Of a stretch of 64,000 nt of DNA, positions 1 through 64,000 are shown one piece after another. The first letter of the stretch is position 1. The number at the start of each line of letters is the position of its first letter. The stretch is from Lachnospiraceae bacterium. GTDB taxonomy: Bacteria > Bacillota > Clostridia > Lachnospirales > Lachnospiraceae. The notes beneath the pieces are model-generated. The model saw only the letters and a list, made by a program, of their open reading frames with translations, did not search any database and was not told the origin of the DNA. The DNA lies in assembly GCA_017623295.1 (NCBI GenBank), contig JAGAPK010000070.1, forward strand, positions 1-64,000, read 5' to 3'. A program made the translations under genes and the position numbers.

Positions 1-11
1 AAATATACAAA

Positions 12-79
12 GAGACTGTGGTTGTAGCCTTTCTGAAACCATCAAGTGGTAGGAGTAAGCAAACAATCCACAGTATCTC
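12..79 (+). repeat. Long-range inverted repeat upstream of the murF-like gene
   Basis: GAGACTGTGG (12-21) can pair with CCACAGT-at-CTC (68-79) with a two-base bulge, and a small ACCA/TGGT hairpin (38-41/47-50) lies inside. This could be a leader RNA fold or the end of an upstream structure. No known riboswitch class is recognised and no T-run follows, so chance pairing cannot be excluded. The rest of 1-156 holds no gene I can support. CATACAGT at 91-98 resembles a sigma-E -10 box but has no convincing -35. Confidence 0.25.
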
Positions 80-156
80 CAATAGTATAGCATACAGTCC
101 TTGGAGAGGGACTATAAACACTACTACTTTATAATACGAGGGATTAGGACTTACCT

Positions 157-1782
157 ATGGAGATTGTTTTGTGGATTATCTGGTTTGGCACTTATCTGTG
201 GGGTGCTGTATGGTTTGAAATATATATTATGCACATGTTTCAGCAAAATTCCTATAAACCGAGAGAATATAGGGAATGGATGCAGGTAACAGGCAATATT
301 GGAAGACTGCTTGGTAAAGCATTATACGCATGGATTTCGCTTATTTTATTTGTGATTCTGTTAGCAGGCGGCAGAGAAATGAAAGCGGCAACGGGACTGC
401 TTATTGCAGCCTGTTTCATGAATTTGATGACGATTCTGGTAAATAAGCCAAGACAGGCGAAGAAACCGCTTGTTTATACGCCGAGAGTGAAAAGAATGTT
501 AATAACAACCGGCGTGGTGTATGTGCTTGCTGTTGTGATAGCAGTGCTTGGCTGTAAACTGGCAGGAAATGTTTTGTGGGACAATGGCAAGGCAGTTATA
601 ATTTGTGCGATTCTATTATCGGCTATATTTGCACTGATTCCGCTTCTGGTACTGCTTGTTAATCTGATAAACCGTCCGATTGAAAAAGGAGTCAACCAGC
701 ATTATATCAATGATGCAGCGAGAATTTTGAAGGAAATGCGGAATCTGACGATTATTGGTGTGACCGGAAGTTATGGCAAAACAAGTGTGAAATATTTCCT
801 GAGTAAATTGTTATCAACGCAGTTTAGTGTGCTTCATACACCGGGAAATTTTAATACAACGCTTGGTGTTGTAAGAACGATTCGTGAACAGATGAAATCT
901 TTTCATGAAATCTTTATTTGTGAAATGGGTGCCAGAGAAGTTGGGGATATTAAAGAAATATGTGATTTAGTGCATCCTCAGTATGGTATTATTACTTCCA
1001 TCGGACCGCAGCATTTGCAGAGTTTCCATAGTATCGAAAATGTAATTGGAACAAAATTTGAACTGGCAGATGCGGTGCCGGCAGAAGGAAAAGTTTTTCT
1101 GAACTATGACAATGAATATATTCGAAATCATAAGATAGATAAACAGATTGTAAGCTATGGTGTATCGGAAGAAAATGTGACTTACCGTGCATATGATGTT
1201 TCTGTTTCCAAAGAAGGTTCTGCCTTTAAGATGAAGGACCGGGAAGGAAAAGAATATGAATTCCACACCCGATTAGTTGGAAATCATAATGTGCAGAATA
1301 TTGCCGGAGCAATTGCAGTTGCCAATACACTTGGAATTCCGATGGAGAAGTTAATTTATCCAGTGAAGCAGTTAGAAAGTGTTCCACATCGATTACAGCT
1401 TTTGAAACAGGGAAATCGTACGATTCTTGACGACAGTTATAATTCCAATAAAAATGGTTTTAAAGCAGCTCTTGATACATTGGCAATGTTTGAGGATTTG
1501 CGTATTTTAATGACACCTGGTATGGTAGAACTTGGCGAAAAGCAGTATGATGAGAACAAGGAAGTAGGCGTATATGCTGCTGATAAATGTGATTATGCTG
1601 TTTTAGTCGGTAAAGAGCAGACCAAACCAATTCAGGATGGTATGTTAGAAGCCGGGTTTGCGCAGAATAAGATGATTGTGGTAGACAATTTACAGGAAGC
1701 TTTTCAGATGGTAAATGCGATTCCGGGTGAGAAGCAGAAAGTAATTTTGATTGAAAATGATTTGCCGGACAATTATACTTAA
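157..1782 (+). CDS. Membrane-anchored MurF-like Mur ligase
   Basis: 541 aa. The first ~172 residues form about five hydrophobic segments (near 1-25, 50-71, 76-95, 113-137, 142-172). They are followed by Mur ligase central and C-terminal domains: P-loop GVTGSYGKTS at ~201, the GNHNVQNIAGA motif, DDSYNSNKNGF and GMVELGEKQYDEN, all closest to MurF. MurF adds D-Ala-D-Ala to the UDP-MurNAc peptide, but here the normal N-terminal UDP-substrate domain is replaced by membrane helices, so the substrate may be lipid-linked (inference). The ATG follows a weak GAGGGATTAGG. A Ddl-like gene starts 30 nt downstream and is probably co-transcribed. Family is certain; exact reaction is not. Confidence 0.85.
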   Translation: MEIVLWIIWFGTYLWGAVWFEIYIMHMFQQNSYKPREYREWMQVTGNIGRLLGKALYAWISLILFVILLAGGREMKAATGLLIAACFMNLMTILVNKPRQAKKPLVYTPRVKRMLITTGVVYVLAVVIAVLGCKLAGNVLWDNGKAVIICAILLSAIFALIPLLVLLVNLINRPIEKGVNQHYINDAARILKEMRNLTIIGVTGSYGKTSVKYFLSKLLSTQFSVLHTPGNFNTTLGVVRTIREQMKSFHEIFICEMGAREVGDIKEICDLVHPQYGIITSIGPQHLQSFHSIENVIGTKFELADAVPAEGKVFLNYDNEYIRNHKIDKQIVSYGVSEENVTYRAYDVSVSKEGSAFKMKDREGKEYEFHTRLVGNHNVQNIAGAIAVANTLGIPMEKLIYPVKQLESVPHRLQLLKQGNRTILDDSYNSNKNGFKAALDTLAMFEDLRILMTPGMVELGEKQYDENKEVGVYAADKCDYAVLVGKEQTKPIQDGMLEAGFAQNKMIVVDNLQEAFQMVNAIPGEKQKVILIENDLPDNYT

Positions 1783-1812
1783 TAGTAAGAAATGAAAAGA
1801 GGGTCTTAGATT

Positions 1813-2994
1813 ATGAAAATTAAAGTAGGCGTTTTCTTTGGCGGTAAGAGCGTAGAACATGAGGTGTCCGTTATTTCCGGTATTCAGGCATTAAAGTCCT
1901 TTAACCTGGATAAATACGAACCGATTCCGATTTACATTACAAAAGAAAATGAAATGTATACCGGCGAAGCAATAGGTGATATTGCTAACTATAAAAATAT
2001 TCCGGAATTGTTAAAAAAGAGCACAAGAATCTTTTTCATCTGTGAACAGGGTAAAGTAAATCTGGTGCAGTACCCGGAGAAGAAGTTTGGAAATTCGGTT
2101 GTGAATTATATTGATGTAGCGTTTCCGGTAGTGCATGGTGCGAATGTAGAAGATGGTTCCTTACAGGGATTTTTACGTCATTATAATATACCACTTGTTG
2201 GCTGTGATGTTATGGCATCTGCAGTTACAATGGATAAATATGTTATGAAGACTGTTTTGAAAGACAATGATATTCCGGTATTAGATTGCGTTACATTGCA
2301 TGTGAAAGAATACCAGGCAGATGAAGAAGCAGCTTATCGTAAGATAGAGAATAAAGTAGCTTATCCTGTTATTATTAAACCGGTTAACTTAGGTTCCAGC
2401 GTAGGTATCAAGATTGCCAAAGACAGAGAAGGCTTGAAAGAGGCTTTGGAATACGCTTATGAATTTGGACAGAAGGTATTGATAGAACGTGCGATTATGA
2501 ATCTGCGTGAAATTAACTGTGCGGTACTTGGTGATTATGAAACAGCCCAGGCATCCGAGTGTGAAGAACCTGTTTCCAGCGATGAAATTTTAAGCTATGA
2601 AGACAAATATGTGGCAGGCGATAAAAACGGTTCACAGGGTATGCGTACAGCCAAAAGAGAACTTCCTGCCAATCTGACACCGGAGCTTCGTGAACAGATT
2701 CGTTCTATCGCAGTGAAAACATTCCAGGTATTAGATTGTAACGGTGTATCTCGTATTGACTTTATGATTGATAAAGACACCAACCAGGTATATGTCAACG
2801 AAATCAATCCAATTCCGGGTTCTCTGGCATTTTATTTGTGGGAGGCTCTTGGAAAACCATATGCAGAATTATTGGATGATATGGTTAAACTGGCTCTTAA
2901 GAGGGAGAGAGAAGAGAAGAACTTAATGACTTCCTTCCAGAGCAATATTTTACAGAATGCAAACTTATCTGGCGCAAAGGGTGTCAAGAAATAA
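1813..2994 (+). CDS. D-alanine--D-alanine ligase family ATP-grasp protein
   Basis: 393 aa. Ddl joins two D-Ala for peptidoglycan precursors. Seen: N-terminal FFGGKSVEHEVSVISG, HGANVEDGSLQGFL, ATP-loop NLGSSVGIKIAK, omega-loop tyrosine in SYEDKY (a D-Ala-type rather than VanA-type loop), RIDF and EINPIPGS. The stretch after EIN, PIPGSLAFYLW, departs from the usual NTxPGxTxxS that contacts the second substrate, so acceptor specificity may differ. A ~30-residue tail follows the ATP-grasp fold, making it longer than classical ~350-aa Ddl. Likely an operon with the preceding Mur ligase; the gene ends at a strong bidirectional terminator. Family is clear; calling it the housekeeping Ddl would be an assumption. 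Confidence 0.85.
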   Translation: MKIKVGVFFGGKSVEHEVSVISGIQALKSFNLDKYEPIPIYITKENEMYTGEAIGDIANYKNIPELLKKSTRIFFICEQGKVNLVQYPEKKFGNSVVNYIDVAFPVVHGANVEDGSLQGFLRHYNIPLVGCDVMASAVTMDKYVMKTVLKDNDIPVLDCVTLHVKEYQADEEAAYRKIENKVAYPVIIKPVNLGSSVGIKIAKDREGLKEALEYAYEFGQKVLIERAIMNLREINCAVLGDYETAQASECEEPVSSDEILSYEDKYVAGDKNGSQGMRTAKRELPANLTPELREQIRSIAVKTFQVLDCNGVSRIDFMIDKDTNQVYVNEINPIPGSLAFYLWEALGKPYAELLDDMVKLALKREREEKNLMTSFQSNILQNANLSGAKGVKK

Positions 2995-3031
2995 GGTCTT
3001 TACAAATAAAAAATAATTGCAAAGTAATAAC

Positions 3032-3065
3032 AAAAATCCGGTATAGAAAACTATACCGGATTTTT
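3032..3065. terminator. Bidirectional intrinsic terminator
   Basis: A perfect 15-bp stem, 3032-3046 with 3051-3065, closes an AAAA loop and has A-runs on the left and T-runs on the right. It serves the plus-strand ligase pair and also holds the stop codon (3051-3053) of the converging minus-strand GGDEF/EAL gene. Confidence 0.92.
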
Positions 3066-6026
3066 TGATTGTTCTTGCTGTTCCTGATAATATTTATTCA
3101 TACTGAGTAATTTGTTTTTCTGTACCGTCGAGATAGTATCTGTCACATTGGTTAAGAAGACGTAGAACAAATCACCACCGGCTCCGATTGGGGCAGGTTC
3201 TAAGTGACCGTAATCGTCGATCCAGCGAATTTCACCATCTTTACGGATAATACGATATTGAATGAAATCCATATGTTGTTCCGAAGTAATAGTCTGGTCG
3301 TTGATTTCCCATTCAATACGTGCCAGGTCATCCGGATGTACCATGCCCCGGAAGGAACGGTTTACATGATTTCTGAATTCTTCTACCGTGTCGCATCCAA
3401 AAAGTTCCAGTATTTTTGGATTGGCATATAATATTTTCTGGTTTCCGCTTGCCTGATAGATAAAGAAACCATCGGACATATTAGCAAGACTTTCTACCAT
3501 TCGTTGTCTTCTGGTGTCTTCGGATTCGCGCATGATGGTATCAATGCTGCGAATCACCATGATAGCTGTTTTGGCAGAACCATCATCATCTCGTTCGCTT
3601 ACGATGAAGCTTGTCTGACACCATTCGTCAGAAAGACCTTTCGTACTTCTGCGATAAACATATTCTGTAGAGTTCTGCTTGTGCAATATACTGCATATGT
3701 TTTCCAAAGATAAAAACTTGCGGACGTTTTCTTCGTCAATATCCAGAATTTTTCCGGTATAGAAATGACGATTAACCATTTCCTCATAGTTTCCACGCTC
3801 TAAAATATGGTTTTCATTTGGATAAATCATTCTGCAATAATTATCCTGTAAGTGTACGAAGTAAACTTCGCGGTAGGATAACATGATGCTGTTTAATGCG
3901 TTTTCACGAATATGTTCATGTGTGAAGTCACGCAAGATACAAGCAACATAACAGGGTGCATATTGATAAAAGGTAAACAACAGGTAACGGCTGGAAATAG
4001 AGCTGTATACGTATACTTCGTGCATTTCTCCATGATAGGCAGCCTGATATACTTTTTTCCAGGTATCTTCTTTGTTTTTATGAAAAGCTTTCAAGGCAAT
4101 GAGTTTAAGACGATGTAAATCATTGTCACAATTTTTCATTAACTCAGGATTTGCATATGCTATTTCAAAATCATAAGGAGTATCATTTTCGTCAATGATA
4201 ATCTTGGCAACACCATAGGCATAAGGCACATGATGATAAAAGTCTTTCATTTGTGCAAGATGTTCTTTGGATAAATCAATGTTTTCCGAAGGAGTAATCT
4301 CTTTTGGTGCCTTCTGTTCCTGCTTATCGGTCATATCGACAAGTGAGCTGTAAAATAACTTTTTGCCATCTGTCTCTTTTAGGAAAAAGACTCTCAGATA
4401 TACCCACAATGTTTTGCCATCCATTCGAAGGAAATGGATAAAACCGTCAGCACCGAGCATCGGATTTTCATACGCCTGTTCAAAAATAGCAAATAAGGTT
4501 GGACGGTCATCATCCCGAATGTGGTTCCAGAATCTTTTAACCGAACTGTTATCAGAACCGTTTGGAATACCTGCTAAACGGTAATACTGCTCATTGATAC
4601 GGGTAACTTCAATTCGATTATCATACATTTCATAAAAGGCAACCGGACCGATAATGTTATTTACCATACTGTCCGTGAAGAAATTGTTATCCAGAAATTC
4701 TCTTGTGCGGAGAGAATCCACCTGTTTACACCATAATCCGGTGAAATCAAGTCGTCTTTCATCGGTTAATAATTCTTCGAACTGGGCAATTGGAAGTGGC
4801 TTATAATAGTAATAACCCTGTGTATAACGACAGCCCATGTTTAACAGGAAACGTTCCTGATTCTGTGTTTCGACACCTTCTACAATAATTGGAAGCTGCA
4901 TCAGTCTTGCCATGTTAATAACAGATTCAAGAATACCGATACCACGTTCTTTTTCCTGTTCATTGATGTCTAAGAAACGCATATCCAATTTCAATACATC
5001 TACGGTAATATTCCGAAGCATATTCAAAGAGGAATAACCGCAGCCGAAATCATCCATCATAACAATGAAACCATGATTACGCAGTTCCTGAACGGTGCCA
5101 TCAATCGTCTGGTTGTTTTCGGTATAGGCACTTTCCGTGATTTCTACTTTAATCAGTTTTTCGGAAAGGTTATAGGTATGTAAAAGCTCTAATAAGTAAG
5201 CCGCTACGTCCATAGAAAAAATATCGATTCGGGATACATTTATCGAAATAGGAACCGGACGATAGCCTCGGTCAATCCAGCTGCGAAGCCATTCAAATAC
5301 TTTGCGCCAGACATGACGGTCCAGGTCGGCAATTAAACCGTTTTTCTCCAATACAGGAATGAAAACACCCGGAGGCACGATACCTTTGGTGCTATGCTGC
5401 CAGCGGACAAGTGATTCGGCACCAATAATTTTACCGGTGGAGATATCACATTGTGGCTGTGCATAGAAAGTAAATTCGTCATTTTCCAGAGCAGTCTGAA
5501 TTTCAGCAAGCAAAATAAGCTCCTGCTCCAGGTCCGTTTCCATACTGGAATCGTAATAGCAGATACGATTCGTGTATTTATTCATGACATAAGAAAGTGC
5601 AGTAGTTGCACGGTCATAAATCATTTCAGGAGCAATGCTCGTATCATCGATTGGACAGACACCGATGGCGGGAAGAAATCCCACCGTATTATTCCACAGT
5701 CTGACACCCTTGATGATCTCATCTTTCAATTCCGTAAAGGCATCTGGAAGATTTGGCATGACAATTGCAAAGTTATCACCGCCTAAATAGCCGGAAACAG
5801 AATCATATTTTGTTTCCAGTTGTTTCAGGCAATTACTGATATACTGTAAGAGTTCGTCACCGGATTCGCGCCCATATAATTTGTTAAAAAGGCGGAAATG
5901 CTCAATATCAATAGCAACCATACAATGGGTATCCGGTTGAAGATTTTGAATGAATTGTCCGGCTTGCTGGATAAAAGAAAGATTATATAATAAGCCGGTT
6001 AAAGAATTATATTGTTCCATAAGCAA
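3051..6026 (-). CDS. GGDEF (degenerate)-EAL-PAS cyclic-di-GMP protein
   Basis: 991 aa, no membrane segments seen. Order: GGDEF-like domain (~1-170) with signature GGDNF, EAL domain (~175-430), then about four PAS-like sensor regions to the C-terminus (the last begins near ANMSDGFFIYQ). The EAL domain keeps ESLVRW, MMDDFGCGYSSL, VLKLDMRF and VEGVET, so phosphodiesterase activity on c-di-GMP is plausible. GGDNF has lost the usual glutamate, so cyclase activity is doubtful and the domain may instead bind GTP. PAS domains after rather than before the catalytic pair is an unusual order. The start has GGGGAGAG seven bases upstream and a TTGATT-17-TAAAAT promoter. Confidence 0.9.
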   Translation of the reverse strand: MLMEQYNSLTGLLYNLSFIQQAGQFIQNLQPDTHCMVAIDIEHFRLFNKLYGRESGDELLQYISNCLKQLETKYDSVSGYLGGDNFAIVMPNLPDAFTELKDEIIKGVRLWNNTVGFLPAIGVCPIDDTSIAPEMIYDRATTALSYVMNKYTNRICYYDSSMETDLEQELILLAEIQTALENDEFTFYAQPQCDISTGKIIGAESLVRWQHSTKGIVPPGVFIPVLEKNGLIADLDRHVWRKVFEWLRSWIDRGYRPVPISINVSRIDIFSMDVAAYLLELLHTYNLSEKLIKVEITESAYTENNQTIDGTVQELRNHGFIVMMDDFGCGYSSLNMLRNITVDVLKLDMRFLDINEQEKERGIGILESVINMARLMQLPIIVEGVETQNQERFLLNMGCRYTQGYYYYKPLPIAQFEELLTDERRLDFTGLWCKQVDSLRTREFLDNNFFTDSMVNNIIGPVAFYEMYDNRIEVTRINEQYYRLAGIPNGSDNSSVKRFWNHIRDDDRPTLFAIFEQAYENPMLGADGFIHFLRMDGKTLWVYLRVFFLKETDGKKLFYSSLVDMTDKQEQKAPKEITPSENIDLSKEHLAQMKDFYHHVPYAYGVAKIIIDENDTPYDFEIAYANPELMKNCDNDLHRLKLIALKAFHKNKEDTWKKVYQAAYHGEMHEVYVYSSISSRYLLFTFYQYAPCYVACILRDFTHEHIRENALNSIMLSYREVYFVHLQDNYCRMIYPNENHILERGNYEEMVNRHFYTGKILDIDEENVRKFLSLENICSILHKQNSTEYVYRRSTKGLSDEWCQTSFIVSERDDDGSAKTAIMVIRSIDTIMRESEDTRRQRMVESLANMSDGFFIYQASGNQKILYANPKILELFGCDTVEEFRNHVNRSFRGMVHPDDLARIEWEINDQTITSEQHMDFIQYRIIRKDGEIRWIDDYGHLEPAPIGAGGDLFYVFLTNVTDTISTVQKNKLLSMNKYYQEQQEQSKNPV

Positions 6027-6069
6027 CTCTCCCCTGATAACACAATCGAACTAGTACCATTTTACTATT

Positions 6070-6098
6070 ATTTTACTTCGTTTTAGGTATGAAATCAA
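6070..6098 (-). promoter_or_regulatory. Sigma-A type promoter of the GGDEF/EAL gene
   Basis: On the minus strand TTGATT (6093-6098) is followed after 17 nt by TAAAAT (6070-6075), about 45 nt upstream of the start codon. Confidence 0.55.
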
Positions 6099-6133
6099 TT
6101 GTTTACGGAGAGAAAATAGAAAAAATTAAGTAA

Positions 6134-6781
6134 TTAGTATATAGAAGAAAAAAGTTGTTTTGCCATATTACTTAATTCCTCAAAATCAGAGGAGGACAGC
6201 TTGGAAACATTGGTGGTATGAAAATGCCGTATCTGGCGTTTTTCTGTACAATTTTCTATTTTTCTGGTATTGAGGGAGTATTTATCACCCTTGCCGAATC
6301 TTCCGATTTCGGTGGTGTCAAAGGATAAATAGGCATCGTCAACGCCCTGTGCATGTACTAAAGCAAAGATAACAGTTTCCATCTGGGTATCCGGATTATA
6401 AATGGTGTCACGCACGATAACCAATCTGGTCTGATTACTTTCTTTTAACAACTGCTTCTGCTTCTCGGGAGACATGATATAGGTTCGATGCAGAACCAGA
6501 ACACCAATGGCACCAAAGATGAGCAGGAAGAAAGAAGCAAACACTTTACTGACGATACCCCAGTAGACACCGCCAATTCCAATAAGGAGCAGACCGCCAC
6601 CTAAAAAGCCACCCTGAATTTTTCCGGCAGGCAGTATCAGCGCGAAGGTAATCATACCAAACGCTAAAAAGATAGCACCGATAAAAAGAGCGCCGTCATG
6701 AAAAAAGTAAATTGCGATAGCCCACATAATTAAAGATACAACGACAATAGTTTCTGCACTTGCATAAGTTTTTGATTCCAT
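6134..6781 (-). CDS. Membrane protein of unknown function
   Basis: 215 aa. Four hydrophobic segments fill the first ~110 residues. A soluble C-terminal half (~115-215) contains YNPDTQMETVIFALVHAQGVDD and is probably cytoplasmic. I do not recognise the family. The ATG has AAGAGGG eight bases upstream. It is divergent from the AraC-type regulator gene at 6990 with ~200 nt between them, and lies just upstream of the GGDEF/EAL gene on the same strand, but the promoter seen at 6070-6098 makes co-transcription unnecessary. The intergenic DNA carries a TAATATATTA palindrome. Confidence 0.7.
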   Translation of the reverse strand: MESKTYASAETIVVVSLIMWAIAIYFFHDGALFIGAIFLAFGMITFALILPAGKIQGGFLGGGLLLIGIGGVYWGIVSKVFASFFLLIFGAIGVLVLHRTYIMSPEKQKQLLKESNQTRLVIVRDTIYNPDTQMETVIFALVHAQGVDDAYLSFDTTEIGRFGKGDKYSLNTRKIENCTEKRQIRHFHTTNVSKLSSSDFEELSNMAKQLFSSIY

Positions 6782-6989
6782 AATTTCCCTCTTTTACATT
6801 TCATTTATGTCTGTTTCGCAGATAAATAATAATACGTTAATACTGCGCAACGGTAATATATTACAATAAATTTCGGATTCAGGCAATGAAAGAAAACAGA
6901 AACTGTAAAACAAAAAATACGCAAAATATCAAGCGATGAGAAACAACAACTGCTATACTGAAATTACCAATTGGATAAGGAGGAACGGC

Positions 6990-7802
6990 ATGCAACAACT
7001 CCAGATATTGATGAGGGCTTTGGAATATATTGAACAGAATCTTGGTAATCCGGCGAAAACAGAGGAAATTGCCGATTATTGTTATTGTTCTAAGTCTTCT
7101 TTAGAAAAAATATTTCGATGTTTAAATAATATCAGTATACATGATTATATTGTGAGAAGAAAAATGTCATTGGCAGGCAGAAGATTGTTGGAAAATGCAG
7201 ATGTTACAGTGCTTGACGTTGCGTTAGAATTTGGTTTTTCGGGCAATGAGGCTTTTACAAGAGCTTTTAAGCAGGTGTGGAATATGACACCATCTGAATT
7301 TCGCAAGAAAAAGTGCACGGCTATTTTATTTCCACAGTATATCGGGTATACGACAGATGCAAAAGGAGAAGATGATAGTATGAAACGTAAAAATGTGGAT
7401 ATCAGCGAATTATATGATTTATTTGTGGAAAGAAGAAAATGCTATTTTATCTGTACGGATATCAAAGGACTGCTTGGGTTTAATGATATTGCAAGAAAAG
7501 CAGGCGATTTGGCAATTATAGAGGCTCTTTTGAGAATGGAAAAAGCAGCAGGCGAGGAAGATTATGTTTTTCGAATTGGTGCAGACGAATTTGTGATGAT
7601 GACAAACAGCCAGGATTTGGATTATGCCAATGAAATAAAAGAAAAAATACTTGCGTGTAACGGTAATGCGTTTGTTTATGAAAATCAGGAATTGCCATTG
7701 GAATTATATGTTTCTGTTGTGAAATTAGATGGCAATGAAATGCGGTATAAGGAATTGTTTGATACGCTGCATACAAGGATTTTGGAAAGTAAAAATATTT
7801 AA
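6990..7802 (+). CDS. AraC-type HTH regulator fused to a degenerate GGDEF domain
   Basis: 270 aa from this start. The N-terminal ~100 residues are an AraC/XylS DNA-binding domain with two helix-turn-helix units (TEEIADYCYCSKSSLEKIF and VLDVALEFGFSGNEAFTRAF). The C-terminal ~125 residues resemble a GGDEF domain: TDIKGLLGFNDIARKAGD matches the nucleotide-site region, but the signature reads IGADEF instead of GGDEF. It may sense GTP or c-di-GMP rather than make it (inference). ATG 6990 is chosen because AAGGAGGA (6977-6984) lies five bases before it; an upstream ATG at 6936 has no ribosome site. The fusion of a DNA-binding and a nucleotide-type domain is the odd point. Confidence 0.82.
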   Translation: MQQLQILMRALEYIEQNLGNPAKTEEIADYCYCSKSSLEKIFRCLNNISIHDYIVRRKMSLAGRRLLENADVTVLDVALEFGFSGNEAFTRAFKQVWNMTPSEFRKKKCTAILFPQYIGYTTDAKGEDDSMKRKNVDISELYDLFVERRKCYFICTDIKGLLGFNDIARKAGDLAIIEALLRMEKAAGEEDYVFRIGADEFVMMTNSQDLDYANEIKEKILACNGNAFVYENQELPLELYVSVVKLDGNEMRYKELFDTLHTRILESKNI

Positions 7803-7803
7803 G

Positions 7804-7832
7804 GTATAAAATACCTCTATTTACAAATACTA
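7804..7832 (+). promoter_or_regulatory. Candidate sigma-G promoter of spoVT
   Basis: GTATA (7804-7808), a 17-nt spacer and AATACTA (7826-7832) resemble the forespore sigma-G pattern (GnATA / CATAnTA) with one -10 mismatch. spoVT is sigma-G dependent in Bacillus subtilis, which fits. A 6-bp hairpin AGGTAT-AAA-ATACCT overlaps the -35. Confidence 0.4.
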
Positions 7833-7867
7833 GAGTCACAAGACTAGAAGATGTAAAAGGAGGATTT

Positions 7868-8413
7868 ATGAAAGCTACAGGAATTGTACGAAGAATAGAT
7901 GACCTCGGACGTATCGTTATTCCGAAGGAAATTCGCCGGACACTGCGTATCAGAGAAGCAGATCCGCTTGAGATATATACTGACAGAGAGGGCGAGATTA
8001 TTTTAAAAAAATATTCTCCGATTGGGGAAATGGGAACCTTTGCGAAGCAGTATGCAGACAGCATGGCACAGGTATCCGGACATATTGCGATGATTACTGA
8101 CAGAGACCAGTTTATTGCAGTGTCCGGTGGAATGAAAAGTATGCTCGGTAAAGCTATGAGCAAAGAGCTGGAAGAGAAAATTAACAACAGGGAAAGTGTA
8201 ATGGCAAGTAAGGGAGACCGAAATTTTATTCCGGTATGTCACGATGTGGACGAAGAGTATCAGCATGAAGCCATCAGTCCGATTATTTGTGAGGGTGATG
8301 TCATTGGCGCTGTCATTTTACTGGAAACAGACCATAAATCCAAAATGGGAGAAGTAGAGCAGAAATTGATTCAGTCGGCAGCAGGATTTCTGGGAAGACA
8401 GATGGAACAATAG
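7868..8413 (+). CDS. spoVT: Stage V sporulation protein T (AbrB-type regulator)
   Basis: 181 aa. The N-terminal ~50 residues are an AbrB/SpoVT swapped-hairpin DNA-binding domain (MKATGIVRRIDDLGRIVIPKEI). The rest is a GAF-like ligand-binding domain, as in Bacillus subtilis SpoVT, with matching length. SpoVT tunes sigma-G-dependent genes in the forespore, affecting cortex, coat and germination. AAGGAGGA ends four bases before the ATG. A sigma-G-like promoter lies upstream and a strong terminator downstream, so it is monocistronic. Confidence 0.93.
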   Translation: MKATGIVRRIDDLGRIVIPKEIRRTLRIREADPLEIYTDREGEIILKKYSPIGEMGTFAKQYADSMAQVSGHIAMITDRDQFIAVSGGMKSMLGKAMSKELEEKINNRESVMASKGDRNFIPVCHDVDEEYQHEAISPIICEGDVIGAVILLETDHKSKMGEVEQKLIQSAAGFLGRQMEQ

Positions 8414-8434
8414 CAGCACGAAAAGAATTGTTCG

Positions 8435-8466
8435 GGAGAATGACATTAGTGTCATTCTCCTTTTTT
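8435..8466. terminator. Terminator between spoVT and the peptidase gene
   Basis: An 11-bp perfect stem GGAGAATGACA (8435-8445) / TGTCATTCTCC (8450-8460) with TTAG loop and T6 follows spoVT. The stop codon of the converging minus-strand gene lies in its right arm. Confidence 0.9.
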
Positions 8467-9069
8467 GGTAAGTGTATTGAAGACAATAACGGCTTCTCTG
8501 GTTTCATAAGGCCCCATTTCGTAATAGCCTTTGGTGAGGCGGTTTAATTTTTCCATAGAAATGAGGCGGTTAGCACGTTTTGGCTGATCCGTTATAAAGG
8601 AAATACCGGGTTCGAAATATTCCTTGTCCAGATTTGGGTCGTCTGTTTCTTCATAATAAGGATCAAATATATAAACATTGTCGCCTTCTATACCGGTCAG
8701 GAGTACATAGTGTGCGACATCCAGGAACAGATGCAGTACCACAGCACCGCCCTGATTCAGTGCATTATAGATACGGCTGCCTTTTTCGATGGTAACGTCT
8801 TTGCCGGACAGAAACTCACAGGAAATCGGGAAGTTTTTGATTTCGCCGAAATGGTTGAGCCAGTTGGCAAGGAATAACATGGCAGTTTTGGAAGTACCAT
8901 GTTTACAAGGTTCTCCTTTTTCGTTATAAGAATCCAGACAATAGAGCATAATACATTTAACAATATCTGGATAAATATCTTCTCTTTCAAAGAGATAGCG
9001 AAGTGCATTGGTAAAAGTAACCGGTCCACAATCATATTCACTGGATTGATAGTTAAGTAAATTTTTCAT
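8452..9069 (-). CDS. C39-like papain-fold cysteine peptidase family protein
   Basis: 205 aa. SSEYDCGPVTFTNALRYL near the N-terminus fits the catalytic cysteine region of C39-type peptidases. AHYVLLTGIEGDNVYIFDP fits the His and Asp region. No transporter domain is attached and no signal peptide is seen, so it is a stand-alone cytoplasmic domain; substrate unknown. The start at 9069 is preferred over the ATG at 9105: a TTGCAA-17-TACAAT promoter places transcription start near 9101, inside that upstream ATG, and AAAGGA lies eight bases before 9069. It converges on spoVT. Confidence 0.72.
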   Translation of the reverse strand: MKNLLNYQSSEYDCGPVTFTNALRYLFEREDIYPDIVKCIMLYCLDSYNEKGEPCKHGTSKTAMLFLANWLNHFGEIKNFPISCEFLSGKDVTIEKGSRIYNALNQGGAVVLHLFLDVAHYVLLTGIEGDNVYIFDPYYEETDDPNLDKEYFEPGISFITDQPKRANRLISMEKLNRLTKGYYEMGPYETREAVIVFNTLTKKGE

Positions 9070-9107
9070 AATGATATCCTTTGTAACATTTTTTGCATAT
9101 GCCATTT

Positions 9108-9136
9108 ATTGTAAAGTGAATATAATAACATTGCAA
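9108..9136 (-). promoter_or_regulatory. Promoter of the C39-like gene
   Basis: On the minus strand TTGCAA (9131-9136), a 17-nt spacer and TACAAT (9108-9113). The predicted start near 9101 decides the gene's start codon in favour of 9069. Confidence 0.6.
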
Positions 9137-9187
9137 TATTTTTTCACAAGAATTTTCGAAAATATTGGAGAATAAGTGAAAAATATA

Positions 9188-9216
9188 TTGACAATGGAAG
9201 TATATGGAAATATAAT
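9188..9216 (+). promoter_or_regulatory. Strong sigma-A promoter of the peptide-transport operon
   Basis: Perfect TTGACA (9188-9193), 17-nt spacer, perfect TATAAT (9211-9216). The leader then carries a small TTCCTA/TAGGAA hairpin before the AGAGGAGG ribosome site. Confidence 0.85.
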
Positions 9217-9266
9217 TTTTACACCGTTCCTAGCTAAATAGTAGGAAATGAGAGGAGGAAAAAAGA

Positions 9267-10928
9267 ATGAAAAAATTTATCAGCAAAGCAATTAGTCTGG
9301 CACTTGCATCAGCCATGATGTTTTCTTTGACTGGTTGTGGTTCTTCTACTGAGCAGGGAAATGTTCAGACAGAAGAAGGTAGTTCAGAGGGAAGCACTAC
9401 ACAGGCAGCTTCTGGTGAGAAAATTGTAAACATTGGTATTACAGATGCACTTGGTGGTGTAAATCCATTGATGATGGATCAGACAAATATCAATAAATAC
9501 GCAGCAGGACTTCAGTTCCTGCCACTTATGGAACTGGATAAAGATTTAAATTTCCAGCCTATGTTAGCAGATTCCGTTACAACAGAGGATAATATTAACT
9601 TTGTTGTTCATCTGGATGAAAATGCAACATGGTCTGATGGTACTCCGGTTACCGCACAGGACGTTGAATTTACATTCCTTCGTCTGGCAAGCCCGGTTAT
9701 CGCAAATTCAACTATGATGCTGTATCGTTTTGAGGGCGTTGGTGACGCTGATTATCCTTTTGTAGAAGAAGGAGCAACCAGTGTAGAAGGTGTAACAGTC
9801 ATCGATGATAAAACAGTTCAGTTTACAACCAAAGAGCCGATTGCACTTACAACCTTCCAGAGCACATACGCATGCTATATTCTGACATTGCCAAAACACG
9901 TTCTGGAGCAGTACAGTGATGAAGAACTTATGACACTCGACTGGTTTAATCATCCGGATGTAGTTAGTGGACCTTATATGTTACAGGAATATGATGCAAA
10001 CCATTATATTTCTTACGCAGCAAATGAGAACTACTGGAAGGGTGCGCCGAAGATTGATAAATTAAATATCAAAATTGTAGATTCCAGTCAGGTATATGCC
10101 GGATTACAGTCCGGAGAAATTGATGTTACACTTCCTTCCATGACAGCAATTCCGCAGGAAGATTATGAAAATATTGAAGCATTGGAAAACATTGATGTTG
10201 TTTACGGTGCTCCTGTTACAAACCAGTCTGTTTTTATTCAGACTGCAAACGTGACAGATGCAAGAGTACGTCAGGCACTTTTATATGCCATCGACAGAAA
10301 TCAGATTCTGGAACAGTTGATGAAAGGTCACGGTGAAGTAGTAGACGGATTCCTTTCTTCCGCAGGACCGTTCTATGATGAAAGCATTACAGCAACACCA
10401 TATGACCCGGAAAAAGCAAAAGAACTGCTTGCAGAGGCAGGCTGGGATGGTTCCCAGACACTTCGCTTCTATGTAAACTCCGGTGATGGTACTTTTGTTA
10501 AAGCAGCACAGGTTATGGTTGCACAGTGGGCAGCAGTTGGTATCAATGTAGAAGTACAGACGGTTGACCTTGCAGCACTTATGACTTTGGCAGGAACAAC
10601 CGATTATGATATGTTTGCTGTTCAGTACACCTATGTACCATTAGACCCATATCCGGATATGGGATGGTTACTCGGCGGTGAAGGAAGCTGGACAGGATAC
10701 AGCAATGATGAAGTAAATGAAGCATTGGCAGCAACCCAGACATCCGGCAGTGTAGAAGAAAGCAAAGGCTATTACGCTGTTGTAGATAAAAAAATGCAGG
10801 AAGATGTTCCAATGTTTTCTGCTTATATCATCAGCGCACAGGGTGCAGTAAACAAACGTCTTACAGGAGTGAATGTAGATGTTTATGGATTCTTCAATAA
10901 TATCCATGAATGGGATATTGCGCAGTAG
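9267..10928 (+). CDS. Peptide ABC transporter substrate-binding lipoprotein (SBP family 5)
   Basis: 553 aa. The lipoprotein signal ends at SLTGC, so the mature protein is tethered outside the membrane after a Ser/Thr/Glu-rich linker. Family-5 features are WSDGTPVTAQDVEFTF, PYMLQEYDANHYISYAANENYWKG and RQALLYAIDR, as in OppA/DppA. It captures oligo- or dipeptides for the importer encoded next. AGGAGG precedes the ATG and a consensus promoter lies upstream. A hairpin before the ATPase genes may keep this message more abundant than the rest of the operon. The exact peptide range cannot be read from sequence. Confidence 0.92.
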   Translation: MKKFISKAISLALASAMMFSLTGCGSSTEQGNVQTEEGSSEGSTTQAASGEKIVNIGITDALGGVNPLMMDQTNINKYAAGLQFLPLMELDKDLNFQPMLADSVTTEDNINFVVHLDENATWSDGTPVTAQDVEFTFLRLASPVIANSTMMLYRFEGVGDADYPFVEEGATSVEGVTVIDDKTVQFTTKEPIALTTFQSTYACYILTLPKHVLEQYSDEELMTLDWFNHPDVVSGPYMLQEYDANHYISYAANENYWKGAPKIDKLNIKIVDSSQVYAGLQSGEIDVTLPSMTAIPQEDYENIEALENIDVVYGAPVTNQSVFIQTANVTDARVRQALLYAIDRNQILEQLMKGHGEVVDGFLSSAGPFYDESITATPYDPEKAKELLAEAGWDGSQTLRFYVNSGDGTFVKAAQVMVAQWAAVGINVEVQTVDLAALMTLAGTTDYDMFAVQYTYVPLDPYPDMGWLLGGEGSWTGYSNDEVNEALAATQTSGSVEESKGYYAVVDKKMQEDVPMFSAYIISAQGAVNKRLTGVNVDVYGFFNNIHEWDIAQ

Positions 10929-10959
10929 AAGAATGATGTGATAATATAAATGCTAAGTG

Positions 10960-10996
10960 AAATACCACAGATGGTATCAAACCGTCTGTGGTATTT
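10960..10996 (+). other. Intra-operon hairpin after the binding-protein gene
   Basis: A 15-bp stem (10960-10974 with 10982-10996, one G-U pair) lies between the binding-protein gene and the first ATPase gene. Without a T-run it is more likely a 3'-end stabiliser or partial attenuator than a full terminator. Confidence 0.6.
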
Positions 10997-11027
10997 GTGT
11001 AGATAATACAAAAAGCGGGGAAAAATT

Positions 11028-12005
11028 ATGTCGCATTTGTTAGAAGTAAAAGGACTGACGACAGCATTCAAGGGTGATTACGGAATGACGGTCAGCGTGG
11101 ATCATATTGATTTTCATGTAGATAAAGGTGAAGCAGTCTGTATCGTAGGAGAATCCGGCTGCGGCAAAAGTGTTACTTCCCTGTCCATTATGGGATTGCT
11201 TTCCAGGGGCGGTGAAGTGGTAGAAGGTGAAATTCTGTTTGATGGACAGAATCTTCTTACTATGACAGAGAAAGAACTGGATAAGGTCAGAGGCGACCAG
11301 ATGACTATGATTTTCCAGGACCCTTTAACTTCCTTAAACCCCGTTTTCACGATTGGAAGTCAGATTACAGAAAGTATCCGTACTCATATGGGATTGTCCA
11401 AAGAAGAAGCGAAGCAAAGGGCAGAAATGCTGCTTGAAAAAGTGGGAATGCCGGATGCAAAAGGCACGATGAAGAAATATCCGCACACGCTTTCCGGAGG
11501 AATGAGACAGAGAGTTATGATTGCAATGGCACTGTCCTGTAATCCGCAGCTGCTGATTGCCGATGAGCCGACAACCGCACTGGATGTAACGATTCAAGCG
11601 CAGATTATGAGTCTGTTAAAAGAATTGCAGCAGGAAAATGGAATGTCCATCATCCTGATTACACATGATATCGGTGTTGTTGCCAATATGGCAGACAGAG
11701 TGCTTGTAATGTATGCCGGACAGTTAGTAGAGGAAGCACCGGTGAAGGAACTTTTTCATCATCCGAAGCATCCTTATACACAGGCATTGTTAGACAGTGT
11801 TCCGACGATTCGTGATAGTGCAGACAGAGAATTGTTTTCGATACCGGGAATGGTACCGGAAAGTTATGATGATATACCGGGATGTCGTTTTGCTAAAAGA
11901 TGTAAATATTACAAACCGGAATGTGATAAGCCACAGGAAGATTATGAATTTGGTTCCGGGCATACAGCGAAATGTATTGTAAATAAACAGGCGCAGGAGC
12001 AATAG
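11028..12005 (+). CDS. oppD: Peptide ABC transporter ATP-binding protein, OppD/DppD type
   Basis: 325 aa. Walker A GESGCGKS, signature LSGGMRQR, Walker B LLIADEPTTALD and H-loop ITHDIG are all present. The C-terminal extension has four cysteines (GCRFAKRCKYYKPECDKPQ.. C), the usual oligopeptide-ATPase tail. It pairs with the next ATPase to power the permease dimer. Its place in the order binding protein-D-F-B-C-amidohydrolase is a typical peptide-import operon. Opp and Dpp cannot be separated by sequence alone. Confidence 0.9.
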   Translation: MSHLLEVKGLTTAFKGDYGMTVSVDHIDFHVDKGEAVCIVGESGCGKSVTSLSIMGLLSRGGEVVEGEILFDGQNLLTMTEKELDKVRGDQMTMIFQDPLTSLNPVFTIGSQITESIRTHMGLSKEEAKQRAEMLLEKVGMPDAKGTMKKYPHTLSGGMRQRVMIAMALSCNPQLLIADEPTTALDVTIQAQIMSLLKELQQENGMSIILITHDIGVVANMADRVLVMYAGQLVEEAPVKELFHHPKHPYTQALLDSVPTIRDSADRELFSIPGMVPESYDDIPGCRFAKRCKYYKPECDKPQEDYEFGSGHTAKCIVNKQAQEQ

Positions 12006-12038
12006 CCTGTTTGGAGATTAGAGAAGGTTGGTAGGAAA

Positions 12039-13028
12039 ATGAGCGATACTCCTTTGATTCAAGTAGAAAATATGAAAAAATATTATCCGATAAAGGGCGG
12101 TATTATTACCCATACAACCGGTTATGTAAAATCGGTGGATGGTGTCAGCTTTTCTATACGAAAAGGGGAAACGCTCGGTCTGGTAGGAGAATCCGGCTGT
12201 GGAAAGTCCACGATTGGCAGACAGTTAGTAGGACTGGAAAATCCCACAGAAGGAACGATTTATTATAAAGGCAGAAATTTAGCGGAGATGAAAAAAGAAG
12301 AAATGAAGCAGATTCGGACGAATTTGCAGATGGTTTTTCAGGACCCGTATTCTTCTTTGAATCCGAGAAAACATATATATGAGATTTTGGCACAGCCGAT
12401 GTTATTTCATAAAATATCTACAAAAGCAACAGTGGAAAAAGATATTGAAAAGATTCTGGATATGGTTGGCTTGCCGAAAAGTGTATTAGGACGATATCCG
12501 CATGAGTTTTCCGGCGGACAGAGACAGCGAATCGGTATTGCCAAAGCGCTTTCCTTAAATCCGGAGTTTATTGTGTGTGATGAACCGGTCAGCGCATTGG
12601 ATGTTTCTATTCAGGCACAGATTTTGAATTTGTTAAGGAGCCTGCAGAAGGAGCTGGATTTGACGCTGTTGTTCGTAGGACATGGACTTGGTGCGGTGAA
12701 TTATGTCAGTGACAGAATTGCTGTTATGTATCTTGGTAAAATTGTGGAAATCGGAGAAGCCAAAGAAATTTTTAACAATCCGATTCATCCATATACAAAA
12801 GCTCTTTTGAATGCGGTGCCGGTGCCGGACCCGGAAGAAAGAGAACTGGAGAAAAGAATTTTGCAGGGAGAAATCGGAAGCAGTACCAATCCGCCATCCG
12901 GTTGTCGTTTCCATCCGAGATGTCCTTTTGCAACAAAAGAATGTAGTGAGAAAGAACCGGAGATGTTAGAAGTGACAGGAGCAGGAAAAGAACATTTTGT
13001 AGCCTGTCCTTATAGCATGGATAAGTAG
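12039..13028 (+). CDS. oppF: Peptide ABC transporter ATP-binding protein, OppF/DppF type
   Basis: 329 aa. Walker A GESGCGKST, signature FSGGQRQRIGIAKAL, Walker B FIVCDEPVSALD, and the C-terminal cysteine cluster SGCRFHPRCPFATKEC. The H-loop region reads VGHGLGAV where most homologues have SHDL; the histidine is kept. GTAGGA precedes the ATG. It is the second subunit of the heterodimeric ATPase. Confidence 0.9.
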   Translation: MSDTPLIQVENMKKYYPIKGGIITHTTGYVKSVDGVSFSIRKGETLGLVGESGCGKSTIGRQLVGLENPTEGTIYYKGRNLAEMKKEEMKQIRTNLQMVFQDPYSSLNPRKHIYEILAQPMLFHKISTKATVEKDIEKILDMVGLPKSVLGRYPHEFSGGQRQRIGIAKALSLNPEFIVCDEPVSALDVSIQAQILNLLRSLQKELDLTLLFVGHGLGAVNYVSDRIAVMYLGKIVEIGEAKEIFNNPIHPYTKALLNAVPVPDPEERELEKRILQGEIGSSTNPPSGCRFHPRCPFATKECSEKEPEMLEVTGAGKEHFVACPYSMDK

Positions 13029-13042
13029 GAAGGTGTAGGTTC

Positions 13043-13990
13043 ATGGGAAAATATATCTTAAAAAGAATTTTGATAGCAATTCCTGTTCTGATTGGTATTA
13101 CAATTATTGACTATGCCATTATGTGTCTGGCAGGAAGCCCATTGGAAATGCTTCAGGGTCCGAGAATCTCGGAAGGAGCAATTGAGGCAAAGAAAATAGC
13201 ATTAGGACTGGATAAGCCTTTTTATGTACAGTATTTTGTCTGGCTGGGGCAGCTTCTGCATGGAAATATGGGATATTCCATTAAATCTGCGCAGTCGGTC
13301 AGTTCCATGATTGGAAGTCACTTGGGACCAACACTGTTACTGATGGGAGTTTCCATGTTAGTGAGCTTAATTATTGCAATTCCGGCGGGTATTTACAGTG
13401 CGGTACATCAGTATTCCAAAGGGGATTATGCCGTTGTTACGATGTCATTTCTTGGCAGCAGTGTTCCGGGATTTTTCCTGTCACTTCTGTTGATTTATAT
13501 TTTTACAGTGAAACTGGGACTATTGCCGTCAAGCGGTATGACAACGCTTGGAACCGAAGGTGGTTTTGTGGATGTGGCAAAACATATGGTGATGCCGGTT
13601 ATTGTTCTTGCGGCATCGATGGCAGGCAGTAATATTCGTTATATCCGAAGTGCTGTTCTTGAAATTTTGCAACAGGATTATCTACGAACTGCCAAAGCGA
13701 AAGGTATCGGCAGAGTTAAAGTGATTTATAAGCATGCCCTGCGCAATGCACTTGTGCCGATTGTTACAGTAATTGGTATGCAGATTCCGACATTGTTTGG
13801 TGGTGCCATTATTATTGAACAGGTATTTTCCTGGCCGGGACTTGGACTGATGACGATGAGTGCCATCAGTAACCGTGATTATCCGGTGATTATGGGTGTG
13901 TGTCTGCTTTCCGCAGTGGTAGTGTTAGTTGGAAATCTGGTAACTGATGTTATGTACGCATTGGTTGACCCGACAATCCAGTTACAGTAG
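13043..13990 (+). CDS. oppB: Peptide ABC transporter permease, OppB/DppB type
   Basis: 315 aa with about six membrane helices. The N-terminal pattern MGKYILKRILIAIPVLIGI is characteristic of the family. The ATPase-coupling EAA-type loop is DYLRTAKAKGIGRVKVIYKHALRNALVP. Starts 14 nt after oppF. Confidence 0.92.
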   Translation: MGKYILKRILIAIPVLIGITIIDYAIMCLAGSPLEMLQGPRISEGAIEAKKIALGLDKPFYVQYFVWLGQLLHGNMGYSIKSAQSVSSMIGSHLGPTLLLMGVSMLVSLIIAIPAGIYSAVHQYSKGDYAVVTMSFLGSSVPGFFLSLLLIYIFTVKLGLLPSSGMTTLGTEGGFVDVAKHMVMPVIVLAASMAGSNIRYIRSAVLEILQQDYLRTAKAKGIGRVKVIYKHALRNALVPIVTVIGMQIPTLFGGAIIIEQVFSWPGLGLMTMSAISNRDYPVIMGVCLLSAVVVLVGNLVTDVMYALVDPTIQLQ

Positions 13991-14043
13991 AAAAATGAGA
14001 TTTTACGCAGGCATAAAATGTGTCGGCAGAAGAGAGGCATGAA

Positions 14044-14934
14044 TTGAGAATGAAATCTCAGGAGAAGAAACAAAATACAATTACAACAGAAAGCTATTTC
14101 CAGACCGTTTTCCGTCGTTTCAGAAAACATCGGCTGGCAATGGTCAGTCTGATTATTTTGGCAATATTAGGTGTTGCAGCTATTCTGGCACCGGTGATTG
14201 CACCCTATGACCCGAATGCGATTGTAGGGCCTTTCAGTGGGGCACCATCGGCAGAATTCTGGCTGGGAACTGACCAGATAGGAAGAGATGTACTCAGTCG
14301 TTTGTTATATGCGATGAGAGTTTCTTTGTTGGTTGGTGTGATGGCAACGCTGATTTCTACGGTTATCGGTGTTATCTTCGGATTGTTTGCAGGATATTTT
14401 GGCGGCGTGATGGATATGGTTATCATGCGTTTCACGGATATGGTAATGTCTTTCCCATATATTCTGCTTGTACTGGTAGCGGCATCTATTTTTAAACCGG
14501 GTATGTGGAACATTATTCTGATACTTGGATTTGTGGATTGGCCGGGCATTGCCAGACTGGTACGCGGAAATGTTCTGTCTTTGCGGGAAACAAATTTTAT
14601 CAAAGGAAATATTGTGGCAGGTATGCCGCTTCGACATATTTTATTTTCAGAAATTCTGCCAAATACGGTTGCACCGATTTTAGTGTATGCAACCTCTGTA
14701 TTGGCTCTTTCCATGTTGGATGAGGCAGCGTTAAGCTTCTTGGGGATGGGTGTGCAGCCACCGACAGCAAGTCTTGGTAATATGCTTAACGGAGCACAGT
14801 CTCTGACAGTGTTAACGAGTCAGCCCTGGTTATGGATACCACCGGGACTTCTGATTGTTGTTCTGGTAATTGCGATTAACTTCGTAGGGGATGCACTCAG
14901 AGATGCGCTTGACCCGAACAGCGAACAGAAATAA
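14044..14934 (+). CDS. oppC: Peptide ABC transporter permease, OppC/DppC type
   Basis: About 296 aa. An N-terminal cytoplasmic stretch and first helix (FRKHRLAMVSLIILAI) are followed by the periplasmic-type segment HxGTD-like FWLGTDQIGRDVLSRLLY and a binding-protein-dependent transport domain. The start is uncertain: AGAGAGG (14031-14037) fits a TTG at 14044 (six-base gap) better than the ATG at 14050 or a GTG at 14020. The stop overlaps the ribosome site of the next gene, implying translational coupling. Confidence 0.88.
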   Translation: MRMKSQEKKQNTITTESYFQTVFRRFRKHRLAMVSLIILAILGVAAILAPVIAPYDPNAIVGPFSGAPSAEFWLGTDQIGRDVLSRLLYAMRVSLLVGVMATLISTVIGVIFGLFAGYFGGVMDMVIMRFTDMVMSFPYILLVLVAASIFKPGMWNIILILGFVDWPGIARLVRGNVLSLRETNFIKGNIVAGMPLRHILFSEILPNTVAPILVYATSVLALSMLDEAALSFLGMGVQPPTASLGNMLNGAQSLTVLTSQPWLWIPPGLLIVVLVIAINFVGDALRDALDPNSEQK

Positions 14935-14947
14935 GGAGGCGACAGCA

Positions 14948-16066
14948 GTGAATCATCTGGAAGAAAGATTGAAGGATGCGTTTTATTGGTTTCATGAAAA
15001 TCCGGAATTGTCTTATGAAGAATATAATACGACAGCAAAAATCAGAGAATTTCTGCAAAGCTATCATATTGAAATTTTGCCTTATGATTTAGAAACCGGT
15101 CTGGTTGCAATGATTCGTGGAGAACAGGATGGTCCGGTGCAGCTGTTGCGGTGCGATATTGATGCACTTCCGATTACAGAGCAGACCTCACTTACGTATC
15201 GTTCTAAAACAGAAGGGAAAATGCACGCCTGTGGACACGATATGCACATTGTAGCCGGACTTGGCTGTGCTGTACTTTTGCAGGAAAACAGAGATAAATT
15301 ACGTGGTACGGTAAAAATTATTTTTCAGCCCGCAGAGGAATCCTCACTGGGGGCTTTGAAGATACTGGAAACCGATGTGATGAAAGATGTGGAACTGGCA
15401 TGGGGATTGCATGCAGACCCGACAAATGCCGTCGGAGTGATTGGTATTCGGGAAGGGTATGTGACGGCAGCAGTAGACCGCTTTGTGATTACGGTAAAAG
15501 GAATTGGTTGTCATGGAGCACACCCGGATGACGGTATTGACCCCATTCTGGTTTCTGCGGCAATTGTGCAGGCGTTGCAGTCGATTGTGAGCCGGAATGT
15601 GAACGCGTTTCATCCTTCACTGCTCAGCGTGACAAGAATCAGTGCAGGTACGACCTGGAATGTGATTCCACCGGAAGCAGTAATGGAAGGAACTGTGCGT
15701 ACGATGGAACGGGAAGACCGCGTTTTATATGAGCGAAAAGTCAAAGAGATTGCGGAGAAGACAGCACAGGCATATGGTGCAGAGGCAGTTGTCGAATGGA
15801 TTGCCGGACCACCGGCGACATATAATGATAAAAAAATGGCAGATTTATGTGAGCAGAAAGCAAAAGAGATGGGCTTTGAAGTGGTACTGGAAGAAAGCTC
15901 AATGGGTGGAGACGATTTTTCTTTTTATGAAGAAAAAATACCAGGCTGTTATGTAAAAATCGGCACTGGTATAGGACATCCAATTCACCATCCGGCATTT
16001 GAAGTAAATCCGGAAGTTATTATGCCGGTGGTGAAGTATTTAACAGAGATTTTATTAAGTTATTAA
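14948..16066 (+). CDS. M20-family amidohydrolase / aminoacylase-like peptidase
   Basis: 372 aa from a GTG start. AAGGAGG (14933-14939) lies eight bases before GTG 14948, so an earlier in-frame ATG inside oppC is rejected. Metal-site motifs are HACGHDMHIVAG, FQPAEES, GLHADP and GIGHPIHHPAFEV; the lid-domain GCHGAHPDDGIDP and SMGGDDFSFYEEKIPGC also match the M20D amidohydrolases (hippuricase, N-acyl-amino-acid hydrolase). Cytoplasmic. As last gene of the peptide importer operon it probably processes an imported acyl- or peptidyl-amino acid. Its stop overlaps by four bases the stop of the converging acetyltransferase gene, with no terminator visible. Confidence 0.9.
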   Translation: MNHLEERLKDAFYWFHENPELSYEEYNTTAKIREFLQSYHIEILPYDLETGLVAMIRGEQDGPVQLLRCDIDALPITEQTSLTYRSKTEGKMHACGHDMHIVAGLGCAVLLQENRDKLRGTVKIIFQPAEESSLGALKILETDVMKDVELAWGLHADPTNAVGVIGIREGYVTAAVDRFVITVKGIGCHGAHPDDGIDPILVSAAIVQALQSIVSRNVNAFHPSLLSVTRISAGTTWNVIPPEAVMEGTVRTMEREDRVLYERKVKEIAEKTAQAYGAEAVVEWIAGPPATYNDKKMADLCEQKAKEMGFEVVLEESSMGGDDFSFYEEKIPGCYVKIGTGIGHPIHHPAFEVNPEVIMPVVKYLTEILLSY

Positions 16067-17313
16067 AAGTAATCTGAAAAATATGGTTTCTCAACCGGTA
16101 TCAAACGCTCTAACCATGTGAGCATATAATATTCGGTCTTTATTTTTTCATGCTCATAAAGGTAGGTTGGTCGTTTATATCCCATGAGCATTGTGGTCAA
16201 TGTGTTGATGGATAGTTCCACAACATTGATAGACTGGTTGTTTTCTACTTTTTCGCAAATGGTCTTGCCATCGTGCCAGGAAAGCATATAATCGCCTTCA
16301 TTCCAGGGAGCCAGTTCGTCGTGTACAAAAAAGTGTAGCTTCAAATCTTCCGGCTGTACCTGGAAAGGATATTCGGAAAGAAACTCTTTGACATCGATAA
16401 TACGAGCCATAATATAAGGCGAAATGGTTTCTGTAATTTCGCTGTCTTCGAATAAGTACGCCATTGGTTCACCGGAATAGTTATCACCTTGAACCTGAGT
16501 AATCATGGAAAAGTGCGCACTGATATAATTCCAGAGACCATAGTTGGCTTCGATATTCAGATATACCATTTCTTTGATGTGAAAAATTTCATTGGCAATA
16601 TAATAAACGACATAGCCAAGTGGCTTATGCTCTTTGTTGTAATAAACAGCAGCAATAATGTCTTCGTTATCCCAGCGCCAGTATTCTTCCCAGGACAGAG
16701 CATCACGAATCAGTGCACCATGTCTTTGTAAAGCAAAGTAAGAATGAACGTTGTGATAGTCCTCGGAATCCAGACTGACACGTTCTACCATACCGCTTAC
16801 CGGGCGTGGCTTTGGAAGCTGCGTATCTTTTACGGTGAATGATAATTTGTCTGAAACAATTTCCCATCCCATTTTACGATAAAAAGGAATAGAGTAAGGG
16901 TAAAGAAAGGAAATTAACATTTCTTTACTGTGAATGTAGTCTAAAGCATGCTTCATCAGAGAATGAATCAGACCTCTGCCGGTATATTCCGGGTACGTAG
17001 CAACACCGGTGATACCGCCCATATCCATAATAGCATCCTGAATATTGACTTTCATGGAATAAACGACAATCATGGAAGCCAGTTTTTCCTGATAAAACCA
17101 GCCGAGTACATAAGCCTCTTCCAGAATAGGACGTTTTGCATATTTAATTTCGTCCTGCTGCCAGCCGGTTTGAAATAAGTCGTAGGATGTGACTTGAAAA
17201 GCGTACTGCAAAAGGGCGTTGAATTGCTCCAAATCGCCTCTGTCCAGTTCACGCATTTTAAAAGGTCCGTTTATTTCGAGATAAGTATGTTCTTTCTTCT
17301 GATATTCTTCCAT
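16063..17313 (-). CDS. Eis-like GNAT acetyltransferase
   Basis: 416 aa. The N-terminal GNAT domain has the acetyl-CoA loop TGVATYPEYTGRGLIHSLM and FYRKMGWE. A second GNAT-like domain and a C-terminal sterol-carrier-like region (ending in a free carboxylate near YF) match the three-part Eis family architecture and length. Eis enzymes acetylate aminoglycosides or lysines in some bacteria; the substrate here is unknown. It starts 41 nt after pncB on the same strand and is probably co-transcribed with it. Confidence 0.85.
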   Translation of the reverse strand: MEEYQKKEHTYLEINGPFKMRELDRGDLEQFNALLQYAFQVTSYDLFQTGWQQDEIKYAKRPILEEAYVLGWFYQEKLASMIVVYSMKVNIQDAIMDMGGITGVATYPEYTGRGLIHSLMKHALDYIHSKEMLISFLYPYSIPFYRKMGWEIVSDKLSFTVKDTQLPKPRPVSGMVERVSLDSEDYHNVHSYFALQRHGALIRDALSWEEYWRWDNEDIIAAVYYNKEHKPLGYVVYYIANEIFHIKEMVYLNIEANYGLWNYISAHFSMITQVQGDNYSGEPMAYLFEDSEITETISPYIMARIIDVKEFLSEYPFQVQPEDLKLHFFVHDELAPWNEGDYMLSWHDGKTICEKVENNQSINVVELSINTLTTMLMGYKRPTYLYEHEKIKTEYYMLTWLERLIPVEKPYFSDYF

Positions 17314-17354
17314 AGGTTTTGCCTCTTATTATTTTGCTCTTATTATCTGGTTAT

Positions 17355-18809
17355 TTAAGATTGTCCCATCTGATCTAATAATTCAATTTTTATATCGTAC
17401 AGTTTGCTGGATAAATCAACATAAACCTTATGCGGATTTACAAGTCGTCTTGTTTCGTCCCAGAGGGTATCCTGTTCCTTCTGACAATAAGCACGGATAT
17501 CCATTACCTTTGGAGAGGTGTAGCAACATTCTCCGTTTCGGAATACAGGAACCATAAGTTCGCGCAGCGTATAACTGCCACCGACAAGCTTTGTCTTTTT
17601 CCAGGGTTCAATTGGGTCAAAAAGAAGCATCGGCTCGTTTTCATCAAATTTTTCGTCTGCCAGACAGATTAAGTCTGCTTTGATTTTACCGGATTCTTTT
17701 TCATAAATACGGTAAATGGTTTTGTTACCCGGGTTTGTTACTTTTTCAGAGTTTTCGGATAATTTAATCTTTGGAACAAATTTTCCGTCTTTGCCCATAA
17801 CAGCAGCTAATTTATAAACACCGCCGAAGGAAGGACAGTCTTTGGAAGTAATTAAGTGTGTACCAACACCCCAGGAGGTGATAGCAGCCCCCTGTTCTTT
17901 TAAACTCTGAATCAGGAATTCATCCAAATCGTTAGAAGCGGAAATGACCGCATCGGTAAATCCGGCATCGTCTAACATTTTTCTTGCTTTTTTGGAAAGA
18001 TATGCCAAATCTCCGCTGTCTAAACGAATACCATAGAAGGTAAGCGGAATACCGGTTTCACGCATTTCGGTGAAAACGCGGATAGCATTTGGTACGCCTG
18101 ATTTCAGTGTATCATAAGTATCTACCAGTAAGATACAGGCAGATGGATATAAATCTGCGTAGGTTTTAAAAGCGGTATATTCATCCGGGAAACTCATAAT
18201 CCAGCTGTGTGCATGGGTTCCTTTTACCGGCACATCGAAAAGTTGACCGCAAAGTACATTGGAGGTTCCGATACAGCCACCAATCATAGCAGCTCTTGCA
18301 CCATAGGTTCCTGCATCCGGTCCCTGGGCACGGCGCAGACCAAATTCCATAATGCCGTCACCGTGAGCAGCATAGCATACACGGGCAGCTTTGGTTGCAA
18401 TTAAGCTCTGGTGGTTGATAATATTTAAAATAGCCGTTTCAACTAACTGTGCCTGCATAATCGGCGCGATAACTTTCACCAGTGGTTCTCTTGGGAAGAC
18501 AACGGTTCCTTCCGGAATCGCATAAATATCGCCGGTAAATTTGAAGTCGCGCAGATAATCCAGAAAATCATCATCAAAGATGCCGAGACTGGCAAGATAA
18601 TCAATATCTTCCTTGTCAAAATGCAGCTCTTTGATATACTGAATCAACTGTTCAAGCCCTGCGGCAATGGCAAAACCGCCATCACAGGGATTGTTGCGGT
18701 AAAAAGCGTCGAAAACGACGGTTTCGTTCTGGTCTTTGTTTTTAAAATAACCCTGCATCATAGTTAATTCATAAAGGTCTGTGAGCAAGGTTAAGTTCTG
18801 TCTGTCCAT
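17355..18809 (-). CDS. pncB: Nicotinate phosphoribosyltransferase
   Basis: 484 aa. Converts nicotinate and PRPP to nicotinate mononucleotide for NAD salvage. Seen: N-terminal LLTDLYELTMMQGYF, the KGTHAHSWIMSF segment holding the phospho-histidine, DTYDTLKSGVPNAI and RLDSGDLAYLSKKAR; length fits the long clostridial form. The ATG at 18809 follows GGAGGAAAAC, so upstream in-frame ATGs are rejected. A perfect palindrome (18920-18939) upstream is a candidate niacin-repressor operator. Confidence 0.95.
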   Translation of the reverse strand: MDRQNLTLLTDLYELTMMQGYFKNKDQNETVVFDAFYRNNPCDGGFAIAAGLEQLIQYIKELHFDKEDIDYLASLGIFDDDFLDYLRDFKFTGDIYAIPEGTVVFPREPLVKVIAPIMQAQLVETAILNIINHQSLIATKAARVCYAAHGDGIMEFGLRRAQGPDAGTYGARAAMIGGCIGTSNVLCGQLFDVPVKGTHAHSWIMSFPDEYTAFKTYADLYPSACILLVDTYDTLKSGVPNAIRVFTEMRETGIPLTFYGIRLDSGDLAYLSKKARKMLDDAGFTDAVISASNDLDEFLIQSLKEQGAAITSWGVGTHLITSKDCPSFGGVYKLAAVMGKDGKFVPKIKLSENSEKVTNPGNKTIYRIYEKESGKIKADLICLADEKFDENEPMLLFDPIEPWKKTKLVGGSYTLRELMVPVFRNGECCYTSPKVMDIRAYCQKEQDTLWDETRRLVNPHKVYVDLSSKLYDIKIELLDQMGQS

Positions 18810-18919
18810 GTTTTCCTCCATTCCGAATATGAAAATATTCAAATGTTGTCCGTCTGACAATTAAATTATAGCTATTTTATACCTATTTACGAAAAAAAGA
18901 AAGTGTTTTTAAGGAAAAG

Positions 18920-18939
18920 GACAAGACAGGTGTCTTGTC
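18920..18939. promoter_or_regulatory. Perfect palindrome, candidate NiaR operator
   Basis: GACAAGACA-GG-TGTCTTGTC, a 9-bp perfect inverted repeat around GG, lies between divergent pncB and ileS. Niacin-salvage genes in Firmicutes are often repressed by NiaR, and from memory its sites are palindromes of this TGTCTTGTC kind. ileS is already explained by its T-box, so pncB is the likely target. No T-run, so it is not a terminator. Confidence 0.5.
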
Positions 18940-18974
18940 AGTGGACGGTTTTTGTAAGAAGTAGGTAAAGTTGC

Positions 18975-19004
18975 TTGACAAGGGGCTTTTACTGGAATTA
19001 TAAT
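18975..19004 (+). promoter_or_regulatory. Promoter of the ileS T-box transcript
   Basis: Perfect TTGACA (18975-18980), 18-nt spacer, perfect TATAAT (18999-19004), giving a start near 19011, just before the T-box leader. Confidence 0.85.
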
Positions 19005-19010
19005 AAGCAC

Positions 19011-19317
19011 TAACTGAAGAAATATATGAGTAAAGACATTGAAGAAGACAGTACCTTATTTTTCAAAGTAACAGCGAGCCGGTGATGGTGCAAGACCGGT
19101 ACGAGTAGAAAATCTGGGAAAATCACTTCCGAGTTTCAGACTGAACGTTTTCGGTTATTATGAGTTCCGGGAAAGGAGCGCAAAACCGAAAGATAAGTAG
19201 GGACTGACGGTATTCCGCCGTTATTGGAAACCGTATCAATCGTAAGATTCGTACGTCGTAACAGGTGGTATTACGAGAATTATGACCTCGTCCTTTTACG
19301 GGACGGGGTCTTTTTTT
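19011..19317 (+). ncRNA. T-box riboswitch (isoleucine) controlling ileS
   Basis: The leader contains the stem-I AG-bulge and GCCGGTGATGG element (19078-19089), the partner GACCGGTACGAG, an AUC triplet at 19122-19124 placed as the specifier (isoleucine), and the T-box AACAGGTGGTAT (19260-19271) that pairs with uncharged tRNA ends. It finishes in a terminator: 19284-19293 pairs with 19301-19310, followed by T7. Uncharged tRNA-Ile would favour the antiterminator and allow ileS transcription. Confidence 0.93.
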
Positions 19318-19359
19318 ACGAAAAATTTTTTTGAGTGGCAGAAAGGAGCACATCACATT

Positions 19360-22300
19360 ATGTATCAGAAAGTTGACACCAACTTAAATTTTGTGGACAG
19401 AGAAAAAGTAACTTGTCAGTTTTGGAAAGACAATGACATTTTCCAGAAAAGTATGGACTCCCGTAAAGAGGGACCAACTTATACGTTTTATGACGGACCG
19501 CCGACAGCAAACGGCAAACCTCATATCGGACACGTACTTACCCGTGTAATCAAGGATATGATTCCAAGATACCGTACAATGAAAGGTTATATGGTTCCTC
19601 GTAAGGCAGGATGGGATACACACGGTCTTCCGGTAGAACTGGAAGTAGAGAAATTATTAGGTCTGGATGGAAAAGAGCAGATTGAAGAATATGGTCTTGA
19701 CCCATTTATCAGCAAATGTAAGGAATCTGTATGGAAATACAAAGGTATGTGGGAAGATTTCTCCGGTACAGTTGGTTTCTGGGCAGATATGGATGACCCA
19801 TATGTAACTTACCATGATGATTTTATCGAATCTGAATGGTGGGCACTGAAACAGATTTGGGATAAAGGACTTTTATACAAAGGCTTTAAGATTGTACCTT
19901 ATTGTCCTCGTTGTGGAACTCCGCTTTCTTCTCACGAAGTAGCACAGGGTTACAAAGCAGTAAAAGAACGTTCCGCAGTTGTACGTTTTAAAGTTGTCGG
20001 CGAAGATGCTTATTTCCTTGCATGGACAACAACACCGTGGACACTTCCTTCTAACGTAGCACTTTGTGTAAACCCGGATGAAACCTATGTAAAGGTAAAA
20101 GCGGCTGACGGCTATACTTATTACATGGCACAGGCACTTCTTGACAATGTACTTGGTAAACTGGCAGAAGAAGGAAAGCCTGCTTATGAAATTCTGGAAA
20201 CATATGTTGGAACCGATTTGGAATACAAAGAATATGAGCCATTGTTTGCATGCGCAGGAGAGTCTGCAGCAAAACAGCGCAAGAAAGCACACTTTGTAAC
20301 ATGCGATAATTATGTAACTATGACAGATGGTACCGGTATCGTTCATATCGCTCCTGCATTCGGTGAAGATGATGCGCAGGTAGGACGTAAATATGACCTT
20401 CCTTTCGTACAGTTTGTAAACGGCAAAGGTGAAATGACAGAAGAAACACCATACGCCGGTTTATTTGTGAAAAAAGCAGACCCGGAAGTATTGAAGGATT
20501 TGGATAAAGAAGGCAAATTATTTGATGCGCCGAAATTTGAACATGATTATCCATTCTGCTGGAGATGTGATACACCACTTATTTACTATGCTCGTGAATC
20601 ATGGTTCATCAAAATGACAGCAGTCAGAGATGACCTTGTTCGTAATAATAAAACAGTTAACTGGATTCCGGAATCTATCGGTGAAGGACGTTTCGGTAAC
20701 TGGCTTGAAAATATTCAGGACTGGGGTATTTCCCGTAACCGTTACTGGGGTACACCACTCAACGTTTGGGAATGTGAAGGCTGTGGACATATGGAATCCA
20801 TCGGTTCCCGTGAAGAATTAGAGAAGTTAAGCGGTAATCCGGAAGCAAGAACAGTAGAACTTCACAGACCATATATCGATGCAATTACAATTACTTGTCC
20901 GGATTGTGGTAAAATTATGAAACGTGTACCGGAAGTAATTGACTGTTGGTTTGACTCCGGTGCGATGCCTTTTGCACAGCATCATTATCCATTTGAAAAT
21001 AAAGATTTGTTTGAGCAGCAGTTCCCGGCTCAGTTTATTTCTGAGGCAGTTGACCAGACTCGTGGATGGTTCTACTCTTTGATGGCAGAATCCACCTTGC
21101 TGTTTAACAAAGCTCCTTTTGAAAATGTTATCGTTCTTGGTCACGTACAGGATGAGAACGGTCAGAAGATGAGTAAGTCCAAAGGAAATGCAGTAGACCC
21201 GTTTGACGCATTAGAGACATACGGTGCTGATGCAATCCGTTGGTATTTCTACATCAACTCTGCACCGTGGTTACCAAACAGATTTCATGGTAAAGCAGTA
21301 CAGGAAGGTCAGCGTAAGTTCTTAGGTACTTTATGGAATACTTATGCGTTCTTCGTACTGTATGCAAACATTGATAATTTCGATGCAACAAAATATACAT
21401 TGGATTATGACAAACTTCCGGTTATGGATAAGTGGTTATTATCCAAATTAAATACAGCAATTACACAGGTAGATGATAACCTGAACAACTATCGTATTCC
21501 GGAAGCAGCAAGAGTGCTTGACAACTTCGTGGATGAAATGAGTAACTGGTATGTCAGAAGAAGCCGTGAACGTTTCTGGGCAAAAGGAATGGAGCAGGAT
21601 AAGATTAACGCTTACATGACACTTTATACAGCACTTGTTACTATCTGTAAATGTGCAGCTCCGATGATTCCGTTTATGACAGAAGAAATCTATCAGAATC
21701 TGGTAAGAAGCATTGACAAGAATGCACCGGAAAGTATTCATTTGTGTGATTTCCCGGTTGCAGATGAGAAGATGGTAGATAAGAAACTGGAAGAAGATAT
21801 GGAAGAAGTTCTGAAAATCGTTGTTATGGGACGTGCGGCTCGTAATGCAGCCAATATCAAGAACCGTCAGCCAATCGGAACCATGTTTGTAAAAGCAGAA
21901 AATGCACTTGGTGAATTTTATCAGGAAATCATTGAGGATGAATTAAATGTGAAGAAAGTTGCATTCACAGATGATGTAAGAGATTTCACAAGCTACAGCT
22001 TCAAACCACAGCTTCGTACAGTCGGACCAAAATACGGCAAACAGCTTGGCGGCATCCAGAAATTCTTAGGTGGCGTAGATGGCAATCAGGCAATGGATGA
22101 ACTGAATGCAAACGGTGTTCTGAAATTTGATGTAGATGGTGTAGAAGTAGCTCTGGCAAAAGAAGACCTCCTGATTGAAATGGCACAGAAGGAAGGCTAT
22201 GTATCAGAAGCAGATAATACCGTTACAGTTGTACTTGATACAAACTTGTCTGAAGAACTTGTGGAAGAAGGTTTCGTATACGAAGTAATCAGTAAAATCC

Positions 22301-22515
22301 AGACAATGCGTAAGGATGCTGATTTCGAGGTTATGGACCATATCAAGGTTTCTATCAGTGATAATGATAAGGTTGCAGCAATCGTTATGAAGAATGAAGC
22401 AATGATTGCCGGCAAGGTTTTGGCGGATAGCATTGTAACAGGTGAAGCACTGGCTGTTTCCAAAGAATGGAACGTAAACGGTGAAAAAGTTGTGATTTCT
22501 ATCGAAAAACAGTAA
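19360..22515 (+). CDS. ileS: Isoleucyl-tRNA synthetase, type 2 (eukaryote-like)
   Basis: 1051 aa; charges tRNA-Ile. HIGH motif is in GPPTANGKPHIGHVLTRV and KMSKS in GQKMSKSKGNA. The length, the PHIGH form and the WADMDDPYVTYHDD region are those of the eukaryote-like bacterial class (type 2), which is generally less sensitive to mupirocin than the ~930-aa type 1. The ATG at 19360 is preceded by GAAAGGAG; in-frame codons further upstream lie inside the T-box terminator and are rejected. Preceded by a T-box with an AUC specifier. It has its own promoter. Confidence 0.96.
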   Translation: MYQKVDTNLNFVDREKVTCQFWKDNDIFQKSMDSRKEGPTYTFYDGPPTANGKPHIGHVLTRVIKDMIPRYRTMKGYMVPRKAGWDTHGLPVELEVEKLLGLDGKEQIEEYGLDPFISKCKESVWKYKGMWEDFSGTVGFWADMDDPYVTYHDDFIESEWWALKQIWDKGLLYKGFKIVPYCPRCGTPLSSHEVAQGYKAVKERSAVVRFKVVGEDAYFLAWTTTPWTLPSNVALCVNPDETYVKVKAADGYTYYMAQALLDNVLGKLAEEGKPAYEILETYVGTDLEYKEYEPLFACAGESAAKQRKKAHFVTCDNYVTMTDGTGIVHIAPAFGEDDAQVGRKYDLPFVQFVNGKGEMTEETPYAGLFVKKADPEVLKDLDKEGKLFDAPKFEHDYPFCWRCDTPLIYYARESWFIKMTAVRDDLVRNNKTVNWIPESIGEGRFGNWLENIQDWGISRNRYWGTPLNVWECEGCGHMESIGSREELEKLSGNPEARTVELHRPYIDAITITCPDCGKIMKRVPEVIDCWFDSGAMPFAQHHYPFENKDLFEQQFPAQFISEAVDQTRGWFYSLMAESTLLFNKAPFENVIVLGHVQDENGQKMSKSKGNAVDPFDALETYGADAIRWYFYINSAPWLPNRFHGKAVQEGQRKFLGTLWNTYAFFVLYANIDNFDATKYTLDYDKLPVMDKWLLSKLNTAITQVDDNLNNYRIPEAARVLDNFVDEMSNWYVRRSRERFWAKGMEQDKINAYMTLYTALVTICKCAAPMIPFMTEEIYQNLVRSIDKNAPESIHLCDFPVADEKMVDKKLEEDMEEVLKIVVMGRAARNAANIKNRQPIGTMFVKAENALGEFYQEIIEDELNVKKVAFTDDVRDFTSYSFKPQLRTVGPKYGKQLGGIQKFLGGVDGNQAMDELNANGVLKFDVDGVEVALAKEDLLIEMAQKEGYVSEADNTVTVVLDTNLSEELVEEGFVYEVISKIQTMRKDADFEVMDHIKVSISDNDKVAAIVMKNEAMIAGKVLADSIVTGEALAVSKEWNVNGEKVVISIEKQ

Positions 22516-22521
22516 AAAGAG

Positions 22522-22530
22522 TGCTATAAT
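22522..22530 (+). promoter_or_regulatory. Extended -10 promoter of glgP
   Basis: TGCTATAAT is a perfect extended -10 just after the ileS stop. The -35 region (TCGAAA) is poor, as is common for extended -10 promoters. The start would be near 22537, inside the left arm of the adjoining hairpin. Confidence 0.5.
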
Positions 22531-22557
22531 AGTCTGGACAGTGTCACTGTCCGGACT
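22531..22557 (+). repeat. Hairpin directly after the glgP -10 box
   Basis: AGTCTGGACAGT (22531-22542) / ACTGTCCGGACT (22546-22557), a 12-bp stem with one G-U pair and a three-base loop, and no T-run. It may be the 3' end of ileS mRNA, an operator, or both. Confidence 0.6.
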
Positions 22558-22586
22558 AAAGCTGATTGAGGAGGAGAATTGAATTT

Positions 22587-25079
22587 ATGTCAAAAAAAGT
22601 GTCAACATTCGATACAGAACTTTTTAAAAGAAGTGTTCTTTATAATGTAAAGACTCTTTATCGTAAAACTTTGGAAGAAGCAACAGACCAGCAGATTTTT
22701 CAGGCAGTATCTTATGCAATCAAAGATGCTATCGTTGATCAGTGGTTAGATACACAGAAAGAATATGACAAACAGGACCCTAAGATGGTTTACTATCTGT
22801 CTATGGAATTTTTGATGGGTCGTGCTCTTGGCAATAACATTATTAACTTACAGGCTTACAAAGAAGTAGAAAAAGCATTAAAAGAACTTGGAATCGACAT
22901 CAATGTAGTAGAAGATCAGGAACCGGATGCGGCACTTGGTAATGGTGGTCTTGGAAGACTTGCTGCTTGTTTCTTGGATTCTCTTGCAACACTTGGTTAT
23001 GCAGCATATGGTTGTGGTATTCGTTATCGCTATGGTATGTTCAAACAGGAAATCAGAGATGGTTATCAGGTAGAAGTGCCGGATAACTGGTTACAGGATG
23101 GAAATCCATTTGAACTGCGCAGACCGGAATATGCCAAAGAAGTTAAATTCGGTGGATATGTTAACGTATATGTAGACGAGAATGGAAGAAATAACTTTAA
23201 ACAGGAAGGTTATCAATCTGTTCGTGCAATTCCTTATGATATGCCGGTAGTTGGTTATGGCAATGGTATCGTAAATACACTTCGTATCTGGGATGCGGAA
23301 CCGGTAGAATGCTTCCAGCTTGACTCTTTTGACAAAGGTGATTATCAGAAAGCCGTAGAGCAGGAAAACCTTGCAAGAAATATTGTAGAGGTACTTTATC
23401 CGAATGATAATCATTATGCAGGTAAAGAATTGCGTTTAAAACAGCAGTATTTCTTTATTTCCGCTTCTGTACAGGAAGCAGTTGCAAAATATATGCGTAA
23501 GCATGATGATATTCGTAAATTCTATGAAAAAGTTACTTTCCAGTTAAACGATACTCATCCAACAGTAGCAATCGCAGAACTTATGCGTATTTTAATGGAT
23601 GAATATTATTTAACATGGGATGAAGCATGGGAAGTTACAACCAAAACCTGTGCATATACAAACCATACAATCATGGCAGAAGCTTTGGAAAAATGGCCAA
23701 TCGAGTTATTCTCCAGACTGCTTCCTCGTGTATACCAGATTGTAGAAGAAATCAACCGCAGATTTGTGGCTCAGATTGAGAAAAAATATCCTGGCGATCA
23801 GGAAAAAATCCGTAAGATGGCAATTATCTATGACGGACAGGTTAAGATGGCACACCTTGCAATTGCAGCAGGCTATTCTGTAAACGGTGTTGCAAGATTA
23901 CATACAGAAATCTTAAAGAACCAGGAATTAAAAGATTTCTACGAAATGATGCCGGAGAAATTCAACAACAAAACAAATGGTATCACACAGAGACGTTTCT
24001 TACTGCATGCAAACCCATTGCTTGCTGACTGGGTAACAGCACATGTCGGAAATGACTGGATTACAGACCTTCCGAAGATTAACAAGCTGAAAGTTTATGC
24101 AGATGATGAAAAAGCACAGCAGGAATTCATGAATATCAAATACCAGAACAAAGTACGTCTTGCTCAGTATATTTTAGAGCACAACGGAATCGAAGTAGAC
24201 CCTCGTTCCATTTTCGATGTACAGGTTAAGAGATTACATGAATACAAACGTCAGTTATTGAACATACTTCATGTTATGTATCTGTATAATGAATTAAAAG
24301 AGCATCCGGATATGAATTTCTATCCAAGAACATTTATCTTCGGTGCTAAGGCAGCAGCCGGTTATCGTAATGCGAAATTAACAATTAAGTTAATCAATGC
24401 CGTTGCAGATGTTATTAACAATGATGCAAGCATTAATGGCAAGCTCAAAGTTGTATTTATTGAAAACTATCGTGTATCCAATGCAGAGATTATCTTTGCA
24501 GCATCCGATGTATCCGAGCAGATTTCAACAGCAAGTAAGGAAGCATCCGGTACTGGTAACATGAAATTCATGTTAAACGGTGCGCTTACAATTGGTACAA
24601 TGGATGGTGCTAACGTAGAAATCGTAGAAGAAGTTGGCGAAGAAAATGCGTTCATCTTCGGTTTAAGCTCTGATGATGTTATTCGTTATGAGAACTACGG
24701 CGGATATGACCCAATGGAAATTTTCAATAATGATCCGGATGTCAGAAAAGTTCTGATGCAGTTAATCAACGGAACTTATTCACCGAATGACCCTGACTTA
24801 TTCAGACCATTATACAATTCTCTGTTAAATACACAGAGTACATCCAAAGCAGATACTTACTTTATTCTGAAAGACTTCAAGTCCTATGCAGAAGCACAGA
24901 AGAAAGTAGAACAGGCTTACAGAGATGAAAAAGGTTGGGCAAGAAGTGCTATTCTGAACGTAGCATGCTCCGGTAAATTTACTTCTGACAGAACGATTCA
25001 GGAATACGTAGACGATATCTGGAAACTGGATAAGGTTGCTATCCCGAAGAAAACAGTTCTGGCAAAACCTGCAAAATAA
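22587..25079 (+). CDS. glgP: Glycogen/maltodextrin phosphorylase
   Basis: 830 aa, full length for GT35. Releases glucose-1-phosphate from alpha-1,4-glucans. Seen: YLSMEFLMGRALGNN, ALGNGGLGRLAACFLDS, QLNDTHPTVAIAELMR, DVQVKRLHEYKRQLLN and the pyridoxal-phosphate lysine in EASGTGNMKFMLNG. GAGGAGGAG lies ten bases before ATG 22587; an earlier TTG would start inside that ribosome site. Intracellular storage-carbohydrate use is likely. Confidence 0.96.
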   Translation: MSKKVSTFDTELFKRSVLYNVKTLYRKTLEEATDQQIFQAVSYAIKDAIVDQWLDTQKEYDKQDPKMVYYLSMEFLMGRALGNNIINLQAYKEVEKALKELGIDINVVEDQEPDAALGNGGLGRLAACFLDSLATLGYAAYGCGIRYRYGMFKQEIRDGYQVEVPDNWLQDGNPFELRRPEYAKEVKFGGYVNVYVDENGRNNFKQEGYQSVRAIPYDMPVVGYGNGIVNTLRIWDAEPVECFQLDSFDKGDYQKAVEQENLARNIVEVLYPNDNHYAGKELRLKQQYFFISASVQEAVAKYMRKHDDIRKFYEKVTFQLNDTHPTVAIAELMRILMDEYYLTWDEAWEVTTKTCAYTNHTIMAEALEKWPIELFSRLLPRVYQIVEEINRRFVAQIEKKYPGDQEKIRKMAIIYDGQVKMAHLAIAAGYSVNGVARLHTEILKNQELKDFYEMMPEKFNNKTNGITQRRFLLHANPLLADWVTAHVGNDWITDLPKINKLKVYADDEKAQQEFMNIKYQNKVRLAQYILEHNGIEVDPRSIFDVQVKRLHEYKRQLLNILHVMYLYNELKEHPDMNFYPRTFIFGAKAAAGYRNAKLTIKLINAVADVINNDASINGKLKVVFIENYRVSNAEIIFAASDVSEQISTASKEASGTGNMKFMLNGALTIGTMDGANVEIVEEVGEENAFIFGLSSDDVIRYENYGGYDPMEIFNNDPDVRKVLMQLINGTYSPNDPDLFRPLYNSLLNTQSTSKADTYFILKDFKSYAEAQKKVEQAYRDEKGWARSAILNVACSGKFTSDRTIQEYVDDIWKLDKVAIPKKTVLAKPAK

Positions 25080-25149
25080 TAGTATGCAGTTAAAAGATTA
25101 CAGTAATTGTAATGAAGCAATAACATTGAAACAATAACAAAGCAACAAT

Positions 25150-25185
25150 AGAGGTCTGGACACAAAAGTGTGTAGGCCTCTTTTT
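25150..25185 (+). terminator. glgP terminator
   Basis: AGAGGTCT (25150-25157) pairs with AGGCCTCT (25174-25181), extended inside by ACACA/TGTGT across a GG bulge, loop AAAG, then T5. The hflX ribosome site begins only five bases later, so some read-through or a nearby promoter must serve hflX. Confidence 0.8.
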
Positions 25186-25198
25186 GCACAAGGAGATT

Positions 25199-26479
25199 AT
25201 GGAAAGAGCATTATTAGTAGGAGTTAATTTAAATAACGGTGAGGACTATAAATTATCCCTAGAAGAACTGGGTAGTCTGGCAGAGGCCTGTGAGATGGAA
25301 GTAGTAGGTTCGGTGGAGCAGAACCTAATTGATGTTCACAAGGCGTTCTATATCGGAACCGGCAAAGTAGAAGAAGTAAAAGAAGTCGCAGAGGAAAAAG
25401 AAGCCGATGTAGTGATTTTTGATAACTCTTTATCGCCGATGCAGATGCGTAATTTGCAGGACAAGATTGGAAAACCGATTCTGGACAGAAGTACATTGAT
25501 TCTGGATATTTTTGCAAGCAGAGCGCGTTCCAGAGAAGCAAAATTACAGGTAGAAGTAGCGAGACTGCAATATATGCTTCCACGACTGGTTGGTCTTCAT
25601 GCAGCACTCAGCCGTCAGGGTGGCGGTAGTGGTTCCATGAGTAATAAAGGTGCCGGTGAGAAAAAGCTGGAGTTAGACAGACGAGTTCTGGAACACCGAC
25701 TTGCAGAATACCGCAGGGAGTTAAAAGAAGTTGGTGCAGAACGTCAGACACAGCGCAAGAAACGTGCTGCTTCCGGTATGCCGCGTGTAGCATTAGTGGG
25801 CTATACCAATGCCGGAAAATCCACGTTAATGAATGCCATGTTAGATTTGTTTGGGGTAGATGAAATCGATGTGGAAGAGAAGAAAGTCATGGAGAAAGAC
25901 ATGCTTTTTGCTACACTGGATACAACCGTTCGTAAAATAGCACCGGAGAATCGCCATGCGTTTCTCTTGTCCGATACGGTTGGTTTTATTCACAAGCTGC
26001 CGCACAATCTGGTAGAGGCTTTCCATTCTACGTTAGAAGAAGCAAGAGAAGCAGATATTCTGTTACAGGTAGTGGATTACAGTGACGAGCATTACAAGGA
26101 GCAGATTGCAGTTACGAATCAAACTTTGAAGGAACTGGGTGCAGAAGGCATTCCGATGATTTATGTCTATAATAAGGCAGATAAAGTTGCACCGGAGAAT
26201 TTACCGAGGAAAATTCCGTCAGCAACAGAAGACAGCATTTATTTGTCGGCGAAACAGAAAATTGGGATGGAAGAACTGATTTGTCTGATTGAGAAAAAAC
26301 TGGCCGGTGGTTATCGGGAGTGTGAACTTATGATTCCTTATACGGATGGCAGAGCCGTTTCTTATCTGAATGAGAATGCCGTAGTTTTTGCAATGGAGTA
26401 TCAGGAAAATGGGGTTTACATGAAGGTAAACTGCAAGACAGAAGATTATAATTATTATGAGAAATATATTAGGAAATAG
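25199..26479 (+). CDS. hflX: GTPase HflX
   Basis: 426 aa. Ribosome-associated GTPase that rescues or splits stalled ribosomes under stress. Domains: N-terminal HflX domain, then a helical linker with GSGSMSNKGAGEKKLELDRR, then the G domain with GYTNAGKSTLMN (G1), DTTVRKI (G2 region), DTVGF (G3) and YNKAD (G4). The ATG at 25199 follows AAGGAG at a short three-base gap; an upstream in-frame TTG (25184) would overlap the glgP terminator. Confidence 0.93.
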   Translation: MERALLVGVNLNNGEDYKLSLEELGSLAEACEMEVVGSVEQNLIDVHKAFYIGTGKVEEVKEVAEEKEADVVIFDNSLSPMQMRNLQDKIGKPILDRSTLILDIFASRARSREAKLQVEVARLQYMLPRLVGLHAALSRQGGGSGSMSNKGAGEKKLELDRRVLEHRLAEYRRELKEVGAERQTQRKKRAASGMPRVALVGYTNAGKSTLMNAMLDLFGVDEIDVEEKKVMEKDMLFATLDTTVRKIAPENRHAFLLSDTVGFIHKLPHNLVEAFHSTLEEAREADILLQVVDYSDEHYKEQIAVTNQTLKELGAEGIPMIYVYNKADKVAPENLPRKIPSATEDSIYLSAKQKIGMEELICLIEKKLAGGYRECELMIPYTDGRAVSYLNENAVVFAMEYQENGVYMKVNCKTEDYNYYEKYIRK

Positions 26480-26481
26480 AG

Positions 26482-26517
26482 GGGCAGACCACAATATCTG
26501 CCCTTCTTTCTTTTTGT
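26482..26517 (+). terminator. hflX terminator
   Basis: GGGCAGA (26482-26488) / TCTGCCC (26497-26503), eight-base loop, followed by the T-rich TTCTTTCTTTTTG. Confidence 0.8.
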
Positions 26518-26540
26518 CATCTACAAGTTTTCAAAATACA

Positions 26541-26569
26541 TTGCATACCCCGATTTTATCCTATATAAT
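26541..26569 (+). promoter_or_regulatory. Promoter of the hydratase gene
   Basis: TTGCAT (26541-26546), 17-nt spacer, perfect TATAAT (26564-26569). Confidence 0.75.
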
Positions 26570-26622
26570 GAATAATTAGGGATATAAAGTAAATACGAAT
26601 TGAAAATACAGGAGGAATCAAC

Positions 26623-28920
26623 ATGATTAAGTTAATGGACAGTGGTGCATACCTCATTAACGGTACAGAAATCATTCCGGATCAGGCAGATGCCGCTGCA
26701 TTGATTAAAAGCAAAACAGGAAAGGAAATGTCCAAACAGGAGGCAGCTCAGAATACAATGGCATATGGTATTTTGAAAGAGCACAATACCTCCGGTAATA
26801 TGGATAAGCTGAAAATCAAGTTTGATAAACTTACCTCTCACGATATTACATTTGTAGGAATCATTCAGACAGCAAGAGCTTCAGGACTTTCTAAATTCCC
26901 GATTCCTTACGTTTTAACGAACTGCCACAACTCTTTATGTGCGGTTGGTGGCACAATTAACGAAGATGATCACATGTTCGGTTTAACATGTGCGAAAAAA
27001 TATGGTGGTGTATATGTTCCGCCTCATCAGGCAGTTATTCATCAGTTTGCAAGAGAAATGCTTGCAGGTGGCGGAAAGATGATTCTTGGTTCTGACTCCC
27101 ATACACGTTATGGTGCACTTGGTACTATGGCAATGGGTGAAGGTGGACCGGAACTTGTAAAACAGCTTCTTTCCCAGACATATGACATCAATATGCCGGG
27201 AGTTGTTGGTGTTTATTTAAAAGGTGCACCAATGAAAGGTGTAGGTCCACAGGACGTTGCACTGGCTATTATTGGAGCAGTATTTGGTAATGGTTATGTG
27301 AAGAATAAAGTAATGGAATTCGTTGGACCGGGTGTAGCATCTTTGAGTGCGGATTTCCGTATCGGTATTGATGTTATGACAACAGAAACAACTTGTCTGT
27401 CTTCTATCTGGACAACCGATGAACAGATCAAAGAGTTTTATGATATTCACGGCAGAAGTGAAGATTACAAAGAATTAAATCCGGGCGAAGTAGCATATTA
27501 TGATGGTATGATTGAAGTAGATTTATCTGCCATTAAACCAATGATTGCTATGCCATTCCATCCAAGTAATACTTATACAATCGAAGAGTTGAATGCAAAT
27601 CTTTCTGATATTCTTCATGATGTGGAAGAGAGAGCAAAAGTCAGCTTAGATGGTGCAGTTCCTTACTCTTTACAGGATAAAGTAGTAAATGGCAAATTTA
27701 TGGTAGACCAGGGTATTATCGCAGGCTGTGCCGGCGGCGGATTTGAAAATATCTGTGCAGCAGCTGATATTCTGAAAGGCTCCTACATAGGTTCCGATGG
27801 CTTTACTTTGAGCGTATATCCGGCTTCTATGCCAGTTTATATGGAACTGATTAAAAATGGTTGTGCATCAACTATTTTGGAAACAGGTGCCGTTATGAAA
27901 ACAGCCTTCTGTGGTCCTTGCTTTGGTGCAGGTGATACACCGGCTAATAATGCATTCAGTATTCGTCATTCTACAAGAAACTTCCCGAACAGAGAAGGTT
28001 CTAAGCTGCAGAATGGGCAGATTTCTTCCGTTGCCCTTATGGATGCACGTTCTATCGCAGCAACAGCGGCGAATAAGGGTGTGCTTACTCCGGCAACAGA
28101 TTTTGACGGAGAAATTGGTAAATATAAATATCATTTTGATGCAAATATCTATGCAAACCGTGTATTTGATTCCAAAGGTGTTGCAGATGAAAGCGTAGAA
28201 ATCCAGTTTGGTCCAAACATCAAAGACTGGCCGGCAATGGGAGCATTACCGGAGAACATGGTACTTCGTGTTGTATCCGAAATTCATGACCCTGTTACAA
28301 CAACAGATGAATTGATTCCTTCCGGAGAAACATCTTCATACCGTTCCAATCCGCTTGGACTTGCTGAATTTGCATTATCCAGAAAAGACCCTGAATATGT
28401 TGGTCGTGCCAAAGATATTCAGAAAGCGGAAAAAGCAAGAATGGCTGGCGAGAATCCTGCAGATGTACATGCAGATGTAAAACCGGTTATGGATGTCATT
28501 CAGAAAACATTTGGAAATGCTGTTTATGATAATACAGGTTTCGGTTCTACGATTTTTGCAGTAAAACCGGGTGATGGTTCTGCTCGTGAGCAGGCTGCAA
28601 GCTGCCAGAAGGTACTTGGTGGATGGGCAAATATTGCAAACGAATATGCAACGAAAAGATATCGCTCCAATTTGATTAACTGGGGTATGCTTCCATTTAT
28701 CATTGAAGAGGGTGAACTTCCATTCAAGAATCTGGATTATCTTTTCATTCCGGATGTTAAGAAGGCAGTAGAAGAGAAATGGGATACGATTAAAGCCTAT
28801 ACAGTATCCGTAGAAAAAGGTGCATTAAGCGCATTTGATTTGAAGTTAGGTGAACTGACGGATGAAGAACGTCAGATTATTTTGAAAGGATGTCTGATCA
28901 ATTATAACAGAGTGGATTAA
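26623..28920 (+). CDS. Aconitase-family hydratase (YbhJ-like)
   Basis: 765 aa. Aconitase-type fold with candidate iron-sulfur cysteines in [11 protein letters not shown] and in [38 protein letters not shown] resembles the aconitase GTDSHT site. The sequence is closer to the single-chain YbhJ group, usually annotated simply as hydratase, than to AcnA or AcnB. The substrate is unknown and it should not be read as proof of a complete TCA cycle. AGGAGG precedes the ATG; own promoter. Confidence 0.85.
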
Positions 28921-28941
28921 AACCTCTGTAATCAGAAACTT

Positions 28942-29931
28942 ATGGGTAATTGGGAGAGTAGTAAAAGAAGAAAGTTTATAAAGATAGGCTTCTATTCGGT
29001 TTTTTTGGCCGGGCTTGTTGGCGTTTGTGTGTTTGCAGCGCAGGTGCAGGATGAACAACCGGAGCAGGCTGCCGTTATGTCGGCACGAAAACCGGCAGAC
29101 GTGGAATTGGAAGAAACACAGCCACTATTATTAGGAGAACAGGAAATTGAAGATCCGGTAGAATCTACTATGGAAATCGTAAATGATAAGATTTTGAGTA
29201 ATGTGCCGGTTGCTGATTATTCCTATTCTTTTAATAAGCATATAAGTGGTGCCAGGCTAGTGACCAGAGAAGGCGATTACGGCGGATATAATGATGGAAC
29301 TTATCCTACCGAGAACACGGAGAAGACTCCGCTTTATACAGAAGGTGTGGAAGGCGAAGCAATTTATCTGGATGGAACTTATGGATTGGAACTGTGTGAT
29401 ATGAAACCACTATCCGATTCCTATACGATTTCTTTCTGGATGAAAGCTGAGGAATTATATAATTGGTCACCATTTCTGATTATTGGTTCGAATCTGTTGG
29501 ATGCCAATGTATCACAGAATTATATTGCATTTAACCAGAAAACAACCGAAGAAGGAGAAGTGGTTGTTCCGATTTTTAATACCATTAATGCAGTATTGCA
29601 GAATTCTTGTGAAGTGCGCCCGGTAATTGAGGATAAACAATGTATTGATTTAAATGAATGGAATTATATTACGATTTGTGTGGATTCCTCAAAACCATCG
29701 GAAGCAGACCCGAATAAAGTAGAAGCTTATTTATACGTGAATAGTGAATTGGTTGGCGAGAGTGAAGTTTCTAAGATGAACTTTGATGAAACTAATATGA
29801 AAGCATATGTAGGAATCAGCTGTTTTGATAAGATGTTCCGTGCATGTTATGATGAAATTCATATCTGGAACCGCTTATTAGACGAAACACAGATTAGTGC
29901 TATGTATGTGGCATATTTAGAGCAGACTTGA
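28942..29931 (+). CDS. Membrane-anchored LamG-domain protein
   Basis: 329 aa. Positively charged start (SSKRRKFIKIGF) then one membrane segment (~15-35), an acidic Glu/Pro linker (~40-85) and a C-terminal concanavalin-like LamG/pentraxin domain (~120-325) with YTISFWMKAEE and FRACYDEIHIWNRLLDE. A surface carbohydrate- or protein-binding role is plausible; no catalytic residues are expected. It starts 21 nt after the hydratase stop without a strong ribosome site and may be transcribed with it. Confidence 0.78.
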   Translation: MGNWESSKRRKFIKIGFYSVFLAGLVGVCVFAAQVQDEQPEQAAVMSARKPADVELEETQPLLLGEQEIEDPVESTMEIVNDKILSNVPVADYSYSFNKHISGARLVTREGDYGGYNDGTYPTENTEKTPLYTEGVEGEAIYLDGTYGLELCDMKPLSDSYTISFWMKAEELYNWSPFLIIGSNLLDANVSQNYIAFNQKTTEEGEVVVPIFNTINAVLQNSCEVRPVIEDKQCIDLNEWNYITICVDSSKPSEADPNKVEAYLYVNSELVGESEVSKMNFDETNMKAYVGISCFDKMFRACYDEIHIWNRLLDETQISAMYVAYLEQT

Positions 29932-29988
29932 TTCCAAAGACTTAATTCTGACGCGTTTCGCTGCAGGGCAGATTGATGCAAAATAAAT

Positions 29989-30015
29989 TAAAGAAAAACA
30001 AAAAACATCCGATAT
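29989..30015 (+). promoter_or_regulatory. Candidate sigma-D (flagellar sigma-28) promoter
   Basis: TAAA (29989-29992), exactly 15 nt, then TCCGATAT (30008-30015), one mismatch from the TAAA-N15-GCCGATAT consensus. It would drive a ~140-nt leader to the TTG-start gene at 30162. Confidence 0.55.
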
Positions 30016-30084
30016 ATAAATTACAAGACAGGCGGTTGTGGCCAGACAGCTTATCTTGAATTTATTATGAGAGTTTAACCAAGG

Positions 30085-30133
30085 ATGGTACTTTTATAGA
30101 GAAAGGATTTCTCGGTAGAAGTACCATTTTTTT
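30085..30133 (+). terminator. Terminator-like hairpin in the leader of the 30162 gene
   Basis: Outer stem ATGGTACTT (30085-30093) / AAGTACCAT (30119-30127), inner stem GAGAAA/TTTCTC (30099-30104/30108-30113), then T7. It lies after the sigma-D-like promoter, so it is either the LamG-gene terminator or an attenuator for the next gene. Confidence 0.8.
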
Positions 30134-30161
30134 GTGTTAAACGGGTAAAGGAGGTAGTTAA

Positions 30162-31244
30162 TTGCGAATTGATTCCAGTAGTATAGGAATGGAATCCGCC
30201 AGAAGTTTTTCTTCTGCAACACTTAAATCTGCCTACTCCTTTCGAGGCAGAACAGAAAGCCTTACGGCCGACGCGGGAAATGGATTTCTTGGAGGTTTTC
30301 TGGGGATGGGAGACGAAGCACAGGATACCGGAGAAAGTGGTAATGCGCAGACCACTTTGGAAGATATCACGCTTCATTTTCAAAACCTGTCGAACACAGG
30401 AAGAATTGCAGCCAGCAATGAGGAAAAGGATGCAAAAGAAACAATCAGACAACACTGCATGAAGTATTTGATGTATCTGTTGTTTGGAGAACGCCACAAA
30501 GAAGAACTGGATGAACTTTGGAAAGATGAATGGACTGAGTCGGGATTTTCGACCAATTTGAGTAATTATGTCCCACAAACATACAACATGACAAAGTTTG
30601 TTTATCACAGTGAAACGGAAACGACAACTTTTTCAACAGAAGGTATGGTGAAAACCGCAGACGGAAGAGAAATCAACTTTAATCTGGATTTGGAAATGAG
30701 TAGAAGCTTTACAAAGTATTACGAAGAAAACTATACATATACCATAGCAGATTATACAGACCCGTTAGTCATCAATCTGGATAGCAATATTGCAGATTTG
30801 TCTGACCAGAAATTTTTCTTTGATTTAGACTGTGATGGAGAGAAAGAGGAAATTTCTACATTGAAATCCGGTAGTGGTTATCTGGCACTTGATTTAAACG
30901 AAGATGGTGTGATTAACGATGGAAGCGAATTATTTGGAACAAAATCCGGCAATGGTTTTGCTGACTTGGCAAAATATGATGCAGACGGTAACGGATGGAT
31001 TGATGAAAACGATTCCGTCTGGGAAAAGTTGTTAATCTGGACCAAAGATGAAGAAGGCAATGACAAGAAATATCATTTGTCGGAGGCTGGAGTAGGCGCT
31101 ATCTGCTTAAACAGTGCAGAGACGGAGTTTTCGCTGAATTCCATGAAAGACAATCATAACTATGGTGTTATCCGAAGAACAGGTATCTTCCTTTATGAAA
31201 ACGGAAATGTTGGAACTATGCAACATTTAGACCTGGCTCAATAG
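30162..31244 (+). CDS. Protein with calcium-binding (EF-hand/dockerin-like) loops
   Basis: 360 aa, no signal peptide seen. A Ser-rich N-terminus is followed by a helical part and a C-terminal half with DLDCDGEKEE, DLNEDGVINDGSELFG and DADGNGWIDENDSVWEKL, spaced acidic loops typical of Ca2+ binding. Family not recognised. The start is a TTG with an excellent AAAGGAGGT six bases upstream. A sigma-D-like promoter suggests expression with motility genes; that link is an inference. The stop is immediately followed by the -35 of the spoIID sigma-E promoter. Confidence 0.75.
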   Translation: MRIDSSSIGMESARSFSSATLKSAYSFRGRTESLTADAGNGFLGGFLGMGDEAQDTGESGNAQTTLEDITLHFQNLSNTGRIAASNEEKDAKETIRQHCMKYLMYLLFGERHKEELDELWKDEWTESGFSTNLSNYVPQTYNMTKFVYHSETETTTFSTEGMVKTADGREINFNLDLEMSRSFTKYYEENYTYTIADYTDPLVINLDSNIADLSDQKFFFDLDCDGEKEEISTLKSGSGYLALDLNEDGVINDGSELFGTKSGNGFADLAKYDADGNGWIDENDSVWEKLLIWTKDEEGNDKKYHLSEAGVGAICLNSAETEFSLNSMKDNHNYGVIRRTGIFLYENGNVGTMQHLDLAQ

Positions 31245-31272
31245 AATGAAACGGGACACTCTTACATACAAT
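31244..31272 (+). promoter_or_regulatory. Sigma-E promoter of spoIID
   Basis: GAATGAA (31244-31250), 14 nt, CATACAAT (31265-31272), matching the sigma-E -10 consensus CATACAnT. Start near 31279, only ~9 nt before the ATG. The -10 lies in the loop of the 31254-31286 hairpin. spoIID is sigma-E dependent in Bacillus subtilis. Confidence 0.65.
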
Positions 31273-31286
31273 GAAAAGAGGTGTCC
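31254..31286 (+). promoter_or_regulatory. RBS-sequestering hairpin at spoIID
   Basis: GGACACTCTT (31254-31263) pairs with AAGAGGTGTCC (31276-31286, one bulged C). The right arm contains the AGAGG ribosome site of spoIID. RNA from the upstream gene would fold and hide the site; RNA from the sigma-E start lacks the left arm. Confidence 0.6.
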
Positions 31287-31287
31287 T

Positions 31288-32295
31288 ATGAACTTATTTA
31301 AAATCGTCCAAAAAAGAACAAGCAAAAGGAAACAAAATGACAGTCCCTATCAGGAGGTCGGTGCGGTACTTTTGTTTGTTTTTTTATTGCCTTACGTGAT
31401 TTCCTGTTTATGGGGGCATGTTGGAGAGGAAACGGAAGTTTTGGCGGTAGGAATGGAGAAGGAAACGAATTATCTGGATGCGCAGTATGAAGTCGTACTT
31501 TCCGGAGAATGGGGCACAAGAACTCTGACAATGGAAGAATATCTGATACAGAAGCTTATACTTGTTATGCCGATAGAAGAAAATGGAATTTCTTACGAGG
31601 GAGAGGCGTTGAAGGCACAGGCGGTTTTGCTTCGTACGGAAGTCTGGAAATTGGTTGAGACGGATAACAAGGCTAATATTACCGGATATGACATTCGTAA
31701 ATATGATAAAGAAATAAACATGAGTCCTGAGCAGATGAATTTGTATGAAGAAGCGGTGCATGAAACAGATGGTATTATTTTATCTTATCAGGGAGAAGCG
31801 ATAAAAGCAGCCTATTTTACAGTCAGTAATGGACAGACAAGAGATGCGGAGCAGGTCTGGGGAAGCGGCAGTTATCCATATTTGAAAACAGTGGAATGTA
31901 AACAGGATATTCTGGCAGAGAACTATCAGAGTCAGGTGTGTGTGGAGAAAGAGAATTTTTATCAAATAATGAGTGAGACATTTGATGTTCATAAACAGGA
32001 ACAGATTGTATGGGGCGAATTGGAGCTATGCTTTGATGATGTGGGGTATGTGACGAAAGTAAAAACGAATGATATGGAATGTAGTGGAGAAGCGTTTCGA
32101 TATGCATTTGGACTAAATTCTGCCTGTTTTGAAATGGAATGGAAGGAAGATGAAGTCATTTTTCATGTAAAAGGTGTGGGGCATGGCTTTGGCATGAGCC
32201 AGTATGGTGCCAATATGCAAGCTGCCGAAGGAAAACGTTTTGATGAAATTTTAGAAAATTACTTTTTTCAGGCAGAATTAGTAAAAATTGAATAA
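31288..32295 (+). CDS. spoIID: Stage II sporulation protein D (SpoIID)
   Basis: 335 aa from ATG 31288, chosen because AGAGGTG lies just upstream. An N-terminal membrane anchor (~25-45) precedes the SpoIID/LytB domain: YEGEALKAQAVLLRTEV (with the glutamate expected to be catalytic), AYFTVSNGQTRDAEQVWG and GVGHGFGMSQYGANMQA near the end. SpoIID is a lytic transglycosylase that thins septal peptidoglycan during engulfment, made in the mother cell. It sits beside a SpoIIQ-like gene, as in many Clostridia. Confidence 0.9.
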   Translation: MNLFKIVQKRTSKRKQNDSPYQEVGAVLLFVFLLPYVISCLWGHVGEETEVLAVGMEKETNYLDAQYEVVLSGEWGTRTLTMEEYLIQKLILVMPIEENGISYEGEALKAQAVLLRTEVWKLVETDNKANITGYDIRKYDKEINMSPEQMNLYEEAVHETDGIILSYQGEAIKAAYFTVSNGQTRDAEQVWGSGSYPYLKTVECKQDILAENYQSQVCVEKENFYQIMSETFDVHKQEQIVWGELELCFDDVGYVTKVKTNDMECSGEAFRYAFGLNSACFEMEWKEDEVIFHVKGVGHGFGMSQYGANMQAAEGKRFDEILENYFFQAELVKIE

Positions 32296-32318
32296 TGTGT
32301 CAGATTCGGGAAAGACTA
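32290..32318 (+). promoter_or_regulatory. Candidate sigma-F promoter of the spoIIQ-like gene
   Basis: GAATA (32290-32294), 14 nt, GGAAAGACTA (32309-32318). The -10 fits the forespore sigma-F pattern GGnnAnAnTR at every fixed position; the -35 differs from GYATA at one base and the spacer is slightly short. Confidence 0.5.
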
Positions 32319-32380
32319 AGCATCAGAAAAATAATTTCTCAAAAAAGTCCGAGAGGATAGCAGGAGGCAAAGTTTAAATT

Positions 32381-33322
32381 ATGAGTATGAGAAAAAATAG
32401 AAATGGTGCTAGGAAAGAACGAATTATTATGCTGGCTTCGTCAGCTTTGGTATTGACAGTGCTTACGGTTACAGGTGTATTTGTCAGAAGCAATCGCCAG
32501 ACAGAGGATGAGAGTAATGTAGTAGATTTTAGTGCAATTGAAAATGGCACAGAAGAAAATGGTGAAATTTTGTCCGGGGAAGAAATGGGTACACTTTTTA
32601 CCGAAGTAGGTAATGACGATTTGGATTATGATCCATATTTTCAGGAAGCGAATTCCGGTCATGTAGAGAATACGGATTTAACGAAGAAGAATAATGAACA
32701 GAATGCAACAGATTCTGACACCGATTCTAAAGAGCCACAGGAAGGCATGTTTGATGAAGACAAAGAGGCAATGACAAAGGAAGAAATAGAAGAATCGCTT
32801 GAGGAAACAATGAAGGAAGACGAGATAGAAGATTCAGTGGAAGATGTTATGACAGAAGAAGAGGAAGATACGGAGGCGATTGCAACATCTGTTCAGCCGG
32901 TACTTGATTTTACAGAGGACGATACTCTGGTATGGCCGATTGTAGGAGATGTATTAATCAATTATAGTATGGACAAGACTATCTATTTCCCTACCTTACA
33001 GCAGTATAAATACAATCCGGCAATCGTAATTTCTGCAACACAGGGTGACACGATTACAGCAGCAGCCGATGGAAAAGTCATTTCCGTAGAATATGATCCT
33101 CAGCTCGGTAATACCGTTGTCATGGATTTGGGTAATCAGTATGAGTTAACTTATGGACAGCTCGAAAACGTTGTAGTATCAGAAGGCAGTTATGTTACAA
33201 CCGGGGATATTCTTGGTAACGTAGCGGCACCAACGAAATATTACAGTACAGAAGGTGCCAATGTTTATTTTAAACTGACAAAAGATGGTGAACCGATCAA
33301 TCCTATGAGTAAATTGAATTAA
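32381..33322 (+). CDS. spoIIQ: SpoIIQ-like M23 (LytM-fold) protein, degenerate active site
   Basis: 313 aa. One N-terminal membrane helix (~12-32), a long acidic linker (~45-175, Glu/Asp-rich) and a C-terminal LytM fold (~180-313): ITAAADGKVISVEYDPQLGNTVVMDLG. The zinc ligands expected in HxxxD (here YNPAIVIS) and HxH (here NVYFKL) are absent, so it is probably structural. Position after spoIID, its anchor and a sigma-F-like promoter support a SpoIIQ role in the forespore membrane, which pairs with SpoIIIAH in engulfment. AGGAGG is 13 bases before the first ATG; a second ATG two codons in is equally possible. Confidence 0.75.
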   Translation: MSMRKNRNGARKERIIMLASSALVLTVLTVTGVFVRSNRQTEDESNVVDFSAIENGTEENGEILSGEEMGTLFTEVGNDDLDYDPYFQEANSGHVENTDLTKKNNEQNATDSDTDSKEPQEGMFDEDKEAMTKEEIEESLEETMKEDEIEDSVEDVMTEEEEDTEAIATSVQPVLDFTEDDTLVWPIVGDVLINYSMDKTIYFPTLQQYKYNPAIVISATQGDTITAAADGKVISVEYDPQLGNTVVMDLGNQYELTYGQLENVVVSEGSYVTTGDILGNVAAPTKYYSTEGANVYFKLTKDGEPINPMSKLN

Positions 33323-33375
33323 CTGTCTTTTTGTGATAATATATATCTATTATGGTAAAATTCAGGGGATAAAGC

Positions 33376-34959
33376 ATGAAAAAGAAATGTTTTCACAGCA
33401 TTCTTGCAGTCTTTTTATGTTGTTGTATACTAGTAGGATGCAGCTTGCCGGATTCCTTACCGGTCAGCATGGAGAAATCGGAAGAGGACGAAATGCTGAC
33501 ACTTGGATTGACACCGGAATTTACTTATGAAGTGCCGGAAAGTCTTCCTAATATTATGGTAGATCAGGTCGGCTATGCAGTAGATAGCAGTAAAGTTGCA
33601 GTATTTCGTGGCGAAATACTGCCATATACATATGACATTATTGATGCGGAAACAGGAAAAATAGTATATACAGGGACAATAGAAGCAAAGGGTAATGCAG
33701 AGAATTCACAAACCGGAATCAGTTATGGTGAATTTACGGATTTTACAACACCGGGAACTTATTATATACAGGCAGATATTATCGGGCGTTCTTTCTCTTT
33801 TGTAATATCACAGAATCCGTATGAGGATATTTTTCAGGCAGCGCAAAAGCAGTATTATTACAGTCGATGCGGTTTTACACTATCTACGGAATTGGCCGGT
33901 GATGCAGCACACAACGCCTGTCATACGAATCTTGCACAGTTGAAAGAAGATGCCAAAGTACAGATGGATGTTTCCGGCGGCTGGCACATGGATGAAAACG
34001 GAAACCGGGATGTGGTAGAAGGCTGTCAGGCAGTTAATAGTCTGTTGCTTGCTTATGAATTGTATGGAAATGTTTTTTCGGATGATATAGGAATCCCGGA
34101 AAGCGGCAATGAAATTCCGGATATTATGGATGAAGTAAAATATGAAGTGGACTGGTTGTTGAAGATGCAGGATGCAACAAGTGGTGCGGTGTATTCTACC
34201 GTCAGTGTTATTGACAATCAGATGCCGTCTTATATTCTCTACACAGAAAATATTACGATGGATGCAACGATTCAGTTTGCAGCAACGATGGCGAAATTCA
34301 GTTATCTGTATCAGAACTATGACAGGGCATTTGCAACCAAATGTCTGCAGGCAGCGGACAGGGCCTATCGTTATGCCGGAAAATATCTGGAAGATGTGTC
34401 GGCAGAAGCATACTTTTTTGCGGCAGCAGAATTATATCGTGCCACAGGTAATTATGGTTATCGGACCGTTGTACACGACTATTTGAACAAAACACAGAAA
34501 CTGGATATGGAGAATGATTCGGTATTTCTTGGTTGTACAACCTACCTTGATACCAAACAGAAAGTAGATGTAACTTTGTGTGAGAAGGTAATTAAGGTGT
34601 TGATGAAAGAAGTCGAGGATATTGCTTATGAAGCAAAATCATCTGCATATCTTACCGAAGGCAATACAGAACAAAGTAATAATGATGAGTTGTTGTGGAA
34701 GATGGCAAGACTGACTGTGGTGGATCACATTATTACGAACCATGAATACGCTACGGTATTGGAAAATCACATACATTATTTTCTCGGCAGAAATGAACAG
34801 TCCATCAGTTATATTGATGGAACCGGAAGTCGTAATTATGAGGAAATAGATAAAAAACTAGGTATTATGAAACAGATTGATTTGAACGCGGAACTCGTTC
34901 TGATTATGAGTGCGATTCAAGATGAGCTTGTAACAGAAGAGGTATCGGAAGAGAAATAG
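33376..34959 (+). CDS. GH9-like lipoprotein, probably not catalytic
   Basis: 527 aa. Lipoprotein signal ending at ILVGC. Then a CelD_N-type Ig-like domain (IMVDQVGYAVDSSKVAVFRG, ~70-160) and an (alpha/alpha)6 GH9-like domain with NEIPDIMDEVKYEVDWLLKMQD and HYFLGRNEQSISYIDGTGSRNY. GH9 enzymes use two aspartates in a GGWxDAGDY motif and a glutamate near the C-terminus; here the first reads GGWHMDENGNRD and the last reads MKQIDLNAEL, so all three appear replaced. A surface glycan-binding or regulatory role is possible. It is 53 nt downstream of the spoIIQ-like gene. Confidence 0.75.
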   Translation: MKKKCFHSILAVFLCCCILVGCSLPDSLPVSMEKSEEDEMLTLGLTPEFTYEVPESLPNIMVDQVGYAVDSSKVAVFRGEILPYTYDIIDAETGKIVYTGTIEAKGNAENSQTGISYGEFTDFTTPGTYYIQADIIGRSFSFVISQNPYEDIFQAAQKQYYYSRCGFTLSTELAGDAAHNACHTNLAQLKEDAKVQMDVSGGWHMDENGNRDVVEGCQAVNSLLLAYELYGNVFSDDIGIPESGNEIPDIMDEVKYEVDWLLKMQDATSGAVYSTVSVIDNQMPSYILYTENITMDATIQFAATMAKFSYLYQNYDRAFATKCLQAADRAYRYAGKYLEDVSAEAYFFAAAELYRATGNYGYRTVVHDYLNKTQKLDMENDSVFLGCTTYLDTKQKVDVTLCEKVIKVLMKEVEDIAYEAKSSAYLTEGNTEQSNNDELLWKMARLTVVDHIITNHEYATVLENHIHYFLGRNEQSISYIDGTGSRNYEEIDKKLGIMKQIDLNAELVLIMSAIQDELVTEEVSEEK

Positions 34960-34984
34960 AAATCAGCATAAGAAATGCGTAAGA

Positions 34985-35013
34985 AAAGAACTGGTAAGTT
35001 ACACCAGTTCTTT
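34985..35013. terminator. Bidirectional terminator
   Basis: AAAGAACTGGT (34985-34995) / ACCAGTTCTTT (35003-35013), 11-bp perfect stem, T-rich tail on the plus side and A-rich flank on the other. It separates the GH9-like gene from the converging plsC, whose stop codon is in the loop. Confidence 0.85.
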
Positions 35014-35733
35014 GTTTTTGAAATAAGTTTCCTTAATGATTTCCTGCACTTTGGTACTAACACCTTTTTTCTCTTCACGAGTCATTTCGTTCATGTAAAT
35101 TGGTTTACCATATTCTAATACCACATGAGCCTTTTTGATTTTCGGAAGATGATCTTCAAAAACAGCTGCGGTATTATTCAAAGTCATTGGAACAATAGCA
35201 CATCCGGCTTTATCTGCAATTTTAAAACTTCCATCGTGGAAAGGAAGAAAAGTATCGTTTGTTTTATTACGGGTTCCTTCCGGGAAAATACAAATGGAAA
35301 TGCCGGATTTCACTTTCTCAATACCTTCCATAATGGTCTTCATACCTTGTTTCAAATCACTTCGGTCAAGGAATAAACAGTGTAGGTATCGCATCCAGTC
35401 GCGTAAGAGCGGATAACGAAGCATTTCTTTTTTGGCAACATAGCCCGTAGGACGAGGAACTCTGACATAGGTAATCAGGATATCAAAATAGCTTCTGTGA
35501 TTTCCCACATATAAAACGGCTTCATCTTTTGGAACATTTTCTTCACCGATAACAGTTACTTTGACTCCAGAGATGAAAAGACATACGCGAAATGCCCAGT
35601 TTACAATGGCAAGGGAACTGCGGTTTTTCACATCCATATTAACTTTGCCGATAAAATATTCCGCAATCAGAATTGGGATACTACATACTAAAAATATAAA
35701 TACAAAAAGTGCTACCAGAATAAATCGAATCAT
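34999..35733 (-). CDS. plsC: 1-acyl-glycerol-3-phosphate acyltransferase
   Basis: 244 aa. Adds the second acyl chain in phosphatidic-acid synthesis at the membrane. N-terminal hydrophobic helix, NHRSYFD (the NHx4D catalytic motif), FPEGTRNKTND and a conserved VPMTLNNT region. ATG 35733 is chosen because TGGAGG lies six bases upstream; the longer frame has no ribosome site. Confidence 0.92.
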   Translation of the reverse strand: MIRFILVALFVFIFLVCSIPILIAEYFIGKVNMDVKNRSSLAIVNWAFRVCLFISGVKVTVIGEENVPKDEAVLYVGNHRSYFDILITYVRVPRPTGYVAKKEMLRYPLLRDWMRYLHCLFLDRSDLKQGMKTIMEGIEKVKSGISICIFPEGTRNKTNDTFLPFHDGSFKIADKAGCAIVPMTLNNTAAVFEDHLPKIKKAHVVLEYGKPIYMNEMTREEKKGVSTKVQEIIKETYFKNKELV

Positions 35734-35884
35734 GTACGCCTCCAGATAAAACAATATTTGCAATAGAACTATTATAGTCAAATTTCCTTTTTTAATCAAT
35801 AGGAATAGACCTTTTGATGAATAGACTTAGGGGCTTCGTAATAAATTAGTAATAATAGTAGTTTGTGATAAAAGGAAAATAGCT

Positions 35885-36307
35885 ATGAGCGAATGGGAAA
35901 AGAGAATATTAAGTGTCATGATGGTGTGTCTGCTTTGCATAAGTGTGGCAGCCTGCGGTGTAAAGCAACAGGATCCTATGAAAAAAATCAAGGACTTAGA
36001 GTTTACTGTGATTGCAGAAGATAAACTGCCGGAGGAACTGTGGACGGCAATCGAGGAAAGAAAGGCAAGTCCGTTTAAAATAACTTTTCAGGATCAGGGA
36101 TTTCTGTATATTTGTATCGGATATGGTCAGCAGAACACGGGCGGTTACAGCATTGCGGTAAATGATTTGTATGAAACGGCAAACGCAATCTATGTAAATA
36201 CGAACCTGATTGGTCCCGGACCGGAAGAAAAGGGAAATCTTTCACCTAGTTATCCGTATGTGGTAATAAAGACGGAATATATTGAGAAGTCAGTAGTGTT
36301 TGATTAA
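35885..36307 (+). CDS. PrcB-domain lipoprotein
   Basis: 140 aa. Lipobox SVAAC with the signal peptide in residues 1-24. The mature part has the PrcB_C-like pattern GGYSIAVNDLYETANAIYV and PYVVIKTEY. PrcB-type proteins accompany proteases in some bacteria; no protease gene is next to it, so the role is open. It lies 54 nt upstream of pyrC. Confidence 0.7.
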   Translation: MSEWEKRILSVMMVCLLCISVAACGVKQQDPMKKIKDLEFTVIAEDKLPEELWTAIEERKASPFKITFQDQGFLYICIGYGQQNTGGYSIAVNDLYETANAIYVNTNLIGPGPEEKGNLSPSYPYVVIKTEYIEKSVVFD

Positions 36308-36313
36308 AATTTG

Positions 36314-36322
36314 TGGTACAAT
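36314..36322 (+). promoter_or_regulatory. Extended -10 promoter of the pyr operon
   Basis: TGGTACAAT, an extended -10 with one mismatch, 40 nt before the pyrC start; weak -35. No PyrR-type attenuator hairpin is visible between it and pyrC. Confidence 0.4.
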
Positions 36323-36361
36323 GAGCGAAGCACAATTAACGCATATAAGATAGGAGAAAAA

Positions 36362-37681
36362 ATGTTATATATTACAAATGGATATCTGATTGACCCGAAA
36401 TCCGGTATGGAAGGTTATTATGATATTCTGATAAAAGAAAAAAAGATTATAAAAATAGCAGAAAAAGGTACGTCGCTTGCAGATTTGTTGAAGCAAAAGG
36501 GATTGGAACAAGAGAACTTGCAAGCAGACGGCTTACAGTTGCAGCAGATTGATGCGACCGGCAAAACAATTGTGCCGGGACTTGTAGATGTGCATGTACA
36601 TTTCCGTGATCCGGGATTTACACATAAGGAAGATATTGAAACCGGTGCGGCAGCCGCAGCAAAAGGTGGTTTTACGACAGTTGTTTTAATGGCGAATACG
36701 AAACCTGCAGTCGATAACGAAGACACGCTTCATTATGTGTTGGAGAAAGGAAAGAAAACAGGAATCCATATTCATACCTGTGCCAATGTAACAATGGGCT
36801 TACAGGGAAAAGATTTGGTTGAAATGGAGACCTTAAGCGAAGCAGGAGCAGCCGGTTTTACCGATGATGGAATTCCGCTTATGGATGAAGAAATTTTGCG
36901 GGAAGCATTGGAAAGAGCAGCTAAGCTTGGTAAACCGATTAGCCTCCATGAAGAGAATCCGACATTGATTACCAACAATGGTGTCAATGCAGGTGTGGTA
37001 GCGAAACATTATGGCATCGGTGGTTCTCCGAGGGAAGCAGAAATCAGTATGGTGGAGAGAGATATTAAAATTGCTTTGACACAAGAGGCGGATTTATCCA
37101 TCCAGCATATCAGTACCAAAGAAGCAGTGGAATTGGTGCGACAGGCGAAGAAACAGAGCCCACATATTTTTGCAGAGGCAACACCGCATCATTTTACTTT
37201 GACGGAAGAGGCAGTTATTAAACATGGAACTCTTGCAAAGATGAATCCGCCGCTTCGCGAAGAAGCTGATAGAATGGCGATTATTCAGGGATTGCAGGAT
37301 GGTACAATCGATATGATTGCTACGGATCATGCTCCACATAGCATGGATGAGAAAGCAAAACCAATTACCGAAGCACCAAGCGGAATTATCGGACTGGAAA
37401 CATCTTTATCTCTTGGAATTCGGGAGCTGGTGGAACCGGGGTATCTTACCATGAAACAGCTGATGGAAAAAATGAGTCTTGCACCGGCAAAGCTTTATCA
37501 TCTGGATGTGGGATATCTAGCAGAGAATGGACCGGCAGATTTGGTAATTTTCGATGAAAAAGCACTGTGGATTGCAGGAGATTATGCTTCCAAAGCATCC
37601 AATACTCCTTTTACCGGGGAAAAGATGCCGGGTGTAATTGCTTATACAATATGTGATGGAAAGATTGTTTATCAGGCATAG
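36362..37681 (+). CDS. pyrC: Dihydroorotase
   Basis: 439 aa. Cyclises carbamoyl-aspartate to dihydroorotate. Zinc-site motifs DVHVHFRDPGFTHKED, EATPHHFTLTEE and ATDHAPHS mark a class I dihydroorotase. TAGGAG precedes ATG 36362; an earlier in-frame ATG at 36311 overlaps the promoter. First gene of pyrC-pyrK-pyrD, a partial pyrimidine operon. Confidence 0.95.
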   Translation: MLYITNGYLIDPKSGMEGYYDILIKEKKIIKIAEKGTSLADLLKQKGLEQENLQADGLQLQQIDATGKTIVPGLVDVHVHFRDPGFTHKEDIETGAAAAAKGGFTTVVLMANTKPAVDNEDTLHYVLEKGKKTGIHIHTCANVTMGLQGKDLVEMETLSEAGAAGFTDDGIPLMDEEILREALERAAKLGKPISLHEENPTLITNNGVNAGVVAKHYGIGGSPREAEISMVERDIKIALTQEADLSIQHISTKEAVELVRQAKKQSPHIFAEATPHHFTLTEEAVIKHGTLAKMNPPLREEADRMAIIQGLQDGTIDMIATDHAPHSMDEKAKPITEAPSGIIGLETSLSLGIRELVEPGYLTMKQLMEKMSLAPAKLYHLDVGYLAENGPADLVIFDEKALWIAGDYASKASNTPFTGEKMPGVIAYTICDGKIVYQA

Positions 37682-37707
37682 AAAAATTCAGATAGAGAGG
37701 TAAGAAC

Positions 37708-38484
37708 ATGGCACAGAAGAAAAAAGTAACAGCGACCGTTGTGTCACAGAAAGAGATTGCAGAACAGATTTATGATTTGTGGCTGGAAACGGATCTGGCA
37801 AAGGATGCAAAACCGGGACAGTTTGTAGCGGTTTATCCGCAGAATGCCAGCACACTGCTTCCAAGACCAATCAGCATTTGTGAAGCAGATAAGGAGAAGG
37901 GCAGACTTCGTCTGGTATATCGAATTGCCGGTAAAGGAACGAAAGAATTTGCTTCCTATCAGCCGGGTGACAAGGTTTCTGTTCTGGGGGTACTTGGAAA
38001 CGGATTTCCATTAGAGAAAGCAGAAGGAAAAAAAGTATTCCTGATGGGTGGCGGTATTGGTATTCCGCCGATGTTACAGCTAGCCAAAGAGTTAAATGCA
38101 CAGAAACAGATTGTAGTAGGCTATCGTAATCAGGATTTGTTTTTACAGGAAGATTTAAGCCGTAACGGCGAAGTTTATATTGCAACAGAAGATGGCAGCG
38201 TAGGCAGCAAAGGAAATGTCATGGATGCCATTCGTGAAAACGCCTTGCAGGCAGATGTGATTATGGCTTGTGGACCGATGCCGATGCTTCGTGCGATTAA
38301 GAAATATGCAGAGGAAAATGGAATCGAAGCCTATATTTCTCTGGAAGAAAGAATGGCATGCGGTGTGGGAGCCTGTCTTGGCTGTGTATGCAAAACAAAA
38401 GAAATGGATCATCACTCTCATGTGAACAATGCACGTATCTGTACGGATGGTCCGGTATTTGAAGCAAAAGAGGTGGATATCTAA
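37708..38484 (+). CDS. pyrK: Dihydroorotate dehydrogenase electron-transfer subunit
   Basis: 258 aa. Carries FAD and a [2Fe-2S] cluster, passing electrons from PyrD to NAD+. FAD-binding RPISICEADKEKG, nucleotide motif MGGGIGIPPMLQLA, and cysteine cluster CGVGACLGCVCKTK with a fourth Cys in ARIC. Its stop overlaps the pyrD start by one base (TAATG), giving translational coupling. Confidence 0.95.
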   Translation: MAQKKKVTATVVSQKEIAEQIYDLWLETDLAKDAKPGQFVAVYPQNASTLLPRPISICEADKEKGRLRLVYRIAGKGTKEFASYQPGDKVSVLGVLGNGFPLEKAEGKKVFLMGGGIGIPPMLQLAKELNAQKQIVVGYRNQDLFLQEDLSRNGEVYIATEDGSVGSKGNVMDAIRENALQADVIMACGPMPMLRAIKKYAEENGIEAYISLEERMACGVGACLGCVCKTKEMDHHSHVNNARICTDGPVFEAKEVDI

Positions 38485-39386
38485 TGAATACAAAAGTGAC
38501 AATTGCAGGTGTAACATTCAAAAATCCTGTTATGACAGCATCCGGAACTTTCGGTTCCGGTATGGAATATGGTGAATTTGTAGATTTGAATAAGCTTGGT
38601 GCAGTCGTAACCAAAGGTGTTGCAAATGTACCTTGGCCGGGTAATCCGACTCCGCGTGTGGCAGAAGTTTATGGCGGTATGCTAAATGCTATCGGTTTAC
38701 AGAATCCGGGTATCGATGTGTTTGCCCAGAGAGATATTCCGTTTCTGAAGAAATACGATACCAAAATCATTGTTAACGTATGTGGAAAAACAGTGGAAGA
38801 TTATCTGGAGGTAGTGGAAAGACTTGGTGACGAGCCGGTGGATATGTTAGAAATTAATGTGTCCTGCCCGAATGTCAAAGAAGGTGCTATTGCTTTTGGA
38901 CAGAAAGCAGATTGTCTGTATGACATTACGTCCCAGATTAAGAAAAAGGCAAAACAGCCGATTATTATGAAACTCAGTCCGAATGTAACGGATATTACAG
39001 AGATGGCGAAAGCAGCAGAGGCAGCAGGCGCCGATGCACTTTCCATGATTAATACACTTACCGGAATGAAGATTGATATTGACCGCAGAAAGTTTGTGCT
39101 TGCCAACAAAACCGGTGGTATGTCCGGTCCGGCGCTTAAACCGATAGCAGTCCGTATGGTATATCAGACTGCTCAGGCAGTTAATATTCCGATTATTGGT
39201 ATGGGTGGTATTGCCACTGCCGAAGATGCGATTGAATTCCTCCTTGCGGGTGCAACAGCCGTAGCAGTTGGAGCTATGAACTTCGTTAATCCATATGCAA
39301 CCGTAGAAGTGGTAGAAGGTATCGAAGCCTATATGAAGAAATATGGAGTAGAAGATATTAATGAATTAATCGGAGCAGTAGAATAA
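38484..39386 (+). CDS. pyrD: Dihydroorotate dehydrogenase B, catalytic subunit
   Basis: 300 aa, class 1B. FMN enzyme oxidising dihydroorotate to orotate. Seen: TASGTFGSGMEYGEF, GLQNPGIDVF, INVSCPNVKEG with the catalytic cysteine, and IPIIGMGGIATAEDAIEFLLAGA. Acts with PyrK. Followed by a terminator that is also the leader of sipL. Confidence 0.95.
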   Translation: MNTKVTIAGVTFKNPVMTASGTFGSGMEYGEFVDLNKLGAVVTKGVANVPWPGNPTPRVAEVYGGMLNAIGLQNPGIDVFAQRDIPFLKKYDTKIIVNVCGKTVEDYLEVVERLGDEPVDMLEINVSCPNVKEGAIAFGQKADCLYDITSQIKKKAKQPIIMKLSPNVTDITEMAKAAEAAGADALSMINTLTGMKIDIDRRKFVLANKTGGMSGPALKPIAVRMVYQTAQAVNIPIIGMGGIATAEDAIEFLLAGATAVAVGAMNFVNPYATVEVVEGIEAYMKKYGVEDINELIGAVE

Positions 39387-39402
39387 CAGGAAAAATGAAT
39401 AG

Positions 39403-39431
39403 GAATATAATACCTCCACGCGACATACAAT
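39403..39431 (+). promoter_or_regulatory. Sigma-E promoter of sipL
   Basis: GAATATA (39403-39409), 14 nt, CATACAAT (39424-39431): near-perfect sigma-E promoter with the same spacing as at spoIID. Start near 39438. The -10 lies in the loop of the pyrD terminator hairpin. Confidence 0.7.
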
Positions 39432-39460
39432 ACAGTAAGTATACGCATGGAGGTATTTTT
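39409..39460 (+). terminator. pyrD terminator whose 3' arm is the sipL ribosome site
   Basis: AATACCTCCA (39409-39418) pairs perfectly with TGGAGGTATT (39448-39457), followed by T5 and then the GTG start of sipL. Inner GCG/CGC pairs add support. For pyr read-through RNA it is a terminator and hides the SD TGGAGG; sigma-E RNA begins in the loop and lacks the left arm. Confidence 0.75.
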
Positions 39461-41017
39461 GTGGAATTAGTTAAGAAAAAAATACATATGGACCGTATTG
39501 CGAACAAAGCTGGAACCCAGATGGTGTTGGAAGAGGATGTAAATATATCGGATAACAGACCGGATGCAAGTCATCTGATAGGTGCCAAGGGGGACATTGT
39601 TCTAGAAGAAGTCCGTGTCGGTGAGGATCGTGTTAATTTAAAAGGTAAATTACAGGTGCAGATGTTATATCTGACAGAAGAGGAAGGTTTGTGTGCCAGC
39701 ATGAATGCATCGATTCCATTTGAAGAAAAAATCAATATGGAAGGGATAAAAAATGGAGATACAATAATTCCATCATGGACGATTGAAGATTTGAGTGTTG
39801 GTTTAATCAATTCCAGAAAACTCAGTGTACAGGCAATGATTTCTATTACGTTGGAATGGGAAGAAAAAATGGAGCAGGAAGCGGCAGTTGATATTTATCA
39901 TGATGAACCGGTAGAATATCGCAAGCAGACTTATCCTATTTTACAGGTTGCTGTGAATATTAAAGATATTTTCCGTATCAAAGAAGAAATGGAATTGCCA
40001 AGTCATATGCCGAATGCTTTTCAGATGATTTGGAACAGCATCACATTAAATAACGTGGAGTTCAAAGCGCTGGATGAGAAAATTGTCTTACAGGGTGAAA
40101 TGAAAGCTTTTTTCATATACGAAGGAGAGGGAGATAATGACAAAACACTTTGGTATGAGAATACAGTACCGTTCAGTGGTACGGTAGAATGTCATGGCTG
40201 TCGTGAAAATATGATACCGGACATTCGATACACGATATCTCAGTGTAATGTGGAAATCAGACCTGATTTAGATGGAGAAGAAAGAGTATTCTGCGTAGAA
40301 TGTGTACTGGATTTGGATATTCGATTGTATGAGGAAGAAAATCTGGAAGTGCTGTCTGATATTTATGGGGTAGCAAAAGAAATTGAAGCGGTAACTACGG
40401 AAGTACCATTAAAACGTTTGCTTTTTCATACCGGAGGAAAATGCAAGGTGGCAGACCATGCCAAAATCCAGAATACAGAGATGCATATGTATCAGTTGAT
40501 TCACAGCGAAGGTGAAATTCAGATAGCAGATCAGACAATTGTGGAAAATGGTATTTCGGTAACAGGAACTTTGTGTGTAACCACGATTTATCTTTGTACA
40601 AACGGAAAGAACACATTGTATACAACAAAATCCATCCTGCCATTTCAACAAGTAATTGAGGTACCGGGAATTAGTGAAAACGGTATTTATCGGATTCAGT
40701 GGAATCTGGAACAATTGGTTGTTACGATGTTAGATAGTGATGAATTGGATATTAAGGCGGTATTAAGTTATCAGGTAATGGCGTTTACCTCGGATGTAGC
40801 AGATTTAATTACAGACATTAACGTCAGTGATTTGGATATGAATAAAATCAGCGAATTACCGGGAATGGTAATTTATATTGCAAGAGCAGGTGATACCCTA
40901 TGGGACATTGGCAAGCGATACTATGTGCCGATTGCACAACTGAAAGTAGTGAATGAACTAGCAGGCGAAGAGATAAAAATGGGTGATAAAATTCTTGTAA
41001 TTAAGGGAATGAGTTAA
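39461..41017 (+). CDS. sipL: SipL-like spore morphogenesis protein (DUF3794/SPOCS + LysM)
   Basis: 518 aa from GTG 39461, with TGGAGGT six bases upstream. Repeated DUF3794/SPOCS modules (for example AGTQMVLEEDVNISDNRPDA and the KISITLEW-type strands) and a C-terminal LysM: YIARAGDTLWDIGKRYYVPIAQLKVVNEL. This is the layout of Clostridioides difficile SipL, which binds SpoIVA and joins the coat to the forespore. No signal peptide, as expected for a mother-cell cytoplasmic protein. A sigma-E promoter is present. Confidence 0.88.
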   Translation: MELVKKKIHMDRIANKAGTQMVLEEDVNISDNRPDASHLIGAKGDIVLEEVRVGEDRVNLKGKLQVQMLYLTEEEGLCASMNASIPFEEKINMEGIKNGDTIIPSWTIEDLSVGLINSRKLSVQAMISITLEWEEKMEQEAAVDIYHDEPVEYRKQTYPILQVAVNIKDIFRIKEEMELPSHMPNAFQMIWNSITLNNVEFKALDEKIVLQGEMKAFFIYEGEGDNDKTLWYENTVPFSGTVECHGCRENMIPDIRYTISQCNVEIRPDLDGEERVFCVECVLDLDIRLYEEENLEVLSDIYGVAKEIEAVTTEVPLKRLLFHTGGKCKVADHAKIQNTEMHMYQLIHSEGEIQIADQTIVENGISVTGTLCVTTIYLCTNGKNTLYTTKSILPFQQVIEVPGISENGIYRIQWNLEQLVVTMLDSDELDIKAVLSYQVMAFTSDVADLITDINVSDLDMNKISELPGMVIYIARAGDTLWDIGKRYYVPIAQLKVVNELAGEEIKMGDKILVIKGMS

Positions 41018-41025
41018 GTTTGAGA

Positions 41026-41059
41026 AGAGATGTCGGAGTAGAAAACGGCATCTCTTTTT
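41026..41059 (+). terminator. sipL terminator
   Basis: AGAGATGTCG (41026-41035) / CGGCATCTCT (41046-41055), one G-U pair, followed by a T-run to 41059. Confidence 0.88.
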
Positions 41060-41116
41060 GTGAATTATGTACAATTCAAGAGAACGCTTGATGAGTTTCG
41101 CAAATGCCTAAGTTTA

Positions 41117-41125
41117 TGGTATAAT
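41117..41125 (+). promoter_or_regulatory. Extended -10 promoter
   Basis: TGGTATAAT, perfect extended -10, 31 nt before the start of the C_GCAxxG_C_C gene; the -35 (TTCGCA) is weak. Confidence 0.5.
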
Positions 41126-41155
41126 GATAAAATGAATTTTCAAAGGAGAAAAACA

Positions 41156-41572
41156 ATGGACAAAATAGAGAAACTAGTTCATAAATTTTACTGGGAAAAA
41201 GATATAAACTGTGCCAGAACCATGTTGTTATGTTTAAGTGAACAGTTTGGTATTAAATTAGAAAAGCAGACTATTCATGCAGCAATAGGATTGCATGGAG
41301 CAGGCGGTTTTCGTGCACAATGTGGTTTGGTGGAAGGTGCATTAATGTTTATTGGGGTATATTATAATATACTCGGAAAATCAGAAGAAGAGACAGTAGT
41401 TGCATGTTATCAATATGCAGATGCTTTTACCCAAAAGTTTAGTTCTTTAAGATACTATGATTTGAGACCGAATGGTTTTACTGCACAAGACCCGCCTCAT
41501 ATGTGTGAAAAATTAACGTGCGAAGCGGTGGAATTTGCAATTCAATTTATAAAAGATAAAACAGCTCAATGA
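41156..41572 (+). CDS. C_GCAxxG_C_C-family protein
   Basis: 138 aa. Conserved cysteines in INCARTMLLCL, FRAQCGLVEGALM, PHMCEKLTCE match the C_GCAxxG_C_C family (possible metal or redox cofactor binding, function unknown), although the central GCG-type motif reads GLHGAGGFRAQCG. ATG 41156 follows AAAGGAG; the longer in-frame start at 41060 would precede the promoter. Confidence 0.75.
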   Translation: MDKIEKLVHKFYWEKDINCARTMLLCLSEQFGIKLEKQTIHAAIGLHGAGGFRAQCGLVEGALMFIGVYYNILGKSEEETVVACYQYADAFTQKFSSLRYYDLRPNGFTAQDPPHMCEKLTCEAVEFAIQFIKDKTAQ

Positions 41573-41606
41573 AGTTAAAGGGAATAAGTATATAATAGAG
41601 GAAAGT

Positions 41607-42230
41607 ATGAAAAAGAATACAAAAATAATTATCATTGTTATCATTGCTGTGGTTGCAGTGCTTAATGTAGCTTTATTTTTAGGAGCATTTGGATTGTTAA
41701 TATGGAGCTCTATGACTGCGGAAATAGAGGTTTATGAAGATGTCAGTGATTACAACCGCTATATGGGTGAAAATGCAGACGAGGAGTATCAAAATAAATG
41801 GGGCATGGATGAAAGCATTTTCCCACAGACGATTACAGAGGATATGAATGTGTTGGAATATAAGATGGTTTATTACAATCCGTGGGATGCTCAGTATCTA
41901 AGTTATCTTACCGTAAAGTATGACGAGGCGGATTACGAGCAGGAAATGTTGCGTTTAAGTGAATATGAGTCTACGGAGTATGAAGGCTATTATGGTGCAA
42001 CGGGATTTGATGCAGACTATGAACTGGCAGCTATGCATGCGGATTCTTATCAAGGTTTCGTATATGCGTTGACAGATGGAGAGGACACGATTACTTATGT
42101 AGAAATTATTTTCTGCAATTATTTTATGGACATAGCATATGAAGAGTATATTCCTAATGAATATTTACCGATTGGTTTTGATGCGACGAATGGTAACCCG
42201 TATGGAGAGCGAATTCGAGAAGAAAATTAG
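41607..42230 (+). CDS. Membrane-anchored protein of unknown function
   Basis: 207 aa. KKNTK then one long hydrophobic helix (~6-34), followed by an acidic, Tyr-rich outer domain (YEDVSDYNRYMGENADEEYQ, YESTEYEGYYG). Family not recognised. The stop (42228-42230) directly abuts the truncated nuclease remnant, suggesting a deletion or insertion joint there. Confidence 0.65.
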   Translation: MKKNTKIIIIVIIAVVAVLNVALFLGAFGLLIWSSMTAEIEVYEDVSDYNRYMGENADEEYQNKWGMDESIFPQTITEDMNVLEYKMVYYNPWDAQYLSYLTVKYDEADYEQEMLRLSEYESTEYEGYYGATGFDADYELAAMHADSYQGFVYALTDGEDTITYVEIIFCNYFMDIAYEEYIPNEYLPIGFDATNGNPYGERIREEN

Positions 42231-42658
42231 TAGTTGAAAAATATGCTCCTGGGATATATTATATCAATAAAGAGATATTTAATACACAAATTATCGTTAC
42301 AAAAGAATTGCTTCCAGATGAAAATCTGTATTTACGTTGCTTAACGGATACCTTGACAGAAAGGGAGCTTGTGAACCGGTTAGCAAATGATTGTGAGCAA
42401 TATCAAGGACAGGAACTTTATACAAGGTATCTGGATCAGATTATGAAAGCCAATACAAAGAAGAAAGGAGAAACAGCTATGGTATGTGAAGGACTTTTAA
42501 ATTATTTCGGAACCAGTTCCGAAGAAATTATTGAACGAACCAAGAAGGAACAGGAAGAATTTTATCTTCCGAAAATTGAGAATCTGACATCGCAAGTTGC
42601 TTATTTACAAGATTTACTTATACAAAACAACATTGCATTTAACTTAGATTCTAAGTAA
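42231..42658 (+). pseudogene. 5'-truncated Rpn/PD-(D/E)XK nuclease-family transposase remnant
   Basis: The frame is open from the preceding stop: VEKYAPGIYYINKEIFNTQ, then LPDENLYLRCLTDTLTERELVNRL, YLDQIMKANTKKKGE and a helical tail QVAYLQDLLIQNN. This is the C-terminal half of the recombination-promoting nuclease (Rpn/transposase_31-like) family, which is multi-copy in Lachnospiraceae. The catalytic N-terminal domain is missing and there is no ribosome site. The first visible start-like codon is TTG 42308. Confidence 0.7.
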
Positions 42659-42660
42659 AA

Positions 42661-42701
42661 AAACAACCATACCCGAGAGTGTGTGAAGGGTATGGTTGTT
42701 T
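42661..42701. terminator. Terminator
   Basis: AAACAACCATACCC (42661-42674) / GGGTATGGTTGTTT (42688-42701), a 14-bp perfect stem with T-rich right flank. It separates the nuclease remnant from the xyloglucan-type locus on the minus strand. Confidence 0.88.
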
Positions 42702-42747
42702 TGTGCACTTATAGTACACTTTTTAAAGGGAATATAGAGATAACATT

Positions 42748-45087
42748 TTATAACTCTACTGAAATGGTATCAGCAGAAGGAGTAAGTACTGTGTCGTTTC
42801 CGTCAATCTGCATAGCAGCACCGGAAACAGAAACAGCTTTTACATTGACAAGGCGGATTGAGAATGCCTTGTCGGCTTTTGTATTGATTATAATGTTGGA
42901 ACCATTCCTGGTAGCAGAGATAGTAAGTTCTGCTTTCTGGTCCATACTGTAAACAGTAGTAGATGCTTCTTTTCCATCTACTAAAGCATAGATACGAAGT
43001 TCTGCATTATCTGCATAGTCATAATCCGGTTTGTCATCATGTGCACCGAGAGCGACAATACTGTTTTCTTTTACCATAAGCGGCAGATGCAGATAGTCGT
43101 ATTCTTTTTCTACCCAGTTTGCACCTTCCATCACTTCGCCGGTAAAGAAATCTGTCCAAGTTCCTTTTGGTAAGTAGAAAATACCTTTGCTTTCATTGTT
43201 AAAGATTGGAGCAACCAGAAGATTGTCACCCAACATGTACTGTTTGTCTAAGTGAGAACAGTTTCTGTCGTCGGTAAATTCAAGTACCATACTGCGCATG
43301 GTCGGCACACCAGATTTGGATGTATCGATAGATGTTTTGTATAAGTAAGGCATTAAGGTTGCTTTCAGTCGTGTGAAGGTTCTTACGACATCAACCGCTT
43401 CATCGTCATAAACCCAAGGAACACGATAAGAACTGCTTCCATGCAAACGGCTGTGAGAGGATAACAAACCGAAGGCAACCCAACGTTTGTAAACGTCAGC
43501 AGTAGAGGTATTTTCAAAACCGCCGATATCGTGTGCCCAGAAACCAAAACCGGACATCAACAGGGATAAACCGCCACGTAAGCTTTCTTCCATAGATTCG
43601 TAGTCGGACCAGCAATCACCGCCCCAGTGCACCGGGAATTTCTGACCGCCAACCGTAGCGGAGCGGGCAAACAATACAGCTTCGCCTTTGCCGCGTTTTT
43701 TCTCTAACAATTCAAATACAACCTTGTTGTAAAGGTATGTATAGTAATTGTGCATCTTCTTAGGATCGGAACCATCATGATAAACGCAGTTTACCGGAAT
43801 TCTTTCGCCGAAATCTGTCTTGAAGCAGTCAACCCCCATATCCAGTAATACTTCTAATTTATCCTGGAACCATTTGCAGGCATCCGGATTGGTAAAGTCT
43901 ACCAGAGCCATGCCGGGCTGCCACATATCCCACTGCCATACATCGCCATTAGCACGTTTGATGAAGTAACCTTTTTTCATACCTTCCGCAAAAAGTGCAG
44001 ATTCCTGACCGATATAAGGGTTAATCCATACGCAGATGTTTAAGCCTTTTGCCTTGATTCTCTGTAATAAGCCGGCTGGGTCCGGGAAAACATCTTCGTC
44101 CCAGATAAAGTCAGACCAGTGGAAACCTTTCATCCAGAAGCAGTCAAAGTGGAAAGTACGAAGTGGAATACCACGCTCTAACATTCCATCAATAAAACTC
44201 ATAACAGTTGCTTCATCATAGTTGGTGGTAAAGGAAGTGGATAACCACAAACCAAATGTCCAAGGCGCCGGAAGAGTAGGCTTGCCGGATAAATCCGTGT
44301 ATCTGGTAAGAACTTCTTTCATGGTAGGACCATTGAAGAAGAAATAATCCAGACTGCCGCCCTCTACGCTGAATGCTGTTTTGGTAACATTTTCTGTTGC
44401 AAATTCAAAGGAAACGCGTTCCGGATGATTTACTAAAACACCATAGCCTTTGTTGGATAGAAAGAAAGGTATGTTTTTGTAGGACTGTTCTGTGCTTGTA
44501 CCGCCATCTTCGTTATAAATTTCTACGGATTGTCCATTTTTTACAAAAGGAGTAAAGCGTTCACCTGTACCATATAAAAGTTCGCCGACGCCGATGCTTA
44601 ACTGTTGGCGCATATAGGTGTTTGTAAGATCGCCGTTTAAATCATAGCAATCGCCTTTCCAGTCGGTTTTCATCATAGCAAGGTCACGGTTTCCGCTCTG
44701 GGTAATGACTTTGCCGTCACGGATATAACGCATTGCCCAGTTTTTCTTATCAATTTCGAGAGAAAGAGATCCGCTTGTAATGGTTAACATTTCTTCGGAA
44801 TCTTCTACCTGTAAGCTTTGCGGATTATCTAAATTTAATTCAAAAGATGGGCTTTTGGGAAGAACGCCCATGTAATGGTCGGTCTGTACACGAATAACAT
44901 CCGGCATCGGAGAACTGATTCGGATTGTTAAGTTTGCACCGCCGAGAGTATCTCCTCGGTGATTGATTTTGTGTGTCGGTGCACAGAGAGTAACCATTTT
45001 GTCTTCAATTTTTGTGTAATAAACTTCTTGAGGTGAGAAACATGCTGTTCCTTCTTTGAGTAACCAGCAGCCATTACTGAATTTCAT
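42748..45087 (-). CDS. GH31 alpha-xylosidase (YicI type)
   Basis: 779 aa, no signal peptide, so intracellular. N-terminal beta domain, then the GH31 barrel: nucleophile in CFKTDFGERIP and acid/base Asp in FWAHDIGGFE, with the YicI-like surroundings GGQKFPVHWGGDC and DPAGLLQRIKAKGLN. YicI enzymes remove alpha-1,6 xylose from xyloglucan oligosaccharides (isoprimeverose units). ATG 45087 has GGAGG six bases upstream; a longer frame does not. Divergent from the GH74 gene. Confidence 0.9.
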   Translation of the reverse strand: MKFSNGCWLLKEGTACFSPQEVYYTKIEDKMVTLCAPTHKINHRGDTLGGANLTIRISSPMPDVIRVQTDHYMGVLPKSPSFELNLDNPQSLQVEDSEEMLTITSGSLSLEIDKKNWAMRYIRDGKVITQSGNRDLAMMKTDWKGDCYDLNGDLTNTYMRQQLSIGVGELLYGTGERFTPFVKNGQSVEIYNEDGGTSTEQSYKNIPFFLSNKGYGVLVNHPERVSFEFATENVTKTAFSVEGGSLDYFFFNGPTMKEVLTRYTDLSGKPTLPAPWTFGLWLSTSFTTNYDEATVMSFIDGMLERGIPLRTFHFDCFWMKGFHWSDFIWDEDVFPDPAGLLQRIKAKGLNICVWINPYIGQESALFAEGMKKGYFIKRANGDVWQWDMWQPGMALVDFTNPDACKWFQDKLEVLLDMGVDCFKTDFGERIPVNCVYHDGSDPKKMHNYYTYLYNKVVFELLEKKRGKGEAVLFARSATVGGQKFPVHWGGDCWSDYESMEESLRGGLSLLMSGFGFWAHDIGGFENTSTADVYKRWVAFGLLSSHSRLHGSSSYRVPWVYDDEAVDVVRTFTRLKATLMPYLYKTSIDTSKSGVPTMRSMVLEFTDDRNCSHLDKQYMLGDNLLVAPIFNNESKGIFYLPKGTWTDFFTGEVMEGANWVEKEYDYLHLPLMVKENSIVALGAHDDKPDYDYADNAELRIYALVDGKEASTTVYSMDQKAELTISATRNGSNIIINTKADKAFSIRLVNVKAVSVSGAAMQIDGNDTVLTPSADTISVEL

Positions 45088-45132
45088 AATTATCCTCCAT
45101 CCTTTTCCTAAAAAATAATAAAAAGAGTAATA

Positions 45133-45162
45133 AGTAACTGCATAGAAAGTCAAAAAGTTACT
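45133..45162. repeat. Inverted repeat in the divergent xylosidase/GH74 promoter region
   Basis: AGTAACT (45133-45139) and AGTTACT (45156-45162) are 7-bp inverted arms spaced about two helix turns apart, within the AT-rich 233-bp divergent region. A regulator site, for instance for the YesN-like protein, is possible. No clear -35/-10 pair was found here. Confidence 0.3.
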
Positions 45163-45320
45163 ATATTAAATTCCTGAATTCTATACTATTATAAAAATTA
45201 AATTTGAGAAAGTATACTGCCTTTTTTGGAGTTGAAATACTGTAATTTGTAGTGATGATAAAGTAGTGTGTAAAGAGAAAAAGATAAACAAGTTAGAAAT
45301 TTTGCAGAATGGAGGATGTT

Positions 45321-47666
45321 ATGAAGCAGGAAAAGTATATCTATCGAAATCTGCCGATTCCGGGTGGCGGTTATGTGACAGGGTTTATTTTCGGTAAAAA
45401 GCAGAACACATTTTACATTAGGACTGATATTGGGGGAGCTTACCGGTTTGAGCCGGAAAGCAAACGCTGGATTAGTCTGATTGACCATGTGACGATGGAG
45501 GATTTAAGCGAGACTTTTCCGATTGCACTGGCATTGGACGACAAATACCCTGAGAGGCTGTATATTGCCTGTGGTGTAAACAAGGAGAGGGCTGGTGTTA
45601 TTGCAATATCGGACGACTATGGAACAAGTTTTTCTTATTATAAAATACCGATTCTGATTCACGGAAACTTAAACGGCAGAGGAACCGGCTATCGACTGAT
45701 AGTAGATAAAAAAGACAGCAACCGATTGTTCTTTGCAAGCCAACAGGAAGGATTATGGATTAGCAAGGACAGAGGTGCGCATTGGGAGAAAAAGGATGCT
45801 TTTCCGGAAAATTATCTCACGCTGGTCGGACAGAGTGAAGATGGAAATGCCTTGTTTGTAGGATGTGCCGGTATTACAACAAAATGTGGTAATAATCTGC
45901 GTGGACATAGTATGTATGTGTCTTATGACAACGGAGAAAGTTTTGAAAAATTGTGGCAGCCGCAGGATGGTGAAATTGAAGGCGTTAAGTTAGCCGGGTT
46001 AGTGGCACAACGTTATGCACTGGATGAAAAATATTTATACGTGACTTTTTCTGTTATGGGAAGAAATGCGTATGTTATGGAGAATGGTTACAGCTGTGAT
46101 GGCGGCAGTGTAATTGGCGGAAAAGTGGTGCGCTATCCGATTGTAAAAACCGAAGTAGGAGTGCGGTTTGAAGAGGGAGAGGAAATTACGCCGGGTGGCG
46201 AGCAAAAGCGAACAGATTTGCAGGAACAGAATACAGGTATATTGGAATATGGTTTCAGTGGCATTGATACTGCCTTTTCTAAGCCGGGAATAGTTATCTG
46301 CTCCACGATTAGCAAAGAGGATGGCGACTGCATTTTCCGTTCCTTTGATTATGGACAGACATGGGAATTGATTTTGTATGATTTGGAAGTAGGAAAACTG
46401 GATTTTCGCGCTTCTTATATGAAGCCTTGTTACAATGGCGGACATTCTTTGATTCACTGGATGACCGATTTGAAAATCAATCCGTTTGATGAAAAAGAGG
46501 CATGGTTTAATACCGGAACCGGTGTATTCCGTACAGAAAATCTTTTGGATGAAAAAGAGGTTGTTTTCAGCGATTGGTGTGATGGACTGGAAGAAACCGT
46601 GCATTTGAATTTATACAGTCCACCGAAAGGTAATGTGAAATTAATTGATATTCTAGGAGATCTGGGCGGCTTTGCTTTCCGACAACTGGATAAGCCATGC
46701 GACAATTCTTTTGATGATAAAGAAGGGAATCGTTACATAACCTGTATCAATGCGGATTATTCCGATGAAAATCCGGATTACGTTGTGGTAACGCCGAGAG
46801 GAAACTGGAAGGGGAAGACCAAAGGCGGTTTGATTGTGTCGAAAGACCAGTGTAGCACTTTTGACAGACTGCCGATGCCATTTGGTATTAGTGCAAGACT
46901 GGATGAAGCACTGCACCGGATAGAACAACCGAATGTAAACAGTGGTTGGGTAGCTGTCTCGCCGGATTGCCAGAAAATAGTCTGGTCAGTGGCAGAAAAT
47001 ATCAATCTTCCGGTAGATATGGTAATTGTCAGTCAAAATGGTGGTGTCAGCTTTGAACAGGTACAGGTTTATGACTTAAATGGAAGCAGAAAAGAGCAGG
47101 GAGGATTTAAAGTTTTTTCGGACCGCATGGACAGCAATATTTTCTATGGATTTGGAGATCATTCTGATTTCTATATCAGTTTCGATGGAGGTCAAATTTT
47201 CCGTCAGAGAGAATTGCCGTCAGAAGCGCACTTCCCGGAAGTCGAGTTTTCTTTAATTGACTGTGCCAATAAGACAGAGGTACGTGGGGAAACCGGAAAA
47301 CAGGGCGTATTCTATATGGCATTAAAGGAACATGGATTATGGAAATTACATTACGATGCAATAAAAGATGACATTTCTGTCATAAAGTTAAGCAAAGAAA
47401 ATGATATTTTTTACCGGATGGGACTTGGAGTCATTCGTCCGGGTGGAAACTACTATAAAGAAGATAAAACAATTTATACTTCGGCGGTAATTGATGGAGT
47501 CTATGGTTTTTATCGTTCGGTGGATGATGGAAAAACTTTTGTCCGGTTGAACGAAGCAAATCAGATGTACGGAGAAATTAACAGCATGGAAGGCGACAGT
47601 CAGGTGTATGGAAGATTTTATCTGGCAACAGGAAGCCGGGGCGTGCTGTATGGAGAACCTATATAG
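45321..47666 (+). CDS. GH74-family xyloglucanase-like protein, no signal peptide
   Basis: 781 aa. Two beta-propeller GH74 layout, starting with the diagnostic GGGYVTGFIFGKKQ and YIRTDIGGAYRFE (catalytic Asp region), and repeated SYDNGESFE / SKDRGAHWEK Asp-box-like turns. GH74 enzymes cut the beta-1,4-glucan backbone of xyloglucan. Most are secreted; this one has no export signal and so should act on imported oligosaccharides. ATG 45321 follows TGGAGG by five bases. Likely operon with the next GH31 gene and yesM-like kinase. Confidence 0.85.
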   Translation: MKQEKYIYRNLPIPGGGYVTGFIFGKKQNTFYIRTDIGGAYRFEPESKRWISLIDHVTMEDLSETFPIALALDDKYPERLYIACGVNKERAGVIAISDDYGTSFSYYKIPILIHGNLNGRGTGYRLIVDKKDSNRLFFASQQEGLWISKDRGAHWEKKDAFPENYLTLVGQSEDGNALFVGCAGITTKCGNNLRGHSMYVSYDNGESFEKLWQPQDGEIEGVKLAGLVAQRYALDEKYLYVTFSVMGRNAYVMENGYSCDGGSVIGGKVVRYPIVKTEVGVRFEEGEEITPGGEQKRTDLQEQNTGILEYGFSGIDTAFSKPGIVICSTISKEDGDCIFRSFDYGQTWELILYDLEVGKLDFRASYMKPCYNGGHSLIHWMTDLKINPFDEKEAWFNTGTGVFRTENLLDEKEVVFSDWCDGLEETVHLNLYSPPKGNVKLIDILGDLGGFAFRQLDKPCDNSFDDKEGNRYITCINADYSDENPDYVVVTPRGNWKGKTKGGLIVSKDQCSTFDRLPMPFGISARLDEALHRIEQPNVNSGWVAVSPDCQKIVWSVAENINLPVDMVIVSQNGGVSFEQVQVYDLNGSRKEQGGFKVFSDRMDSNIFYGFGDHSDFYISFDGGQIFRQRELPSEAHFPEVEFSLIDCANKTEVRGETGKQGVFYMALKEHGLWKLHYDAIKDDISVIKLSKENDIFYRMGLGVIRPGGNYYKEDKTIYTSAVIDGVYGFYRSVDDGKTFVRLNEANQMYGEINSMEGDSQVYGRFYLATGSRGVLYGEPI

Positions 47667-47705
47667 TCACATATGACATGATATTACGAATAAGGAGGAT
47701 TAGCA

Positions 47706-49775
47706 ATGCATTTGGAGCAGGATGGAAAGAGATTACTGATTAAAGAGGGTATGATGCAGGTGTGGATTGAGCCTTGGGGACCAAATTCCCTCCGTGTGCG
47801 TATGACCAAAGAGGCACAGATGGATACTCATGACTGGGCGCTTACAGAGAAGATGCCGGAAACGGATGTGCAGATTTCTTTTGAGGAACTGGATGTAACA
47901 GACCCTTGGTATAAGAGTGAAGAATATACAAAATATCATCAGAAGGGTATACAGGCGACCCTTGTAAATGGTAAAATTACAGCAAAGATTTCCCATGAAG
48001 GATGGATTAGTTTCTACAACCAGAAGGGGGAACTTCTGACAGAAGAATATTGGCGAAATCGCAATCGTATTAACCGTTACTGTGTGCCGCTTCGTATAGA
48101 TGCCAGAGAATTGAAACCGATTCAGGGAAGTACGGATTATGAACTGACAGCGCGTTTTGAGGCATTTGATGATGAGAAAATCTTCGGTATGGGACAATAT
48201 CAGGAGAAAAACCTGAATAAGAAGGGCGCAATTCTGGAACTGGCACATCGCAACAGTCAGGCAAGCGTACCTTTTATGGTATCCAACAGAGGCTATGGAT
48301 TCCTATGGAATAATCCGGCTATCGGTACGGCGATTTTTGGTGCCAATAAGACAGAATGGTATGCAAAGAGCACCAAGAAACTGGACTATTTCATTACAGC
48401 AGGTGATACACCGGCAGAAATTGAAGAACAGTATTCGCTTGCGACAGGAAGAACACCTATGATGCCGGAGTATGGTATGGGTTATTGGCAGTGTAAATTG
48501 CGCTATCGTAATCAGGAAGAGCTGCTTGCAGTTGCAAGAGAGCATAAAAGAAGAGGTCTTCCGATTGATGCGATTGTAGTTGATTTCTTCCATTGGACCA
48601 GACAGGGAGATTTCAAATTCGAACCAAGAGACTGGCCGGACCCTGATGCTATGGTAAAAGAATTAAAAGAAATGGGTATTGAAACAGTGGTTTCTGTCTG
48701 GCCTACCATTGATGAGCAGAGCGAAAATTTTGGCAAGATGGCTGAAAATGGATATCTGGTAAATTGCGATCGTGGTAATTCCAATCATATGACATGGATG
48801 GGCAATACCATTTTCTATGATGCAACACATCCGGGAGCGCAGAATTTTGTCTGGGAGCGCTGCAAAGAAAATTATTATAAAAAAGGTATTCGCTGTTTCT
48901 GGTTAGATGAAGCAGAACCGGAGTACGGTCCTTATGATTTTGACAATTATCGTTATTATGAAGGAACGGCACTTCAGTGTACCAACCGCTATCCGGTAGG
49001 CTATGCGAAAGGTTTTTATGAAGGCCTGAAAGCTGAGGGTGAAACAGACATTATGAGTCTGGTTCGTTGTGCATGGGCAGGCAGTCAGAAATACGGTGTG
49101 CTGACCTGGTCCGGTGACATTTATTCTTCGTTCCGTTCCATGCGTGAGCAGTTGCAGGCAGGACTGAATATGGGAATGGCAGGAATTCCCTGGTGGACTT
49201 CCGATATTGGCGGCTTTTTGGGTGGCGATATTTCTGATGAACATTTCAAAGAATTATTGGTGCGCTGGTTTGCATGGGGGGCTTTCTGTCCGGTATTTCG
49301 TATGCATGGAGAACGTTCGCCTTGGTATGAAAGAGAACAGGAATACATAAATGGTGTCAGACAGCTTACTAGTGGACAGGACAATGAAGTATGGAGTTTC
49401 GGTGAGGATAATTATAAGATTCTGACGAAATATCTGTTTATTCGTGAAAAGCTTCGTCCATATATTCGCGAGTGTATGAAAGCAGCCAGCGAAAAAGGTG
49501 CGCCGGTGATGCGCCCGCTGTTTTATGACTTTCCGGAAGATAAGAAAGCATGGGAAATAGAAGATGCGTATATGTTCGGACCGGATTTACTGGTAGCACC
49601 GGTAATGGAAGAAGGACTGCGGGAACGGACGGTTTATCTGCCGGCTGGTTGTAAATGGACAGATGCTTATGCAAAGAAGGTATATGAAGGTGGACAGATG
49701 GTAACCGTTCCGGCTCCGCTTGATATTATACCGGTTATGATAAGAGAAGGAAAACAATACGAAATCTATGAATAA
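47706..49775 (+). CDS. GH31 alpha-xylosidase/alpha-glucosidase
   Basis: 689 aa, intracellular. Nucleophile in CFWLDEAEPEYGP and acid/base region in WWTSDIGGFLGG. The WLDEAEPE motif is shared with Xyl31-type alpha-xylosidases, and it is only distantly related to the YicI-like GH31 on the opposite strand, so the two probably attack different linkages or positions. AAGGAGG precedes the ATG. Its last eight bases overlap the start of the kinase gene. Confidence 0.85.
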   Translation: MHLEQDGKRLLIKEGMMQVWIEPWGPNSLRVRMTKEAQMDTHDWALTEKMPETDVQISFEELDVTDPWYKSEEYTKYHQKGIQATLVNGKITAKISHEGWISFYNQKGELLTEEYWRNRNRINRYCVPLRIDARELKPIQGSTDYELTARFEAFDDEKIFGMGQYQEKNLNKKGAILELAHRNSQASVPFMVSNRGYGFLWNNPAIGTAIFGANKTEWYAKSTKKLDYFITAGDTPAEIEEQYSLATGRTPMMPEYGMGYWQCKLRYRNQEELLAVAREHKRRGLPIDAIVVDFFHWTRQGDFKFEPRDWPDPDAMVKELKEMGIETVVSVWPTIDEQSENFGKMAENGYLVNCDRGNSNHMTWMGNTIFYDATHPGAQNFVWERCKENYYKKGIRCFWLDEAEPEYGPYDFDNYRYYEGTALQCTNRYPVGYAKGFYEGLKAEGETDIMSLVRCAWAGSQKYGVLTWSGDIYSSFRSMREQLQAGLNMGMAGIPWWTSDIGGFLGGDISDEHFKELLVRWFAWGAFCPVFRMHGERSPWYEREQEYINGVRQLTSGQDNEVWSFGEDNYKILTKYLFIREKLRPYIRECMKAASEKGAPVMRPLFYDFPEDKKAWEIEDAYMFGPDLLVAPVMEEGLRERTVYLPAGCKWTDAYAKKVYEGGQMVTVPAPLDIIPVMIREGKQYEIYE

Positions 49776-51582
49776 AAGAGTAAAGCTGACGAAGATATTT
49801 AATAAGTCAACCATCAAACAACAGTTGTATACTATGTACACTGTTGTTATGGTTGTGCCAATTGCTTTGATTGGTATGTTTCTGTTGGTAAATAACTATC
49901 GTTTGATGGTGGATTACCACAGAGACTTACTGGAATCAGATAATCTTCGTGTGCGCAATATTCTTTTCGAGATAACAACACAGATTTATAATATTTCGGA
50001 AAATATCTCATTTGAAGATAAACTGCAGGATGTTTTAACTGAAGAATTTGAAACAAATGATGACTATCTGGAAACGGTTAATAATGATGTTACGATACTG
50101 GATGCTTTTGAAGGAAATTATACGGAAATCAGTGATATCACTATTTATACAGATAATCCAACGATTAGCAATTATAAACAGTTTGTACAGGCAACGGACA
50201 ATATAAAAAAGGAAGGCTGGTATCAGAAGGCAATCTCACAGTCCGGTGTTTTCTGGGAAGGAATGTCATGGACGGATGACTACGAGAATCAGTATTGGAA
50301 TTTGTGTCTGATTCGAAAAATCCCATTAGTCAATTCGCCGTATCATGCTGTGCTTGTAATTCGTATTAGCGACAATTATTTGAGAACCCGTGCGGATAGT
50401 AATGAGTATGTAAATATGGCATCTGTTGACAAAGGAACGATTTTTTACAGTTCTGACAGAACCCAATATGGGGAAGAACAGATGCTTCCGATTGATTATG
50501 ATGAACCTTATTATCAGTACATGGGGAATGTCAGCCGTAACGGAAATCTATGTTTTGTGAATGTTTCTACACTACATTTGTATCAGTCGGATTCCAAAGT
50601 TTATATCTGTACATTAAATGAGCAGGGCTATAAAAGCATACAGCGTATTATGTATATATGTCTGGCAATTATTCTTCTGGCAATTTTAATACCGGGTATT
50701 ATGATTCATTTTTTTACGACCTATTTTACAGAACGAGTGAATGTACTTCGTCAGGAGATGCACAAAGCCAGCAAGCAGGATTATGAGTTGATTCCTACAT
50801 TTCAGGGAAATGATGAACTTTCGGAAGCGTTTGCCGATTTACAGGTTATGGTGCAGAATATCAAAGAACAGGAAGCAAAAGTATATGAAGCACAGATTAA
50901 CGAAAAAGAATTGATGATTCAGCAGCAGGATATGGAGTTTAAAATGCTGGCGAGTCAGATTAACCCACATTTCCTGTATAATACGCTTGAAACGATTCGT
51001 ATGAAAGCGTTTACAGCAGGTGATAAAGAAGTGGCTACGGCAATCAAACTACTTGGAAAATCCATGCGTTACGTGTTGGAAAATACAGGAACTACTTTTA
51101 CTACGTTAGAAAAAGAATTAAATCATGTAGCCACTTACATGAACATTCAGGAACTTCGTTTTGGAGATAGAATCCATTATGAGCAACACGTAGAAGAAGG
51201 TTTGGATTTGACCCGGTACAAAATTCTACCGCTTCTGCTTCAGCCGGTGGCAGAAAATGCCATTGTGCATGGTTTGGAAGAAGTAGCGACCGGTGGAGAG
51301 ATTAAATTATCCGTTTATAAGAAGAAGCTGGATGAAAAGGAACTTCTTTTTGTTGATGTAACAGATAATGGATGTGGTATGACGGCAGAAGTGCTTGAGA
51401 AGCTTCGAAAAGATATTGAAATTAAAGATATGAGCCGGAGTAAGAGTATCGGTATGTATAATATCAATCAGAGAATTAAACTGAATTATGGAGAGAATTA
51501 TCGTATTCATGTTTATTCCGAACCACAGAAGGGTACAACAGTACGCCTGATATTCCCGGTAGATGTAATGCTGGAGCAATAA
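49768..51582 (+). CDS. YesM-like sensor histidine kinase
   Basis: 604 aa. Membrane helix (~19-42), extracellular Cache-type sensor (~45-290), second helix (~295-315), HAMP-like linker, His-kinase domain with QINPHFLYNTLE (phospho-His) and ATPase motifs QPVAENAIVHG, DNGCGM and SIGMYNINQR. YesM/LytS-type kinases sense sugars or binding proteins. Overlap with the GH31 gene means translational coupling. The probable partner is the YesN-like regulator at 57681 on the other strand. Confidence 0.9.
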   Translation: MNKRVKLTKIFNKSTIKQQLYTMYTVVMVVPIALIGMFLLVNNYRLMVDYHRDLLESDNLRVRNILFEITTQIYNISENISFEDKLQDVLTEEFETNDDYLETVNNDVTILDAFEGNYTEISDITIYTDNPTISNYKQFVQATDNIKKEGWYQKAISQSGVFWEGMSWTDDYENQYWNLCLIRKIPLVNSPYHAVLVIRISDNYLRTRADSNEYVNMASVDKGTIFYSSDRTQYGEEQMLPIDYDEPYYQYMGNVSRNGNLCFVNVSTLHLYQSDSKVYICTLNEQGYKSIQRIMYICLAIILLAILIPGIMIHFFTTYFTERVNVLRQEMHKASKQDYELIPTFQGNDELSEAFADLQVMVQNIKEQEAKVYEAQINEKELMIQQQDMEFKMLASQINPHFLYNTLETIRMKAFTAGDKEVATAIKLLGKSMRYVLENTGTTFTTLEKELNHVATYMNIQELRFGDRIHYEQHVEEGLDLTRYKILPLLLQPVAENAIVHGLEEVATGGEIKLSVYKKKLDEKELLFVDVTDNGCGMTAEVLEKLRKDIEIKDMSRSKSIGMYNINQRIKLNYGENYRIHVYSEPQKGTTVRLIFPVDVMLEQ

Positions 51583-51684
51583 AAAGTACAGTTAAATTTT
51601 TACATAAATTATTAGTCTGATGGATAAAAAAATGACTGTATTTTTAATCAATTCTTTCTGGTATTTTAATTTTATTTACTAAAT

Positions 51685-51690
51685 TATAAT
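51685..51690 (+). promoter_or_regulatory. TATAAT box upstream of the sugar-transport operon
   Basis: Perfect TATAAT in a very AT-rich stretch with no good -35; two bases before the 51692 hairpin. If used, transcription would start inside the hairpin's left arm. Confidence 0.35.
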
Positions 51691-51691
51691 A

Positions 51692-51735
51692 AATACATCA
51701 TAGGAAATAAGAAATTTCCTGTGGTGTATTTTTTT
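51692..51735 (+). terminator. Terminator after the kinase gene
   Basis: 17-bp stem 51692-51708 / 51714-51730 with two G-U pairs and AAGAA loop, then T-run to 51735. It isolates the enzyme/kinase operon from the ABC-permease operon. Confidence 0.9.
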
Positions 51736-51767
51736 CTTTCATGCAGATTAAGAAAGGATGAGAAGAT

Positions 51768-53219
51768 ATGAATGAAAGTAAAACCTCAAGAGAAAAAGTA
51801 GCGGATAAATTATATATTGTTATCCGAATTGCCATTCTTGTATCGGTTGTGTTCCTCTTCATTCCGGGACTGAATCCGGCCAGAATCAGTGGACTGATTA
51901 ACAGAAACATGTCCTTGTTTACAACAGGACTTTCTTACTCCACTTTGATAGATGGTTTTGGTCGTTCTTTCAAGAAGGGATGGGTTGATCCTTCCACAAT
52001 GAAACTGGTATATGCTTCTGCACTTTGTATGTGTCTTGGTATTGCAGCACAGGCAGCAGGCGGTTGTATGTCAGTCGGAAACAGGAAATTTAAGAGACTT
52101 GGCAACTGGATTACCTTAATCGGAAGTGTTGTAGAAGTTGCTTGCATGAGTGGCATCTATATCGCATACGGACAGATTGCACAGACTCCGAAGCCGAAAA
52201 AAGTACAGCCTATTTTCCCGGATGGTTTCTGGGTTATCATGATAATCGGTATTGTGCTGATTGTGCTTTCACTGATACAGGTATTCTTGTTACCAAAAGC
52301 GGCAAAAGATGACGAATATGAAATGGAATCCAAATACAAATTATTCTTGATGTTTATGCCATTCTTAGCATTGGTGGGAGTTTTCTCTTACCTTCCGTTA
52401 TGGGGATGGAGATATGCTTTCTTCGATTATAAAGTAGGCGATACCTTGAGTATGGATAAGTTTGTAGGATTCAAATGGTTCCTAGAACTGGTAAAAAATC
52501 CTGCAACCGTCCGAGATATTGTCCGAGTATTAAAAAATACATTGGCAATGAGTGCGTTGGGAATCTTAACAAGCTGGCTTCCGATGGCATTTGCGATTTT
52601 CTTATCGGAAATGAAAAATTTGAAGTTCAGAAGATTTGTTCAGGTATTTACAACCGTGCCAAACTTCATCAGCTGGGTACTTGTATATGCCATTGCATTC
52701 TGTATTTTCTCTACCGATGGTTTTGTCAGCAGTATTATGGTAAATCTTGGTATCTGGGATCAAGGTGTTAACATGTTAATGAGTGGCGAGCATACATGGA
52801 TAAAAATGCTTGCATGGGGCTTATGGAAAGGAATCGGCTGGAGTGCCATTATTTACATAGCAGCGATTTCCGGTATTGACAGACAGCTTTACGAAGCAGC
52901 TACCGTAGACGGTGCAGGAAGATTTCAGAGAATGTGGCACATTACAGTGCCGGGACTTATCCCAACCTTCTGTGTATTGCTTCTTATGTCAGTTGCAAAT
53001 ATTTTAAGCAATGGTATGGATCAATATCTGGTATTTGAAAATGCAACCAATACAGATGCCATCATGGTACTTGATTTATATGTATACAAACTTGGTATTG
53101 GTAAAGGTTCTATTTCCTTGACAACCGTTATCAGTATGTTGAAGTCAATAGTCAGTGTTGCGTTACTGTTCCTTGCTAACGGAGTTTCTAAGTTAATTCG
53201 TGGCGAGAGTATTGTATAG
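51768..53219 (+). CDS. Sugar ABC permease (LplB/YteP type) with extra N-terminal membrane domain
   Basis: 483 aa, versus ~300 for the family. Residues ~1-185 add about four membrane segments (FLFIPGLNPARI, LVYASALCMCLGIAAQAAGG, GSVVEVACMSGIYIAYG, FWVIMIIGIVLIVLSLIQVF) of unknown role. The family part begins near KYKLFLMFMPF and contains the coupling loop EAATVDGAGRFQRMWHITVPGL. It forms the channel with the next permease. AAAGGATG precedes the ATG. No ATPase is encoded nearby. Confidence 0.88.
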   Translation: MNESKTSREKVADKLYIVIRIAILVSVVFLFIPGLNPARISGLINRNMSLFTTGLSYSTLIDGFGRSFKKGWVDPSTMKLVYASALCMCLGIAAQAAGGCMSVGNRKFKRLGNWITLIGSVVEVACMSGIYIAYGQIAQTPKPKKVQPIFPDGFWVIMIIGIVLIVLSLIQVFLLPKAAKDDEYEMESKYKLFLMFMPFLALVGVFSYLPLWGWRYAFFDYKVGDTLSMDKFVGFKWFLELVKNPATVRDIVRVLKNTLAMSALGILTSWLPMAFAIFLSEMKNLKFRRFVQVFTTVPNFISWVLVYAIAFCIFSTDGFVSSIMVNLGIWDQGVNMLMSGEHTWIKMLAWGLWKGIGWSAIIYIAAISGIDRQLYEAATVDGAGRFQRMWHITVPGLIPTFCVLLLMSVANILSNGMDQYLVFENATNTDAIMVLDLYVYKLGIGKGSISLTTVISMLKSIVSVALLFLANGVSKLIRGESIV

Positions 53220-53230
53220 GAGGTGGAAGC

Positions 53231-54196
53231 ATGGCAAAGACAGCGCAGGAAAAAGCGGATTTGAAAGCAGAAAAGCTTTATCAGAAGAAGCATAAGAAAA
53301 AGTTTAAAGCGACACCGGGCGATATCGTATTTAACATCATTAACTATGCGGTGTTTGGATTATTTACTTTAGCTTGTATCTTCCCTTTCTATTACTTATT
53401 TATTAATACAATCAGTGATAATGATTTGGTAATTAAGGGTGTTATTAACTTTATACCAAGAGGCTTGAATCTGGATAACTACAAAGCATTGTTAAATGTA
53501 AGCGACCTATCTAATGCTTTTATTGTATCAATCAGCAGAACGATCCTTGGTACGGCTTTAATGGTATTAGCTTCCGGATTTGTAGGTTATCTGGTAACGA
53601 AGCAGGAAATGTGGGGCAGAAAGTTCTGGTATCGATTCTTAGTTATTACCATGTACTTTAATGCAGGTCTGATTCCTTGGTTTATGAATATGCAGATGTT
53701 GGGATTAACCAATACGTTCTGGGCATATATCATTCCGGGTATCGTAGCACCTTATAACATTATTCTGGTAAAAACTTATATCGAATCCATTCCGGCAGAG
53801 CTGGAAGAAAGTGCTCAGATGGATGGAGCAACTTATATAACAGTATTCCGCAAAATTATCTGGCCGCTTAGTAAACCGATTCTGGCAACCATTGCTATCT
53901 TCGGTGCGGTAGGTAACTGGAACTCATTTACAGATTCCCTGATGTTGATGCAGTCAGCACCGGAACTGTACACCTTACAGCACAGATTGTACATTTACTT
54001 AAATCAGGCATCCAACTTAAGTGCTCTTATGGAGTCCGGCGGACAAGTAAGCGAAGCTGCTCTCAAATCAGCGCTGAGTGGTAAGGTAATCAAGTATACC
54101 ATTTCAATGGTAACGGTTATTCCTATCTTAATCGTATATCCGTTCATGCAGCGGTATTTTGAAGAAGGAATTATGCTAGGTGCAGTAAAAGGTTAA
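53231..54196 (+). CDS. Sugar ABC permease (LplC/YtcP type)
   Basis: 321 aa, six helices. Coupling loop SAQMDGATYITVFRKIIWPLSKP and the C-terminal FEEGIMLGAVKG typical of LplC-like permeases for complex oligosaccharides. AGGAGG precedes the ATG, 11 nt after the previous stop. The end of the gene enters a 16-bp tandem repeat. Confidence 0.9.
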   Translation: MAKTAQEKADLKAEKLYQKKHKKKFKATPGDIVFNIINYAVFGLFTLACIFPFYYLFINTISDNDLVIKGVINFIPRGLNLDNYKALLNVSDLSNAFIVSISRTILGTALMVLASGFVGYLVTKQEMWGRKFWYRFLVITMYFNAGLIPWFMNMQMLGLTNTFWAYIIPGIVAPYNIILVKTYIESIPAELEESAQMDGATYITVFRKIIWPLSKPILATIAIFGAVGNWNSFTDSLMLMQSAPELYTLQHRLYIYLNQASNLSALMESGGQVSEAALKSALSGKVIKYTISMVTVIPILIVYPFMQRYFEEGIMLGAVKG

Positions 54197-54232
54197 ATTG
54201 AAAAACGGTTAAATTGGGAACCGATTAAATTA
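54191..54232 (+). repeat. Three 16-bp-period tandem repeats
   Basis: GGTTAAATTG at 54191 and 54207 and GATTAAATTA at 54223, exactly 16 bp apart, covering the permease stop codon and the start of the intergenic stretch. A fourth, weaker unit (AAATTTAAAT) falls at 54239. Confidence 0.75.
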
Positions 54233-54311
54233 GAGAACAAATTTAAATTCAGGTGTTTATCCGCATAGGGCGGTTTAATATAACACAATTATGAAGGAGG
54301 AAGAAAAAAGT

Positions 54312-56117
54312 ATGAAAGCAAAGAGAATTGTTGCATTGTTAATGGCAGCTACTATGGTTGCATCCTTAACAGCTTGTGGTGGCAGTGATACTGCTACAAC
54401 AGCAGAAACTGCAGATACAGCAGAAGATGCTGCTGATGAAGCAGAAGACGAAGCTGACACAGAAGGTGAAGCTGAAGCAGAAGTATCCGATGAGGATTAC
54501 GAGGAATTATTGGCAGAAATCATTCCGGAAGAAACAGTAACTCTGGATGTATTTGACCAGTTGGCAAACTACTCCGGCGAGCAGATTGGATGGTTTGGTC
54601 AGGTTATGTTAGAGAAATTCAATGTTAAATTGAACATTATCCCTGATCCGGATGGTGTATATGAAACACGTATGGAATCCGGCGACCTTGGTGATATCGT
54701 TATCTGGGGTAGTGATGGTGATGAATACCTTCAGGCAATTGAAAAAGGTATGCTTTATGACTGGAACGAAGATGATCTTCTTGCAGAGTATGGTCCATAT
54801 ATTATAGAAAATATGGGTGCTGCATTAGAGAAAAATGCAGAAATCTCCGGTGGTACAACATATGGTATCGGTCATGATGTAGCTGTTGATGCAAGTGCTC
54901 GTCAGGATATTATGTACACATGGGATCTTCGTTGGGACCTTTACAAAGAATTAGGTTATCCGGAAATCAAGAATTTAGATGATATGGTAACTGTATTAGA
55001 GCAGATGAAAGAAATCTGCCCAACAGATGATAATGGTAAAACAACATACGGTGTATCCCTTTTCAATGACTGGGATGGTGATATGGTTATGTTCGTTAAA
55101 TCTACAGCATCTGCTTACTATGGATATGATGAATTTGGTTTCGGTTTATATGATTCCGTAGAACAGAAATATTATCCTTGTCTTGAAAAAGATGGTCCAT
55201 ACCTTGAGTGTTTGAAATTCTACAATACTTTATATCAGAAAGGTTTATTAGACCCAGACTCTCAGACACAGAAATATGATGGTATGGTAGAAGATTACCA
55301 GAATGGTACAGCTTTCTTGAATGTATTTAACTTCTTAGGTTCTGCAATGTACAATTCTGAAGCACATGCAGCAGAAGGCAAAGCTATGTACCCATGCCCA
55401 CCAGCAGAAGCACAGCCAATCGCTTATGGTCAGAACATCTATGGTGGTAACAGACCTTGGACAATCGGTGCTAATACAGAATATCCGGAACTTTGTATGG
55501 CAATCATCAACTGGCTTGCAACTCCGGAAGGACGTATGACAATGGAATATGGTCCGGAAGGCGTATGCTGGTACTATGATGAAAATGGCAAAACATGTTT
55601 CACAGACCTTGGTAAGACAGTTAAACTTGACAATACAGCAGAAATGGCTGATGGTTACACAGGAACATTTGAAGATGGTTCCTTCAAGATGAACAACACA
55701 ACATGGGGAATCGATGCTGAAAACCCGGATTCCAATGGTGATTCTTACAACTACAAGAAATGGGAAAGCTACAACTCTGAAGCAGGATCTGAAATCGAAG
55801 CTGACTGGAGAGAAGTAACAGGATGCAACACAGCAGATGAACGTATCGGACAGACAAATTACAGACTGGCTCCTGGTACAACATATGCAGCAGGTGTTAA
55901 ATCTGATGAATTACAGGTTGTATGGAATCAGGTTGCTGAATGTATCAAGACAAATTCATGGGCAGCTATCTACGCTGAAACAGATGAAGAATTTGAGCAG
56001 ATTGTAGACAACATGATTACAGAAGCAACAGATTATGGTTATGATCAGTGTGTTGAGTTCCAGGAGAACGAAGCTAAGATCAGAGCAGAAAAAGAAAACG
56101 AAGCTATGGGTAAATAA
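54312..56117 (+). CDS. Sugar ABC substrate-binding lipoprotein (LplA/YtcQ type)
   Basis: 601 aa. Lipobox SLTAC; after it a ~50-residue Asp/Glu/Ala/Thr linker, then an extracellular solute-binding fold suited to long oligosaccharides (large LplA-like size). ATG 54312 begins the signal MKAKRIVALLMAAT; the ATG at 54291 lies before the GAAGGAGG ribosome site and is rejected. It completes the importer with the two permeases. A second, paralogous binding protein starts beyond the window end. Confidence 0.9.
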   Translation: MKAKRIVALLMAATMVASLTACGGSDTATTAETADTAEDAADEAEDEADTEGEAEAEVSDEDYEELLAEIIPEETVTLDVFDQLANYSGEQIGWFGQVMLEKFNVKLNIIPDPDGVYETRMESGDLGDIVIWGSDGDEYLQAIEKGMLYDWNEDDLLAEYGPYIIENMGAALEKNAEISGGTTYGIGHDVAVDASARQDIMYTWDLRWDLYKELGYPEIKNLDDMVTVLEQMKEICPTDDNGKTTYGVSLFNDWDGDMVMFVKSTASAYYGYDEFGFGLYDSVEQKYYPCLEKDGPYLECLKFYNTLYQKGLLDPDSQTQKYDGMVEDYQNGTAFLNVFNFLGSAMYNSEAHAAEGKAMYPCPPAEAQPIAYGQNIYGGNRPWTIGANTEYPELCMAIINWLATPEGRMTMEYGPEGVCWYYDENGKTCFTDLGKTVKLDNTAEMADGYTGTFEDGSFKMNNTTWGIDAENPDSNGDSYNYKKWESYNSEAGSEIEADWREVTGCNTADERIGQTNYRLAPGTTYAAGVKSDELQVVWNQVAECIKTNSWAAIYAETDEEFEQIVDNMITEATDYGYDQCVEFQENEAKIRAEKENEAMGK

Positions 56118-56146
56118 GTTATAGCTATACGTGGGAGTAAAACTGA

Positions 56147-56155
56147 TGTTATAAT
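56147..56155 (+). promoter_or_regulatory. Extended -10 box before the YesL-like gene
   Basis: TGTTATAAT, perfect extended -10; poor -35 (ATACGT). It ends two bases before the hairpin at 56158. Confidence 0.4.
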
Positions 56156-56157
56156 AA

Positions 56158-56184
56158 TGGGGCTGCTTGATATGAGCAGCCTCA
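56158..56184 (+). other. Hairpin between the binding-protein and YesL-like genes
   Basis: TGGGGCTGCT (56158-56167) / AGCAGCCTCA (56175-56184), one G-U, no T-run. Likely a 3' mRNA stabiliser or weak terminator for the abundant binding-protein message. Confidence 0.65.
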
Positions 56185-56227
56185 TTCTAGTAATAGGCTT
56201 TTTGACTTATTTTATAGGAGGCTAAGT

Positions 56228-56881
56228 ATGAAATTTTTTAGTGTTGATAGTCCGCTCTACCGTTTTTTTAATCGTTTATGGGATATTATACAGTTGAATT
56301 TTTTCTGGCTGATATGCTGTATACCGATTGTTACAATAGGAGCCTCGACGGCAGCGGCTTTTCATGTCTGTATGAAAATGGTAGATGACGAAGAGGGCTA
56401 TATCAGCAAAGAGTTCTTTAAGGGATTCAAAGAAAACTGGAAACAGGGAACAGTAGTAGGATTTCTGATCATTCTGGCTTCTTACGCAGTTTATCTGGAT
56501 GTGCAGATTTTTGAAGCAGTAGAGGGTAATCCGATTGGATTCCTGATTGTTGCAATGATTTCCGGCTTTCTGTTTTTCTTGTGTCTGATTTATGCGTATC
56601 CGTTGATTGCAAGATACCGTAACACCTTACTGGGAACACTGAAAAATTCCTTTACAATTGCCAGAAGACACTTTCTTAGAACCATTTTTTTGGCTTTTAT
56701 TTTAATGATAGAAATTTTAGTATGGATGTATAATTCCACAACGTTGTTTATTGGTTTTCTGATTGGACCGGCATGCATTATGTTTACGATTGCAGGCATG
56801 GCGCTTCGCATATTCCAGCAAATTGAAAAACAGCCAAATACAACTGTTATCCGGGAAGGGGAAGAAGAAAATGATATGTAA
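56228..56881 (+). CDS. YesL-like (DUF624) membrane protein
   Basis: 217 aa with four to five helices. The DUF624 N-terminal pattern SPLYRFFNRLWDIIQLNFFWLICCIPIVTIGAS is very clear. YesL-type proteins accompany LplB/LplC transporters and YesM/YesN systems in polysaccharide loci; molecular function unknown. AGGAGG precedes the ATG. Overlaps the next gene by 11 bases. Confidence 0.88.
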   Translation: MKFFSVDSPLYRFFNRLWDIIQLNFFWLICCIPIVTIGASTAAAFHVCMKMVDDEEGYISKEFFKGFKENWKQGTVVGFLIILASYAVYLDVQIFEAVEGNPIGFLIVAMISGFLFFLCLIYAYPLIARYRNTLLGTLKNSFTIARRHFLRTIFLAFILMIEILVWMYNSTTLFIGFLIGPACIMFTIAGMALRIFQQIEKQPNTTVIREGEEENDM

Positions 56882-57686
56882 TGAATATCCAATTCGTGTA
56901 GAGGGGTCTACTGATAGAGCGAAATTAACAACTTATCTGATTTCCCATTCCGAAGAGATTGGAATAGAGGAAAGACCAATAATTATTATCTGTCCGGGCG
57001 GTGGTTATTGTTTTGTTTCTGACAGAGAAGCAGAAATGTTTGCATTGCAGTGGAATGCATACGGGTATCATGCGGCGGTGTTACGCTATTCAGTGGAACC
57101 GGCAGTTTATCCGACAGCACTTCTCGAACTTGCAACCGTTGTAAAGATGATGAAGGAAAATGCAAAAGAGTGGCATATTGCCCCGGATAAGATTTTAGTA
57201 GAAGGTTCTTCTGCAGGAGGTCATCTGGCAGCCAGCTATGGAATGTTCTGGAAAAAGCCTTTTTTGGCAGAGAAGTTTGGTGTGGACAGTGAAATGCTTC
57301 GTCCGGCCGGTATGATTTTAAATTATCCGGTTATTAGTTCCGGTCCATATGCACATGAGGATTCTTTCCGAAAATTATTGGCAGATAATTATGATGCCAT
57401 GAAAGAGGAAATGTCATTAGAGAATCAAGTCAGCGCAGATACACCACCGGCATTTATCTGGCATACGAATGAGGATGATTTGGTTCCGGCAGAGAATTCA
57501 TTACTTCTGGCATTAGCCATGAGAAAGCAAAAAATTCCGGTGGAACTGCATCTGTATGCAAAAGGACCACACGGAATTGGACTTGCTGATGAACGTACTA
57601 TGGGAATGGATGGATATGGAGTTGTGCCGGAGTGCCAGTCATGGATGACACTCGCAAACACATGGATGAAGAATGTGATTTTATAA
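56871..57686 (+). CDS. Alpha/beta-hydrolase esterase (BD-FAE / acetyl-xylan-esterase-like)
   Basis: 271 aa. Oxyanion CPGGGYCFVS, nucleophile elbow EGSSAGGHLAASYG, Asp in NEDDLVP and His in GPHGIG form a full catalytic triad. No signal peptide. In this locus it probably removes acetyl groups from imported xyloglucan oligosaccharides (inference). The ATG lies inside the end of the YesL-like gene after GGGAAGGGGAAG. Its stop overlaps that of the converging regulator by six bases. Confidence 0.82.
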   Translation: MICNEYPIRVEGSTDRAKLTTYLISHSEEIGIEERPIIIICPGGGYCFVSDREAEMFALQWNAYGYHAAVLRYSVEPAVYPTALLELATVVKMMKENAKEWHIAPDKILVEGSSAGGHLAASYGMFWKKPFLAEKFGVDSEMLRPAGMILNYPVISSGPYAHEDSFRKLLADNYDAMKEEMSLENQVSADTPPAFIWHTNEDDLVPAENSLLLALAMRKQKIPVELHLYAKGPHGIGLADERTMGMDGYGVVPECQSWMTLANTWMKNVIL

Positions 57687-59261
57687 CTCCATACGCTTGC
57701 GGAATTCCGCAGGACTTTCACCCACATACTTCTTAAATTTTTTATGGAAATAGTCTACATTTTTATAGCCTACCTGTTCGGCAACTTCGTAAACCTTTAA
57801 CTTGTTTTCAAGCAGAAGCTGTTTCGAATGTTCGATTCTTCTATGATCGACATAGGAGTTAAAACTTTCACCAACTGTTTTGTTAAAAATCTTGCCCAGG
57901 TAGGCACTATTATATCCAAACAGCGGAGCAATTGTTTCTAACTTGATATTATTCTTAAAATTATGGTCTATGTAGAACAGAATATCATCCAGAATCGTAT
58001 CTCTGGAAGGATTTCCTGTTGCGTTCATAATCATTTCAAACTGTTCCGAGAGAAAACGAATAATCTCGTACAAATAATTCTGATTGTTGATAAAATCAAT
58101 CACAGTAGAATTTGCTTCAAAAGGAATTTCTGCTGAAGCATAATTATGATTCATTTTCTCACGAATCTGCAAATAAACATCCGTCAGGAATAACTTAATA
58201 TTATTGATATCATCTTCCACCTGCATCACGGTGTTTTCCAGTTCGGATAATGTTTCCACTACCATCTTACGATTATAAGACTGAATATAGCCAATAAAAC
58301 GGCCGGTAAAATCAGCAAGCAACTCTTCATCAAGTGATAAAAAGCCACGATAGGGGAGCGTTTGGGATATTTTAGCTAATTCTTTCGGAAGCTCTTCATA
58401 GCCTAGGGCATGCTGCTCTTGTGCACAGAAAAAGCGACGGTCAAGAAGCGTGGAAGCATCTTCATAAGAGAGATGAATATCTTCCAGAGAGGATACCGGC
58501 CTTCCGTAAGTAATAAACATGGAACCCATAGGACTTCCTTCCTGTGGGGGTTGATTTTCAAAATGCTCCAGAAACTCAGCAAGTTTATTTAAACCATGAG
58601 AACCTTTTAACAAAACAATATCTTTGTTATCAGCTTCGATATGCTCAAAAATATTATTTTCTTTGTTGGTAACTTTCAGAAGTTCTGCAAAGGTATAAGG
58701 CGCAACGGTATCTTTTCTATTGAAATCTTCACAGATAACAATCTGATATGAATCCGAAATGAGTCGCAACTGTTCAGCATCCTGCTGTGAAAGAGGTGTA
58801 GCAAGCGTGTTGGTAACCAGTTCGTAAAGAATAACATTTTTGGCTTTAGTTTTCAGAGCATTCAGATTATTGGAGTGCTCTTTTTCAGTGGCAATCAGAT
58901 TGCGAATTTCACTTACTGCCTGATAAAGTTCGTCTTCATCAAGTGGTTTGGTAAGATAGAAGCGAACCCCGCTTTTGATGGCTTCCTGAGCATATTTAAA
59001 GTCAGAGTAGCCACTCAAAATAATACATTTACCTTTATAACCGGCTTCTCTTGCCAGACGGATTACTTCGGTACCATGTAATTTGGGCATTTTCACATCC
59101 AATAAAACAAGACTGGGATTCAGAGCCAGAATCTGTGCCAGAGCATCATCACCATTTGATGCTTCTCCGCACAGCTTAAAACCCAGAGATTCCCAGTCAA
59201 TAATACATTTTAATCCTTCTCTGATTGAAAATTCATCATCTGCAATAAACAGTGTTTCCAT
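57681..59261 (-). CDS. YesN-like response regulator (REC + AraC HTH)
   Basis: 526 aa. N-terminal receiver ADDEFSIREGLK with phospho-Asp in LVLLDVKMPKLHG and Lys in FYLTKPLDEDE; a long central region; C-terminal AraC HTH pair (LETIAPLFGYNSAYLGKIF, VYEVAEQVGYKNVDYFHKKF). The natural partner of the YesM-like kinase at 49768, probably activating this locus. The start is uncertain: ATG 59261 gives the standard METLFIADD beginning. It is separated from the upstream fucosidase gene by a terminator. Confidence 0.88.
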   Translation of the reverse strand: METLFIADDEFSIREGLKCIIDWESLGFKLCGEASNGDDALAQILALNPSLVLLDVKMPKLHGTEVIRLAREAGYKGKCIILSGYSDFKYAQEAIKSGVRFYLTKPLDEDELYQAVSEIRNLIATEKEHSNNLNALKTKAKNVILYELVTNTLATPLSQQDAEQLRLISDSYQIVICEDFNRKDTVAPYTFAELLKVTNKENNIFEHIEADNKDIVLLKGSHGLNKLAEFLEHFENQPPQEGSPMGSMFITYGRPVSSLEDIHLSYEDASTLLDRRFFCAQEQHALGYEELPKELAKISQTLPYRGFLSLDEELLADFTGRFIGYIQSYNRKMVVETLSELENTVMQVEDDINNIKLFLTDVYLQIREKMNHNYASAEIPFEANSTVIDFINNQNYLYEIIRFLSEQFEMIMNATGNPSRDTILDDILFYIDHNFKNNIKLETIAPLFGYNSAYLGKIFNKTVGESFNSYVDHRRIEHSKQLLLENKLKVYEVAEQVGYKNVDYFHKKFKKYVGESPAEFRKRMEL

Positions 59262-59339
59262 GCCTATCCCCATCCCTCTACATAATACAAATACTGGTTT
59301 AAAAATTGCCGATATCTTATACAAATAGAATACCATAAA

Positions 59340-59369
59340 AACGGCGCTTTCGCAAGGAAAGCAGCCGTT
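59340..59369 (-). terminator. Terminator of the GH42-GH29 operon
   Basis: On the minus strand AACGGCTGCTTTC / GAAAGCGCCGTT (59357-59369 with 59340-59351, one bulge) followed by T5. It sits between the fucosidase and the YesN-like gene. Confidence 0.8.
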
Positions 59370-59401
59370 ATATGCAGTAAGTTATGCAGCACTTTGTCCA
59401 T

Positions 59402-60886
59402 CTAATTTACGTGAACTTTTATGACAACAGGAAAGTCACTTTTTACAGATTTCGTAGTAAAGTGTAATCCGTCTTCGTCAATGGTATAGATAATTTTTTC
59501 TTCATAACCAAGAAGTTCTACATCACGAATAATGCCGTGAAAGTTTGGTTTGTTGGCATCCTTACTCTTGGATAAGGAATGAATGGTAATTTGACCGTCT
59601 TCCGGATAACTCAGACAAATGGCATAAATGCAGCCATTGCCTGCCGTGAAACGAAAATCCTGGCTGGTATAGGAAGTAGCAGTGCCATCGCTGAACTGTC
59701 CTTCTGTTTCCAGAGTAGGACCTTCAGAAGGATAACGCCAGGATTTGCTGTTATAAATTGCTTCGCCATTGACAGAGAGCCATTTTCCGATATCCTGAAG
59801 AATAGCAGCATCTTCTTTAGCAAAAGAGCCATCAGCTTTCGGACCTACATTTAACAGAAGATTACCATTTTTGCTTACAACATCAATCAGATAACAGAGA
59901 ATTTCGTAACTGCTCTTATAATCCAGAGATGTTGTATAACACCAGGAATTACGTGCGATAGCCGTATCGGTTTGCCAATGATAAGGCTTGGTATCTGCAA
60001 ATTTTCCACGTTCTACATCTACAATACCGCTTCCGAATGCCATTGCATCATGCTTATAGCATATAGCGGTATGGAAGCCCCATTCCAGTCCACGATTATA
60101 ATAGTAAGCGGCAATCTGGCGAAGGTATGGTTTATAGGCTTCGTGTTGTATCCACCAGTCGAAATAAAGAATTTTCGGCTGATAACGGTCGATAATTTCA
60201 CAGGTACGGCAAACCCAGTCTTCCAGAAATTCTTCTGATGGATAAGGTTTTGCAAATAAATCCTGCTGGTCTGGCTGCTCCTGTTCGGAAGGCCAGTAGA
60301 AATCACCGCATTTTAAAGGTTCTTTTATATCACTTTCAAAGTCCTTGCCATTTCCCATAAACCAGTGATGCTCGGCTCTATGGGAGGATGTGCAGAACAC
60401 CAGTCCTTTTTGCTCCAGGGAGTGTTTCAATTCCCCGATAATATCACGTTTGGGTCCCATATTGGCAGCATTGTAGACCGATAAATCGCTTTGATACATC
60501 TGGAAACCATCGTGGTGTTCTGCGACTGGAACAACATATTTAGCCCCTGCGCCGGCAAATGTTTCTGCCCAGAAATCCGGGTCAAATTTATCTGCCGTAA
60601 ACATAGGAATAAAATCTTTGTAGCCAAAATCTTTATGAGGTCCATAAGTCTTTACATGATGCTCAAACTCCGGTGTGCCTTGAATGTACATATTACGGGA
60701 ATACCATTCGTTGTTGAAGGCAGGGACACTATATAAGCCCCAGTGAACAAAAATACCAAATTTGGCTTTTTCATACCAGGAAGGCATTACAAAATCGGTC
60801 AGAGATGCCCAGTCATCATGATAAGGACCCTTTTCAATTACTTCGCGAATCTGTTTCAGATACGCCTGTTTATCTGTTATTTTCAT
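59402..60886 (-). CDS. GH29 alpha-L-fucosidase
   Basis: 494 aa, intracellular. WYEKAKFGIFVHWGLYSVPAF, NEWYSRNMY, VVPVAEHHDGFQMY and the nucleophile region ILYFDWWIQ are GH29 hallmarks. Removes terminal alpha-L-fucose, as found on fucosylated xyloglucan side chains. CGGAGG lies seven bases before the ATG. Follows GH42 by 54 nt on the same strand. Confidence 0.92.
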   Translation of the reverse strand: MKITDKQAYLKQIREVIEKGPYHDDWASLTDFVMPSWYEKAKFGIFVHWGLYSVPAFNNEWYSRNMYIQGTPEFEHHVKTYGPHKDFGYKDFIPMFTADKFDPDFWAETFAGAGAKYVVPVAEHHDGFQMYQSDLSVYNAANMGPKRDIIGELKHSLEQKGLVFCTSSHRAEHHWFMGNGKDFESDIKEPLKCGDFYWPSEQEQPDQQDLFAKPYPSEEFLEDWVCRTCEIIDRYQPKILYFDWWIQHEAYKPYLRQIAAYYYNRGLEWGFHTAICYKHDAMAFGSGIVDVERGKFADTKPYHWQTDTAIARNSWCYTTSLDYKSSYEILCYLIDVVSKNGNLLLNVGPKADGSFAKEDAAILQDIGKWLSVNGEAIYNSKSWRYPSEGPTLETEGQFSDGTATSYTSQDFRFTAGNGCIYAICLSYPEDGQITIHSLSKSKDANKPNFHGIIRDVELLGYEEKIIYTIDEDGLHFTTKSVKSDFPVVIKVHVN

Positions 60887-60940
60887 GAAATCCTCCGTAT
60901 GATACTTTTATAGTTTTGTATCTTATGTAACATGGATAAA

Positions 60941-62956
60941 CTATTTTACCTGCAAAATAACAACATCTTTGGCGGCTAATAAGAGGATATCTCCGGTTTT
61001 ATAAGTTGTACCGGAAAGAATATCAACACCATCACAATTTAAAGTAATATTCTGGCTTTCGTCAGCGTGATTTAAGAAGAACAGGAAAGTGCCGTTTGCG
61101 TTGGCACGTTTTGTAACTTCTATGCAATCCGGGGTATTGATAATTGGTTTGATTCCTGCTTCTTTGCAGATTTCACCAATAAAAGTACGGTAAAATTCTG
61201 CATTGGAGCGTGTAGCAACATAGTATGCTTCACCTTTACCAAAATGATTGCGTGTTAAAACTGGCATTCCGGCATAGAAATCTTTTTCATAGCTGCAAAG
61301 GGCTTCTGCGCCTTCGGTATGCAATAAATCACAAATTAAAGTAGCCGGATAATTTGTACCATCGTAAGTAAAGCTGTTTGCAGCATCCTCTGGTAAAGCA
61401 TCTTCTTCTTCTACCCAGATGCCGAGAATATCGCGGAGCTTACCCGGATAACCGCCAATAGTAACGAGGTCATGGTCATCCACATAGCCACTGAAGAAGG
61501 TTGTTACGAAACGACCGCCCTCTTTAACAAAAGTACGGATTTTTTCATCATAGCCCGGTTTTACCATATATAAAACAGGAGCCACAACTAAGTCATATTT
61601 GGATAAATCATCTTCCACGCTGATGAAATCAACCGGAATATTTAAGTTGTTAAATACTTTATAGTAGTTAAATATTTCATCACAATAATGTAAATTAACG
61701 CTTGGACCTGCGGAAAAGTCTGTTGCCCACCAGTTATCCCAGTCAAAAACGATAGCAGCTTTCGACTCCGTTCTGGCACCAAGTGTCAGGGAACCGATTT
61801 TATCAAGTTCCGCGCCAAGAGCTGTTATTTCGCGGAAAACTCTGGTGTTTTCGTGTCCGGCATGGTCGATAACTGCACCGTGATATTTTTCACAGGCACC
61901 GATGCTTCGTTTCATCTGGAAGAACATAACGGTGTCAGCACCATGAGCAACCGCCTGATAGCTCCAAAGGCGCATAACGCCCGGACGTTTCAGCGCATTG
62001 TAAGGAAGCCAGTTGGTAACGCTTGGTGTCTGTTCCATCAGAGCAAAAGGTTTTCCCTGTTTCAGACCACGCATCAAGTCGTGGCGAAGTGCGATATCTT
62101 CCAAAGGTGCATCGTTGGAAGGATAGTTATCCCAGGAAATGAAGTCCATATATTTTGCCCACATCTGATAATCCAGAGGTTGATAAGTACCCATCAGGTT
62201 TGTGGTAATCGGAATCTCAGGGGTAATTTCATGAATTACATCATATTCCAGGCGGAAGCAGTTTAAAATGCTTTCGGAATTAAAACGTTTGTAATCCAGA
62301 GAAATGCCCTGGAAAGTTGTTCTGTTATATTCAAAATGCTCAGACAACATATTCGGTGCTACAATATCATCAAAATCATAGAAGGTGTGTCCCCAGAAAG
62401 CAGTATCCCATGCCTGATTTACAGCATCGATTGTTTTGTATTTTGCTTTCAGCCATTCCCGGAACTTTTTCTCACAGTTTTCACAGTAACATTCGCCGCC
62501 GAATTCATTAGAAATATGCCATGCAACAATGTTGTCATAATCTTTATAACGTTCTGCTAATTTGGTAGCCAGTGCTTTTGCAAATTTAAAATAAGTAGGG
62601 CTGTTTGGGCAAGAGTTATGGCGGCTTCCGAATTTACGCTTCATACCATTGAACTCGGTACGGAGAATATCCGGATATTTTCTTGCCATCCATGCCGGAT
62701 GTGCGCCGGTAGCAGTAGCAAGACATACTTTCATGCCATTGTCACGTACCATGTTCATAATTTTGTCCAGTTTTTCAAAGTGGTACACGTCATCATCAGA
62801 CTGTAAAGAAGCCCAACTGAAAACGTTCAAAGTAACAACATCAATATGTGCCAGTTTCAAAAGGCGCATATCTTCTGCCCAGGTTTCTTCGGGCCATTGT
62901 TCCGGATTGTAATCTCCGCCGTATAAGATTTTTTGAACTCTGCTGTTTTCAATCAT
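60941..62956 (-). CDS. GH42 beta-galactosidase
   Basis: 671 aa. GGDYNPEQWPEETW at the N-terminus, acid/base Glu in AWHISNEFGGECYCENC (with the family's zinc-type cysteines), nucleophile Glu in ALMEQTPSVTNW, then the trimerisation and C-terminal domains. No signal peptide. Would remove beta-galactose from xyloglucan side chains after fucose removal. The start at 62956 is preferred because GAGGT is seven bases upstream; an ATG two codons earlier sits almost on it. Confidence 0.93.
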   Translation of the reverse strand: MIENSRVQKILYGGDYNPEQWPEETWAEDMRLLKLAHIDVVTLNVFSWASLQSDDDVYHFEKLDKIMNMVRDNGMKVCLATATGAHPAWMARKYPDILRTEFNGMKRKFGSRHNSCPNSPTYFKFAKALATKLAERYKDYDNIVAWHISNEFGGECYCENCEKKFREWLKAKYKTIDAVNQAWDTAFWGHTFYDFDDIVAPNMLSEHFEYNRTTFQGISLDYKRFNSESILNCFRLEYDVIHEITPEIPITTNLMGTYQPLDYQMWAKYMDFISWDNYPSNDAPLEDIALRHDLMRGLKQGKPFALMEQTPSVTNWLPYNALKRPGVMRLWSYQAVAHGADTVMFFQMKRSIGACEKYHGAVIDHAGHENTRVFREITALGAELDKIGSLTLGARTESKAAIVFDWDNWWATDFSAGPSVNLHYCDEIFNYYKVFNNLNIPVDFISVEDDLSKYDLVVAPVLYMVKPGYDEKIRTFVKEGGRFVTTFFSGYVDDHDLVTIGGYPGKLRDILGIWVEEEDALPEDAANSFTYDGTNYPATLICDLLHTEGAEALCSYEKDFYAGMPVLTRNHFGKGEAYYVATRSNAEFYRTFIGEICKEAGIKPIINTPDCIEVTKRANANGTFLFFLNHADESQNITLNCDGVDILSGTTYKTGDILLLAAKDVVILQVK

Positions 62957-63047
62957 ACTCATACCTCACTTTATGTTTATTTTAGTGTTTCTTGTTTTTT
63001 ATGCTTTATTTGTTTTATTTACTTTTATATTTCATTGGTTTGACATT

Positions 63048-64000
63048 CTAATTCTGTTGTTCCGCAAGAACGGTTTCTTCCCGTAATTGCGACTGCTTCT
63101 TTGCGTTTTCCATATCTTCGGCAATAACCTGCTCATAGCCTAAACTTAAGGCAGAAGAACGCATTTCTTCCTGCAAAGCATAGAAGGTTTCTTCATCCTT
63201 TGCAAAAATCATTTTCCAGGAATAATCCACGATGATACTGCTGCATTGATTGCGTATAGTTGCAATTTCAGAAGTTTCAGGAGCAGCCTGATAAGTAACA
63301 CCCGGACAAATCATAAGCTGGTCATTTGCAATTAAATAGTCCATTGTGGTTTCGGCATTCATATTTTCTTCCCACATGATATCCAGAGAAGTATTCGCAG
63401 ATTCTCGATAAGAATCCCAAAGAGTATAATAATACGGATATCCGTTGGGGTCTTCGTCAATCAAAGTCACACTGTTAAAGTTTAAAGCAGAAGTACCAGA
63501 AGACAAGGTTCCACCACCCCATTCTTCGGGTACTTGGGTATTGGTGTCGGATAAGGCACGCAATCCAAATTCGGTTAAAGCAGGACCAGTCTCTGTCATT
63601 TCCCAAGTCAGACCTTCGGGACCGGCAGTGCCGGTTACTGGTTGTGAACTGTTAGCATAAATACCTTCCGGAGAATAGAGCCAGTCAATAAAAGCAGCCA
63701 GACGTTCCGGGTCCTCGGCATCGGAGCCGATAGCGACGATTGCTGTGGTGCTTCCCATTGGACGGCAACCGATGGAGAGGATTTGCATATCATCAATCGG
63801 AACAAACATAAATCCTTTGCCGGATGCACTATTTTCGACAGTATTATACGCTGATTTTCCAAGCCAGGGCCAGTAGGAGAAAAGAATGTCGCCCTGGGCA
63901 CATTTGTTATAAACATCATTATAGCTTTGATTCGGAGAATCCGGATCAACAAGTCCCATCTGATTTGCATCAAAATAGAACTTCAAAATACGCTGGTAAA
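63048..64000 (-). CDS. Second oligosaccharide-binding protein, C-terminal part (cut by window edge)
   Basis: The frame is open to the window end (reading YQRILKFYFDANQMGLV from the edge), so the gene begins outside. The last ~315 residues resemble the C-terminus of the binding protein at 54312: MICPGVTYQAAPETSEI versus RLAPGTTYAAGVKSDEL, and SLGYEQVIAE versus DYGYDQCVEF. It is therefore a paralogue, probably for a different oligosaccharide. Transcribed towards GH42 and GH29; the 85 nt between it and GH42 are A-rich without a hairpin, so one operon is likely. Confidence 0.85.
   Translation of the reverse strand, partial: YQRILKFYFDANQMGLVDPDSPNQSYNDVYNKCAQGDILFSYWPWLGKSAYNTVENSASGKGFMFVPIDDMQILSIGCRPMGSTTAIVAIGSDAEDPERLAAFIDWLYSPEGIYANSSQPVTGTAGPEGLTWEMTETGPALTEFGLRALSDTNTQVPEEWGGGTLSSGTSALNFNSVTLIDEDPNGYPYYYTLWDSYRESANTSLDIMWEENMNAETTMDYLIANDQLMICPGVTYQAAPETSEIATIRNQCSSIIVDYSWKMIFAKDEETFYALQEEMRSSALSLGYEQVIAEDMENAKKQSQLREETVLAEQQN

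Follow-up and report, generated by a model that had tools for sequence, protein, structure and literature searches.

A hairpin that encloses a sigma-E-type promoter and is predicted to hide the ribosome site of sipL, with the same design at other mother-cell genes, in a lineage of Lachnospiraceae

In the 64,000-nucleotide stretch of a Lachnospiraceae genome analysed here (the window; positions 1 to 64,000 of contig JAGAPK010000070.1), the spore gene sipL begins directly behind pyrD, and we questioned whether the hairpin between them belongs to the gene that it follows or to the gene that it precedes, and what it might do there. All window features given below lie on the + strand. The upstream gene, pyrD (38484..39386), encodes a dihydroorotate dehydrogenase (Pfam DHO_dh, 1e-88; NCBIfam TIGR01037), and sipL (39461..41017) encodes a protein with SPOCS and LysM domains (Pfam SipL, 5.5e-51; LysM, 8e-8) from a GTG start. 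Re-reading the sequence bore out to the base the coordinates that an earlier, sequence-only reading had given for the sipL element (39403-39463). A sigma-E-type -35 element, GAATATA (39403..39409), is separated by exactly 14 nt from the -10 element CATACAAT (39424..39431). The spacer between them holds the 5' arm of a hairpin (39409..39422; placed by folding and covariation with the 3' arm), the hairpin loop holds the -10 element, and the 3' arm (39444..39457; placed by folding and by the cost of opening the Shine-Dalgarno sequence, SD) includes the SD GGAGG (39449-39453). In the main stem AATACCTCCA (39409-39418) pairs with TGGAGGTATT (39448-39457), and beyond one mismatch there are three more pairs (39420-39422 with 39444-39446). 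Five T (39456..39460), two of them also stem bases, provide the spacer from SD to start as well as a possible terminator U-tract and run directly into the GTG (39461-39463), so that the succession of 3'-arm SD, T-run and GTG described earlier is seen in the sequence. By promoter geometry, sigma-E transcription is predicted to start ~7 nt past the -10 element (39436..39440), 3' of the 5' arm.

Sigma-E promoters combine an ATA-type -35 element, a spacing of ~14 nt and a CATACA-T-type -10 element, and all three are found at the window sipL. The ATA motif of sigma-E promoters is described in PMC3789822. The strand from 39380 to 39480 (101 nt) folds at -21.3 kcal/mol (z -4.35), with 0 of 200 shuffles as stable, and GAATATA-N12-16-CATACAAT has a single occurrence in the 2.78 Mb assembly. 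The genome-wide search for the motif within hairpins that the earlier reading had proposed was run here in the form of patterns. CATACANT by itself showed no enrichment within the window (14 occurrences, 11.2 expected), whereas CCTCC-CATACANT-GGAGG had one forward match in the assembly and none in reversed-pattern controls. What is unusual at sipL is the combination of motif and SD hairpin, not CATACANT alone. The looser CCTCC-CATANANT-GGAGG matched in 63 of 77 genus genomes but proves little alone, because the reversed control also matched in several of them.

Other signals were noted around the element. In this genome a sigma-70-like match, ATAACA-17-TATAAT (39383-39411), overlaps both the 5' arm and the -35 element of the sigma-E promoter. 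The sipL frame is also open through the hairpin from an in-frame ATG at 39395 (39395-39463; ORF of 540 aa), which may lead automated annotation to a wrongly extended sipL; a longer sipL from this ATG was judged unlikely, as same-genus loci share the GTG and its SD. Four genomes carry a CCTCCGC...CATA.A.T...GGCGGAGG-like match at another place, possibly coding (G002:C113:7374, G062:C8:11801, G015:C34:11121 and G033:C14:17486).

We assessed how strongly the SD is hidden as its opening cost, the free energy needed to open it in RNA from -80 to +6. Of 61 genomes, 54 gave a sipL match in a protein search, own genome included; 30 same-genus loci were read and 31 scored (29 of those with two further loci). 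Of 50 sipL loci, L010, L063, L072 and L076 were omitted from the opening-cost counts, and the start of L079 stayed mis-called in that set, the ATG start of its genome appearing as L260. For background we took 283 starts, from the window and from twenty stretches (18.5-20 kb each) of relatives' DNA, after removing starts shared with the tested genes; the median opening cost was 2.6 kcal/mol, with 12 starts at 8 kcal/mol or more. Mis-started frames of sipL or spoIID, of which at least three remain (L243, L248, L259), raise this background slightly. In read-through RNA, 30 of the 31 same-genus sipL loci required at least 11.5 kcal/mol, and by this comparison the sipL leader has the stable SD pairing in long RNA that is seen in hairpins of the T4/sigG type. 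The RNA predicted to start at the sigma-E promoter was open (median 2.1, maximum 7.4 kcal/mol, n = 31), its +1, taken 7 nt after the -10 element, falling 9-11 nt before the SD in all 31 leaders. A sigma-E-like promoter was found in 29 of the same 31 leaders, 27 with 14-nt spacing, and in two background leaders; CATA of the -10 element was invariant in a 33-row alignment of sipL leaders, and every scored same-genus locus (31/31) had the GTG start. In other families of the order, 4 of 15 sipL loci reached 8 kcal/mol and only two of the 15 leaders had the main promoter pattern. The promoter-hairpin combination at sipL is not chance. Chance complementarity, in which an SD would pair readily with any C-rich spacer, accords with the dozen background starts of comparable cost, but promoter and lock occurred together in 0 of 283 background leaders, against the near-universal lock of same-genus sipL and the covariation of its arms, and we regard it as extremely improbable.

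The hairpin had previously been described as the pyrD terminator, an assignment that the relatives contradict. Using tblastn, the window PyrD was found in the upstream DNA of 19 of the 30 same-genus sipL loci. Adjacency was counted in 28 loci (L010 and L014 had too little upstream DNA): pyrD lay directly upstream in 17 and was absent or non-adjacent in 11 (L007, L011, L012, L019, L020, L021, L024, L026, L029, L030 and L031). A lock of at least 11.5 kcal/mol is kept in 10 of these 11, which rules out pyrD as owner; since the lock is present without a neighbouring pyrD, the hairpin is part of sipL's own leader. The exception, L024, has lost the 5' arm, and its nearest upstream ORF lies on the other strand according to a crude ORF caller. 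The same caller gave an opposite-strand nearest upstream ORF at L007 and L012, yet the sipL lock is present in both.

The earlier reading counted two cases of this design in the window, sipL and spoIID; both are real, but the count was too low, as spoIIID and spoIVA share it. The spoIID element (31244-31290) is genuine and has the same 14-nt spacing, without a T-run. Sequence reading and pattern search place its promoter, GAATGAA-14-CATACAAT, at 31244..31272; its hairpin, GGACAC.TCTT / AAGAGGTGTCC (31254..31286), has the SD in the 3' arm, as read from the sequence and from folding of relatives' leaders, and spoIID itself (31288..32295; Pfam SpoIID, 6.3e-8; TIGR02870, 8.4e-53, below the curated cut-off) starts with the ATG at 31288. 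Among 25 scored leaders (L107, L108, L110, L112 and L122 of 30 being omitted), opening cost was at least 5 kcal/mol in 24 and at least 8 in 13, and the promoter pattern was found in 10. In 16 of the 25 the predicted start, 7 nt past the -10 element, lies within or beyond the SD, as it does in none of the 31 sipL and none of the 11 same-genus spoIVA leaders, and RNA made from the spoIID sigma-E promoter may retain the SD only in part. Because the predicted start so often cuts the SD, the unlocking step is least well supported at spoIID. The -10 element is very near the SD in the window (31265-31290) and in spoIID leaders of the genus, so either the start is nearer or the spoIID RNA is almost leaderless. 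Just upstream, a 360-aa ORF (30162-31244) had no Pfam match at E 0.001; 27 of 30 same-genus spoIID loci have a co-directional ORF of ~1.0-1.2 kb as their closest upstream ORF.

The spoIIID gene (TIGR02844, 134 bits) starts outside the window on the same contig (C22:75136) and has the hairpin. All 15 same-genus spoIIID loci scored at least 12.3 kcal/mol; of the 15 from other families of the order, 9 scored at least 8 (24/30 for the two sets together). A set of named loci, mostly from contigs titled Lachnospiraceae or its genera, comprised the best 80 of at least 592 confirmed GTDB-contig loci and partly overlaps the relatives' set, as some contigs coincide; of the 76 scored (four omitted) among these best 80, 56 reached 8 kcal/mol and 68 reached 5. 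Outside the order, spoIIID resembled background (median 2.9 kcal/mol; at least 8 in 4 of 27) among the scored loci of 29 new ones (L349 and L364 omitted), which were the best-scoring ones from 91 genomes that had a match. The promoter pattern was present in 15/15 same-genus leaders, 58/76 named leaders (among the best 80 of at least 592) and 5/15 other-family leaders. The predicted sigma-E RNA of spoIIID was less open, with a median of 4.1 kcal/mol (n = 22) from a crude -10 search. All 15 same-genus spoIIID leaders have a TTG start, which often closes the T-run. A second hairpin just before an ATG, downstream of the usual spoIIID promoter hairpin, was seen at L287, L288, L292 and L300, and the starts of these four among the 76 named loci sit behind it.

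We did not find spoIVA in the own assembly, which is 88% complete. In the same genus, all 11 scored spoIVA loci had opening costs of at least 13.6 kcal/mol, and their predicted sigma-E RNA was open (median 1.9, maximum 2.2 kcal/mol, n = 11); 5 of 19 loci in other families reached 8 kcal/mol. The promoter pattern was present in 4 of the 11 same-genus and 8 of the 19 other-family leaders.

Searches of the assembly agreed in part with this gene set. A strict promoter pattern had 14 matches (4 + 4 in the reversed-pattern control), of which three were identified at sporulation genes (spoIID, sipL and spoIIID), all with the hairpin; a fourth, L084, lies at an apparent gene start, judged by eye, without a hairpin. 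The broader CATA-N16-17-CATANANT had 48 matches versus 22 in the reversed control, and among its 30 readable matches none by eye was clearly of this design except spoIIID. Two further sigma-E genes mostly have no lock: at least 8 kcal/mol was required in only 5 of 29 spoIIIAA leaders (L216 of 30 omitted) and in 4 of 28 yqfC leaders (two of 30 omitted), the yqfC start calls in the genus being doubtful as no clear SD was found. The lock is therefore not regulon-wide. It marks a set that includes sipL, spoIID, spoIIID and spoIVA in this lineage, is patchier in other families and is rare outside the order. Many same-genus spoIIIAA promoter spacers (L221-L239; L222 is the own genome, C31) hold a TTGGACAA-like block, not a hairpin; the block resembles what we take to be a SpoIIID box, which would fit SpoIIID repression of spoIIIA. 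A near-palindrome, CATATAGT...ACTATGAG, recurs without a clear SD in several same-genus yqfC leaders (L391-L401), and in L401 it is developed into a long hairpin.

If the hairpin acts as a structure, its arms should be matched within each species, and this appeared to be the case. In the sipL stem, 335 of 390 cells were paired (30 distinct rows of 33) versus a mean of 305 (sd 4.7) when 3' arms were reshuffled among species, with 0 of 2000 reshuffles as high, although the register was picked per cognate pair, which leans toward the observed value; one stem position is A-T, C-G, G-C or G-T in different species. A test free of register choice exchanged arms between species and refolded them: cognate versus swapped arms gave 15.7 versus 12.7 kcal/mol at sipL (n = 28), 9.1 versus 6.6 at spoIID (n = 25), 17.7 versus 11.3 at same-genus spoIVA (n = 11) and 11.9 versus 7.6 at spoIIID (n = 102), and for every one of these genes the cognate mean was reached in 0 of 2000 simulations; kinship among species inflates these counts, for which spoIIIAA, from the same genome set and without effect (3.8 versus 3.7 kcal/mol, 745/2000), is a partial control. 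The corresponding simulation counts in other families were 24/2000 for sipL, 18/2000 for spoIVA and 1/2000 for spoIIID, and the count for yqfC was 13/2000. Per-column pairing in the same-genus spoIIID alignment was weak (23 of 500 shuffles as paired). As judged from these alignments, pairing is conserved by compensatory change at sipL, spoIID, spoIVA and spoIIID; the nesting of a sigma-E-type promoter in an SD-hiding hairpin, as read earlier at sipL and spoIID, is conserved across relatives, with covarying arms.

These comparisons also bear on whether the palindrome works as DNA, as an operator or cruciform at the promoter, and not as RNA. The palindrome does bracket the promoter, and SpoIIID represses sipL and spoIVA in Clostridioides difficile, as reported in PMC3789822. 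Against this, pairing persists although arm sequences vary among genes and species, the SD is part of the 3' arm, and spoIIIAA, which also has a sigma-E-type promoter, shows no pairing above that of swapped arms. G-T cells outnumber A-C cells (26 versus 12 at sipL, 16 versus 11 at spoIIID), an excess that weakly favours sense-strand RNA. A DNA function appears very unlikely.

We consider it likely that the element acts as a translation lock that depends on transcript length and has the sigma-E promoter nested within it, and that in this lineage the device also guards spoIIID, spoIVA and, probably, spoIID. Polymerase arriving from upstream, by read-through of pyr or pervasive transcription, would copy both hairpin arms, and the resulting RNA would fold and bury the sipL SD; with the U-run after the stem, transcription may also end at this point. 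Sigma-E polymerase of the mother cell would start at ~39438, past the 5' arm, and yield an RNA with a short leader that lacks this arm, so that the SD would be open and sipL translated. This explanation draws on computed anatomy, predicted folding, conservation, arm covariation and lineage limits. From these we infer where sigma-E RNA starts, that long RNA is blocked in translation and may terminate, and what the lock is for, namely that it would keep spore genes silent outside the mother cell; the translational step is proposed by likeness to phage T4 gene e, I-TevI and Bacillus subtilis sigG. Absence of the main promoter pattern from many spoIID, spoIVA and other-family leaders counts against it. 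In C. difficile, sipL, spoIVA and spoIIID are sigma-E genes according to PMC3789822, where promoters are mapped upstream of spoIVA and sipL and one is listed for spoIIID.

Besides hiding the SD, the hairpin could end transcripts, and its main role might be intrinsic termination behind the upstream gene, the overlap with SD and promoter being incidental and SD hiding a by-product. A G+C-containing stem followed by a U-tract is found at sipL, spoIVA and spoIIID, the five T of the window being a short run that lies partly inside the stem. At least four T between SD and start were found in 31/31 sipL, 11/11 spoIVA and 14/15 spoIIID leaders of the same genus, as compared with 25/283 background and 1/29 spoIIIAA leaders, and termination at these three genes is plausible from sequence. 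However, spoIID has the hairpin but such a T-run in only 1 of 25 leaders, and named spoIIID has it in only 34 of 76 (among the best 80 of at least 592 loci). Since T-runs are scarce at spoIID, termination cannot be the function common to all locked genes. Moreover, the element goes with sipL and not with pyrD, and it is absent from the output of a simple terminator scan, whose limit on loop length it exceeds. We therefore regard a terminator as the main role as unlikely, if less so than the other alternatives considered here.

A stable, conserved, SD-hiding structure is also the usual output form of ligand- or protein-controlled leaders, and a riboswitch or thermometer on the sipL mRNA would look similar. 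No Rfam family matched at its gathering score in the window, and the one match in the sipL element fell far below the gathering score of its family. The invariant loop letters include CATA of the sigma-E -10 element, and the 5' arm is missing from the predicted sigma-E RNA. We think such a leader highly improbable at sipL, and a length-dependent lock remains our preferred reading.

The mechanism itself is already known from phage T4 and from B. subtilis sigG. For T4 gene e, I-TevI and other homing endonucleases, long early and middle RNAs are described as folding over the SD, while a late promoter just upstream yields RNA without the 5' part that is translated (PMC2988022; PMC3014915); lysozyme synthesis is given as 100-fold lower from the long RNAs (PMC3014915). 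The likeness is that a long RNA hides the SD and that RNA from the gene's own promoter, predicted in our case, lacks the 5' part. As these sources describe it, the T4 device is a phage timing switch that uses a phage late sigma factor, whereas here it would be a host sporulation sigma factor acting at several chromosomal genes, and a U-run mostly follows the stem at three of the four genes. At B. subtilis sigG (spoIIIG), which has a GTG start, a large hairpin cannot form in RNA from its own promoter, as stated in PMC5942855, which cites Masuda 1988 and Sun 1991 for it. In that account sigG is one forespore gene (sigma-F/sigma-G) of Bacillus; the genes here are the mother-cell sigma-E genes sipL, spoIID, spoIIID and spoIVA in one order of Clostridia, with covariation across species. 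We found no report in the open-licence literature of repeated use of the device on mother-cell sigma-E genes of one bacterial order. We know of no earlier case in which a bacterial cell-type regulon makes repeated use of a lock of the T4 type, and this would be the first if true. In IS10 and IS50, outside read-through RNA hides the transposase SD and the element's own RNA does not; there the device defends a mobile element against neighbours' promoters, whereas here it would serve cell-type control.

Sporulation genes are usually thought to be silenced through promoter choice. A wider claim, which we place barely on the likely side, is that transcript length serves as a second key in an order of Clostridia, where ~60 bp would fuse terminator, SD, start codon and sigma-E promoter and make coat, engulfment and regulator genes translatable solely from sigma-E RNA, whatever lies upstream. 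If the lock operates as proposed, a built-in RNA filter would make non-sigma-E transcripts of key spore genes unreadable, and this would explain how spore genes can be placed right behind housekeeping operons such as pyr. The element would also offer a compact part combining promoter, terminator and ribosome site, with the variants among species as natural mutagenesis. For vegetative gut Lachnospiraceae, RNA-seq signal over such genes would then not necessarily mean protein.
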